A DNA stretch of 44,558 bases from contig JBDRUF010000009.1 of assembly GCA_039801245.1 (NCBI GenBank), positions 1-44,558 on the forward strand, in the 5' to 3' direction. The notes under the pieces were generated by a model. That model saw nothing but the letters and a program-made list of their open reading frames with translations, had not been told where the DNA came from and did no database searches. The DNA comes from a candidate division WOR-3 bacterium. Lineage in GTDB: Bacteria; Hydrothermota; Tepidihabitantia; Tepidihabitantales; Tepidihabitantaceae. Of this stretch, positions 1-44,558 are shown in pieces (position 1 is the stretch's first letter; each line of letters starts with the position of its first letter). The position numbers and the translations under genes were made by a program.

Positions 1-624
1 AGCAATCAAATCGGCAACATTCTTGGCAATCCGCCGGGCAACCTCACTCTCCCCCGGAGTAACAAACTCATAGATAGGTGCATCGTTTTCCACTATCGTC
101 TCAATCTGTGATATATGGATAAAGCTATCACCAAGCGTCCTCGGCATCTTGGGATTGACCTCAGCAATCACATGCCGGGCGACCTCAGCAGCCGGCTTGG
201 TAATATCAACCGAGACCCCTAAACTGCAAAACCCATGCTCATCCGGCGGTGTTACCTGAATCAAGGCAACATCAATCGGCAAGCGACCAGAGCGCAAAAG
301 ACGCGGGATCTCAGAAAGGAAGATGGGTGTGTAATCTGCTCTGCCTTCATGGACCGCCTCTCTCACATTGGCACTGATGAAGAATGAGTTTGCCCGGTAC
401 CGACCGGCAAGCTCCTCCTCAGCATAAGGCGCCACCCCGAGTGTGAGGATATGGGTTATCTCCACATCCTCAACCGGACGCTGAGCAAGCGCCCTCACAA
501 GTTTCTGCGGTGTCCCGCAAGCCGAACCAACAAAAACCCTGTCACCCGGCTCAAGCACAGCGAGCGCCTCCTCCGGGCTCTTTATCTTATTTCCGTATTT
601 TGACTTCCAATCAACAGAACCCAT
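1..624 (-). CDS. Acetyl-CoA hydrolase / CoA-transferase family protein (N-terminal part; runs off the window edge)
   Basis: This is the first 208 codons of a minus-strand gene that continues beyond position 1. It starts with ATG at 624, preceded by a strong AAGGAGG Shine-Dalgarno. My translation begins MGSVDWKSKYGNKIKSPEEA and continues with motifs typical of the acetyl-CoA hydrolase / 4-hydroxybutyrate CoA-transferase family: a GDRVFVGSACGTPQ segment near residues 27-40 and an IDVALIQVTPPDEHGFCSLG segment near residues 117-136. Family members move CoA between short-chain acids, or hydrolyse acyl-CoA, in the cytoplasm during fermentation. The catalytic glutamate region lies in the missing part, so the substrate cannot be judged. 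It sits 8 bases after the metallo-beta-lactamase-fold gene and is surely co-transcribed with it. Confidence 0.88.
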   Translation of the reverse strand, partial: MGSVDWKSKYGNKIKSPEEALAVLEPGDRVFVGSACGTPQKLVRALAQRPVEDVEITHILTLGVAPYAEEELAGRYRANSFFISANVREAVHEGRADYTPIFLSEIPRLLRSGRLPIDVALIQVTPPDEHGFCSLGVSVDITKPAAEVARHVIAEVNPKMPRTLGDSFIHISQIETIVENDAPIYEFVTPGESEVARRIAKNVADLIA

Positions 625-632
625 AAACCTCC

Positions 633-1469
633 TTAAATCTTAATCTCTTCAAACAGATACCTTTCATTCTCCTTAATAATTCTTCCGGCAAAAACCTCAG
701 GGTCATGCTCAAGAAAGGAAATCCAGCCTTCGGCAACCGCCTGATTCAAAAGACGCTCCTTTTTCTCCATCGACTCCAAAGGGAAAAGGTCAAAACCCAT
801 AATATAGGGAACCGGAATGTGTCCGCGCGTCGGTATCATATCAGACCAGTAAATTGCGGTCTGCCCCTTACTGCTTATTTTAACAACCTGCATCCCCTTT
901 GTATGACCACCGGTGTGGACAAGCTCAATTCCTGGCAAAAGCTCCATTGAACCGTTAACAATTTCCAAAAGCCCCATCTCCTGCAACGGCACAAAGTTTT
1001 CCTTCAGATAAGATGCGCGTGAGCGCCTGTTTGGATTTAATGCCTCCTGCCACTCCGCCTCCTGAACCACATAACGGGCATTGGGAAATGTCGGCACCAC
1101 CCTATCCCCTTCAACCCTTGTTGAGCCGCCGCAATGGTCAAAATGGAGATGGGTCAAAATCACGAGACTTATATCCTCAGGTCTGAAACCAATGCGAGCA
1201 AGTGAAGCCAGTAAACTATCAGGCTTCTCAACCCGATACCGCTCAGCAAACTTTTTATCATACTTATCACCAATACCGGTATCAATAACAACCCTTTCCT
1301 GCGGGGTTAAAATCAAAACCGGTCGTAATGCCAGTCTGATGCGGTTCTTTTCATCAGGTGGGTTGGTCCTCTCCCACAGCGGCTTGGGCACAACCCCAAA
1401 CATTGCCCCGCCATCAAGACCGAAAAACCCGTCAAAAAGCGGGTAGATCTTAAAATCACCAATGTTCAT
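633..1469 (-). CDS. Metallo-beta-lactamase-fold metal-dependent hydrolase
   Basis: A 278-residue soluble protein with the MBL-fold zinc-site signature HLHFDH (H107, H109, D111, H112), a second-ligand region HTGGHT near residues 186-191, and an aspartate in WSDMIPT further on. The layout (long N-terminal beta region, no signal peptide) resembles the quorum-quenching lactonase / MBL hydrolase group, but the natural substrate cannot be read from sequence. It is the first gene of an operon with the CoA-transferase gene, which hints at thioester or small-acid metabolism; that is inference. The ATG at 1469 lies 9 bases downstream of a good -10 box, so the message is probably leaderless. Confidence 0.88.
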   Translation of the reverse strand: MNIGDFKIYPLFDGFFGLDGGAMFGVVPKPLWERTNPPDEKNRIRLALRPVLILTPQERVVIDTGIGDKYDKKFAERYRVEKPDSLLASLARIGFRPEDISLVILTHLHFDHCGGSTRVEGDRVVPTFPNARYVVQEAEWQEALNPNRRSRASYLKENFVPLQEMGLLEIVNGSMELLPGIELVHTGGHTKGMQVVKISSKGQTAIYWSDMIPTRGHIPVPYIMGFDLFPLESMEKKERLLNQAVAEGWISFLEHDPEVFAGRIIKENERYLFEEIKI

Positions 1470-1478
1470 TGAAATGAT

Positions 1479-1506
1479 ATTTTAGATTAATCTCCCCAGG
1501 AGTCAA
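1479..1506 (-). promoter_or_regulatory. Promoter of the MBL-hydrolase / CoA-transferase operon
   Basis: Read on the minus strand: TTGACT (1501-1506), 16-base spacer, TAAAAT (1479-1484), then 9 bases to the ATG at 1469. Transcription would start at or within about three bases of the start codon, leaving no room for a ribosome-binding site. Matches the promoter pattern seen at other operon heads in this window. Confidence 0.7.
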
Positions 1507-1571
1507 GTTAATAAAATCAGCCAGCCACCTGAATTTTTATCGACCGGTCAATCATTTTCCCAAATTAACAA

Positions 1572-1670
1572 GGGGACTATATCCTGTCAAAAATTGTCAT
1601 TCGGCTAAGTTAAGAAACTCCCAAGACATAACTCCATTTCACCTCACTGAATTTTGTATATATTTACCTA
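1572..1670 (+). repeat. Dispersed intergenic repeat, copy A
   Basis: About 100 bases starting GGGGACTATATCCTG. It holds a core AAAAATTGTCATTCGGCTAA and, 49 bases after the GGCTAA, an end block TTTTGTATATATTTA. Copy C at 40803-40900 aligns without gaps over 1591-1670 (56 of 80 positions identical by hand count) with the same 49-base spacing. It lies between the divergent MBL-hydrolase and rubrerythrin-like genes, about 65 bases upstream of the minus-strand promoter. Confidence 0.65.
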
Positions 1671-1714
1671 AACATTTTGGCTCTTAACGCAACCTATTGA
1701 CCAGGAGCGTTGTA

Positions 1715-2254
1715 TTGATAATATCTATTGATTTTATGCATGAGGAAACCCTATCCGATGTATTCCAACTGGCTATTTCAGCTGAAGAGGAAAGTTTAAA
1801 GAGATATCTTGAGTTTGCCATAGGAACCAAGGATGAAAACGGAAAGAATATGTTCATCAGGCTGGCCCAGGATGAGTTTATGCATCAAAGGTTGTTAAAG
1901 AGGATGCTTGAAGAACTGAAAGATAAGGGCACCTGTTCAGTTGTTGAAACCCCACCAACAGTTATTGAGAAACTTGTGCCCAAAATTGGTGACAAAAGCC
2001 TGCGGGTCAAAGGAAAGGAAGGGCAATCTGCGCTTGACGCCCTTTTAACCGCACTCAACCTTGAGATTAATGCCCGCAACTTTTACCAAAAGCAGGCAGA
2101 AACAGCCGGACCAGAATCAGTGCGCGCAGTCTTTCTCCGCCTCGCCCAGATGGAACAGGCGCACAGCGAACTGATTCAGGCGGAGATTGATTATATTCAG
2201 AAGACCGGTTTCTGGTTTGGGTTTCAGGAGTTTACACTTGAGGCGAACCCTTAG
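1715..2254 (+). CDS. Rubrerythrin-like ferritin-superfamily diiron protein
   Basis: A four-helix-bundle diiron protein without a rubredoxin domain. Two helix pairs each supply a carboxylate and an ExxH pair: EEESLKRY followed by DEFMHQRL, then LNLEINARNFY followed by MEQAHSEL. This is the rubrerythrin/erythrin pattern; family members usually reduce peroxide or handle iron in anaerobes. The start is uncertain: an AGGAG at 1703-1707 is well placed for TTG at 1715, which I chose; ATG 1736 is an alternative without an obvious ribosome-binding site, and TTG 1697 looks too early. The gene is alone on the plus strand, and its stop overlaps that of the convergent saccharopine dehydrogenase gene by 4 bases. 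Confidence 0.85.
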   Translation: MIISIDFMHEETLSDVFQLAISAEEESLKRYLEFAIGTKDENGKNMFIRLAQDEFMHQRLLKRMLEELKDKGTCSVVETPPTVIEKLVPKIGDKSLRVKGKEGQSALDALLTALNLEINARNFYQKQAETAGPESVRAVFLRLAQMEQAHSELIQAEIDYIQKTGFWFGFQEFTLEANP

Positions 2255-3576
2255 GCGATAAACTCCGACCGCTCCTTGAACTCAATCCCCAACTTCTTCA
2301 GTTCCTCAAGAACGGGCTGGTATATCTCCTTTTTTACTGGAATCTGAACGCCGCTCAGGCGCAATTTCCCTTCAAGAATCATCTTTACCGCAATTGCTGC
2401 GGGCAGGCTGACGGTCCTTGCCATTGCCGAATCACCATCAGGCTCGCCGTAGTCTATCAATGTGGACTCAACCTTTTCCCTCTTCCGGTCAGGGTACTCA
2501 ATCTCGAACTGGTGATGCAGGACAATCATATCCCGCTCACCTGGCTGATACCCCATCTTCGCCAGCATCGCCTTGGCAAGGATGTCAAGATTAGAGCCGC
2601 TCTCAAGCCCGATTGGGCTATCATCAAAAAGACCGAGCCAGGCGAACCGCTCAATAACCGGATGGTCAAGAGATAGGTTTAGACGCCGGGCAACAAGGGC
2701 ACGCAAATCACCACTGCCCGGCACAAACCCCTTAAGCCACTGGGAATAGGTCATACTCATAATGTCATTTCTTATCCCCTCCTCCTGGAGAACCCCCAAA
2801 TCAACTATCGCCTGCATCGTCTCGCACCAGCCAGGGTTGCGCAGGGTTGCCCTTATCATCGTCCTGACCCCTTCCAGACCGTAGAGACCGATATAAGGCA
2901 AAGAGTTGCGGTTCGGGTATGCCTCAAACTCTCCTGCATCTTCAATCTTGACCCTCCAGAATGAGGCAAAGAGCCGGCTTGCCGGGACCATCACCTCCTT
3001 GCCATCCTTGAGAAACAGGGCGTTGTTTCTTGTTGCCATCAGAACCCCCTTCGGGCTCCAGGAGAACTTATAACCCCAAGGGTTGTTGTTCGCCTCAGGT
3101 GCGGGCAGACCCCCACAGGAGGAGATAAAACTGACAATTCTGCCGTTGTTTGCTCTGACCCGGTCAATGATTGCCATTGCCGACATATGGTCAATCCCGG
3201 GGTCAAGCCCGATTTCATTCAAAAAAATCAGATTTGCCCTTTTTGCCTCATCATCAAGGGCACGCATCCCATCACTCACATAGGAGGTGGTGACCAGATG
3301 CTTTTTGAGTGCCAGGCAGTGTTTGGCAACCACCGTGTGATAAACATAGGGCAGGAGGCTGACAACCACATCACTCCCCTTAACCAGCCGGTGCAAAGAA
3401 GGCTCATCATCAACAAGCAGTTCAACTGCTCTTCCGCGGGGACTATTTTCAATCAACTCCTGCGCCTTTTTTACTGTACGCGTTGCCACTGTTGTCTCAA
3501 CATCGGGCAGGTTCAAAAGATAGCGCACCAGCGGTCTTGAAACCAGACCCGCTCCCAAAATCAGAACCCTTTTCAT
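2251..3576 (-). CDS. Saccharopine dehydrogenase (SDH half of the saccharopine pathway)
   Basis: A 441-residue protein with an N-terminal Rossmann motif (ILGAGLVSRPLVRYLL, residues 5-20), a DVVVSLLPYVYH segment, and the saccharopine-dehydrogenase signature NEIGLDPGIDHMSA. The family oxidises saccharopine to glutamate and 2-aminoadipate semialdehyde, or runs in reverse. The ATG at 3576 overlaps the stop of the upstream reductase gene by 4 bases (ATGA), so the two are translationally coupled. The order reductase-then-dehydrogenase is the same as in the fused eukaryotic LKR/SDH enzyme (AASS). Whether the pair acts in lysine breakdown or synthesis cannot be told here. Confidence 0.9.
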   Translation of the reverse strand: MKRVLILGAGLVSRPLVRYLLNLPDVETTVATRTVKKAQELIENSPRGRAVELLVDDEPSLHRLVKGSDVVVSLLPYVYHTVVAKHCLALKKHLVTTSYVSDGMRALDDEAKRANLIFLNEIGLDPGIDHMSAMAIIDRVRANNGRIVSFISSCGGLPAPEANNNPWGYKFSWSPKGVLMATRNNALFLKDGKEVMVPASRLFASFWRVKIEDAGEFEAYPNRNSLPYIGLYGLEGVRTMIRATLRNPGWCETMQAIVDLGVLQEEGIRNDIMSMTYSQWLKGFVPGSGDLRALVARRLNLSLDHPVIERFAWLGLFDDSPIGLESGSNLDILAKAMLAKMGYQPGERDMIVLHHQFEIEYPDRKREKVESTLIDYGEPDGDSAMARTVSLPAAIAVKMILEGKLRLSGVQIPVKKEIYQPVLEELKKLGIEFKERSEFIA

Positions 3577-4892
3577 CTATCGCTCCTCTCTAAAAACCTC
3601 TCAAGGTACTGATAATCCTTGGTTAATACCCCTTTATGAACAATCAACCCCCGCTTCAAAGGCAGGGGCAAATCAAGCGCATCAAAATCCTTCTTAAAAT
3701 CGGTTTGTGCCAGCACCGGGACAAAGGGCATTAGCGCCTGACCGAACTCGGCTGAAGAGTCAACCGCCAGTTCGCAGGGAAGGTTGTCAACCGCCATAAT
3801 CGGTATCCCCTCCCCTTTAATACCATCAAGCGCCTTGTCACTAACAGGGTCATAAACGAAAAATGGCTCGCCCGGATTTGTTGCCCTGATTGTTGCCTCA
3901 ATTGAGCCCTCAATGTCGCAGGAGATGTCGCCAATGATAATAAGCCGCAGGTCACCCGCTCTAAAAGCCTGGCGCAAATACTCCTTTGTCACCAGCCTTG
4001 GATAGCGGCTGTCCCAGTAAATGCAGTTCACCAAAACCGAAAGATAGGGCAGGTATCTTTCAAACCTTGACCGGTACAAATCAGGTCGGGCATAATACTC
4101 ATTTAGGTCAAAACTGTGCCCGGGTTCCTTGGGTTCAACCGTATCCCTTTCCTTGAAAACAACCTGATAAATGGTTTTGGCATCACCGCCCTTAATTACC
4201 TCCGGCAAATCGTCAGGTGTGATTAAGGTTGTGCCCAATGCGCTTAAAACCTCGCCGGCACCCTTGGCAACATTGCCATACCCGGTCACCCCAATAATAA
4301 ACGGCACCAACCTATCCGGCAGCCCCTCCTTGCGAATCCGCTCGCCAATTTGGGCAATCGCATTTTTGGCAACCTCAACCCTTTCATACTCATGGGCAAG
4401 TTTCACCTCAAGAAAAGGGGTTTTCAGACCGAAAACCTCAAGCCTTTTGCCAAGACCTGAAAGGGTATCAATCATTCCGGCAATCCCGGCAAACCTGCCA
4501 AAAAATATCAGCCTTCTCCCCTCATCATCGGTAATCTTCTCATAATCAATCAACGAACAGCCCAGTTCCATCATCCGCTTCAGCATCGGCATATTCTTCG
4601 CTTGCCCCTTGATAACATGGGCAAAGAAAAGATAGCTCCTTTCCGGTCTAAAAAAATCCAAAGGCATCTCCTTGATTCCAAGAACAACCGGACAATCTGA
4701 AATATCCTTTCTCACCTCTGCCCCTGCCCTCTGATACTCATCATCAGAAAATGCCCTGATTTCCGAATGCTGAACCTGAAACCTCAACCCCTCCCTTTTT
4801 ATCAGTTCACCCACCTGAAAAGGTGTTAAAGGCGCCCTGCGCTCCCAGATGTTTTTGTCCTCACGCCTGATGCCAATGATATTTCCTGTCAT
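3573..4892 (-). CDS. Lysine-2-oxoglutarate reductase (saccharopine-forming, LKR half)
   Basis: A 439-residue protein beginning with the diagnostic N-terminus GIRREDKNIWERRAPLTP, which closely matches the LKR domain of eukaryotic AASS as I remember it. It then shows FFAHVIKGQ, LIDYEKITDDEGRRLIFFG with FAGIAGMIDTLSG, and a C-terminal nucleotide-binding motif GYGNVAKGAGEVLSALG near residues 204-220. The expected reaction condenses lysine and 2-oxoglutarate to saccharopine with NAD(P)H. It is the first gene of the LKR-SDH operon. The leader is about 38 bases, with a weak AGG-type site before the ATG. Confidence 0.9.
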   Translation of the reverse strand: MTGNIIGIRREDKNIWERRAPLTPFQVGELIKREGLRFQVQHSEIRAFSDDEYQRAGAEVRKDISDCPVVLGIKEMPLDFFRPERSYLFFAHVIKGQAKNMPMLKRMMELGCSLIDYEKITDDEGRRLIFFGRFAGIAGMIDTLSGLGKRLEVFGLKTPFLEVKLAHEYERVEVAKNAIAQIGERIRKEGLPDRLVPFIIGVTGYGNVAKGAGEVLSALGTTLITPDDLPEVIKGGDAKTIYQVVFKERDTVEPKEPGHSFDLNEYYARPDLYRSRFERYLPYLSVLVNCIYWDSRYPRLVTKEYLRQAFRAGDLRLIIIGDISCDIEGSIEATIRATNPGEPFFVYDPVSDKALDGIKGEGIPIMAVDNLPCELAVDSSAEFGQALMPFVPVLAQTDFKKDFDALDLPLPLKRGLIVHKGVLTKDYQYLERFLERSDR

Positions 4893-4936
4893 TAAAGGTT
4901 ACCTAAAAAGAAGGTTGTTAAAATTGTAACTTTATT

Positions 4937-4964
4937 AATATACCCAAATCTCAAACCCAGTCAA
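4937..4964 (-). promoter_or_regulatory. Promoter of the LKR-SDH operon
   Basis: Minus-strand TTGACT (4959-4964), 16-base spacer, TATATT (4937-4942), 44 bases before the ATG at 4892. It matches the spacing seen at the other operon heads here. The rest of the 4893-5214 intergenic stretch holds repeat copy B and a 22-base palindrome; I see no gene in it. Confidence 0.65.
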
Positions 4965-5065
4965 GGAAAGCTAAGAAGCCTCGTTTCCTATTTCAAATCA
5001 ACAGACAACCCCAAAACCGAGCCAATCGCAAAAACCCTGTTCAATCCAATCTGAAAAATTATTAA

Positions 5066-5178
5066 GGGGGTAATCCCCGGGGAGGGGTCTGAAAAAGTGA
5101 TGAGTTCGGCTAAGTTATTTATCTTTGAAACTTAACCTGATTTTTCCCGAAATCTTCTTGTATACTTATAAGTATACA
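5066..5178 (+). repeat. Dispersed intergenic repeat, copy B (weaker match)
   Basis: Starts with GGGGGTAATCCCCGGGG (itself hairpin-forming). It shares GTTCGGCTAAGTT with copy A almost exactly (12 of 13), and 50 bases after GGCTAA has TTGTATACTTATA, comparable to the end block of copies A and C. The middle is not conserved and a 2-base indel is needed. As with copies A and C, a minus-strand gene start with its promoter lies just beyond the GGGG end. Confidence 0.45.
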
Positions 5179-5179
5179 A
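5158..5179. repeat. Perfect 22-base palindrome
   Basis: TTGTATACTTA followed directly by its exact reverse complement TAAGTATACAA, with no spacer. It lies 36 bases after the stop of the propeller gene and about 190 bases upstream of the LKR promoter, at the end of repeat copy B. A gapless AT-rich palindrome looks more like a dimeric repressor site or a repeat terminus than a transcription terminator. Confidence 0.6.
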
Positions 5180-5214
5180 AACTGACAGGGATTAAAAGAG
5201 CCCTAAGACCCTTT

Positions 5215-6426
5215 CTACCTTGCAATCACAACCCTTCTATCTATTCCTGAACCGCTCCTTATGAAATAGACACCAGGTGAAAGATGCCGGACATCATTCT
5301 CGCCAGGCTTAAGTTCAAGCACCTTTCTACCGGTGACATCAACGAGAAACGCCTCTGACCCGTCATCGGTCATCGGTCTTCGGTCTCCTGTCTTCTCCCA
5401 TCTTAACACATTGCGGACAATTGTGGCATTTAGCGGTGAGCCATTAGCCGTTCTCTGGAAGCGTTCCTCAACCCCAACCCCATAGAACTCTATCACCCGC
5501 AGTCCAGAATCCCCGTCTGCAACATAAGCATAATCTCCTGACGCCGTGAGGTCCAAAGCCCTGCCCGGTGTGTTATAATAGCCAACCTGAACAGGATGTG
5601 TAGGGTCTGAGACCAAAATCACCCGCAAACCACCAGCCTCTCCATCTGCCACATAGGCATAATTTCCTGATGCCGCCACACCCCAAGCCACGCCTGGTGT
5701 ATCACAATAACCAATTTCTTGTGGATTTGTCGGGTCTGACACCAATGCAATCCGAAGACCATAATAACCATCAGCCACATAAGCATAATCGTCTGCAACC
5801 ACTACACCCAAGGCATCGCCTGGTGTGTAATAATAGCCCACCTCTTGTGGATTTCTCGGATCTGACACCAATACCACCCGAAGCCCTCCCTCAAAGTCTG
5901 CCACATAAGCATAATCGTCTGCAACAGCTACATCAAAAGCACCCCCTGGTGTATCATAATAACCGACTTCTTGTGGATTTGTCGGGTCTGATACCAAAAT
6001 AACTCTCAAACCATCCTCATAGTCTGCAACATAGGCATAACTGTCTGCAACCGCTACACCACAGGCATACCCTGGAGTATCATAGGAACCAACCCTATGT
6101 GGATTTGTGGGGTCTGATACCAAAATCACCTGCAGACCAAAAAAATCGTCTGCGACATAAGCATAATTTCCTGCAATCGCTATACCACAAGCATACCCTG
6201 GAGTATCGTAATAACCAACCTCTTGTGGACTTGTTGGATTTAATATTGAGATGACTCGAAGTCCAGAATAACCGTCTGCAACATAGGCGTAATTTCCAGA
6301 AACCGCTACACCCACAGCCCTGCCTGGTGTATCATAATAGCCAATCTCCCGGCAGTTAAGCGAGTCCGCATAAACAACCGCGGTCAAAGGAAAAACGACC
6401 ACCACTGTCAGGACATATCTTTTCAT
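5215..6426 (-). CDS. Secreted seven-repeat LVIVD beta-propeller protein with type IX-like C-terminal sorting tail
   Basis: 403 residues. Residues 1-20 form a signal peptide (cleavage likely after VVYA). Seven repeats of about 42 residues follow, each of the form GYYDTPG-x-A-x-GVAV-x2-YAYVAD-x3-GLRV-x2-VSDPTNPQEV. These are LVIVD repeats, expected to build one seven-bladed propeller. The last ~70 residues hold a type IX-secretion-like sorting domain, with FLVDVTGRKVLEL and LSPGVYFIR. The linker before that tail (KTGDRRPMTDDG) is encoded by a tandem heptanucleotide repeat. Ligand or role is unknown; an exported surface or secreted protein is likely. A SprA translocon gene lies 14 kb away. GGGAGG precedes the ATG. 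Confidence 0.85.
   Translation of the reverse strand: MKRYVLTVVVVFPLTAVVYADSLNCREIGYYDTPGRAVGVAVSGNYAYVADGYSGLRVISILNPTSPQEVGYYDTPGYACGIAIAGNYAYVADDFFGLQVILVSDPTNPHRVGSYDTPGYACGVAVADSYAYVADYEDGLRVILVSDPTNPQEVGYYDTPGGAFDVAVADDYAYVADFEGGLRVVLVSDPRNPQEVGYYYTPGDALGVVVADDYAYVADGYYGLRIALVSDPTNPQEIGYCDTPGVAWGVAASGNYAYVADGEAGGLRVILVSDPTHPVQVGYYNTPGRALDLTASGDYAYVADGDSGLRVIEFYGVGVEERFQRTANGSPLNATIVRNVLRWEKTGDRRPMTDDGSEAFLVDVTGRKVLELKPGENDVRHLSPGVYFIRSGSGIDRRVVIAR
5362..5396 (+). repeat. Five tandem heptanucleotides inside the propeller gene
   Basis: On the plus strand: GTCATCG, GTCATCG, GTCTTCG, GTCTCCT, GTCTTCT. The same 7-base family recurs, inverted, in the non-coding stretch 44454-44481. Here it lies within the open frame, in the linker between the last blade and the C-terminal sorting domain. 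Confidence 0.7.
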
Positions 6427-6447
6427 TTTACCTCCCTTTATAAATCA

Positions 6448-6475
6448 ATTATACCAATTTTATGACATTTGTCAA
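6448..6475 (-). promoter_or_regulatory. Promoter of the propeller gene
   Basis: Minus-strand TTGACA (6470-6475), 16-base spacer, TATAAT (6448-6453): a full consensus match. A short leader ends in a GGGAGG ribosome-binding site 4 bases before the ATG at 6426. Confidence 0.8.
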
Positions 6476-6531
6476 GTCGAGTCTTTACCCTAAATATATG
6501 AGCGAGCAACTCATTCCGCAGCAGTTATTTC

Positions 6532-6558
6532 TTGACATTTTTTAAAAGCGGCTAAAAT
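6532..6558 (+). promoter_or_regulatory. Promoter of the miaB-lapA-lapB-mutS operon
   Basis: TTGACA (6532-6537), 15-base spacer, TAAAAT (6553-6558), then 8 bases to the ATG at 6567. A leaderless transcript is likely. It is divergent from the propeller promoter, with 56 bases between the two -35 boxes. Confidence 0.65.
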
Positions 6559-6566
6559 ATCATAAA

Positions 6567-7925
6567 ATGAGCGTGAGGTATTACCTGCAGGTTTACGGCT
6601 GCCAGATGAACCTTTATGAGGCGGATTTGGTGCGTGCCATTCTGAATCAGGCTGGTTACGAAGAAACGGACAATGAGTTTGATTCCGAGGTGCTATTGAT
6701 GATGACCTGTTCGGTGCGCGCCCATGCAGAAAACCGGGCGCTGGGCAGGCTGGCGCAGTTTGTCGGTCTGAAGAAGAAAGGGCAAGCCCAGGTTGTTGGT
6801 GTTCTTGGCTGTATGGCACAAAACCTTAAGGAAAAACTTGTGGAAAAGCATCAGGCGGATATTGTTGTAGGTCCTGACCGGTATCAACTTCTGCCCGAGT
6901 TTATTGTTAGTTGTCTTAGGGGTGATGGACCCAAAATAGCGGTGGATTTTTCCAATGAGTGCTATGAAAATATCCTGCCCGAAAAAAAGGTTGGTGTTAC
7001 CGCGTTTGTCACGATAATGCGCGGTTGCAGTAACTTCTGCTCATACTGCATCGTCCCTTATGTGAAAGGACCAGAGCGCTCAAGACCGGTGGAATCAATA
7101 TTAAAAGAGGTTCACCACCTCGCAAAAATGGGGGTGAAAGAGATTACCCTCCTCGGGCAGAATGTCCTTGCCTATAATCACCGGGGGGTTGACTTTTGTG
7201 CCCTTTTGGAAAAGGTCTGCGCATTCTCGGAAATCAGGCGGGTGAGGTTTCTCACCTCCCATCCGAGGGATCTGGATGAGCGCTTGGTAAGGACAATGGC
7301 ATCCCTGCCTAAGGTCTGTCCGCAGTTGCATCTGCCATTGCAATCCGGTGCCAACCGGATATTAAATTTGATGAACCGCGGCTATACCGTTGAGGAGTAT
7401 TTGAGCAAGGTGGCGCTGGTGCGGAAATACCTCCCTGAGGTCTCCCTTACCACCGACATCATTGTCGCATTTCCCACCGAGACCGAAGAGGAGTTTGAAG
7501 CCACCCTGACCTGTCTTGAAGGGGTGCGATTTGATTATGCCTATATGTTCAGATTTTCTCCCCGACCCGGCACCAGGGCAGCGGAGATTAAGCCATTGGT
7601 TCCCTTACCGGTTGCGAGCGAACGCCTGAGCCGATTGATAGCCACTCAAACCCGGATAACAAAGGAGCTGAGTTCGGCAATGGTTGGCAGGGAATATGAA
7701 CTCCTGATAGAGGGCAAGAGCCCAAAGGGAAACGGCGCTCTGGGCAGAACGCCTCAGGGTAAGGTGGTAATCGTTGACCAAGAGGTTAATAACGGTAATC
7801 TTATAAGAGTGAAGATAACGGCTATTAGTGGCTGGACGCCAGTTGGAATACCAGTTGACAATCCAGCATTTGTCGGAGCCGCTTGCAGCCTAAAGATTAA
7901 CCCTGTCTTGCAACGAGGAGGTTGA
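6567..7925 (+). CDS. miaB: tRNA-2-methylthio-N6-dimethylallyladenosine synthase MiaB
   Basis: A 452-residue radical-SAM methylthiotransferase that adds the 2-methylthio group to i6A37 of tRNA, using two iron-sulphur clusters. The N-terminal UPF0004 domain shows its three cluster cysteines C12 (YGCQMN), C48 (MTCSVR) and C82 (LGCMAQ). The radical SAM triad is C154, C158, C161 in RGCSNFCSYCIVPY. A C-terminal TRAM domain covers about residues 378-450. GCQMN and the CIVPYVKGPERSR segment favour MiaB over MtaB or RimO. It heads a plus-strand operon; its stop overlaps the ribosome-binding region of lapA. Confidence 0.93.
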   Translation: MSVRYYLQVYGCQMNLYEADLVRAILNQAGYEETDNEFDSEVLLMMTCSVRAHAENRALGRLAQFVGLKKKGQAQVVGVLGCMAQNLKEKLVEKHQADIVVGPDRYQLLPEFIVSCLRGDGPKIAVDFSNECYENILPEKKVGVTAFVTIMRGCSNFCSYCIVPYVKGPERSRPVESILKEVHHLAKMGVKEITLLGQNVLAYNHRGVDFCALLEKVCAFSEIRRVRFLTSHPRDLDERLVRTMASLPKVCPQLHLPLQSGANRILNLMNRGYTVEEYLSKVALVRKYLPEVSLTTDIIVAFPTETEEEFEATLTCLEGVRFDYAYMFRFSPRPGTRAAEIKPLVPLPVASERLSRLIATQTRITKELSSAMVGREYELLIEGKSPKGNGALGRTPQGKVVIVDQEVNNGNLIRVKITAISGWTPVGIPVDNPAFVGAACSLKINPVLQRGG

Positions 7926-7928
7926 AAA

Positions 7929-8267
7929 ATGGTGACATTAAGGATAATTCTGATCCTGCTGGCATTTGTGATTCTCTTCATCCTGGGTTGGCAGAACCAG
8001 TGTCCTGTCAGTGAGGTTAGGGTGTTCTTTCGCACCTTTTACGATGTGCCGATTGCCCTGGTTATGCTTTACTCCTTTGCATTTGGTGGCCTCTGCGTGG
8101 GGATTTTCACCATCATCTCCGAAATCAGGTTGCGAGCCCGGTTGCGCCGGCAACGGCATGAGATTGACGCCCTTACCGAAGAGTTGCGTGCCCTGCGAAA
8201 TGCTCCCTTAAGTGTAATTGCAGAAACAGAAAAAAACGAACCGGCTCAAGAAAAGGAAGAGGATTAA
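7929..8267 (+). CDS. lapA: LapA-domain (DUF1049) inner-membrane protein
   Basis: 112 residues with two membrane segments (about 5-22 and 40-62). A basic stretch RLRARLRRQRHE then leads into a short coiled coil and an acidic tail. This is the LapA/YciS (DUF1049) layout. The gene ends directly at the ATG of the LapB homologue, the same pairing as yciS-yciM in E. coli. There the pair participates in lipopolysaccharide assembly and turnover of LpxC; that role here is inferred from family and synteny. GAGGAGG lies 8 bases before the start. Confidence 0.85.
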   Translation: MVTLRIILILLAFVILFILGWQNQCPVSEVRVFFRTFYDVPIALVMLYSFAFGGLCVGIFTIISEIRLRARLRRQRHEIDALTEELRALRNAPLSVIAETEKNEPAQEKEED

Positions 8268-9371
8268 ATGTATCCCCTGATTATTGTCATCCTTGCTTTA
8301 TTAATTGTTGCCCTTTATCCGGTTGTTCGCGACTTCCTCCGGCAACGTAAGAAGACCTTACCCAATTATGTTGAAGGTCTCCAACTATTGCTTGACGGCG
8401 AGGTCGAGAGGGCAAAAATAAAATTAAAGGCAGCGGTGGAGGAGGACACCGGCAATGTTGACGCCTATGTGAGGCTGGGCAACATCTTTCTTGACCAGGG
8501 GGATTTTGAGCGAGCATTGCAGATTCACGAAAGCCTAGCGCTCCGGCGCAATCTTAAAAGGGAGGAGGAGTTAAAGGTATACCGAGCGCTGGTTCGTGAC
8601 TACTTAAAGACCAACCGCCGGGTAAAAGCCATACCCCTCTTGGAGGAAATCGTTCGGGCTGACCGCTCTGACCTTAACAGTATTGAAAATCTTCTTGAAC
8701 TGTATATTGAAAACGACTCCTGGGAAAAGGCAGAAAACCTCCTCAAAGAATGCGGACGGATTCGTTCTCCCCGCGTCGCCAGGCTCTATGCCCAATTTGG
8801 TTATGCCTTTGGGAAGGTAAACCCCCAAAAAGGCATCCAGTGGCTTGAAGAGGCGTTGCGGATAAATCCGAAATCGGGGCTTGCCCATATTTACCTCGGT
8901 GACCTCCAACTCGCCCAGGGGGAAACAGAGGTGGCTATCAAGACTTGGACAAAAATGTTAGACATCGCCCCGGAGAAGAACCGCTTTGTGCGCGAGCGGC
9001 TTGAACGTGCCTATTATGAACTTGGTCGTTATGAGGATGTGGCACAACTCTACCGTCGGTTGTTGCACCGGGTGCCGCATGATACCAGCCTGGCTGTTGC
9101 CCTCGCCGAAATCTATGCCAAAAAGGAGGACCTGGCAGCAGCGATTCACCTTTTGGAGCACTCAGGTAAAAACCAAGATGCAAAAATCGGCATCGCCCTG
9201 GCAGAACTATATCTGCGTCAAGGTAATTTAACCGAGGCGAAAGAACATCTTGACATAGCGGTGCGAGAATTAACCGCCGGGATTAGCGACTGTTGCGGCT
9301 GTGGCAAAAAACTGTCACAAGCTGATTTTCAGTGTCCCGAGTGTCACACCTGGCAGGAAGATTTAGATTAA
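8268..9371 (+). CDS. lapB: LapB/YciM-like TPR protein with C-terminal rubredoxin-type zinc domain
   Basis: 367 residues. An N-terminal membrane anchor (about 3-20) is followed by at least six to eight TPR units (for example AYVRLGNIFLDQGDFERAL and AHIYLGDLQLAQGETEVAI). The end carries CGCGKKL and CPECHTW, a CxxC...CxxC rubredoxin-like module. Anchor, TPR array and C-terminal metal module in this order are the LapB (YciM) architecture. LapB docks FtsH to LpxC in Enterobacteria, so an LPS-type outer membrane is suggested. Stop and start with lapA are adjacent, so the two are coupled. Confidence 0.88.
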   Translation: MYPLIIVILALLIVALYPVVRDFLRQRKKTLPNYVEGLQLLLDGEVERAKIKLKAAVEEDTGNVDAYVRLGNIFLDQGDFERALQIHESLALRRNLKREEELKVYRALVRDYLKTNRRVKAIPLLEEIVRADRSDLNSIENLLELYIENDSWEKAENLLKECGRIRSPRVARLYAQFGYAFGKVNPQKGIQWLEEALRINPKSGLAHIYLGDLQLAQGETEVAIKTWTKMLDIAPEKNRFVRERLERAYYELGRYEDVAQLYRRLLHRVPHDTSLAVALAEIYAKKEDLAAAIHLLEHSGKNQDAKIGIALAELYLRQGNLTEAKEHLDIAVRELTAGISDCCGCGKKLSQADFQCPECHTWQEDLD

Positions 9372-9397
9372 GTGCTTAAATTGCATCCCGAGCTTTT

Positions 9398-11977
9398 GTG
9401 GCAGAAAGGCTGACACCTCTCCTTGCCCAGTACCGAAGGATAAAGGAGCGCTACCCGGAAACCCTGTTGCTTTTCCGAGTAGGTGATTTTTATGAGATGT
9501 TTTATGAGGATGCTGAGATTGGTGCCCGCGCCCTGAACCTTACCCTAACCTCAAGACCCCATGGTCCTAATATCCGTGTGCCGTTGGCGGGAATTCCTGT
9601 CAAGGCGCTGGACAGTTATATTGCCCGGCTCGTTGCTCAGGGTTTCAAGATTGCCATCTGCGACCAGTTAGAGGAACCAAACCGTAATAAACCGGTTGTC
9701 CATCGTGATGTGGTTGAGGTCATCACACCGGGGACCATTACGCGTACCCCGCTTTTAGATGAACAGCGGAACAACTATCTTATGGCGCTATCACCTGCAG
9801 GCGAAATTTGGGGATTGGCCTTTGCCGACCTGACAACAGGTGAGTTTGTTGTAGGAGAAATTAAATCGGCAAACATTGTTGAGGAGATAGCCAAAATCGG
9901 ACCTGCGGAAATCCTCATTCCTCAGAACTGGAGTGATAAATTGCCCATTGAATACCAAAACCGCATCACCCGTCTCGATGACTATTATTTTACCGAAGAG
10001 TTCGCTTTTGATAAACTCACCTCCCATTTAGGTGTAATGAACCTGGACGGTTTTGGTATTGGGGAATTCACCGAAGGGATTTGTGCGGCCGGTGCAATTC
10101 TCCATTACCTTGAACATACGCAGCGGAGCGCGCTTCCCCATCTTCGTCGTGTTACACCATATATACTCAGTGAATATCTATTAATTGACCGGATATCCCG
10201 GCGCAACCTCGAACTGATTGAAAGCCTCCATCCTGAGGAAAACCGGCGCGAACCCTCAAAAACATTGTTAGGGGTCCTCGACCGAACAAAAACCCCGGGG
10301 GGTGCAAGGTTATTGCGACGCTGGCTTCTTGCCCCCCTCCTCTCGGTAAAAAAGATTAACCAGCGCTTAGATGCTGTTGCTGAACTCAAAGAAAATGTTG
10401 CTTCACTTTCAGAACTGCAAGACCTATTGGGTAAAATTGGGGATATAGAACGGATTGTTTCTCGGATCGCCTTAGAGCGGGCAAATGCGCGGGATTTGAT
10501 AGCGTTACGTAACTGGCTGAAGGTTATACCAGAAATTAAAAAACTCCTCTCTGGATTCCGGGCTGAAAGACTAATGTATATTTACAACTCCCTCCAGGAC
10601 TTTGGAGCCGTTGTGGATGACATCGATCGAGTCCTTGTGGATGACCCGCCCGGTGCCATAACCGAAGGCGGGCTAATCCGCCCAGGTTATAATCAAGAAC
10701 TGGATGAGTTACGTGCCATTGCCGGCAATGCCAAGGAGTTTATCGCCGGCATTCAAGAAACCGAACGCCAGCGCACCGGCATACCCAATTTGCGTATCGG
10801 GTATAATTCAGTATTCGGCTATTACATTGAAGTAACCAAATCCTATCTATCACTTGTTCCCAAAAACTACATCCGAAAACAGACCATAGCTAACGGTGAA
10901 AGGTTTATTACCCCGGAACTTAAGGAATACGAAGCCAAGGTATTAAATGCTGAGGAGAGAATCAAGGCGCTCGAATATGAACTTTTCACCCAATTGCGCC
11001 GCCGAATTGCTCCTTCTACCGATAAAATCTTTGAAGCGGCTCTTCTCATTGCCGAAATTGATGTTTTTGCCGCTCTTGCCGCCGTTGCCAACGAACGAAA
11101 TTACACCCGCCCCATTGTGGATGAGTCCAGTAGTATCGAAATCAGGTCTGGCAGACATCCGGTTGTAGAGGCACTAAGTAAGGAACCGTTCATACCTAAC
11201 GACACAATTATTGATAGTGCCAAAGAGCAAATTCTTATTATTACCGGTCCCAATATGGCGGGTAAGTCAACCTATCTTCGGCAAGTGGCGCTGATTGTGA
11301 TAATGGCACAGATGGGGTCATTTGTGCCTGCCGCTTATGCCCGTATCGGTATTGTTGATAAAATCTTCACCCGGATTGGCGCCTCAGACGATGTTGCCCG
11401 AGGTGTTTCCACATTCCTTGCTGAGATGATTGAAACCGCCAATATTTTAAATAACGCCACCTCCCGCAGCCTGGTGGTACTTGATGAGGTCGGACGGGGA
11501 ACTGCCACCAACGACGGTCTGGCAATTGCATGGGCCACGGTTGAACACCTCCATGGCAATGAGAAGTTTTCTCCGAGGACAATCTTTGCCACCCATTACC
11601 ATGAACTCACCGATATTGCTAAACTCCTCCCCCGTGTTAAAAATTATAGTTTCCTTGTACGGGAAAGAGGTGATGAAGTACTTTTCCTCCGCAAAATCAA
11701 ACCCGGACCTGCCGATAAAAGTTATGGTATCGCAGTTGCCAAACTCGCTGGACTTCCCGAATCGGTCATCAATCGAGCGAGGGAAATGCTCATCCATTTT
11801 ACAGAACAAACAGAAATCAACCTCAAACGATTTAATTTACCTGCGGAAACTCTGTTTGCGAGCGACCACTCTATCCATCCTGTAATTGAACGATTGCGGA
11901 GTTTAAATATAAACGAACTCACTCCTCTCGCAGCGTTGAGTTTACTTGCCGAACTGCAGAGACTTGCCCGAGAGTGA
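9398..11977 (+). CDS. mutS: DNA mismatch repair protein MutS
   Basis: 859 residues, the normal MutS1 length. Mismatch-recognition domain I has the F-x-E element in GDFYEMFYEDA. The ATPase domain has Walker A GPNMAGKST (617-625), the LDEVGRGTATNDG Walker B/signature region near 692-704, and the ATHYHEL H-loop. Recognises base mismatches and small loops. The start is GTG at 9398; no strong ribosome-binding site is visible, but it lies only 26 bases after lapB, in the same transcription unit. No mutL is in the window. Confidence 0.95.
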   Translation: MAERLTPLLAQYRRIKERYPETLLLFRVGDFYEMFYEDAEIGARALNLTLTSRPHGPNIRVPLAGIPVKALDSYIARLVAQGFKIAICDQLEEPNRNKPVVHRDVVEVITPGTITRTPLLDEQRNNYLMALSPAGEIWGLAFADLTTGEFVVGEIKSANIVEEIAKIGPAEILIPQNWSDKLPIEYQNRITRLDDYYFTEEFAFDKLTSHLGVMNLDGFGIGEFTEGICAAGAILHYLEHTQRSALPHLRRVTPYILSEYLLIDRISRRNLELIESLHPEENRREPSKTLLGVLDRTKTPGGARLLRRWLLAPLLSVKKINQRLDAVAELKENVASLSELQDLLGKIGDIERIVSRIALERANARDLIALRNWLKVIPEIKKLLSGFRAERLMYIYNSLQDFGAVVDDIDRVLVDDPPGAITEGGLIRPGYNQELDELRAIAGNAKEFIAGIQETERQRTGIPNLRIGYNSVFGYYIEVTKSYLSLVPKNYIRKQTIANGERFITPELKEYEAKVLNAEERIKALEYELFTQLRRRIAPSTDKIFEAALLIAEIDVFAALAAVANERNYTRPIVDESSSIEIRSGRHPVVEALSKEPFIPNDTIIDSAKEQILIITGPNMAGKSTYLRQVALIVIMAQMGSFVPAAYARIGIVDKIFTRIGASDDVARGVSTFLAEMIETANILNNATSRSLVVLDEVGRGTATNDGLAIAWATVEHLHGNEKFSPRTIFATHYHELTDIAKLLPRVKNYSFLVRERGDEVLFLRKIKPGPADKSYGIAVAKLAGLPESVINRAREMLIHFTEQTEINLKRFNLPAETLFASDHSIHPVIERLRSLNINELTPLAALSLLAELQRLARE

Positions 11978-11984
11978 CAATAAA

Positions 11985-12012
11985 TTGACTTTTACCATTT
12001 TCCTCCTATATT
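11985..12012 (+). promoter_or_regulatory. Promoter of the ugd-uxs-...-holB operon
   Basis: TTGACT (11985-11990), 16-base spacer, TATATT (12007-12012), then 6 bases to the ATG at 12019. The predicted transcription start coincides with the start codon, so the ugd message is probably leaderless. Confidence 0.7.
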
Positions 12013-12018
12013 AGCACT

Positions 12019-13308
12019 ATGCACATTGCGGTAATCGGAACAGGCTATGTTGGTTTAACATCTGGCGCCTGCCTTGCCAAAATTGGGCACAGGGTTATCT
12101 GCGTGGATAATGATGAAGAGAAAATCACTGTGCTAAACCGTGGCGGTATTCCAATTTATGAACCTGGACTTAGGGAGGTTATCGACGAGGCTGTCCGGGC
12201 AAACCGGCTTTCTTTTACCACCAACATCTCCCAGGCGGTTAAGGAAAGCGAGGTCTGCTTCATTTGCGTGGGCACGCCCCCTCTCGAAAGCGGAGAACCT
12301 GATTTGACTTATGTTGAGAGTGTTGCCCGGGATATTGCCTTTAGCATGGACGGATATCGTCTGATTGTAGAGAAGTCTACCGTGCCTGTCCAGACGGGAA
12401 AATGGGTCAGAAAGACGATCGAACGCTACAACCGTAAACAAATTCCCTTTGATGTCGCCTCCAACCCCGAGTTTTTGCGAGAGGGTTCAGCGGTGCGAGA
12501 TTTTTTAGAGCCTGACCGCATTGTCATTGGGGTGGAAACCGAACGGGCACGAGATTTGCTCCTTGAAATTTATAAGCCCATTAAAGCCCCCGTGCTTGTG
12601 ACCGATATCGAATCCGCAGAACTGATCAAACATTGTTCTAATGCCTTTCTGGCAATGAAAATATCTTTTATCAATGCTGTCGCAATAATCTGCGAGGCCG
12701 CAGGTGCTGATGTTATGAAAGTAGCTGATGGAATGGGTATGGATAAAAGAATCGGCAGGGCCTTTCTTGATGCTGGTGTGGGGTACGGCGGTTTCTGTTT
12801 TCCCAAGGATTTACGGGCATTTATTCGGATTGCTGAGGAATTGGGTTATGATTTTAAGTTGCTGCGAGAGGTGGAAAGAATTAACGAAGAGACAAAACAG
12901 CGCTTTGTCAAAAAGATTCGCCAAGTACTGTGGAATTTGCGTGATAAGAATATCGGCATTTTAGGTCTGGCATTCAAACCAAATACCGATGATATGCGTC
13001 TTGCCCCATCCATTGATATCATTAGAGCGTTGCTCTTAGAAGGGGCGAAGGTTCGTGCCTATGACCCCCACGCAATGGAGAATGCCCGAAAAATCCTTCC
13101 CGATATCATTTACTGTCAAAGAGCTGAAGATGTTGCCCAAGACGCAGACCTGTTAGCAATCGTAACAGAATGGGATGAGTTCAAACACCTTGACCTCATC
13201 CGCATTAAAGAAAAAATGCGTCTGCCCATCATCTGCGACGGTAGAAACATATTCGAAAGATCAAGGCTCGAACGGTTGGGGTTTACCTATATTGGCGTTG
13301 GTAGATGA
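12019..13308 (+). CDS. ugd: UDP-glucose 6-dehydrogenase
   Basis: 429 residues. Oxidises UDP-glucose to UDP-glucuronate with two NAD+. N-terminal Rossmann motif GTGYVGLTSG (residues 7-16); central GTPPLESGEPDLTYV and KSTVPVQTG segments; catalytic cysteine C260 in GGFCFPKDL; C-terminal GLAFKPNTDDMRLAPS. It is the first gene of a sugar-nucleotide unit, and its stop overlaps the uxs start (ATGA), so the UDP-glucuronate made here is likely passed to the next enzyme. Confidence 0.94.
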   Translation: MHIAVIGTGYVGLTSGACLAKIGHRVICVDNDEEKITVLNRGGIPIYEPGLREVIDEAVRANRLSFTTNISQAVKESEVCFICVGTPPLESGEPDLTYVESVARDIAFSMDGYRLIVEKSTVPVQTGKWVRKTIERYNRKQIPFDVASNPEFLREGSAVRDFLEPDRIVIGVETERARDLLLEIYKPIKAPVLVTDIESAELIKHCSNAFLAMKISFINAVAIICEAAGADVMKVADGMGMDKRIGRAFLDAGVGYGGFCFPKDLRAFIRIAEELGYDFKLLREVERINEETKQRFVKKIRQVLWNLRDKNIGILGLAFKPNTDDMRLAPSIDIIRALLLEGAKVRAYDPHAMENARKILPDIIYCQRAEDVAQDADLLAIVTEWDEFKHLDLIRIKEKMRLPIICDGRNIFERSRLERLGFTYIGVGR

Positions 13309-14288
13309 AAACCAGAAAACTGCGTGTGGCTATTGTCGCGGGGGGAGCGGGATTCATCGGTTCTCATCTCTGTGAGAAACTACTGAAAAAGCAATGGAAT
13401 GTAGTTTGTGTCGATAACCTTATTACTGGCAGAATGGAAAATATCCTTCATTTACAGAAAAACCCCAGATTCAGGTTTATTAAAATGGATATCAGTGACC
13501 AATTAATCTTAGAACCTCAGTGCTTACCTCGGGCGGATGTCATCTTTAATCTTGCCTCCCCTGCTTCACCAAAGGATTATAGGGCTCTCCCTATAGAAAC
13601 CCTTATGGCTGGGGCACAAGGAACTAAAAATCTTCTTGAAATAAGTATGAGAAATCAGGCGATATTCGTTCATGCCTCTACTTCAGAGGTTTATGGTAAC
13701 CCCACCAAACATCCTCAACAGGAGAGCTACTGGGGGAATGTTAACCCCATCGGAGAGCGTTCGGTATACGACGAGGCGAAAAGATTCGCCGAAGCCTTAA
13801 TTATGGCATATCACCGCAAATTTAATCTGGAGGTTCGTATCGCCAGGATCTTTAACACCTATGGACCAAGGATGAAACTTGATGACGGTAGAGTTGTCCC
13901 TACCTTGATTTACCAGGCGCTCACAGGGAAACCTTTGACGATATTCGGCAGCGGTCGGCAAACCCGTAGCCTCTGCTACATAAGAGATATGATAGTGGCT
14001 CTTTACAGATTAATTAAATGCCGAGACCCTTATCCTATTAACCTTGGAAATCCTGAGGAGTTTACCATTCTCCAGATTGCCCGTTTGGTCAAAAAACTAA
14101 CAAAGTCAAATAGTCCTCTTATATTCCAACCTCTCCCTCCCGACGACCCTAATCGCCGGAGACCCGACATCACCCGTGCACAAAAACTTCTCCACTGGCG
14201 TCCCGTGGTTAATTTAGAAAGAGGGTTAGAACTCACGATAAGATGGTTTCGCGAGAATGAGTTAAAATGGAATCAATGGAAAAATTAG
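13305..14288 (+). CDS. uxs: UDP-glucuronate decarboxylase (UDP-xylose synthase)
   Basis: 327-residue extended SDR enzyme. The NAD motif GGAGFIGSHL lies near residues 13-22 (Ala replaces the usual Thr before the first Gly). The signature NLASPASPKDYRALPIETL and a YWGNVNPIG-x-RS-x-YDEAKR block separate UXS from other epimerases; the catalytic Tyr-x3-Lys is in YDEAK. Converts UDP-glucuronate to UDP-xylose. Directly follows ugd, completing UDP-glucose to UDP-xylose. A UDP-glucuronate 4-epimerase is less likely given the YWGNVNPIG block. Confidence 0.88.
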   Translation: MKTRKLRVAIVAGGAGFIGSHLCEKLLKKQWNVVCVDNLITGRMENILHLQKNPRFRFIKMDISDQLILEPQCLPRADVIFNLASPASPKDYRALPIETLMAGAQGTKNLLEISMRNQAIFVHASTSEVYGNPTKHPQQESYWGNVNPIGERSVYDEAKRFAEALIMAYHRKFNLEVRIARIFNTYGPRMKLDDGRVVPTLIYQALTGKPLTIFGSGRQTRSLCYIRDMIVALYRLIKCRDPYPINLGNPEEFTILQIARLVKKLTKSNSPLIFQPLPPDDPNRRRPDITRAQKLLHWRPVVNLERGLELTIRWFRENELKWNQWKN

Positions 14289-15142
14289 GGATAGGAATAG
14301 TCGGTGTGGGTTTGTGGGGTAGAAATTATGTAAGAACTCTTGCGGAATCTAATGCTTGTCAAATCTTTGTCGCTGATGTTGCTGAGAAAAACTTAAAGGG
14401 GCTTCAGGACGTGCGAGTAGTTTCATTTCCGGAACTCCTTGCGCACGACGGCATTAAAGCCTTAATCATTGCTACCCCAGACAACACCCATTTTCCCTTA
14501 GCAGTTCAAGCACTTGAAGCCGGAAAGGATGTTCTCGTAGAAAAACCTATGGCGCTCTCTGTTGAAGAAGCGGAAGAAATGCTACTCCTTGCCCAACGCC
14601 GGAAAAGAATTATTGCTATTGCTCATACCCCGATTTATTCCTGTTCTTTTGACCTTCTAAAATCTCAAATCGAAGGGATAGCGAAAAAGGATATTATAAG
14701 AATTGAAGCGGTTAGAACCTCCCAAGGCAGAAATAATGGTAGTGATGTTCTCTGGGACCTTGCCTGCCATGACTTGGCAATGGCGATATCCTTGTTTGGC
14801 CTTCCTAAGAAGGCAAAAACCATTAGACGCGAACACCATACCTGCCAATATAAAATGATTTTTAATAATGATATTGAATTTATTGGCATTGCCTCGTGGT
14901 CCGACCCTCCGTTCCACCGGGAATTTAAGGTTTATACGAGAGAAAGGGTTTATCAATTTCAAGAGCCTATTGGAGCGAAGGGATTGAAGTCCAACTTACC
15001 CCTTAGTCGGATGTGCTCTGACTTTATTCGCTGTTCTTATACTCGGGCAAGACCCTTGAGCGACGGGGTATTAGGTTTGAATGTAATTAGGTGTCTCACC
15101 CTTCTTTCCCAAGAGGGTGACGAGGTTAAATGCTCTCAGTAA
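14267..15142 (+). CDS. Gfo/Idh/MocA-family NAD(P)-dependent oxidoreductase
   Basis: 291 residues with a Rossmann start GIGIVGVGLWGRNYV and the family signature ATPDNTHFPLAVQALEAGKD followed by VEKPMAL. A DLACHDLAMA motif takes the place of the usual active-site Asp-x3-His. Somewhat shorter than the typical 330-350. Probably oxidises or reduces a sugar nucleotide in the same surface-sugar pathway as ugd and uxs; the exact substrate is unknown. It overlaps uxs by 22 bases if ATG 14267 is used; ATG 14276 is an equally good start (MEKLGIGIVG). Neither has a clear ribosome-binding site. Confidence 0.83.
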   Translation: MESMEKLGIGIVGVGLWGRNYVRTLAESNACQIFVADVAEKNLKGLQDVRVVSFPELLAHDGIKALIIATPDNTHFPLAVQALEAGKDVLVEKPMALSVEEAEEMLLLAQRRKRIIAIAHTPIYSCSFDLLKSQIEGIAKKDIIRIEAVRTSQGRNNGSDVLWDLACHDLAMAISLFGLPKKAKTIRREHHTCQYKMIFNNDIEFIGIASWSDPPFHREFKVYTRERVYQFQEPIGAKGLKSNLPLSRMCSDFIRCSYTRARPLSDGVLGLNVIRCLTLLSQEGDEVKCSQ

Positions 15143-15786
15143 TAATCCCGGTTTACAACGAGGAGAACTCGGTCTTGGAAATAATCGAACAGGTGAAATC
15201 GGTTCCGATACAGAAAGAAATTGTGGTCGTTGATGATGGTTCCTCGGACAAAACAGTAACATTGTTGCGAGATGTCACCGGTATCAAACTCTTCATCCAT
15301 AACTATAATCAGGGCAAAGGTGCCGCAATCCGTACTGCACTTCCCCATGCCTCAGGTGATATCATCTTAATCCAAGACGCCGACCTTGAATACGATCCCT
15401 CAGATTATCCCAAATTGGTTGCGCCTTTCAAAGACCTAAAGGTTATAGCAGTATATGGTTCCAGATTCAAAGGAAAAGGTAGGTTCCTTTTTCTCAGCCG
15501 GTTGGCTAATATCTTTCTTACCTTTATAACAAACGCCCTGTTCGGTGGTAAACTTACAGATATGGAGACCTGTTACAAATTAATCAGAAAAGAAGCGGCT
15601 GTAAAACTTAATCTCCAAGCGAAGCGATTTGAAATTGAACCGGAAATCACTGCCAAACTCCTCCGCCAACACTACCGGATTGTTGAAGTGCCAATAAAAT
15701 ATCACGGGAGAAGCCGAGGAAAAAAAATCGGCTGGCGAGATGGTTTAATTGCCTGTTGGACACTTTTAAAGGTTTATGTCAGTTGA
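15130..15786 (+). CDS. Family 2 glycosyltransferase, dolichol/polyprenyl-phosphate mannose synthase-like
   Basis: 218 residues without C-terminal membrane segments. N-terminal SVIIPVYNEENSVLEII, VVDDGSSDKT (nucleotide-binding DxD region), QGKGAAIRTALPHASGD, then IQDADLEYDPSDYPKL with the catalytic-site aspartates. This profile is GT2 of the DPM1-like group, which moves a sugar onto polyprenyl phosphate at the membrane. The gene overlaps the Gfo/Idh gene by 13 bases and ftsE by 11 bases. It links the sugar genes to the division genes in one transcript. Confidence 0.88.
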   Translation: MLSVIIPVYNEENSVLEIIEQVKSVPIQKEIVVVDDGSSDKTVTLLRDVTGIKLFIHNYNQGKGAAIRTALPHASGDIILIQDADLEYDPSDYPKLVAPFKDLKVIAVYGSRFKGKGRFLFLSRLANIFLTFITNALFGGKLTDMETCYKLIRKEAAVKLNLQAKRFEIEPEITAKLLRQHYRIVEVPIKYHGRSRGKKIGWRDGLIACWTLLKVYVS

Positions 15787-16459
15787 ATCATCGCCGGTGA
15801 TCGAATTGGTTGGGGTATTTAAATACTTCCAAGGAGAATGGCCGGCACTTACCGATATCAATCTGACAGTTTACCAAGGTGACTTTCTTTTTCTCTTGGG
15901 GGCAACCGGGGCCGGCAAGACCACCCTGCTGCGGCTTCTGTATCGCCACGAGTTGCCCGACGCTGGTACTGTCAAAGTTTTGGGTTATGACCTCACGGTT
16001 ATGAAAGAAAAGGAGATACCAAATCTCCGTCGGCGCCTCGGGATAATTTTTCAGGACTTTAAGCTTCTTTCGGACCGAACTGTTTATGAAAACCTCGAGT
16101 TTGTTTTGCGGGCAATAAATACTCAGCCTGATATGATTCCTGCTAAAATTCAAGAGACCCTCGCTCAACTCGGTCTCGTTCATAAAAAGAATTCCTATCC
16201 TCATGAGTTATCAGGCGGAGAACAGCAAAAGGTTTCTATTGCTCGGGCACTGGTGAAATCCCCTGACATTGTCCTTGCCGATGAGCCCACAGGAAATATC
16301 GATCCTAAGGCAGCTGACGATATTTTGAACATCCTCAAAGATATAAATTATCAGGGAACAACAGTTATTATGGCAACTCACGATGCTGATATTGCAGAAC
16401 GAACCCAGCGACGTCGTGTTACTCTTGATGCTGGGAGAATCGTCCGCGACGAGGGATAA
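15776..16459 (+). CDS. ftsE: Cell-division ATP-binding protein FtsE
   Basis: 227-residue ABC ATPase. Walker A GATGAGKTT near residues 42-50, Q-loop in IIFQDFKLL, signature LSGGEQQKVSIARAL, Walker B DIVLADEPTGNID, and H-loop in MATHD. With the FtsX gene immediately after it, this is the FtsEX complex, which couples ATP hydrolysis at the division septum to peptidoglycan hydrolase activation. The start overlaps the GT2 gene; translation is likely coupled. Confidence 0.92.
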   Translation: MSVESSPVIELVGVFKYFQGEWPALTDINLTVYQGDFLFLLGATGAGKTTLLRLLYRHELPDAGTVKVLGYDLTVMKEKEIPNLRRRLGIIFQDFKLLSDRTVYENLEFVLRAINTQPDMIPAKIQETLAQLGLVHKKNSYPHELSGGEQQKVSIARALVKSPDIVLADEPTGNIDPKAADDILNILKDINYQGTTVIMATHDADIAERTQRRRVTLDAGRIVRDEG

Positions 16460-16460
16460 A

Positions 16461-17357
16461 ATGAAATTGGGTTACCTCTTGAAGGAGACTTGGCGTACAA
16501 TCACCCGGAATTTCAGCCAATTTTTCCTTGCGAGCGCAGTAATGGCTATATGTCTCCTTTTAACCGCACTTTTTCTTGTAATAACTCTAAATGTGCTCAA
16601 AATCTCTGCGTCGGCACGGGCATGGGCAGAAATCTACGCGTTTGTGACGGACGACATTGCCAATGACCCAGCACCACTTCTCAAGCGAGTAATCGATATT
16701 ACTGGTGTAGCTGCTGTGCGCTTTGTCTCAAAAGCAGAGGCGTTTGATGAATTGCGCGCGGAACTTGGTTCTGATACCCTTTTGCTGGATGTATTAGGTG
16801 AAAATCCTCTCCCTGCATCGATTCGACTTGCCCTTCATCCCAATTATACCGACGTGGAAAATGTTAGTGCCATCGAACAAAAACTATTACTTTTACCAGG
16901 CGTCACCGAGGTTTGGTCAGGAAAAGAATTATTGGCGCAACTCAATCGGGCACTGAAAATCCTGTTGATAATTGACATCGGAATTTTTATCATAGTTGCT
17001 GCTTCTGTCATTTTTATAGCATTTCAGACGGTTGAAAGTTCAGTTATAACCCGTGCCCAAGAAGTAGAGATTATGGAACTTGTGGGGGCTAGCCGAATGG
17101 CAATACGAATCCCTTTTATTCTCCAAGGTTTGCTTCAAGGAACCTTCGGTAGCATCATCGCCTTTCTCCTGATTTTCATCATTTTCAAAGTGGTTACCTC
17201 TTTCATCCCGACGCCATTTTTCCCCTCGGGGGTGGTGCTCGGGACTACCCTCCTATCAGGACTTTTGTTCGGCCTAGGCGGCTCAATATTGGCACTCAAT
17301 CGGCTTCCCTCTACCTTGATTGCCAAACCTAAACCGCAGCGGCTCCGTTCGCTTTAG
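16461..17357 (+). CDS. ftsX: Cell-division protein FtsX
   Basis: 298 residues from the ATG at 16461, one base after the ftsE stop; an earlier in-frame start inside ftsE can be discounted because FtsX homology begins here. One N-terminal membrane segment (about 23-45), then an extracytoplasmic domain of ~120 residues that in FtsX binds the hydrolase activator. Three C-terminal membrane segments flank EVEIMELVGASRMAIRIPF, the typical FtsX cytoplasmic loop. Works with FtsE and the next gene. Confidence 0.92.
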   Translation: MKLGYLLKETWRTITRNFSQFFLASAVMAICLLLTALFLVITLNVLKISASARAWAEIYAFVTDDIANDPAPLLKRVIDITGVAAVRFVSKAEAFDELRAELGSDTLLLDVLGENPLPASIRLALHPNYTDVENVSAIEQKLLLLPGVTEVWSGKELLAQLNRALKILLIIDIGIFIIVAASVIFIAFQTVESSVITRAQEVEIMELVGASRMAIRIPFILQGLLQGTFGSIIAFLLIFIIFKVVTSFIPTPFFPSGVVLGTTLLSGLLFGLGGSILALNRLPSTLIAKPKPQRLRSL

Positions 17358-17360
17358 AGA

Positions 17361-18491
17361 ATGAAAGGCTTCGTAAGAACTGTTGCTCTCTCGGGAGTAA
17401 TCTACATCTGCGTCAATGCTCAGGGTATTACCTTGAGGGATTCTATAGCCCTTGTGCAACGTCAACTGGATTCAACCCTCGAAAGACTTGACGATTTAAC
17501 CCGAAGGGTGACTGAACTTGCCGTTAAAGAAAAAACCGCATTGGAGCGGCTCGAACTTCTCCAAGAAAAAATTGCGCTAACAGAAAATCTGATCAGACAA
17601 CTTGAAGCCCAAATTGACCGCCACAACCGTGAAATCAATGAACTAAATGCCCAGTTAGCAAAACTCCTTAAAGAAGAACAGAGATGTCGCAATTCGCTCA
17701 GCCAGCGCCTGCTAACCATCTACAAATATTCTAAAATATTTCCCCTTCAAGCCTTTCTTACTACGAAGAACTTGCCCGAATTTTATCGTCGGGTTATAAC
17801 ACTTCGACTTATCAGTCGTTCTGATCGCCGACTTCTTCTCGAATTAATGGAACTGAATAAAGAGGTGAATTTACACCGGCAGGGTATCCTTGCCGCTCAA
17901 ATGTCGGCCGAGAGTCTTGAAGCATCTGCTCAAGAAAAGAGGAGAAACTTGATGAAAGATAAAGAGGAAGAGAATAGAATGCTCTTGCAAATCCGGACAG
18001 AAAAACTGAGACAGTCTGCACTGAAAAACGAACTCCAAAGCGCTGCTGAAAGACTAAAAGAACTGGTTGCTGACCTCCAAATCCGCGCCTCATCACAGGA
18101 AGAAAAATATGATTTTGAAAAAAACAAAGGAAGATTACCTTGGCCGGTAACAGGCTCCATCATCGCCTCCTTTGGAATCCAAACCCACCCCCGTTACCAC
18201 ACTAAAGTAAATAATACAGGTATCGACATCAAAGTAAAGGAGCCCAGCGAAGTAAAGGTAGTGGCGGCAGGTAAGGTTTCTTATGCCGACCGATTCATTG
18301 GATATGGCAATCTGGTTATAATTGACCATGGGAATGGCTATTTTACCCTGTATGGAAATCTGAGCACATTAAAAATCGCCGTTGGTGCTTCAGTATCTCA
18401 AGGAAGTGGTATTGGCACCGTTGATGACTACCTCCATTTCGAGATTCGCAGGGAAGGCCAACCGCTCAATCCGAAAGAATGGCTTGAATAA
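17361..18491 (+). CDS. EnvC-like murein hydrolase activator (coiled coil plus degenerate LytM domain)
   Basis: 376 residues: a signal peptide (cleavage near residues 19-21), two long coiled-coil stretches (about 25-115 and 160-240), and a C-terminal M23/LytM domain from about residue 258. The zinc-binding residues are partly lost. The usual His of HxGID is Thr286 (NNTGID, with D289 kept), and the usual HxH is Y357-L-H359. That is the state expected of EnvC, which activates amidases rather than cutting peptidoglycan itself. It follows ftsX by 3 bases, so FtsE-FtsX-EnvC form a functional unit at the septum. Confidence 0.87.
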   Translation: MKGFVRTVALSGVIYICVNAQGITLRDSIALVQRQLDSTLERLDDLTRRVTELAVKEKTALERLELLQEKIALTENLIRQLEAQIDRHNREINELNAQLAKLLKEEQRCRNSLSQRLLTIYKYSKIFPLQAFLTTKNLPEFYRRVITLRLISRSDRRLLLELMELNKEVNLHRQGILAAQMSAESLEASAQEKRRNLMKDKEEENRMLLQIRTEKLRQSALKNELQSAAERLKELVADLQIRASSQEEKYDFEKNKGRLPWPVTGSIIASFGIQTHPRYHTKVNNTGIDIKVKEPSEVKVVAAGKVSYADRFIGYGNLVIIDHGNGYFTLYGNLSTLKIAVGASVSQGSGIGTVDDYLHFEIRREGQPLNPKEWLE

Positions 18492-18503
18492 TCCGAGGAA
18501 CTG

Positions 18504-19592
18504 ATGTCATTTTCTGAGATAACTGGACAAAAAAGGGTCTGCCAGGTTCTTGAAAAACTTCTTGCTACGACCAAGAACATCCCTTTGCTGTTTGTTGGTC
18601 AACCCGGGGTCGGCAAACGTACAGTTGCGCTTAAACTTGCCCAAGCTGTAAACTGTGAAAAGGGAACAGGGAAGGCCTGTGGGAGATGTCCGGTCTGCAC
18701 AAATATCGCTAGGTTAAACCATCCGGATGTCCGCTTGGTTATGCCTGTCCGGAAGCCCTCCAAATCCCGGGATACCGAAATCCCGGAAAAACCTGCCGAA
18801 GAGGCTAATAAACCGGTAAAGGGTGTGATTGAAGAAATCATTAAACATTATCCTGATTATACCTTGGACAAACCTCAACCACCATCCATTCCCAACCTTC
18901 AGATACCTATTGATGCCATTCGGTGGTTGGGAACGGAAATGGCAAAACCTCCGGTTTCTGCTCGGATGCGATTCTTCATCATCCTCAGTGCCCATCAATT
19001 GAATGAACAGGCGCAAAGTGCCCTATTGAAAATATTAGAAGAACCCCAGGCGAACACGCTCTTCATCCTCACAGCAACAAACTCCAACGCCCTTATTCCT
19101 ACAATCCGTTCCCGCTGCCACATTATCCGTTTCGCCGATATACCGGAAAACTTAATAGCCCAGTACCTCACAAAACAGGGTATAACACAAAGAGATGCTA
19201 AGACCGGTTTACAACTTGCTGCAGTCCTTGGTCAAGGCTCTATAGGTAAGGCTCTGAGTGCATTGAATAATCCGGATGAATTTTTCTTCCCACCAGTAAT
19301 TGAGTACCTCAAAAAGGGTAGAGGTGATGATACTTTATTTACTATCTTTGATGAAATAGCAGAAACGTCCTTAACTACCGTAGTAAATACCGCCCTTTTT
19401 TTCTACGAGAACACTCTCCGTGCCCATCTCGGTTACAATTATCTACCCCAGTTTACAAGTGAGACGGCTATTAACTATCCGCTGCCATTATTACGCAAAA
19501 AACTTGCCTATATCTACGACCGCTTTCACGAGTGCCAGTTAAACACCAATCGTAATCTATCGCTCTACACCTTTTTATCGGTAGCAACATAA
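18504..19592 (+). CDS. holB: DNA polymerase III clamp-loader delta-prime subunit
   Basis: 362 residues. P-loop-like GQPGVGKRT (32-40), a four-cysteine zinc module with C51, C59, C62 and C65, and QSALLKILEEPQANTLFIL followed by TIRSRCHIIRF, typical of delta-prime/HolB. A 50-60-residue insertion rich in Pro/Lys/Glu separates the zinc module from the rest of the AAA+ domain. Acts in loading the sliding clamp. Last gene of the ugd operon. AGGA precedes the ATG. Confidence 0.88.
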   Translation: MSFSEITGQKRVCQVLEKLLATTKNIPLLFVGQPGVGKRTVALKLAQAVNCEKGTGKACGRCPVCTNIARLNHPDVRLVMPVRKPSKSRDTEIPEKPAEEANKPVKGVIEEIIKHYPDYTLDKPQPPSIPNLQIPIDAIRWLGTEMAKPPVSARMRFFIILSAHQLNEQAQSALLKILEEPQANTLFILTATNSNALIPTIRSRCHIIRFADIPENLIAQYLTKQGITQRDAKTGLQLAAVLGQGSIGKALSALNNPDEFFFPPVIEYLKKGRGDDTLFTIFDEIAETSLTTVVNTALFFYENTLRAHLGYNYLPQFTSETAINYPLPLLRKKLAYIYDRFHECQLNTNRNLSLYTFLSVAT

Positions 19593-19932
19593 AAATCTTC
19601 ATCAGCAAATCATTACCCTCCCCAGTTTTCAAATTTTCCCGGGGGACAATCTCCCTGAAACAATTGAAATTTATTTAAGTTCCGCATTTTTCAAAAGATA
19701 CGCTATTAATACTACCGAAGATTAGTATCTATATAAATAAACTCGGGCTTCATCATTGGGGATTTATCGTTTTAAACTTATCGGTTATAAGTAATTTTCT
19801 TCTAATTGCAAGATGGTTGGAGCCTCGACGATTATATTCACTCCGGAGCAAAACAGGGCATTTGTCTTAATGGTATTGATGCCGTTGTGCAACTGCCCCT
19901 GAACCTCACAAGGAATTACCATTATTATTAAA
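19593..19932. other. Intergenic stretch between convergent holB and comEA, with a degraded repeat copy (D)
   Basis: No confident gene. Positions 19641-19735 contain GGGGGACAATCTCCCTG, AAACAATTG, TTTAAGTT and, about 40 bases on, TAGTATCTATATAAATA. These echo the order of blocks in repeat copies A and C but match poorly; I regard it as a possible diverged copy. A 45-codon minus-strand frame lies at 19785-19922. I see no hairpin-plus-T-run terminator although two transcripts converge here. Confidence 0.35.
19785..19922 (-). CDS. Possible small ORF downstream of comEA (45 residues)
   Basis: Begins with ATG 10 bases after the comEA stop on the same strand and ends at TAA 19785. My translation starts MVIPCEVQGQLHNGINTIKT and ends in a GVNIIVEAPTILQLEENYL segment, which loosely resembles beta-strand-rich pieces of secreted surface proteins. 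There is no ribosome-binding site. It may be chance or the relic of a longer gene; I do not recognise it. Confidence 0.2.
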   Translation of the reverse strand: MVIPCEVQGQLHNGINTIKTNALFCSGVNIIVEAPTILQLEENYL

Positions 19933-20301
19933 TTATTTTGAGGATTCGCCAAGCAAAGGTTTACAGGTTACGAATTCCTTTATGGCCGCAAATCGTTTAG
20001 GTCCAATACCGATAACATTTCTCAGTTCGGCAACCGTTTTAAATCCACCGTGCGTTTCCCGATAGGTAATAATGCGCTGGGCAAGAACAGGACCGATTCC
20101 AGGTAAAGCATCAAGCTCCTCTAAACTGGCATGGTTAATGTCCACCAAACTATCTTTTAGTGGATCTGCTGGCAACTCAACCTCTACCCCAAAGTTTTCA
20201 AGCTGTCTTTTTATCTTAAAATGTCTAACAACAGAAATCAATGAGCCAATAAGGAATGCCGCGGTCAAAAAAACTACCGCTGCCCTTTCACGAGGATTCA
20301 T
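19933..20301 (-). CDS. comEA: ComEA-like helix-hairpin-helix DNA-binding protein
   Basis: 122 residues: one N-terminal membrane anchor (about 8-26), a short linker, then a tandem helix-hairpin-helix domain with [19 protein letters not shown] and [18 protein letters not shown]. This is the ComEA layout: an anchored, extracytoplasmic double-stranded-DNA receptor for natural transformation. Its ATG overlaps the sprA stop by one base (TGATG), so it is the last gene of the folD-sprA operon. No other competence genes are in the window. Confidence 0.85.
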
Positions 20302-23300
20302 CAGAACCTAAATAAAATCCAGATATTCAAATCGGTCCGCTCGTTACTGATGCCAGAAATTGACCTATTGTAACTGTAACCGCTATTGAGGCCAGCTTCA
20401 ATACTACGGGAGAACCGGTAAGATGCGCCCAATGATGTGGCAATTGTATTATCCCTTTGCTGGGGAACTGTATTTCTCTCTTCCCTTTCGCTCCAGACGG
20501 TCTGCTCACGAACTGTTTGGGAATACCGCAACTGCCACGTCAGGCTTAAATCCGAAGAAAATCTAACCCTCCGCAAAAACGGCAACTTCAGACCTTGCGG
20601 GGCAGAAAACGAGTAACTTAAAGAGGCGTTCCCACCTTGTGTCCTGGTATCAGTAAGACTCCGATTACGACCTGTTTCGCTAAGGTAAGAAATTGCTCCT
20701 GAACGGCTGTATTTGAGGCTTAGTGTCGTGGAAACTCGTTTTTTCCAGGTAGTCTGCCAAGATAAAAGCGGGTCCAAATCGACAGCACGATTTTCGGTCC
20801 TGCCGAATATGGTGAGAGTCTCGCCACCAGTAGCAACAGGTAGGAGTTCTCCCCTAATACTCAATCTGCGCCGATAACTACTTGACAACCGGGAATCGGT
20901 AGCAAACTTACTGAACAGATTCTGAACCTTCCCAAGATTAAGTTCAACGCTGGGCCAAGTGAGGTTATGGTCGGCTGTAGCACCCAGTAGAGCCCAGTTT
21001 TTCCCAAAAGTTTGATCATAACTTAACCGCACGGAAAACTCCTTGTACCCCACTCCACTGGAAAAACGGAGGCTGCGAGATAATTCTCGTGTCCTACTCA
21101 ACTGCCCTTGCAATGAATCGTATGGGAAGGTATCGCTTAAACCCAACCTATAAGTCCATGGTGCTGCACCCTGAAACCCGAGGTAATCGCTCGAACGGGA
21201 GACGCTGTAATTGAACTCAATGGGTTCAACGGTGCTAGTAATCTCAGCGAGCATCGACATGAAATTTATCCCGGATCCATGAGAGCGCTCAAATTTATGA
21301 TTAAACACCAGCGTATCTGATGTTGCCTTTGTTGAATCAAACGGTTTCTCAACAGTGTCAGCGTCAGCAAACTTAGGTACCCCGTGCCCCATAACATCCT
21401 TCTGTGTCAGTAAACCTTTCTGGCGAAATCCGGTGGTTCTTTCAATTCGAGAACTCAATTTCTCTGAAAGTTCATTCAAGTCGATAGAAGCGTTCAAACT
21501 TATCTCCCCAGAATTACTGATATTGCGGTAATCGGCATACCCGGCTCCGATTTTTGGTCGCTCACAAGTATAATCACCATCAAATTCAACAGACGGATTG
21601 ATTATATCCCCGATCTCCAGTTCATAAGAAATACCGATGTTTTCACTACGATTCGCCTCACTACCTAAAACAAACCTAAAAATCGTATCGGGGTTAGAAA
21701 CCAAAAGGTCTCTTTCCGAATCCCACCCATACTCTATTGTCAAATCCTCTAACGGCGAAAGGACAATATCAAAACTCCCCATGATACCCCTCCCATGGAG
21801 AGTATCAATCCGAACAGTATCACCACGGATATCGGTGCGATCAGCCCCACCGATACCCACACTGATATCCCGGGGTAGAAAATAAAGTTCACTCTCACCA
21901 CCCAAGGGAATTTTCACTTCTGGTCTAATCCTATAGCTCCACTGCCAACCAGTTGATTTACTGGAATCAAAATTGGGATAGTTGGAATTGCTAGCCCAGC
22001 GACGACGCCAAGAGAAATTCATTGCCTCAATCGTGTAATTGAACAACTTATTTCCGGATTGTTGTTTTGACAGATTGTTAAACGCAACTTCCTGGCTCTG
22101 AGCATAACCAGTCTGTTGGCGCTGCTCACGAGAATTGAGTCTCAAATCTGGCCAGGTGGCGGAGAATTTTGGCAAATTGGACTGCCGCATCCGTGAATAT
22201 GAAAAAGGAATAGCAATCCCCCAGTTGCGTGGTAAAAATCGGTCAAAATTAACTCGCAGGTCTGCACCAATGTTTTGAGCAAAACCACCTGTCTTTACAC
22301 CTCTTCCCTCTGAAAAACGATAGAAATTGGGGTCGGAGTAAGACCACCGTACCCCCAAGGAGAGAAAATCGGCAAGCTGGAAATTTACCTGACTTGTAAA
22401 TGCGTAACCAGGTTCTTTTTTGGGAGCGGTCAATCTAATATCGTTAAACCAAACGCCACCGCTGATTTTATTTTTTTCTCTGTTAGCAATACCGAGCCCA
22501 AACCACCGAATATTTGCCAAAGATGGCAATCCTAATATTGAATATAAAGTTGAGTCTGAATTAACATGGGTATATAACGAGTCGGGAATGACCCCAGATG
22601 AGTCGCGCGCGAGTTTCAACCTGGGTAACGAATCTAATGCTACGATAAATTCATACCATCTCCCGTCTCGGCCGGTAATTTTTCTCCCTTTCGTTATGGG
22701 AGAACGGAACTCGTAATAATTTGCTGAATCTGAGCCAATTCTGATGAAACAGTCCAGTCCATTCCCATCGTCGTGGACATAAAACCTGATTTCCCCATAG
22801 TTGCGATAATCCTCACTCGTGGTATTTGTTTTAGTCACTATTGCCTGCCGGCCGCGATAAAGACCCCGATAACCAAAGAGTAAAGCGGCTTCAGTCTCAA
22901 TCCTTCCAGTTATGTCTCGCTTCAACTCGAAAGGAGAACTATAACTCGTATCGGTCTTTTTAGACACCTGTGATACCCATACCTTTTCATTAGTATCCAC
23001 TGGCACTGAATTTCCTTTAATAATATCATAGATTTTCGGATCGCGCCACTTGCTGCCCGCAAACTGAAGGGAATACAATTCAATCGTATCAGGATTCAAA
23101 AAACCATCAAACCACACTCGCACTAAACGAATATCCTCCCATTTGGGGTTACCAACCTTAGTAAACAATGTTGTGTCCCGCAGGGGCACACGGTACAGAC
23201 GCCAGTTATTAAAAAGTGGTGTAATAAATCTGTCTTCACCAATGGGAATCGTATATTCAAAATAGTGATTGTAGCGGGAAAAGCCGTTACGGTCGAGGTC

Positions 23301-25991
23301 CTCAGAGTCAAGCCGGCGGTTGCCTTCTGTGCCCCCTTGATTATCGTAGGGGTCGTAATCGTCATTACCATCATCAATGGCATCAGGGACCCAAAGTGAA
23401 TCCTCACCAAAAATTGTGTCCAGTCCGGTGTCCTCCCATTCGTCTAAAACGCCGTTGCCATTTCTGTCTTCGGTATCAAGGAATCCATTATAACCTTTAA
23501 TGGCCCCACTTCGATCGCGTCTCGGTGCATCTTCATCTATTGCCATTCCTATAGTCACATGAATATTACCGGTCCTGTGCCCTGTGCGAAGAATCAGCTC
23601 TAAATTTTCAATATCGGTAAAATTCATCCCTAACTGCGCAGCTGGGGCGGTCATTATGCCAGCCCAAGACTCCGGGTCCGCAGAGTCTGGTGTGAAAATG
23701 ACTTTGAGGATCTCCTGGGTTTCATTGCCCTCATCTCCTATAGCCGGTCCAAATACACTATCCTTACGCACCCTATCTTTTGGTGTTGTCCATTTAATAG
23801 GGATTTTTGCAAAGTTGTGGGTATCTTTACCAACCGGGACCGATGCGTAAGACCAGAGCATCGCCGTATTTGTGACCTCGCGCGTGATAACCGTTCCTTC
23901 AAAATCGTCAAGATATGCCACACCACGGGTATTAGGATTTGGTAGGGAAACGGCACCTTCGGTCCTAAGGTCAAATCGAGAAGGACTCTGCGCCCACAAA
24001 ATTGGCAGACGGTCTAAAAAGGCAGTTACCGCATCCGATGTTGTGCTATAGGAAATATCACTTTCGGCTATCATTCTCTGAAAAGGTTCTGATCCTATGG
24101 CTGGTTTTTCTTCGGGAATGCCTTCATTACGATAGAAGAAACTTGACCCAATCTTTCCGTTCTCAAGGAACGACCATTCGGTTCTTGCGCCCATAAGCGA
24201 CTTTTGGGTAATGGAAAACCAAGGTTGATACTCAAATGTTACCTGAATATCAGCATCTGGGGGGAGAGGTTTAAGAAAAGTAATGACGCCGGTAGCGTAG
24301 TCAATCGAGTAATCGGTTCCGTTAATTTTCTGCTGTCCATTGACAATCACCCGTTCCGAACCTTTGATGATATCAGTCTGGCCGAGGTAGTAAGTTTCGG
24401 TAATTGTATAATATGAGACCACTAAAAAATATTTCCTCCCAGCGCCTGGTGGAAGGAAATCTGGGTCAAGGCGATAGATTATTGAGTCCTTAACCGACAA
24501 AAGCGGGGAAATGAATGGTTTAGCCGCAGGGAAGCGAATCATGCCTGTTTTGCTCTCAAATTCAGGATATTCGAGTCTTCCATCACCATTAGGGTCGAGC
24601 CCTAAAAGTTGAAGAAATGAAAAAACAGTGTCACCCCTAATTTCGTAGTCGCTATGTTGTCCTTGGGGATTGTATCGAAAGAGCCGCACCGTATCCAGTT
24701 TCACATCTCCCTGACGAAGTTGATAACAATTGCGGAGGTGAAGTTCCCAAGTGCGAGAAAGGGAATCAGGGACCTCGGGTTTGATTAGACAAAGGATGAG
24801 CGAGTCGCGCAAGGTTTTACCGCCGATGGTATCATTTTCTTTGAAGATGACGACACCGACTATGTGGTTGCGCTCAATCGGGGTGATGAACTCAATGATA
24901 TTGCCGGGTTGAAGGAGGTAATCAACACCCGGCGTTTTTAGGTCAAAGTCGCCACCAGCGCGGTCATAACTCCACCAGGTGCTGTCGCTAATAATAGAGT
25001 CGGGATTATCTGGGAAAACGGTGGCAATGGCTTTGAAGGAAGCCTGGTTGTTACTTGAGTTTTTGTCGTCGATGTAGACACGGAGATTTAGCAGGCGCTC
25101 GGCGCTATCAACACCGGGCAATCGGTAAAAGCGGCGCTGAATGAAGTCTGTGTCCCAGATTGTATCTGTGGTTACCCGGCGTTTGCCAGTAAAGGTCTGG
25201 GTTTGAGTTTGTGAGCCCTCACGCGAAGCGATTGCATACACATCAATCCCGGCAATTTTACCTTTCGCAGAAATACCAAAGAGTCCGTGATGTGCGGGTA
25301 AATCCCCGGTATAGATACTTCCAGGTATATCAAGCCTGGTGTCGCCGAGTTCAACCGAACGCACAACCTCATCCTCGGTTCCGGTGTACTGAAGTTTAAT
25401 TTTGTTTTGTTGTTCATCCCGCTCTGAATCATGGTCAATTGTTATCTTAGTGCGGTCCCCGATCGTACCATTCACAGTAACAGCAAGTTGTTGTTCCATC
25501 TTGAGTTCTGGAAAAAGGCTTTGTCCTGTCATTGTTCTGGTTACCCCTTTAAGGACAGTGGAGCTACCGCCCAAGGTAATCCTGTCTCTACCCGAGATGT
25601 CTATTTTTGACCCCTCACCCAAAAGGGGAAGCCGCGGTAACTGGATGTCTGGAATCAGTCCAGCAGGCTCAGACGCCAATTCCCGCCTTTCCAGCATCCG
25701 ATGCGCCTCCTCCTGCCAAGTTGAAATTATCGCCTCTTTGATAGAATAATTTAGATACTCATCGATAGGAATGATACTTTCCAAACCGAGGTAAACATCT
25801 CCATACCACTTCTCTAAGAAAACGACGCCTATAGAATAATCAGGACGGGTGATAATCCGGGGAGGCTCAATGAGCGAATAAGACCATCCCAAGCTGATGG
25901 CGATTAATGAAAAAGCCCTAATCCAAAACCACCAACGCCAATCTATTTTCATTTTACCATAGTCTCTCCGATCGTCGGTATTGTGTTTCAT
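20301..25991 (-). CDS. sprA: SprA/Sov-type outer-membrane translocon of type IX secretion
   Basis: 1896 residues (Bacteroidota SprA is about 2400, from memory). Family marks: an N-terminal stretch with [20 protein letters not shown] and [25 protein letters not shown] near residue 700; Asp/Asn-rich calcium-binding-like loops ([14 protein letters not shown], and [18 protein letters not shown] near 840); then a very long region of amphipathic strands ending in Phe (WILFRF), as expected for an outer-membrane barrel. In type IX secretion this is the giant barrel through which tailed cargo leaves. ATG 25991 abuts the dxs stop; an internal ATG at 25952 ([10 protein letters not shown]) would give a cleaner signal peptide. 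No other type IX component is in the window. Confidence 0.85.
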
Positions 25992-27869
25992 CTATCCTTT
26001 TATTTGGAAGAAATCTAAAAAGACCTGGGAGAGATGCTCAGGGGTAAACCCCACTTCTTCGAGCAACACCTCTCTTGGGCCATGCTGGATGAATCGGTCT
26101 TGGAGACCGACCCGCATAAGTCGACAGGGTAGGTGCATTCGCTCAAGAAAAAGGCTCACGGCGTTCCCAAAGCCACCCAAAAGGGTATTTTCCTCAATCG
26201 TGATTAACCTATTTCTTATCGCGGTGAGTCGCAATATCAGTTTTTCATCAATTGGTTTGGCAAACCGCGCATCAGCGACCGCCAGTTGTAATCCTCGCTC
26301 TGCAACCAGTTGTGCTGCTGCCAGGGCAGTTGCTACCCCTGACCCAATCGCCAGTACTGCGCCGTCTTTTCCATCTCGCAACAACTCTCCCTGACCCAGT
26401 TCAACTGCTGCTCGCTCAGACGAAGAATCCGTTAGCCCTGAACCACCTCTGGGGTATCTTATTGCTACTGGACCGTCCTTATAGTCAACGGCAAATTCAA
26501 GCATCATCTTAAGGTCTATCTCATCACGAGGTGCGAGAACGGTCATCTCCGGGAGCATTATGAGATAACTGAGGTCATATGCCCCATGATGAGTGGGTCC
26601 GTCTTCCCCAACAAGACCTGCCCGGTCAATCGCAAATACAACCGGCAGTTTCTGAAGGCAAACATCCTGAAGCAGCTGGTCAAGTCCCCTGAGGAGAAAA
26701 GTGGAGTAGATTGCAACGACTGGTCTCAGTCCTGCCTGGGCTAGACCAGCAGCAAATGTTATGGCATGTTGTTCGCAGATACCGACATCAAAGAAGCGAT
26801 GGGGAAATTTCTCCCGAAAAATCGCCAATCCAGTTCCAAGACACATTCCAGCGGTAATTGCCACAACGCGGCTGTCCCTTTTAGCAATTTCCACCATTTT
26901 TTCCCCGAAGTGTTGGGTAAATGTTGGACTCGCTGTAATCAAAGGCTCACCGGTGGCAATATCAAAAGGTCCTGTTGCATGGAAACGCTCAGGATAACGA
27001 ACCGCGGGTAAATACCCTTCCCCCTTGCGGGTGACAACATGAACAAGAATCGGACCTTTTAAATGCTCTATTCGGCGAAATGTCTGAATCAATTCGGCAA
27101 TATTGTGACCATTTATTGGACCTACGTAACGAAATCCAAGCTCTTCAAAAAGGAGACTTGGAACCATAAGGTTCTTTAACCCCTCTTCAAGTTTCCGTGC
27201 AGTGAGGCGCGCTCGATCGCTCAAATCGCGAGGGAGATGCCCTAAAAGTTGCCAGGCGTCTTCCTTAAGACGATTATAAATTCTACCGGTAATAATTCGA
27301 TTAAGATAGTTAGCAATCGCACCACTGGAACGGGCAATGGACATTTCATTGTCATTAAGAACAACGATGAGGTCCTGCTTTAAGGCTCCCGCATGATTCA
27401 ATGCCTCTAATGCCATCCCAGTCACAATCGAACCATCACCAATGACGGCTACTGTGCGTCTGTTATCCCCTCGGAGGCGATCACCCGTTACCAACCCCAG
27501 AGCGACAGATATTGAATTACCGGAATGACCGGTGTCAAAAACATCATATTCACTTTCAGAACGTTTGGGGAAACCTGCAATCCCGCCATACTGTCTTAGG
27601 GTAGAAAACCTTTCCCTTCTGCCCGTGATAATTTTATGTGCGTAACACTGATGTCCCACATCCCAAATAATCCTATCGGTCGGCGTTTTGAACACATAAT
27701 GCAACGCAAGGGTCAGCTCCACTACACCAAGACTCGGGGCAAGATGCCCCCCAGTTTTGGCGGTGGTCTTGATTATTAACTCCCTTATTTCCTCCGCCAG
27801 TTTTTTTAAATCCTGAACCGTAAGCTTTCTGATGTCCGCCGGCGAATTTATTTGCTCAATAATTGCCAT
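25992..27869 (-). CDS. dxs: 1-deoxy-D-xylulose-5-phosphate synthase
   Basis: 625 residues, full length. Condenses pyruvate and glyceraldehyde-3-phosphate in the first step of the DXP (MEP) isoprenoid pathway. Thiamine-diphosphate binding GDGSIVTGMALEALNHAG ... NDNEMSI near residues 143-175; catalytic His in DTGHSGNSISVALG; the EDGPTHHGAYDLSYL block and a transketolase C-domain follow. Start is ATG 27869, one base before the prenyl synthase gene: one transcript with folD and the prenyl synthase. The neighbour uses the downstream C5 units. Confidence 0.95.
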   Translation of the reverse strand: MAIIEQINSPADIRKLTVQDLKKLAEEIRELIIKTTAKTGGHLAPSLGVVELTLALHYVFKTPTDRIIWDVGHQCYAHKIITGRRERFSTLRQYGGIAGFPKRSESEYDVFDTGHSGNSISVALGLVTGDRLRGDNRRTVAVIGDGSIVTGMALEALNHAGALKQDLIVVLNDNEMSIARSSGAIANYLNRIITGRIYNRLKEDAWQLLGHLPRDLSDRARLTARKLEEGLKNLMVPSLLFEELGFRYVGPINGHNIAELIQTFRRIEHLKGPILVHVVTRKGEGYLPAVRYPERFHATGPFDIATGEPLITASPTFTQHFGEKMVEIAKRDSRVVAITAGMCLGTGLAIFREKFPHRFFDVGICEQHAITFAAGLAQAGLRPVVAIYSTFLLRGLDQLLQDVCLQKLPVVFAIDRAGLVGEDGPTHHGAYDLSYLIMLPEMTVLAPRDEIDLKMMLEFAVDYKDGPVAIRYPRGGSGLTDSSSERAAVELGQGELLRDGKDGAVLAIGSGVATALAAAQLVAERGLQLAVADARFAKPIDEKLILRLTAIRNRLITIEENTLLGGFGNAVSLFLERMHLPCRLMRVGLQDRFIQHGPREVLLEEVGFTPEHLSQVFLDFFQIKG

Positions 27870-28700
27870 TTACCTTTTTCTATTGACTATATAAGTAGCG
27901 ATTTCTGAAAAGAACCAAAATTTCCCTCCTAAAGCCGAAAACCCTTTTTGGGTATTTTGTGCAAGAATCTCCGCCTCTTCTCGAATTCGATTTATGCCTC
28001 TTGGTCTTTGGTCTTGCTTAAAATCAAGGATGTCATCTGTTATTTGAAAAAGAACGCCTAAACCAACACCCAGCCGATAAAGCCTTTTCTCAATTGCGGG
28101 CGCAACTCCAGCAATAACCGCACCTGTCAAAATTGAGACCCCTATCAATTCCGCAGTCTTTAGACGCGCAATGTGGAAATACTCCAATTCCGCTTTTTTC
28201 CCCTGCTCGCCTTTTGGCATGATATCGAGGACCTGTCCACCTGCCATTCCCTCAGCTCCGATTGCCTGAGAGATTAAAAGAATCACCCTGTTTTTCCGGT
28301 CCATAGGGGCTGGACTTAAAGCAAAAAGCTCGTAAGCCCTTGCCAATAGCGCATCGGCTGCTAAAATTGCCGTGCCTTCATCAAACCTCCTATGCAGGGA
28401 GAGCCTGCCGCGCCGAAAGTCGTCGTTATCCATACTGGGGAGGTCATCCTGAATCAGTGAAAAGTTGTGAATCATCTCAACGCCACAGCAAACCGGTATG
28501 ATCCACGAGAAGTTTTTACCGCCACAGGCTTTAAAGGCCTCAAGAGCAAAAATCGGCCTCAACCGTTTACCTGGGCCAAGAACTGCATAGCGTATTGCCT
28601 GTTTCAAGCGAGATGGGACTCCTGGTCCAAATTTTAGGTAACGATTTAAGTGATAATTTATTAACCGCTTATCTTTAACAATAGTCTCTTGCAAATTCAT
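27870..28700 (-). CDS. Short-chain polyprenyl diphosphate synthase (farnesyl/geranylgeranyl type)
   Basis: 276 residues. First Asp-rich motif DDLPSMDNDD with FRRGRLSLH, second Asp-rich motif FQITDDILDFKQD, and GPGKRLRPIFALEAF near residues 50-65. The sequence just before the first Asp motif (HNFSLIQDDLPSMD) is of the bacterial IspA type, which makes C15 or C20 chains; product length cannot be fixed by eye. ATG 28700 overlaps the folD stop by 4 bases. Sits between folD and dxs, an arrangement reminiscent of the common xse-ispA-dxs cluster. Confidence 0.9.
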   Translation of the reverse strand: MNLQETIVKDKRLINYHLNRYLKFGPGVPSRLKQAIRYAVLGPGKRLRPIFALEAFKACGGKNFSWIIPVCCGVEMIHNFSLIQDDLPSMDNDDFRRGRLSLHRRFDEGTAILAADALLARAYELFALSPAPMDRKNRVILLISQAIGAEGMAGGQVLDIMPKGEQGKKAELEYFHIARLKTAELIGVSILTGAVIAGVAPAIEKRLYRLGVGLGVLFQITDDILDFKQDQRPRGINRIREEAEILAQNTQKGFSALGGKFWFFSEIATYIVNRKR

Positions 28701-29566
28701 AAAAGGGAAGCGTTTTTCTTTGTTGCCAGAACGGTATTTTTTAAGAGCATAGCAACCGTCATCGGACCAACGCCACCAGGAACGGGGGTAATTGCCTGAG
28801 CCTTGGGCGCGACACTATTAAAATCAACATCACCAACCACACCATGTTCGCTTCGGTTTATCCCGGCATCAACGACAACAACACCTTCACTTACCATATC
28901 ACCTGTTATCAGAGATGGCCTACCTGCTGCAACAACAAGAACTTCTGCCTCCTTGGTGAAATGCGCCAAATTGGTGGTTTTACTGTGGCAAATCGTTACT
29001 GTGGCATCCCCCCTGGTCCCATGTAAAAGCAACAGGTTCGCCAGGGGTTTTCCTACAAGTTCCCCCCTGCCCACTATCACTATCCTCCTACCGGAAATAG
29101 GGATTGAATACCGCACCAACAGTTCAACAATACCTAAAGGGGTCGCTGGCACATAAAGAGGTCGACCGGCAACAAGCCGCCCCAAGTTGACTGGCGTCAA
29201 CCCATCAACATCCTTGAAGGGGCTAATCATCCCAATCAGCTCCTCGCTCGGCAGATGAGAAGGTAAAGGCAACTGCAATATCTGTGCGTGGAAGGTCCTG
29301 TCTTCGTTAAGCTGATGAATAATTTCAGCCACCTGTTCTTTCGAAGCCGATTCTGGTAAATGGAAGGTTTTTACATCTATTCCCACTTCGGTACATGCCT
29401 TCTCCTTACTGGTAACATATAATAGCGAAGGTGGATGGTTACCTACAAGAATTATCCCCAACCGGGGATTTATACCGCTTGATTTTAAATTACTCACCTG
29501 TTCAGCCAACTCACTGCGGATGGTTTTTGCCACCCTTTTACCATTAAGGATAAGGGGATTATTCAC
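28697..29566 (-). CDS. folD: Bifunctional methylenetetrahydrofolate dehydrogenase / methenyltetrahydrofolate cyclohydrolase
   Basis: 289 residues, usual length. YVTSKEKACTEVGI contains the catalytic Tyr and Lys region; QLPLPSHL, the SPFKDVDGLTPVNLGRL block, VIVGRGELVGKPLANLLL for NADP binding, and PVTPGGVGPMT-type ending (here ITPVPGGVGPMTVAML). Interconverts one-carbon units on tetrahydrofolate. Start is GTG 29566 with a strong GGGAGG 9-10 bases upstream. First gene of the folD-prenyl synthase-dxs-sprA-comEA operon. Confidence 0.95.
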   Translation of the reverse strand: MNNPLILNGKRVAKTIRSELAEQVSNLKSSGINPRLGIILVGNHPPSLLYVTSKEKACTEVGIDVKTFHLPESASKEQVAEIIHQLNEDRTFHAQILQLPLPSHLPSEELIGMISPFKDVDGLTPVNLGRLVAGRPLYVPATPLGIVELLVRYSIPISGRRIVIVGRGELVGKPLANLLLLHGTRGDATVTICHSKTTNLAHFTKEAEVLVVAAGRPSLITGDMVSEGVVVVDAGINRSEHGVVGDVDFNSVAPKAQAITPVPGGVGPMTVAMLLKNTVLATKKNASLL

Positions 29567-29615
29567 CTTTTACCTCCCAAAGCAATAAAATCCCTTCTTT
29601 CCCTTTACGAGATAC

Positions 29616-29630
29616 TTGCGACGGTCGCAA
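29616..29630. promoter_or_regulatory. Short inverted repeat upstream of folD
   Basis: TTGCGAC-G-GTCGCAA: perfect 7-base arms around one centre base, about 50 bases upstream of the folD start and just beyond the htrA 3' end. A dimeric-protein operator is possible. I could not define a confident -35/-10 pair for folD around it. Confidence 0.35.
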
Positions 29631-29741
29631 AATTATCTTTCGCTCACAAGGATGATTTGTCATTCAAAACGATAAATTATTCGGGAACGCCTCCTTTTTC
29701 GCACTGATAAATTTTGGCAGATAATCGATGGGAAGTCAACA

Positions 29742-31154
29742 TTAACCACCTGGCTCAATAGCCACAAACATCGGCACACCATTACGTTTAAGATAAATAA
29801 GGAGTGGTTCTTTTGCTTCAGCAAACCTGCTGGCTGACTCCTGAAAATCTGCTTTGTTTTTGATATTTTTGTTCCCGACCTTGAGAATGATATCCCCAAC
29901 CTGAATCCCGGCCTGGTCAGCAGGACTACCCGTTGCCACTCTTAGAACCTTTACCCCTCCACTGACATTGGCTTTCACCTGTTCTTCAGCCCCCAGGTCA
30001 GCAACCTCAACACCCAACCACCCTTTTCGCTTATCTTCCGAACCCGGTACCTGCGCCCGACTCTCCTCTGGAAATTCAGCAAGCACCACCCTTTTTGCGA
30101 TTGTCCGTCCTTCCCGAACAATCTTCAGTTCCACCTCGGTCTGAGGTTTCATTCCTGCAATCCGGTTACGAAACTCCTCAACCCCTTTAACCGGCTCGCC
30201 ATCAACCTCAACAATCACATCCCCGACCTGTAAACCCGCCTTTTCTGCTGGGGTATTGGCAAGAACCTCGCTGACCAGCACCCCGGTCCCCTCCTTCAGC
30301 TTCAAAGCCTCCCTGATTTTCTCCGTGACCTCCTGGGGCCTGATGCCAAGGTACCCCCTGATAACCTTTCCGTAAAGAATCAACTGTTCTGCTACCGACT
30401 TGACAAAACTGACCGGTACCGCAAATCCTATCCCAACATTTGCTCCCACCGGCGAACTCAGAGCCGTATTGACCCCAATCAACTCACCCCGAATGTTCAC
30501 CAGAGGGCCGCCGGAATTTCCTGGATTGATTGCCGCATCGGTTTGGATAAAGTCCTGCCTGCTCGGTCCTTCAGGCAGTGGGATACCCGACCTTCCTAAG
30601 GCAGAAATCACACCCACCGTCACCGTCCCCTGCAGACCATAAGGGTTACCAATAGCAATCGCCCAATCACCAACTTTGATACTCTTTGGGTCAGCGTACC
30701 TGATTGGTTTCAGCCTTACCTTGGTTTTTATCTTGATGACCGCCAGGTCGGTTTGAGGATCGGTACCCACTACCTTAACATCATCACCCTTAAACTCGCT
30801 GCCGTCATTTAATTTGACAACGATGTTTTCGTAACCGGCAATCACATGATTGTTCGTAACAATATAACCGTCCTCGCTGATGATGACCCCGGAACCGAGG
30901 GAATGGAGATTTTGCTCTGGTATCGGCAGCTCCTTGAAAAAATCCTCAAACGGCCAGCCAAACCAAGGCAGCGAGGGCTGCTGCACCTGAATTTTCTTTT
31001 CGGCGGAGATGTTGACCACGCTCGGCAAAACCTGTTCAGCAACGGCAACAAAAGGGCTGGGCAAAGAATAAACACCCTCTTGAGACCTGCCGCCCGAGGA
31101 AAATACCAAAAGTGTAATAAGAATCGCGAGATTCCTCCTCTTCTCTGCACACAT
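29742..31154 (-). CDS. Periplasmic serine protease of the HtrA/DegP family
   Basis: 470 residues: signal peptide (about 1-24), trypsin-like domain with the catalytic triad H103 (VTNNHVIAG), D136 (QTDLAVIKI) and S214 (NPGNSGGPL), then two PDZ domains (about 265-360 with GYLGIRPQEV and 380-465 with GWLGVEV). This is full DegP/DegQ architecture: an envelope protease/chaperone for misfolded outer-membrane and periplasmic proteins. AAGGAGGTG lies well placed before the ATG. Follows the zinc-knuckle gene by 32 bases on the same strand. Confidence 0.93.
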   Translation of the reverse strand: MCAEKRRNLAILITLLVFSSGGRSQEGVYSLPSPFVAVAEQVLPSVVNISAEKKIQVQQPSLPWFGWPFEDFFKELPIPEQNLHSLGSGVIISEDGYIVTNNHVIAGYENIVVKLNDGSEFKGDDVKVVGTDPQTDLAVIKIKTKVRLKPIRYADPKSIKVGDWAIAIGNPYGLQGTVTVGVISALGRSGIPLPEGPSRQDFIQTDAAINPGNSGGPLVNIRGELIGVNTALSSPVGANVGIGFAVPVSFVKSVAEQLILYGKVIRGYLGIRPQEVTEKIREALKLKEGTGVLVSEVLANTPAEKAGLQVGDVIVEVDGEPVKGVEEFRNRIAGMKPQTEVELKIVREGRTIAKRVVLAEFPEESRAQVPGSEDKRKGWLGVEVADLGAEEQVKANVSGGVKVLRVATGSPADQAGIQVGDIILKVGNKNIKNKADFQESASRFAEAKEPLLIYLKRNGVPMFVAIEPGG

Positions 31155-31186
31155 AAAACACCTCCTTCAGTTTTCAGCCAATCTCA

Positions 31187-31837
31187 TCATTTTCCAAGCA
31201 ATCGTTCCTTCATCGTAACAGGGATAACTCTATTTGCTTTGACTGGGGTTGAGCCAGAGGGCTCGGCGAGACCGATCAAACGGCTACCGACAGTCAGGGA
31301 CAGAAGTTCAAGGAAATCAATCCCCTTCTGTTTCGCCGCTTTTGCCTGACGATAGAGATAACGCAGGCACCCATCCAGTTCCTTTGAGGAATAGCTCCCA
31401 TTTCCCCCTCCCCTACCCTTTTCGTACTCCTCAACTATCGCCCTTAAGGCGTCGGTCGCCTCCTGAATATTGGGGTTAGGTGAGCGGAACTCGTAAATCA
31501 CTCCTTTGGAATGGACGCGTCTGCTCTCAATCAAGTTGGCTAACGCTGTGACCGCCTCATCATTGCTGATTTTGTTTCTTTCCCTGACCATTATTAGTGT
31601 CAGCCGCAGGTTGTGAAGCACCTCAAACCAGGCGATTTCAAAATCAACATCACCGCTCAGTTTAACCAGTCTCGGCAATGCCAGCCGCCTCCTCTCTAAT
31701 AAAAAATGACAATCATCTGGACAGGCTATTTTCCTATGCCGGCTCCGCCCGCAACACTGGGAACAAATCATACCACCCAACCCCGGACAAAAGCGATTGG
31801 GTTTGCGTTCGTTGCAACTCAAGCAGAATGCCTGCAT
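31187..31837 (-). CDS. Protein of unknown function with N-terminal multi-cysteine zinc-knuckle
   Basis: 216 residues from ATG 31837. The first ~45 residues hold eight cysteines: CLSCNERK, FCPGLGGMICSQCCG, ACPDDCHFL. I have seen the CPALxxxICxxCCGxKR...CPxDCxYL arrangement in uncharacterised bacterial proteins; it should bind one or two zinc ions. The remaining ~170 residues are helical and of no family I recognise. A longer frame begins at 31945, but the cysteine module and a consensus promoter ending 7 bases before 31837 argue for the later start and a leaderless message. First gene before htrA, so possibly co-transcribed with it. Confidence 0.75.
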   Translation of the reverse strand: MQAFCLSCNERKPNRFCPGLGGMICSQCCGRSRHRKIACPDDCHFLLERRRLALPRLVKLSGDVDFEIAWFEVLHNLRLTLIMVRERNKISNDEAVTALANLIESRRVHSKGVIYEFRSPNPNIQEATDALRAIVEEYEKGRGGGNGSYSSKELDGCLRYLYRQAKAAKQKGIDFLELLSLTVGSRLIGLAEPSGSTPVKANRVIPVTMKERLLGK

Positions 31838-31844
31838 ACAACTT

Positions 31845-31872
31845 ATTATACCCCAAACAATTTTCCAATCAA
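31845..31872 (-). promoter_or_regulatory. Promoter of the zinc-knuckle gene / htrA unit
   Basis: Minus-strand TTGATT (31867-31872), 16-base spacer, TATAAT (31845-31850), then 7 bases to the ATG at 31837. Decides the start of the gene and implies a leaderless transcript. Confidence 0.65.
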
Positions 31873-32021
31873 GGTATTTTTTCCCATCCACCCAACCCCT
31901 ATTCCTCAACCCCACTTTCAAGAGCCTTCTCCAACGAGCGGTCAATCAGACTGAAAGGAAAAATTCAACTCGGGAACCGCCCTGATGACGAACCCCAGTT
32001 TAACATCCACCCTTAATACTG

Positions 32022-32055
32022 CCATAGGGGGAGCCCGGGGCATGCCCCCTCATGG
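32022..32055. repeat. GC-rich inverted repeat in the 31873-32195 intergenic stretch
   Basis: CCATAGGGGG (32022-32031) pairs with CCCCCTCATGG (32045-32055) with one bulge; inside it lies the palindrome GGGGCATGCCCC, which could pair alternatively. It lies between a divergent protein gene and the tRNA operon, so it is not at the 3' end of any gene I can identify. No T-run follows on either strand. The rest of this stretch holds nothing I can identify. Confidence 0.5.
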
Positions 32056-32195
32056 TGATGCTGAATTGATTGTTATTATCTAAAACACTAATTTTCAAAA
32101 ACTTAGAAAATTGCGACCCTGTCCAAATATTCTATCATTATATTTAGTGTAGGTATTTATTACTATCCTTACTCAACAAGTCGACGCTTCTTTTC

Positions 32196-32223
32196 TTGAC
32201 AGGGGGGTAATAGTTAATATTAT
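32196..32223 (+). promoter_or_regulatory. Promoter of the tRNA-Val operon
   Basis: TTGACA (32196-32201), 16-base spacer starting with a GGGGGG run, TATTAT (32218-32223), 30 bases before the tRNA 5' end. The only promoter visible before the zinc-ribbon gene, whose start is just 27 bases after the tRNA. Confidence 0.7.
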
Positions 32224-32253
32224 TAATTTAAGTTGAACTGTTCAAACACAATC

Positions 32254-32329
<76 letters not shown>

Positions 32330-32356
32330 TTCAAATGCCCCAATCAGGAACAAAGA

Positions 32357-33085
32357 GTGGAAGAGCATTTTATTAATCTGCGGGCATTGCAGGAGATTGA
32401 TACTGAACTAAAAAATTTACAGGAGCGATTAGCAGACCTGCCCCGGCGGGTTGAGGAATTGAAAAAGGCAGTCACAAACGCTCAGGTTGAACTTGAGGTA
32501 AAGAAAAAGGCTCTACCCGAGCAGCGAAAAAGGTATAAACTTGCCGAGGTCGAATTGCACGCCACTGAAGAAAAAATCGCCACCTATTCGGTGCAACTTT
32601 ATTCCGCAAAAACCAATGAGCAATACAAGGCATTCATCAAGGAGATTGAGACGCAGAAGAAACTGAAGGACGAGATCGAGGAAAAAATGATTGCCCTGAT
32701 GGAGGAGATTGATAAACTGGAAAAGGAAATTAAGGAACTGGAAAAATCGGTTGCGGAAATCGAAAAGGAGACACAGAGCAAACTGCAGGTTCTTGAGGCG
32801 GAAAGGGAGGAGTTGGTAAAGGCAATCTCCGAGCGGGAAAAGCGCCGTGAGGATGTCGCCCGCCTTTTGCCACCCGATATTTTACGCCGTTACGAGCGCA
32901 TCCGTGCCAGTAAAGGCGGTCTCGCAGTTGCCACGACCGAAAACGAACGGTGTAGCGGTTGCCTCAGCCCAATCCCACCCCAACGGATTTTGGAGATTGA
33001 GCGCCAGAACAGGCTTTACCTGTGTGAAGCCTGTGGCAGAATTTTACTTCCGGCACCAAACCCAAAACGCACTGCAAATAAGTGA
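32357..33085 (+). CDS. Coiled-coil protein with C-terminal C4 zinc ribbon (CT398/HP0958-like)
   Basis: 242 residues from GTG 32357, chosen because AGGAA lies 7 bases upstream; longer frames run into the tRNA. Residues ~10-175 form a long helical hairpin of charged coiled coil. The C-terminus carries CSGCLSPIP ... LCEACGRIL, a CxxC...CxxC zinc ribbon. This is the CT398/HP0958 (FlgZ-like) family; in other bacteria members have been linked to nucleic-acid binding and flagellar regulation, but the general role is unclear. It overlaps the RNase H-like gene by 4 bases; I recall the same pairing in actinobacteria. Confidence 0.85.
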   Translation: MEEHFINLRALQEIDTELKNLQERLADLPRRVEELKKAVTNAQVELEVKKKALPEQRKRYKLAEVELHATEEKIATYSVQLYSAKTNEQYKAFIKEIETQKKLKDEIEEKMIALMEEIDKLEKEIKELEKSVAEIEKETQSKLQVLEAEREELVKAISEREKRREDVARLLPPDILRRYERIRASKGGLAVATTENERCSGCLSPIPPQRILEIERQNRLYLCEACGRILLPAPNPKRTANK

Positions 33086-33492
33086 ACGGCAAGGAAACCT
33101 ATCTCGTTCAAATTGACGGCTCATCCCGCTGCAACCCGGGTCCGGCGGGGATTGGCATCCGCATCATTGACCCGGAAGGAAATGTTGTCAAGGAAATCAG
33201 CCGCTTCATCGGCAAAAGGACCAACAATCAGGCTGAGTATGAGGCACTAATTACCGCCCTCAATGAGATCCGCCTCATCGGCAGGCACAATTATGTGATT
33301 CATACCGATTCCGAATTGCTTTACAATCAGCTCCAAGGTCGGTACAAGGTTCGCAATCAACAACTAAAGGAATTGCATGCCCAGGCAAAACGGTTGCTCT
33401 CTCTCCTCCCCAATGTGACTATTCGACTTGTGCCGCGCACAGAAAACCGTCTAAGCGACCGACTGGCGAAGTCGGCTTCCCACACCAGTTAA
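33082..33492 (+). CDS. RNase H type 1-like protein
   Basis: 136 residues. An RNase HI-like fold with the carboxylate set: Asp in QIDGSSRCNPGPAGIG, Glu in NNQAEYEALI, Asp in HTDSELL and a late Asp in RLSDRLA. This is the short ribonuclease H-like form (archaeal/actinobacterial type, as in Rv2228c N-terminal domain), predicted to cut RNA in RNA-DNA hybrids. The GTG start overlaps the previous stop (GTGA), so the two are coupled. Confidence 0.87.
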   Translation: MNGKETYLVQIDGSSRCNPGPAGIGIRIIDPEGNVVKEISRFIGKRTNNQAEYEALITALNEIRLIGRHNYVIHTDSELLYNQLQGRYKVRNQQLKELHAQAKRLLSLLPNVTIRLVPRTENRLSDRLAKSASHTS

Positions 33493-33501
33493 CAGCGACC
33501 T

Positions 33502-34380
33502 GTGAAAAACAGGGACGGTTCAAATTTGGCTCTAACCTGGCTGATGCCTTTGGGCACCTTAATTCAGTTCATGCTGCCCCGCTGGGTGGTGGTAAGAATT
33601 GCCACATTTATAGGGGTAATTGTCTATCAATTTAACCACCGTCAGCGCAGGCGTTTGATGGAAAACTACTACCATATCCTTGGGAAAAACACGCCTGAAG
33701 AGGTAATAAAAAAGACCGCTCGTCGGGCTTTTAAAAATCTTTGTGTCTTTTATGCCGACCTCTTGAGGGTCCCGGTAATGAAAAAAAGGACCGCTCTGAT
33801 TGGTGAATTTGACCGCAGAACAATCGACAGGGTTATGCAAGAAAAACGGGGGGTAATTCTTGTAACAGGACATCTGGGCAACTGGGACCTCGCCGGGGTA
33901 TTTCTCTCCGCTTTGGCTTACCCGATTTCAGCGGTGGTTGAGCCCATTCCCCGTGGCTGGACCAAGACCTTTAACCGGTATCGCCGTGCCTGTGCAATGG
34001 AAACCATTCCGATTCCCGAAAGGGAGCGGATTAGGAGGGCGATAGAAAAGAAAAGGGTTTTGGCACTGGTTGCTGACCGAGACCTCACCGGCAGGGGGAT
34101 TCTCTGCCCGGCATTTGATGCCCACCGCTCATTTCCCAAAGGACCCGCGGTTTACGCCTTGCGTTATAATGTCCCAATTGTAATTGGTTACTTTGTCAGA
34201 CAGCAAAAGAAAAACCGCCCTCCCTATCTGGGGGTAATTGAAGCTCCGTTGGAATTCCATCCCACTGGTGATATGGATAACGACATCAAAAACCTTACGC
34301 TACTCATCGCCTCCCGGCTCAACGAACTTATTCGTCGCTATCCTGACCAGTGGTTGGTTTTTAATGCGAATTGGCAATGA
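33502..34380 (+). CDS. Lysophospholipid / lipid A-type acyltransferase (LpxL-HtrB family)
   Basis: 292 residues with an N-terminal hydrophobic anchor and the acyltransferase HX4D motif in GHLGNWDLAG near residues 120-129, plus VADRDLTGRG and FPKGPAVYALR. The family contains late lipid A acyltransferases and the phosphatidylinositol-mannoside acyltransferase PatA; sequence alone does not separate them. The GTG at 33502 has a poor ribosome-binding site; ATG 33544 is another start. Two GT4 glycosyltransferases follow after dut, so acylation of a glycolipid is likely. Confidence 0.83.
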   Translation: MKNRDGSNLALTWLMPLGTLIQFMLPRWVVVRIATFIGVIVYQFNHRQRRRLMENYYHILGKNTPEEVIKKTARRAFKNLCVFYADLLRVPVMKKRTALIGEFDRRTIDRVMQEKRGVILVTGHLGNWDLAGVFLSALAYPISAVVEPIPRGWTKTFNRYRRACAMETIPIPERERIRRAIEKKRVLALVADRDLTGRGILCPAFDAHRSFPKGPAVYALRYNVPIVIGYFVRQQKKNRPPYLGVIEAPLEFHPTGDMDNDIKNLTLLIASRLNELIRRYPDQWLVFNANWQ

Positions 34381-34811
34381 GACAGGTCAAAATTCGGGTT
34401 TTGCGATTGAAAAAAAACATCCCCCTACCTTATAAGGCAACCAGTGATGCTGTGGGCTTCGACCTCTATGCCGCCGAGTCAAAGGCAATCAAGGCACACA
34501 GTTTTGGCGTAATTGGCACAGGTATCGCCATTGAATTACCATCGGGTATTGAAGCCCAGGTTCGTCCTCGTTCGGGGCTGGCTTTTCATCACGGCATCGG
34601 TGTCTTAAACAGCCCAGGCACAATTGACCCTGATTATCGCGGAGAAATCAAGGTAATCTTATTCAACATCTCTGATAAAGATTTCACCGTTAGGCAAGGA
34701 GAGCGAATCGCCCAAATTGTCTTTTCCCGGATAGTTTCAGTTAAATTTGAAGAGTCTAAGACCCTTTCCAAAACAAAACGAGGCGAAAGGGGGTTTGGTC
34801 ACACAGGTTAA
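34377..34811 (+). CDS. dut: Deoxyuridine 5'-triphosphate nucleotidohydrolase
   Basis: 144 residues from ATG 34377, which overlaps the acyltransferase stop (ATGA); a TTG six bases earlier is less likely. All five trimeric dUTPase motifs are present: AVGFDLYA, RPRSGLAF, GTIDPDYRGEIKV, GERIAQIVF and the C-terminal RGERGFGHTG. Hydrolyses dUTP to dUMP, preventing uracil in DNA. Its position between lipid genes looks incidental. Confidence 0.96.
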   Translation: MRQVKIRVLRLKKNIPLPYKATSDAVGFDLYAAESKAIKAHSFGVIGTGIAIELPSGIEAQVRPRSGLAFHHGIGVLNSPGTIDPDYRGEIKVILFNISDKDFTVRQGERIAQIVFSRIVSVKFEESKTLSKTKRGERGFGHTG

Positions 34812-34813
34812 AA

Positions 34814-35947
34814 ATGCGCATCCTTTTGGTTTCGGCATCCTATCGCCCTTTCCCTTCAGGGGTCAGTGAGCATGTCCATCATCTGGCAATGGAACTTCAC
34901 CGCCGTGGTCATAAAGTCCATATTTTGACAACCAATTATCATCCCAAAACCAAATTAAACACCTCAACCTCAACCCCTTTCCCCATTGCTCGTATTGGCA
35001 AAGCCCTTATCCTCCCATCCAATCGTTCCCATTTCGTTCTCCCTGTGGGGCTAAAACTTCCCCTCCAGGTTAGGGAGTTCCTTTGCAAGAATCAATTTGA
35101 CATTGTTCATTGTCACGGGGTTTTCCCCCCAGAAATTTCTTACTGGGCGATTCGCTATAGCTCTGCGCCCGTTGTGGTAACATTTCACACCTTAAGAAAA
35201 CAACTCCCCATCTTTGTAAGAAAAGGCTTCCAAGCCCTTTTCCCTGACCTCAACCGTAAAATTAAAGTGAAAATTGCGGTCTCTCAAGCTGCCAAAAATT
35301 TTTTTCAAGCCTGGTTTTTAGGGGAGTATCATATTATCCCCAATGGCGTTGACCTCACCCGTTTCCGAACCAATCCCCACCCTGCCCATTGTCTTGAGAA
35401 AGATAAACCTTACATCTTGTATGTTGGTCGGCTTGACTGGCGCAAAGGGGTGTTAGTACTCATAAGATCACTTCCTTTTATCCTCAAATCACATCCTGAA
35501 GCAACCCTTGTTGTTGTTGGAACTGGCCCATTAGAATCAAAAGCGAAAAGACTTTGTATCCGATTGGGAATCGAAAAATCGGTTATCTTTACCGGCTATG
35601 TGCCTCCGGAGGAACTCCCAGGATATTATTCTGGATGCACTTTATATGTATCCCCAGCACTGAGCGGTGAGGCGATGGGAATCGTTCTTTTGGAGGCTAT
35701 GGCTTCGGGAAAGCCGGTAATAGCATCTGCCATTTCCGGTTATAATGAAGTGGTTACCGATAAGGAAACCGCAATTCTTGTTCCTCCTGGAGACGCTCAG
35801 AGACTCGCCGAGGCTATAAATCAACTGTTAGACTCTCCTGAACTTTGCCAACACCTTATTCAAAAAGGATTGAGGCATGTCACTCGATTTGCTTGGCCGG
35901 TAATAGCCCAAGACATTGAGGCTCTCTACGAAAAGGCTTTATCGTGA
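34814..35947 (+). CDS. Family 4 glycosyltransferase (first of a tandem pair)
   Basis: 377 residues, GT-B fold. N-terminal SASYRPFPSGVSEHVHHLA, DIVHCHGVFPPEISYWA, then LYVGRLDWRKGVLVLI and the GT4 C-terminal signature EAMGIVLLEAMASGKPVIA, with the family E-x7-E pair. Profile fits PimB/PimA-like or surface-polysaccharide GT4 enzymes using a nucleotide sugar. The protein is clearly paralogous to the next gene along its length. It begins 2 bases after dut. Confidence 0.9.
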   Translation: MRILLVSASYRPFPSGVSEHVHHLAMELHRRGHKVHILTTNYHPKTKLNTSTSTPFPIARIGKALILPSNRSHFVLPVGLKLPLQVREFLCKNQFDIVHCHGVFPPEISYWAIRYSSAPVVVTFHTLRKQLPIFVRKGFQALFPDLNRKIKVKIAVSQAAKNFFQAWFLGEYHIIPNGVDLTRFRTNPHPAHCLEKDKPYILYVGRLDWRKGVLVLIRSLPFILKSHPEATLVVVGTGPLESKAKRLCIRLGIEKSVIFTGYVPPEELPGYYSGCTLYVSPALSGEAMGIVLLEAMASGKPVIASAISGYNEVVTDKETAILVPPGDAQRLAEAINQLLDSPELCQHLIQKGLRHVTRFAWPVIAQDIEALYEKALS

Positions 35948-37116
35948 AAAAAGACCCCTTGCATATCTGCCTTGTGTCTGCTGCTTATCGCCCCTACCCC
36001 TCAGGGGTGAGTGAACACGTCTACAATCTCGCAAAATCGCTTAAGGAACTTAATCAGGAGATAACCATCCTAACCACAAAATTCCCCCATTTTGAGCCGA
36101 TGCAGAGTAAATCCCCAGAGCCGGCAAATGTCTATCGTTTTGGAAAAGCACTCCTTGTTCCGATGAACCTTTCCTATGCTACGCTACCTTTTGGAGTAAG
36201 ACTACCTGCCCAGGTTGCCAATTTCTTCAAAACCCACCAGTTTGATATAGTTCACTGCCATGGACTTTTCTGGCCAGAGATCTCTTACTGGGCTTTGCGC
36301 TATAGCCGTGCAACCAATTTGATCACATTTCTTACCGCTGGGTTTAAAATTCATAAAAGGGGAGACAGGATATTTCGTTTCCTATTTCGCGACGAGATTA
36401 ATAAAATCCACGGTAAAATCGCAATTTCTCGACGGGCGCAGGCAGCCATTGAGCCCTATTTGCCTGGGGAATACCGCATCATTCCCTCCGGTGTCGACCT
36501 AAGAAAGTTCCACCCCGAGGTTCAGCCGGTATTAAAAAAACGACCAAAAGAGAAGGTTGTTCTTTTTGTCGGTCGTCTGGACAAAAGGAAGGGATTGGAG
36601 GTCTTAATTCAGGCGCTGCCGCTGGTAAAAATGAGAGTAGCTGATGTGCGTTTGGTGGCCATCGGAAAAGGAGCGAGGGAAAGAGAGTGCCGACAATTGG
36701 TAAAGCGGCTCGGTCTGGAGGATGTGGTTGAGTTTATCGGCGGGGTAGACGCGGAGAGATTACCTGGATATTACCGTAGCGCTGATGTGTATTGTTCACC
36801 CGCTCTTGGCGGTGAAACTCAGGGTGTTGTTTTGCTGGAGGCGATGGCATGCGGTGTTCCTGTGGTCGCGTCAAAAATCCCTGGTTATGACGAAACCATC
36901 CGTGATAATATTGATGGAATCCTTTTCCCGCTGGGGGATATCAATGCGCTTGCGGATTGCATTGTCAAGGTTCTTACAGACGAAGAACTGAGAAACAGGC
37001 TGATTGCCAATGGTTTAAAAAGGGTCCGAGATTACGCCTGGCCCATTATCGCAAAAAAAACGCTTGATTATTATCAGGAGTTACTGGCTGTAAGGAAACA
37101 GGACATCTGCGATTAG
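35944..37116 (+). CDS. Family 4 glycosyltransferase (second of a tandem pair)
   Basis: 390 residues from GTG 35944, which overlaps the previous stop (GTGA). Shares with its neighbour SAAYRPYPSGVSEHVYNLA, FDIVHCHGLFWPEISYWALRYS, LFVGRLDKRKGLEVLI and GETQGVVLLEAMACGVPVVA. The duplicated pair has diverged substantially, so the two probably add different sugars or act at successive steps. Its last 36 bases overlap the 3' end of rsmA on the other strand. Confidence 0.9.
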   Translation: MKKDPLHICLVSAAYRPYPSGVSEHVYNLAKSLKELNQEITILTTKFPHFEPMQSKSPEPANVYRFGKALLVPMNLSYATLPFGVRLPAQVANFFKTHQFDIVHCHGLFWPEISYWALRYSRATNLITFLTAGFKIHKRGDRIFRFLFRDEINKIHGKIAISRRAQAAIEPYLPGEYRIIPSGVDLRKFHPEVQPVLKKRPKEKVVLFVGRLDKRKGLEVLIQALPLVKMRVADVRLVAIGKGARERECRQLVKRLGLEDVVEFIGGVDAERLPGYYRSADVYCSPALGGETQGVVLLEAMACGVPVVASKIPGYDETIRDNIDGILFPLGDINALADCIVKVLTDEELRNRLIANGLKRVRDYAWPIIAKKTLDYYQELLAVRKQDICD

Positions 37117-37878
37117 CGCAAACTGATTCAGGGTAAGATCCTTGGCTCGGGCATCAAGGGGCAAATTTAACTGGACAAAAATATTTTTTAAAATCTCCTT
37201 GTTGATACCAAGATTCAATGCAATGTTGTTTATTAGCCTCTTGCGTGGTTGCGGGGTAAAAGCCGCATTAATCAATTTATAAAAAAATTCGGGGTGAGAA
37301 ATTGCTACTGCCGGGCTGGGGCGTTTCATCAGGGTAAACGCGGTTGAAATTACCTTGGGGCTGGGTTTGAAGAATCTGGGAGGGATGTTAAACAGCCGCC
37401 TCCTTGTGCACAGGTATTCACACAAAACGGTTAAAACGCCACTTCCTTTTGTCCCTGCGGGAAGTAAAACCTTTTCCGCAAACTCTCGCTGTGCTGTTAG
37501 AACCGCCCTCTGCCAGTAACTGATGTTGTCTAACAACCTAAAAATAATCGGAGAGGAAATGTTATACGGCAGATTACCGATTATCTTCGCATCATTAAAT
37601 TTATTCAGGTCAAATTTCAGAAAATCCTGATGCACAATTTTTAAATTAGGACTTTCTCCTATTTCTGCCTCAAGATAGCACACCAGCCGATAGTCGATTT
37701 CAACCGCAATCACATTATTGCATGCCCGAATCAACCGCTTGGTGAGAATCCCTTTGCCTGGTCCGATTTCGATTACCGTATCATCAGGCTTCAATTCCAG
37801 CGCCGCAATCAGAGCATCGGCTGTTGGTTCATGGATTAAAAAGGACTGCCCTAAGGATTTAATCGGTCTTATCGTCAA
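37081..37878 (-). CDS. rsmA: 16S rRNA (adenine(1518)-N6/adenine(1519)-N6)-dimethyltransferase
   Basis: 265 residues. KSLGQSFLIHEP, SAM-binding EIGPGKGILTKRL and catalytic NLPYNISSPI, all typical of KsgA/RsmA. Dimethylates two adjacent adenines near the 3' end of 16S rRNA during small-subunit maturation. The start appears to be TTG 37878, 11 bases after tatD. The metG-tatD-rsmA order is a widely conserved bacterial neighbourhood. Confidence 0.94.
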   Translation of the reverse strand: MTIRPIKSLGQSFLIHEPTADALIAALELKPDDTVIEIGPGKGILTKRLIRACNNVIAVEIDYRLVCYLEAEIGESPNLKIVHQDFLKFDLNKFNDAKIIGNLPYNISSPIIFRLLDNISYWQRAVLTAQREFAEKVLLPAGTKGSGVLTVLCEYLCTRRRLFNIPPRFFKPSPKVISTAFTLMKRPSPAVAISHPEFFYKLINAAFTPQPRKRLINNIALNLGINKEILKNIFVQLNLPLDARAKDLTLNQFALIADVLFPYSQ

Positions 37879-37889
37879 TTTGCATGAAA

Positions 37890-38690
37890 TCAGGTTATCT
37901 GCAAACAGCGATGAGCATTCTCTCTGGTAAGATCTGCCACCTCCGCAGGCGTGAAATTCAACGCTTGGGCAAGAAATTGCAGAGTTAACCGGATAAACGC
38001 CGGTTCATTCCTTTTCCCTGGTCCCCTTTCAGGTTCAGGTATCAAGTAAGGGGCATCGGTTTCGATAAGTATCCTGTCCTGAGGGACCGTCTTTGCAACT
38101 TCAATCAATCGTTTTTCACCATAGGTCAAACTCCCAGCAAATGAGATGTAAAAACCCTTCTCAACCGCCCACTCGGCAAACTTCCTGCCATCAGAAAAGC
38201 AGTGCAAAATGCCCTTAAAATAGCCATGCTCCTCAAGAATTGCCATTGCCGGTTGTGCTGCATCTCGGATATGAATCACCAAAGGCAGATTGAGCATCTT
38301 TGCCAGTTCAATCTGGGCGCGGAAAGCGGTTTCCTGATTCGCCTTTGTAGAGAATCCGCGAAAGAAATCAAGACCGGTCTCGCCAATCGCCTTAACCTGG
38401 GGTTCAATACACATATCCTTCAACGTCTGAATATCAAAACTACGAAACGAATCCGCCTCATGGGGGTGAATCCCTACCGCACAATAGGTGTTAGGGTACT
38501 TGCGACACAAGATGACATTCTCCTGGCTGTCAGGCACACTTGTGCTCACTGTCAAAATCTCCTTAACGCCCGCCTGATAAGCCCGTTTCATCACCGCATT
38601 CAAATCATTGGCAAACTGCCGGTCATTTAAGTGACAATGGGTGTCAAATATTTTTAAACCGTCCGGGTTAGCCGCACTCCTTCTCGGCAT
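37890..38690 (-). CDS. tatD: TatD-family metal-dependent deoxyribonuclease
   Basis: 266 residues from ATG 38690 (a TTG at 38696 overlaps the metG stop and is an alternative). TIM-barrel metal ligands: DTHCHLND, the GETGLDFF glutamate, VIHIRDA, ILHCFSDG and ETDAPYLIPE. The family trims DNA or RNA ends and takes part in repair or RNA quality control. Lies between metG and rsmA in one operon. Confidence 0.92.
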   Translation of the reverse strand: MPRRSAANPDGLKIFDTHCHLNDRQFANDLNAVMKRAYQAGVKEILTVSTSVPDSQENVILCRKYPNTYCAVGIHPHEADSFRSFDIQTLKDMCIEPQVKAIGETGLDFFRGFSTKANQETAFRAQIELAKMLNLPLVIHIRDAAQPAMAILEEHGYFKGILHCFSDGRKFAEWAVEKGFYISFAGSLTYGEKRLIEVAKTVPQDRILIETDAPYLIPEPERGPGKRNEPAFIRLTLQFLAQALNFTPAEVADLTRENAHRCLQIT

Positions 38691-38692
38691 AT

Positions 38693-40687
38693 TCAAGAAA
38701 CTGGTGAGCCAGGGCTTACCGGCTTTTCCGGGCTTATCAAGACAACCTTTGCGCCATCAACCGCAGCCAAAAGCATCCCGTTTGATTCCACCCCGCGCAG
38801 TCTTGCCGGCTGAAGATTGGTAACCACCACAATCTCCTTTCCCAGTAACTCCTCAGGCTGATAGTTGTCACCGATACCAGCAACAATCTGCCGCTCCTCG
38901 TTCCCCAAATCAATCACCATCTTGATTAACTTCGCAGTTCCTAAAACCCGTTCCGCTGATTTTATTTTCGCCGTCCGCAACTCAATCTTCTTGAAATCAT
39001 CAATCGTAATCATATGAGTCTCCTCCTTTTCCTGCTCTACCTTACCTAACCTTGCTCTTTCCTGAACTACGATTCTCTCATCAAGCTTCTCAAACAGAAT
39101 CTCCACCTCCCCGAGTTCGCTGGGAAGAGCGGGATTGGCCACATCATCCCAACGCCTCTTATCCAAACCCAGCATTCTGCCTATCTTTTTACTCGTAAAA
39201 GGCAGAAACGGATATGAAAGCACCTCCAGTGCCGAAACCAGCCTAAGGCACACATTCATTGTCCGGTCGCAAGACCTTTTTTCCTCCCGAAACGAGCGCC
39301 AGGGCGCCTGATAATCAAAATAACGATTGCCCAAGGCGGCAAGGTTCATCAACTCCCTTGTCGCATCCTTGATTTGGAATGAATCAATCAGGGAGCCAAT
39401 CTTTTTTGGTGCGGCAGTAATGGTCTTTAACACCTCAAGTGATTTCTCATCATCGGCAGTAGCATCCGGCACCTTGCCACGATAATATTTTTTGATAAAA
39501 ACCGCCACCCGGTTAACGAAGTTGCCGAACACATCTGCCAGTTCATTGTTATTGCGGGCATGAAAATCTGCCCAGGTAAAATCAACATCCCGATTCTCAG
39601 GCAGATTCAGCGCCAGGCAGTAACGCAGCGGGTCTGGGGGAAACCGTTTAAGATAATCCGGCAGCCAGATTGCCCAGTTGCGCGATGTGGAAAGCTTCGC
39701 ACCCTCAAGGTTCAAAAACTCATTTGCCGGAATCTCTGCCGGCAAGATATAATCACCGTGCGCCATCAGCATCGCCGGCCAGACAATCGCATGAAAAACA
39801 ATATTGTCCTTGCCGATAAAATGTACCAGCCTTGTCCTTTGATCCAGCCAGTAATCCCGCCACCGCTCTGCATCACCTTGTTTCTCTGCCCATTCCCTTG
39901 TTGATGATATGTAACCAATCGGCGCATCAAACCAGACATACATCACCTTGCCCTTTGCCTCAGGAAGGGGCACCGGCACCCCCCAGGAAAGGTCCCTTGT
40001 TATCGGACGGTCAGCAAGACCCCTTTTGAACCAGCCCTCACAGAACCTTTTGACATTTGGCTTCCAGTTGTTCTTGGAATCAATCCACTCCCGCAACCTC
40101 TTTTCAAACTGGGAAAGGGTAAAAAACCAGTGGGTGCTCTCCTTCATCTCTGGTGTCGCACCGCAGGTCTTGCACTTGGGTTCAATCAGTTCAAAGGGCT
40201 CAAGCCAGCGCCCGCACGCCTCGCACTGGTCTCCCCTGGCACCAGGAGATGAGCAGTTTGGGCAAATTCCTTCAACATACCGGTCAGCAAGGAACATTCT
40301 ACAATTTGGACAATAGAGCTGCTTGGTCGTCTTGGGGATTATGAACCCCTTCTGATAAACCTTCAGAAAGAACTCCTGCGCAGTCTGGTAATGAAGCGGC
40401 AAGGAGGTCCGGGAATAGTTATCAAACTCAATCCCGAACTGTTCAAACGAACTTTTGATTGAGGGGTGATAACGGTCAACAAGCTCCTTTGGACTTATCC
40501 CCTCCTTTTGCGCCGCAATCGTTATGGGCACGCCATGCTCATCAGAGCCACAGATGTATAAAACATCTGAGCCATTGAGCCGGTGATATTTTACATAGAT
40601 ATCAGCAGGGAGATAAGCACCGGCAAGGTGACCGAAGTGAATCTCACCATTGGCATAAGGCAGCGCACTTGTTACCAAAATCCTCAC
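38693..40687 (-). CDS. metG: Methionyl-tRNA synthetase with C-terminal tRNA-binding domain
   Basis: 664 residues. Class I HIGH-like motif HFGH (17-20); two zinc knuckles built from CPNC, CPNC, CEAC and CKTC (about 125-175); the KMSKS loop is KLSTS (around 330-335), an accepted variant. The C-terminal ~105 residues form an EMAP/tRBD-type OB fold (DFKKIELRTAKIKSAERV onward), the fused form that dimerises and helps bind tRNA. Start is GTG 40687, 8 bases after a -10 box, so probably leaderless. Heads the metG-tatD-rsmA operon. Confidence 0.96.
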   Translation of the reverse strand: MRILVTSALPYANGEIHFGHLAGAYLPADIYVKYHRLNGSDVLYICGSDEHGVPITIAAQKEGISPKELVDRYHPSIKSSFEQFGIEFDNYSRTSLPLHYQTAQEFFLKVYQKGFIIPKTTKQLYCPNCRMFLADRYVEGICPNCSSPGARGDQCEACGRWLEPFELIEPKCKTCGATPEMKESTHWFFTLSQFEKRLREWIDSKNNWKPNVKRFCEGWFKRGLADRPITRDLSWGVPVPLPEAKGKVMYVWFDAPIGYISSTREWAEKQGDAERWRDYWLDQRTRLVHFIGKDNIVFHAIVWPAMLMAHGDYILPAEIPANEFLNLEGAKLSTSRNWAIWLPDYLKRFPPDPLRYCLALNLPENRDVDFTWADFHARNNNELADVFGNFVNRVAVFIKKYYRGKVPDATADDEKSLEVLKTITAAPKKIGSLIDSFQIKDATRELMNLAALGNRYFDYQAPWRSFREEKRSCDRTMNVCLRLVSALEVLSYPFLPFTSKKIGRMLGLDKRRWDDVANPALPSELGEVEILFEKLDERIVVQERARLGKVEQEKEETHMITIDDFKKIELRTAKIKSAERVLGTAKLIKMVIDLGNEERQIVAGIGDNYQPEELLGKEIVVVTNLQPARLRGVESNGMLLAAVDGAKVVLISPEKPVSPGSPVS

Positions 40688-40695
40688 AGCACATA

Positions 40696-40722
40696 AGTAT
40701 AGCCATCATAAGATAAAGTCAA
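40696..40722 (-). promoter_or_regulatory. Promoter of the metG operon
   Basis: Minus-strand TTGACT (40717-40722), 15-base spacer, TATACT (40696-40701), then 8 bases to the GTG at 40687. There is no room for a T-box or other leader between promoter and start. Confidence 0.65.
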
Positions 40723-40768
40723 GAATGTGAACATATAACTTTTTAATCCTTTTATCATCGCTCACTAA

Positions 40769-40792
40769 GGACACACACTTAAGATTGTGTCC
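40769..40792. repeat. Short inverted repeat between repeat copy C and the metG promoter
   Basis: GGACACA (40769-40775) and TGTGTCC (40786-40792) separated by 10 bases, 46 bases upstream of the metG -35 box. Could be a weak hairpin ending the upstream operon or an operator; no T-run directly follows. Confidence 0.35.
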
Positions 40793-40802
40793 AAAATCAC
40801 CC

Positions 40803-40900
40803 GGGGATAATCACCTGCAAAAATTGTCATTTGGCTAACTTGCTAAAAATGCGCAGGATAAATCAATTTAACCTTAATGAGTTTTGTGTATTTTTATATA
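40803..40900 (+). repeat. Dispersed intergenic repeat, copy C
   Basis: GGGGATAATCACCTG, core AAAAATTGTCATTTGGCTAA, and end block TTTTGTGTATTTTTA at exactly the same 49-base distance as in copy A. It begins about 80 bases upstream of the metG promoter and ends 10 bases from the stop of the membrane gene at 40910. Confidence 0.65.
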
Positions 40901-40909
40901 AACCTATCC

Positions 40910-41536
40910 TCAGCGGATGATTGGCAGCCAGTCATGAAAGAGAAAATAAAACCTGCCAATCAAAAGGGAGACACGCGCCATCACCGTGTAGCCAAACGAT
41001 GCCCCAAAAGCAACCATAATAAAAACTATCCCGATTCTTGACAGGACACCCAAAAGACCCTTGTGCTCCTTTGAGAAGTAGAAGTAGGTAAGGGTGGTAA
41101 TCACACCGATATAAATCACCGCATTGTTCAGGTTAATCAAGGGTCTTAATGTGTCTGATATCTGGGGCAAGAGATAGCCCTGAACCGATGCGATGAGACC
41201 AAGACCAGCACCGATGCCGATGGTAAATGAGATTGGCCAGCGGGAGAGCCAGACCAGTTTCGGAATTGAGCGCAGAAGCATCATGATGCCCAAGAGCGCG
41301 GGCAGAATCAAAATATATGCCTCAAGGTAGTTGCGCGCGCTCAGGTTGGTTCTGAAGGTGTCAACAAGCATCGGATAGACATCAAAAGCCCAGGCATAGA
41401 TAACGGCAAAGCCCGCCGAGATGCCCACATAGATGTGTTCGGCAGCACGGTAAAGCGGGTTGTCCTTGTATAAAAATGAGAGGATGGCGATTGTCAGGGT
41501 GGCGGCAATCCAGGTGCCGATGATGTCAAGAATCAT
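40910..41536 (-). CDS. Unknown integral membrane protein (last gene of the four-gene membrane operon)
   Basis: 208 residues with about six membrane segments (near 4-22, 35-55, 70-90, 100-118, 133-150, 165-190). The early stretch YKDNPLYRAAEHIYVGISAGFA looks conserved in style but I do not recognise the family. No signal peptide, no metal or nucleotide motif. The ATG directly follows the stop of the upstream gene with no gap, so production must be coupled to the other three members. Confidence 0.75.
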   Translation of the reverse strand: MILDIIGTWIAATLTIAILSFLYKDNPLYRAAEHIYVGISAGFAVIYAWAFDVYPMLVDTFRTNLSARNYLEAYILILPALLGIMMLLRSIPKLVWLSRWPISFTIGIGAGLGLIASVQGYLLPQISDTLRPLINLNNAVIYIGVITTLTYFYFSKEHKGLLGVLSRIGIVFIMVAFGASFGYTVMARVSLLIGRFYFLFHDWLPIIR

Positions 41537-42361
41537 CTACTTCCTGCCCCTTCTGCGCGCGATGATAAACCCGAGGTTACCAAGGATTAAAAGGATGATT
41601 AAAAGTGCGTGTGCGGTTGACTGTGCCGGCATACCCAATGTTGCCGCCCCGGGCCTTTCCACCAGTGCCTCATATTCAGATGCACCCTGCAGACCGCCGA
41701 TGATGCCCTCAATCTGATGCGCGCTGTAATACTGAAACATCCCCGGCGCGTTGACACCGGTGCAGCCAACAATTATCTTTTGATTAAATCGGGCACCGGC
41801 ATACATAATCCAGGCATCGGCAACCGCGCCATGTGCCAGACTGACCAAAAGGTCAATGTCGTGATAGTTGTGTACCCGGCGCATAAACTCAAAAGAGTCC
41901 AAGGGCACCCCCCGATAGTCGGTCTTGAAAAAGTCCCGAATCTCCCTGCCGATACCGACCATCATTGCGGTAAAACCGGGACGGTAACCGATATTGACAT
42001 AATCCTTACCATAAACCTTGCCGTATTCCGGTGCCACCTGATTTAAGGCGATCTCGCCAATGGGCAAACCGAGCGCCAGCTGACCGGTCAGGATAACCTT
42101 TAAATTTCTCTTAAAGCAGTGGCGCAGAATCGCAATCAGCATCGGCTGCACCTCAGGTGCCGATGAGGGGTCAAAGTCAATGGAAATCATCACCACCGAG
42201 TTCTCGGGCAGAGATTCAACCGCATTAAAGGCGTTCCGCACCGGCTCGGAAACCCTCACAGAAATCTTCGGCTTGACAATCAAAGGCAAAAGCACCACCA
42301 GGGCAAGGAGAAGGTAGAGAATCCTGCGGTCAATTGCTGAGATTCTTTCCCAGAAATTCAT
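41537..42361 (-). CDS. Unknown membrane-anchored alpha/beta protein of the four-gene operon
   Basis: 274 residues: an N-terminal membrane segment (about 15-28), a ~210-residue soluble alpha/beta domain, and a C-terminal segment (about 248-266) followed by RRRGRK. The basic tail suggests both ends are cytoplasmic, placing the domain outside the membrane. The domain shows strands such as NSVVMISIDFD, LKVILTGQ, YVNIGYRPG and KIIVGCTGV, and a GMFQYYSAHQIEGIIGGLQG block. I do not recognise the family. Gaps to its neighbours are 3 bases and 0 bases. Confidence 0.75.
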   Translation of the reverse strand: MNFWERISAIDRRILYLLLALVVLLPLIVKPKISVRVSEPVRNAFNAVESLPENSVVMISIDFDPSSAPEVQPMLIAILRHCFKRNLKVILTGQLALGLPIGEIALNQVAPEYGKVYGKDYVNIGYRPGFTAMMVGIGREIRDFFKTDYRGVPLDSFEFMRRVHNYHDIDLLVSLAHGAVADAWIMYAGARFNQKIIVGCTGVNAPGMFQYYSAHQIEGIIGGLQGASEYEALVERPGAATLGMPAQSTAHALLIILLILGNLGFIIARRRGRK

Positions 42362-42364
42362 AAT

Positions 42365-43069
42365 CTATGATGAGAGATAGGTTCGCTCAATTCCTAAGAT
42401 GATGCGCAATGACATCGCAATCCCACCTAAGGCGAGACCGATGCCAATCCCCCTGCCTGCGGCCGCCTGCGGAATCGCCATCAGCCAGTCCTTTATCAGA
42501 GCAAAAAGTTCCACCCTTTTCAGCGCATCAGGGTCGGTTTTAGGGAAGATTAGGTGGATGAACTGGCTAATTCCCTGCCAGATGGAACTACCCAAAGGCA
42601 CATTGCCCAGCATCACCAGGCAGGCGGCAATCAACAGCAGACTCGCACCAAGGTTACGAATCCGAAACGCCCGATACGCCGCGGAGAAGATGAAAAAGGC
42701 AAGGGTGGCAAACATCGTCGCCTGCAAAGGGATAATCATATACTTGTAAAGCCACATAAACGGCGCGCGCAGGGCAAAGGGGCTCGCAAACCTGACCCAG
42801 GAGTAAAGACCAAGACCGAGGGTGGCAAATAGGCTCAAAACCAGAAGCAGGCTGTAAAACCAGCCCTTTTCCTTACGGATGACCTTTAAGAGATGATGCC
42901 TAGTCAAGGAGTCAAGACCCAAAAGGAATGTGAAACCGGAGATGATGGCATACCAGTTGAGGAAGCGGGACTCAAGGTCGCCAAAGGGCTTGTGCGGAAT
43001 AAAGAAGGCGACGATGAGTAAAAGCGCTGTAAAGAGGACAATCAAAAGCGGGATGTTGCGTTTAAGCAT
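42365..43069 (-). CDS. Unknown multi-pass membrane protein of the four-gene operon
   Basis: 234 residues with about six membrane segments (near 6-24, 38-55, 72-95, 110-130, 140-156, 205-222). Basic cytoplasmic loops include RHHLLKVIRKEKG and RAFRIRN. No recognisable domain, signal peptide or catalytic motif. It follows the fibronectin-III gene by 3 bases and precedes the next by 3 bases. A structural or channel-like partner of the other three is the simplest guess, but it is only a guess. Confidence 0.75.
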   Translation of the reverse strand: MLKRNIPLLIVLFTALLLIVAFFIPHKPFGDLESRFLNWYAIISGFTFLLGLDSLTRHHLLKVIRKEKGWFYSLLLVLSLFATLGLGLYSWVRFASPFALRAPFMWLYKYMIIPLQATMFATLAFFIFSAAYRAFRIRNLGASLLLIAACLVMLGNVPLGSSIWQGISQFIHLIFPKTDPDALKRVELFALIKDWLMAIPQAAAGRGIGIGLALGGIAMSLRIILGIERTYLSS

Positions 43070-43072
43070 AGT

Positions 43073-44200
43073 TTAGGTTGGCGGTGTGAACCAGTTGACA
43101 ATTGCGGTAAAAACCCGCTCAAACACCGGGATTTTTGCCCCGGCTGTGCCCAAAAGGACAAATGCGGTGATGAGGACAATCAGGACGAGTTTGATGAAGT
43201 CCTCACCCTTGATTGTGCCCAGCATCACCGGCTCGGGCTTGAGATAGCAGGAGGCGGCATAGATTTCCTCACCAATCATCGTATAGTCACACGCAGCAAC
43301 AAAGAAGGGCAACTGGGTCGTCTCGGTAGTGCCGGCAAGCTGGATTGCGCCGGTTGTATGACCGGTCTCTGCCATAATCAGCGATTCGGCATAGAAATAT
43401 CCCAGCCAGAAGATTGCCCCGGGCTTTTCCCGAAGGATGATGCCATCAACACCAGCCGCATAGCCGAACTGGTCTGATGTCAGAAAAGAGATGTTGTCCT
43501 GGTTGTAAAGGTCGGGTCTGCCCGCCTCGGTATATGCCTCTTTCACCGTCTCCTGGGCTGCGGTCATCACAATCGGGTCGGAATTGGGAACAATCAGCCT
43601 GACCGCATATTCGGCAGCCTTGCGCGCAATCCGGCGCAGAAGCGGCAGGGCGGCAATCACCACCATATCGGTAATATACCCAAGACCAAAACTGAATAGA
43701 ATCGGCTTACCCATCTCGGTTGCCCTGCCCAGAGCGTCATCAATCGCATCCAGACCGCTGATTTTGCGGATGAACATCATTTTCCCTCTCCGCGCCAACA
43801 GGATGTAATAGATAAAGATGGCGCTGATAAAGATGGTAAGAATCAAGACATTTACCCTGCCGGTGTTGAACCACTGAGCCTGAGGCACAACTGGACCAGA
43901 AACCGGCGAATCGGCAGAGTCAGAAAGGGAATAGGCACGGACAAAATAGTAATATTCTTTGCCATTCCGCAAAAGGGAGTCGGTATCAAGATAGTCATTC
44001 TTGGTTAAGAGTTCGCTTGTGATAGGGGCAAAATCTTTATCAGGTTCATCCGAGCGAAAAAGCCGATAGCCCAGAACCGATTTAGGTTGGGGATGGCTCC
44101 AGGTGATAACAACCGCCTGCCCCTGGTCATTGGGATTATCCCTGACAATCACCGACTCCGGCGGCGCAATTGAGAAAAGCCAGAAAATCAGACCACTCAT
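43073..44200 (-). CDS. Fibronectin-III plus DUF6754-like membrane protein (head of the four-gene operon)
   Basis: 375 residues. A short hydrophobic N-terminus, a fibronectin type III domain (about 12-105, with VVITWSHP and YRLFRSDEPD), and a membrane segment (about 116-136) followed by RRGK. Next comes a ~190-residue domain (GLDAIDDALGRATEMGKPI, LPLLRRIARKAAEYAVRLIV, LPFFVAACDYTMIGEEIYAA), then a second membrane segment (about 337-356) and a short tail. The middle domain resembles what I remember as DUF6754; function unknown. By charge the FN3 domain should be outside and the DUF domain inside. Weak ribosome-binding site; short leader. Confidence 0.8.
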   Translation of the reverse strand: MSGLIFWLFSIAPPESVIVRDNPNDQGQAVVITWSHPQPKSVLGYRLFRSDEPDKDFAPITSELLTKNDYLDTDSLLRNGKEYYYFVRAYSLSDSADSPVSGPVVPQAQWFNTGRVNVLILTIFISAIFIYYILLARRGKMMFIRKISGLDAIDDALGRATEMGKPILFSFGLGYITDMVVIAALPLLRRIARKAAEYAVRLIVPNSDPIVMTAAQETVKEAYTEAGRPDLYNQDNISFLTSDQFGYAAGVDGIILREKPGAIFWLGYFYAESLIMAETGHTTGAIQLAGTTETTQLPFFVAACDYTMIGEEIYAASCYLKPEPVMLGTIKGEDFIKLVLIVLITAFVLLGTAGAKIPVFERVFTAIVNWFTPPT

Positions 44201-44219
44201 TATCCAACTAATAACCTTG

Positions 44220-44247
44220 AGGATACCAGAAGACCTAGCCCTGTCAA
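44220..44247 (-). promoter_or_regulatory. Promoter of the four-gene membrane operon
   Basis: Minus-strand TTGACA (44242-44247), 16-base spacer, TATCCT (44220-44225), 19 bases before the ATG at 44200, giving a leader of about a dozen bases. Confidence 0.6.
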
Positions 44248-44373
44248 ATTATATATTCTGCGACTAAAACCTATTCCAGATAAATTGTACAAAATGGGTT
44301 AGATTCTATTTGGCAGGTGATGCCGTTTTGTGCCGGCTGGGGTCTGAAATCTGACCTGAGATCACTGGTTATA

Positions 44374-44403
44374 AAGATTTCTCCGCTGCGGTCGAAATGA
44401 CAG
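44374..44403. repeat. REP-like dispersed repeat
   Basis: Contains GATTTCTCCGCTGCGGTCGA followed by AATGACAG. The unit is an imperfect palindrome (ATTTC/GAAAT outside, CCGC/GCGG inside). From memory, very similar repeats are scattered through intergenic DNA of many candidate-phylum genomes. Only one copy is visible here. Confidence 0.45.
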
Positions 44404-44453
44404 AAAGAAAGGTCAGAATGAACGGCTTAATCTGTTTGCCTTTCTGCCTGCAC

Positions 44454-44481
44454 AAGACCGAAGACCGGAGACCGAGGACCG
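44454..44481 (+). repeat. Four tandem heptanucleotides
   Basis: AAGACCG, AAGACCG, GAGACCG, AGGACCG. The complement of this array belongs to the same 7-base family as the array inside the propeller gene at 5362-5396. The surrounding 44248-44558 stretch otherwise contains no gene I can support. Confidence 0.65.
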
Positions 44482-44558
44482 GGGGCATCCCACTTTTGAT
44501 ACTTGCAATCTATCACCATCCCTGTGTTAAAGCAGGGGAAAAAGGCAGGGCGAGATAG

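Follow-up and report, generated by a model that had tools for sequence, protein, structure and literature searches.

A recurrent four-gene membrane operon of WOR-3 bacteria and its genomic association with a GlmL-type ATPase and a barrel-sandwich protein

The window, which is the whole stretch of 44,558 nucleotides that was analysed, contains four adjacent genes on the minus strand, designated A (43073..44200, 375 aa), B (42365..43069, 234 aa), C (41537..42361, 274 aa) and D (40910..41536, 208 aa). All four are intact open reading frames with intergenic gaps of 3, 3 and 0 bases, as stated in the original prediction made from the letters of the sequence. Protein A consists of a signal-like N-terminus, an FN3 domain, a transmembrane segment, a DUF6754 alpha/beta domain and a second transmembrane segment; in C, an alpha/beta domain lies between two transmembrane segments, and B and D are polytopic. 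Where a single promoter had been proposed, a consensus scan identified a candidate of the form TTGACA-16-TATCCT with a TG extension (44220..44247, minus strand), which precedes the start codon (ATG) of A by about 20 bases. The sequence from 44247 to 44220 matches the sigma-70-like consensus in 10 of 12 positions; however, the region contains five such matches compared to 4.6 +/- 2.2 in shuffled sequences, so that the promoter is a plausible candidate. A search for an ABC ATPase subunit in the operon revealed none. An ABC-type neighbour (cluster #19) is present in 5 of 80 surveyed loci, outside of the operon.

In protein A, the Pfam family PF20539 (DUF6754) covers residues 107-354 (43139..43882, minus strand) with 363.9 bits at a cut-off of 27 (E 4.8e-109). 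Residues ~15-105 (43889..44158, minus strand) were identified as FN3 by a profile comparison to PDB sequences and also by fold, with a Foldseek match to a titin FN3 domain (E 1.5e-6, TM-score (target) 0.80). Transmembrane profiles, calculated as hydropathy over 45-57 homologues for each of the four families, gave two transmembrane segments for A in addition to the signal-like N-terminus, which bears out the predicted two-pass protein with FN3 and DUF6754 domains. In the AlphaFold2 model (pLDDT 93.0) the DUF6754 region forms an alpha/beta domain between the two transmembrane segments, which is predicted to be cytoplasmic by charge bias, while the FN3 arm, occasionally doubled in tandem, is predicted to lie outside the cytoplasm. 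Among the Foldseek matches listed for A, every one is an FN3 domain and none was obtained for the DUF6754 domain. Many invariant residues of A, namely G172, P205, G267, E272, G290-T291 and G310-E311-E312, are located at or just beyond the C-terminal ends of strands in the model, a placement which resembles that in ligand-binding alpha/beta domains.

The alpha/beta domain of C, framed by transmembrane segments at both ends as had been proposed, was modelled by AlphaFold2 with a pLDDT of 95.9 and a pTM of 0.91, and charge bias predicts it to be located outside the cytoplasm. No family in Pfam, NCBIfam or the PDB was matched by C, the PDB sequence search included, and a comparison of all members of the C family to Pfam resulted in weak, scattered matches at most. 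By fold, no PDB match was found below E 1e-3; the weak similarities obtained were to the MoCo carrier protein and to enzymes with glycosyltransferase-type or Rossmann folds. The order of helices and strands in the alpha/beta domains of A and C corresponds one to one in the AlphaFold models, and in both, acidic and polar residues that are invariant cluster where strands end. A shared origin of the two proteins found no support in a profile-profile comparison, which gave no similarity even when secondary structure derived from the models was added. The two globular alpha/beta modules of the original prediction were thus found in the models, with the modification that, judged from charge bias, they probably reside on opposite sides of the membrane.

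Of the two polytopic proteins, B shows six transmembrane segments with both termini predicted inside by charge bias (hydropathy over 50 homologues), as expected for one of two six-pass proteins, while for D six, possibly seven, segments were obtained and an N-terminus predicted outside, giving B and D opposite predicted orientations. R133, R206 and R229 are invariant in B, and an alignment of 45 homologues of D revealed the motif FGASFGYTVMARxSLLIGR. No cysteine is conserved at 90% or more in either family. In Pfam, NCBIfam and the PDB, no family was matched by B and nothing above cut-off by D; all members of the D family gave weak, scattered matches to Pfam at most, and a profile-profile comparison of B and D detected no similarity. 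With the A-D family profiles against PDB sequences, the sole match was the FN3 domain of A. The proposal of an undescribed system is consistent with these searches, in which none of the four proteins could be assigned to a characterised family of unrelated function. In the model presented here, B and D would be the polytopic cores of a complex.

Three divergent A-B-C-D operons are present in the source genome, each belonging to a clade of its own in the A tree; they are ancient paralogues of the entire unit. The neighbourhood survey covered 113 A genes at 80 loci, which represent about ten candidate phyla. B-C-D follows A in 95 of these, 13 more are located near a contig end, and only 5 of 113 have no B, C or D nearby; ABCD copies in tandem are frequent. 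Within the home phylum, A was identified in 140 and C in 144 of 147 genomes, C outnumbering A in some of them (four C and two A in G058, G059 and G061). Thus, the four families recur in the same order three times in the source genome and in most of the 80 loci, far above chance, and the homologues are not mostly unlinked singletons. For the stable four-part envelope complex which had been suggested from the gene spacing, gene order and linkage are conserved, and a physical association of the products can be inferred.

The FN3 domain outside, the globular domain inside and the several divergent paralogues per genome, which could represent several ligands, would also suit a sensor. An external ligand would then be bound by the FN3 arm together with the outer C domain, and the signal would reach the DUF6754 domain, GlmL and P0 (see below) through B and D. 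In addition, a gene with a DUF4388 domain, which is common in signalling proteins, lies after D in 7-8 loci. However, no kinase, cyclase, transcription or response-regulator domain was identified in A-D or their most frequent neighbours, and two polytopic proteins per unit plus an ATPase exceed the needs of a sensor. The near-universal presence in the phylum suggests a housekeeping function, and a role in sensing is considered unlikely.

The four genes are not the complete unit, which is larger than in the original prediction. In related genomes, the operon has the order small protein (cluster #5), GlmL/MutL-type ASKHA ATPase, P0 and ABCD, with or without a second ABCD, where P0 is a soluble barrel-sandwich protein. 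The operon at locus L099 reads #5-GlmL-P0-A-B-C-D-A-B-C with neighbouring genes overlapping or separated by short gaps, the one at L101 reads GlmL-P0-A-ABCD-ABCD, and at L098 GlmL and P0 are fused in a single open reading frame of 950 aa. In other phyla, 13-15 loci have GlmL and P0 next to ABCD. GlmL and P0 were each found in 139 of 147 genomes of the home phylum; elsewhere, GlmL scored above cut-off in 24 of 25 ABCD genomes, which were reached through the loci, compared to 0 of 14 controls. A, C, GlmL and P0 are all missing from G126 and G127 (94-95% complete), a joint absence that counts as one event because both genomes belong to one genus. The GlmL-type ATPase, P0 and the small protein belong to the ABCD unit. 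The source genome retains all parts in scattered form: #5 and GlmL share a contig, P0 is encoded on a different one, and neither GlmL nor P0 adjoins an ABCD copy.

Glycine-cleavage genes are located beside GlmL in the source genome, away from ABCD. As a clue to function these genes were discarded, since they accompany GlmL in this genome and ABCD does not; with ABCD elsewhere, their link to GlmL may be a shared operon only.

The source-genome GlmL matches PF13941 with 425.5 bits (E 8.3e-128), and its sequence has intact ASKHA phosphate motifs (DCGSTTTK and DIGGATTD), while its score of 226.7 bits is under the NCBIfam equivalog cut-off of 475. Relatives of GlmL are known to be accessory to B12-dependent mutases, for which they are regarded as reactivases or chaperones, and are not known to drive membrane work. 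A partner of this family with intact phosphate motifs could also be expected in a membrane enzyme complex, with GlmL and P0 serving as reactivase or chaperone, the domains of A and C being catalytic, and B and D holding and passing a lipid or small-molecule intermediate. The acidic and polar clusters at the strand ends of A and C and the weak Foldseek similarities of C mentioned above point in the same direction. However, these similarities do not fall below E 1e-3, the DUF6754 domain is without a match among those listed, no recognisable catalytic motif is present, and FN3 arms, sometimes two in tandem, better suit a structural or binding role. An enzyme complex is hence a possible, less probable reading.

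Another reading concerns secretion, namely that ABCD is the missing inner-membrane engine of an SprA-type (type IX-like) system, in place of GldL/GldM. SprA is encoded in the window, P0 overlaps a gene of the PorV/PorQ family in the source genome, 15-124 sorting-tail domains occur per genome, and GldL scored above cut-off in 0 of 19 genomes in a search carried out without a positive control. Nevertheless, G126 and G127, which lack A, C, GlmL and P0, contain 73 and 52 sorting-tail domains, and A-D match no T9SS model, with none of the GldL/GldM type up to E 1. The test by sorting tails and GldL has weakened this reading, which is now regarded as improbable.

The opposite predicted orientations of B and D and the sub-threshold matches of P0 to RnfC_N (20.5 bits at a cut-off of 25.6, E 5e-4) and NQRA_N (16.1 at 25, E 0.014) led to the consideration of a redox ion pump of the Rnf/Nqr type, in which B and D form the inverted six-segment pair and P0 is the RnfC/NqrA-like subunit; in NCBIfam, P0 gave chance-level matches only. 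This reading was rejected on the grounds that the cysteines of B and D are not conserved and that the two proteins are not homologous. Furthermore, the frequent neighbours include no flavoprotein, Fe-S or flavin-site subunit, and such a pump has no place for a GlmL ATPase. It is judged to be the least probable of the alternatives, with very little chance of being correct.

The reading we prefer, tentatively and at somewhat less than an even chance, is that A-B-C-D form one inner-membrane complex linked to the GlmL-type ATPase and P0, probably for transport or envelope work. Inheritance and loss of ABCD together with the GlmL-type ATPase and P0 argue for an undescribed ATPase-linked membrane machine, and an ATPase as partner speaks more for an energised machine than for a pure sensor. 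The WOR-3 isolate sy37 was described as diderm with few ABC transporters (PMC12285271), which was counted in favour of an ATPase-driven machine. Counted against it were the known accessory role of GlmL relatives, the distance of GlmL and P0 from every ABCD copy in the source genome, the single event behind the joint absence, the surplus of C over A in some genomes, the A genes that stand alone, and the lack of profile-profile similarity between A and C. GlmL, with P0, would dock on the alpha/beta domain that A exposes to the cytoplasm, and on the B and D loops; binding or hydrolysis of ATP by GlmL would induce a conformational change in the B-D core, which may be relayed to the periplasmic parts, namely the C domain and the FN3 arm of A. 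Such a machine would most likely act at the cell envelope, in transport, extraction or remodelling driven by ATP. Substrates or partners might differ between the ABCD paralogues, all of which would usually share one GlmL and one P0, and the small protein upstream of GlmL might be an accessory subunit. More cautiously still, the set could represent an ATP-driven inner-membrane machine of a new class, which GlmL would power via P0 and which would comprise an inverted B/D pair and the A and C domains on opposite membrane sides, as a multi-copy core system of WOR-3 and about ten other candidate phyla.

The system of seven families occurs in nearly all genomes of one phylum and in many other phyla, often with several diverged copies per genome, and probably forms a basic component of the cell envelope in a large share of uncultured bacteria. 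It also supplies a concrete role to test for the GlmL/MutL-family genes of these genomes, whose scores are far under the curated GlmL cut-off. The literature on WOR-3 genomes and on the isolate contained no mention of such a system under the terms searched. One WOR-3 bacterium has now been cultured, so that it becomes testable what the envelope machine moves or binds (PMC12285271).

With respect to known systems, A is a clear member of PF20539, in Pfam a domain of unknown function for which no paper was found in the literature; no description was found of the A-B-C-D unit with its fixed order, of an FN3 arm on the outside, or of GlmL and P0 as partners. For the C domain, the SLOG-like MoCo carrier protein (2iz7) is a distant and weak fold match (TM-score (target) 0.56, E 0.01), and in contrast to it C is framed by membrane segments and predicted outside the cytoplasm. 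Rnf/Nqr share with ABCD an inverted six-segment pair and a soluble subunit with a weakly RnfC_N-like stretch, whereas ABCD has no conserved cysteines, no B-D homology and no redox subunit, and an ATPase instead. The partner ATPase belongs to the GlmL/MutL family at the Pfam level (PF13941; NCBIfam GlmL and GlmL-related ornithine protein), but is adjoined by gcv genes, #5, P0 and ABCD and not by mutase subunits. For the actin-like ATPases PilM and GspL, a cytosolic ASKHA ATPase is combined with membrane proteins reaching the periplasm, as would be the case here; in general Pfam/NCBIfam scans, B, C and D matched no type IV pilus or type II secretion family. Unlike PilM and GspL, the partner GlmL belongs to the hydantoinase-like branch.

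On the minus strand of the window, four intact membrane-protein genes, here called A (44200-43073), B (43069-42365), C (42361-41537) and D (41536-40910), were identified by ORF calling with spacings of 3, 3 and 0 bases, in agreement with the original prediction. The description of A as FN3-plus-DUF6754-like was likewise borne out by a match to PF20539 (E 4.8e-109) and an FN3 domain N-terminal to DUF6754. For B, C and D, no family match was found in Pfam, NCBIfam or PDB. For the proposed single promoter, a good-looking candidate site is present at 44247-44220 on the minus strand, with a 10/12 consensus match and a TG extension; however, the count of such sites equals that in shuffled sequence.

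In a scan of public genomes, 573 relatives of A were confirmed. The best 80 loci, ranked by their match to the window A and therefore biased toward near relatives, belong to WOR-3/Stahlbacteria/Caldifarciminota, Zixibacteria, Eisenbacteria, Latescibacterota, Poribacteria, Fermentibacteria, Coatesbacteria, Edwardsbacteria, TA06, Cloacimonadota and one genome titled Deltaproteobacteria. When these loci were combined with those of the source genome, A was followed by B-C-D in 95 of 113 cases, the gaps between successive genes having medians of 10, -1 and -4 bases; in these loci, the four genes thus mostly travel together. Among the A genes lacking a complete downstream B-C-D, 13 are located at most 3.2 kb from a contig end (in two of them, L064 and L068, the remaining 1.5-1.8 kb contain none of B, C and D), C is split in L041, D is not recognisable in L023, and A stands alone in L032, L047 and L067. 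In the A tree, these three lone genes group in a single clade together with those of the full-set loci L045 and L070. Tandem arrangements of two or three ABCD units are common (e.g., L057, L071, L080, L085). In the home phylum, A was identified in 140 and C in 144 of 147 genomes, some absences being due to incomplete assemblies. Judged by eye from two tables, about two thirds of the genomes have as many copies of A as of C, and in nearly all the two counts differ by no more than one, the exceptions being G058, G059 and G061 (2 A/4 C), G047 (0 A/2 C) and G089 (7 A/5 C).

The source genome (1.70 Mb, 70 contigs, 97% complete) contains three complete A-B-C-D operons, on contigs C9 (the window), C24 and C26. 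The C24 and C26 copies are identical to the window copy by 47% for A, 43-46% for B, 37% for C and 49% for D. In a quick tree of 113 A proteins, of which 27 of the 110 inner branches were drawn open, the three A copies fall into separate clades, each shared with other genomes; the operons are therefore old paralogues and no recent duplicates. Directly upstream of A in the C24 operon is a small MazG-like gene (L003:1122-1421), and this neighbour type (cluster #17) was also identified in five further loci.

The four genes originally described are not the whole unit. Clustering and mapping of the neighbours of ABCD loci revealed three recurrent genes just upstream of A, coding for a protein of about 120 amino acids (#5), a MutL/GlmL-type ASKHA ATPase (GlmL; PF13941, E 1.8e-126) and a soluble protein of about 373 amino acids (P0) with weak, sub-cut-off barrel-sandwich matches (RnfC_N, E 5e-4). 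In the home phylum, L099 forms one tight operon gcvPB-#5-GlmL-P0-A-B-C-D-A-B-C, gcvPB being named from sequence, and L101 the tight operon GlmL-P0-A-ABCD-ABCD. In the source genome, #5 and GlmL are located together on contig C6, downstream of gcvT-gcvH-gcvPA-gcvPB (the whole row at L094:4214-10852), and P0 on contig C4, all three ABCD copies being apart from them. The P0 gene there (L096:8914-10931) overlaps the start of a gene for a PorV/PorQ-family outer-membrane protein. A gcv-GlmL link was also identified in Fermentibacteria and Eisenbacteria, at some loci with a lipoate-ligase-like gene nearby.

GlmL and P0 were each identified in 139 of the 147 home-phylum genomes. A, C, GlmL and P0 are all absent from G126 and G127 (94 and 95% complete, contamination at most 1%), which represent one genus, so that the joint absence counts once. 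GlmL scored above cut-off in 24 of 25 ABCD genomes reached via the loci, mostly from other phyla, and in none of the 14 well-known genomes used as controls. GlmL also occurs as a second, longer type that is naturally fused to P0 (L098:6760-9612, 950 amino acids; GlmL 1-560, P0 592-950), and genes corresponding to both halves are adjacent in L100 and L102. On these grounds, GlmL and P0 very probably act together; the case for their acting with ABCD as well is built on gene linkage and co-occurrence. The L098 fusion gene does not adjoin ABCD. Fused GlmL and P0-like frames of 850-985 amino acids were also identified in G057, G059, G060, G062 and G064.

AlphaFold2 models of C (pLDDT 95.9, pTM 0.91) and A (pLDDT 93.0, pTM 0.80) show two transmembrane helices framing a domain in which helices alternate with six strands, with one-to-one correspondence in helix/strand order. 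Since profile comparison of A with C found no sequence relation, the modelled domains are described as alike in layout, and common descent is not claimed. From charge bias averaged across 45-57 homologues, the alpha/beta domain of A is predicted inside and its FN3 outside, the domain of C outside with both basic termini inside, B as N-in/C-in and D as N-out. The number of FN3 domains in A varies, with apparently two in L089 and L053. The invariant residues of A are located at or just beyond the C-terminal ends of strands, a common position for ligand sites.

In the proposed mechanism, GlmL and P0 would bind the cytoplasmic face of an ABCD complex, and B and D would relay the GlmL ATP cycle to the FN3 arm and to the predicted outer domain of C. 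Transport, extraction or remodelling at the cell envelope would be the likeliest use in these diderm bacteria, and each ABCD paralogue may have its own substrate or partner. For the WOR-3 isolate sy37, few ABC transporters were described (PMC12285271), which would leave room for another transport system. In several WOR-3/Stahlbacteria loci and in Fermentibacteria, genes for ExbB-ExbD-TonB and for TonB-dependent receptors come after the operon, a hint at outer-membrane traffic; most ABCD loci have no such genes downstream. In L021 (12153-17274), the genes after ABCD code for a DUF4388 protein, then for two unassigned soluble and two small membrane proteins, and finally for ExbB, ExbD (usually in two copies) and TonB, as also in the corresponding parts of L017, L027, L028, L029, L036 and L086.

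The window additionally codes for a 1896-amino-acid protein (20301-25991, minus strand) matching the Sov/SprA outer-membrane translocon of the type IX secretion system (TIGR04189, E 1.8e-141), here outside Bacteroidota, and the source genome has 84 sorting-tail domain matches. In a search of 19 genomes, taken from the home phylum and from elsewhere and conducted without a positive control, GldL was not found above cut-off, and no inner-membrane motor is apparent for this type IX-like system; sorting tails were nevertheless present in 14 of 14 genomes checked. A requirement of ABCD for keeping type IX-like cargo genes was rejected, since 73 and 52 sorting-tail domains are still present in G126 and G127, from which A and C are absent. 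An Rnf/Nqr system was rejected because B and D have neither conserved cysteines nor mutual homology, and an ABC system because the operon contains no ABC-type ATPase. The partner GlmL falls below the equivalog cut-off and thereby differs from GlmL in its classical context.
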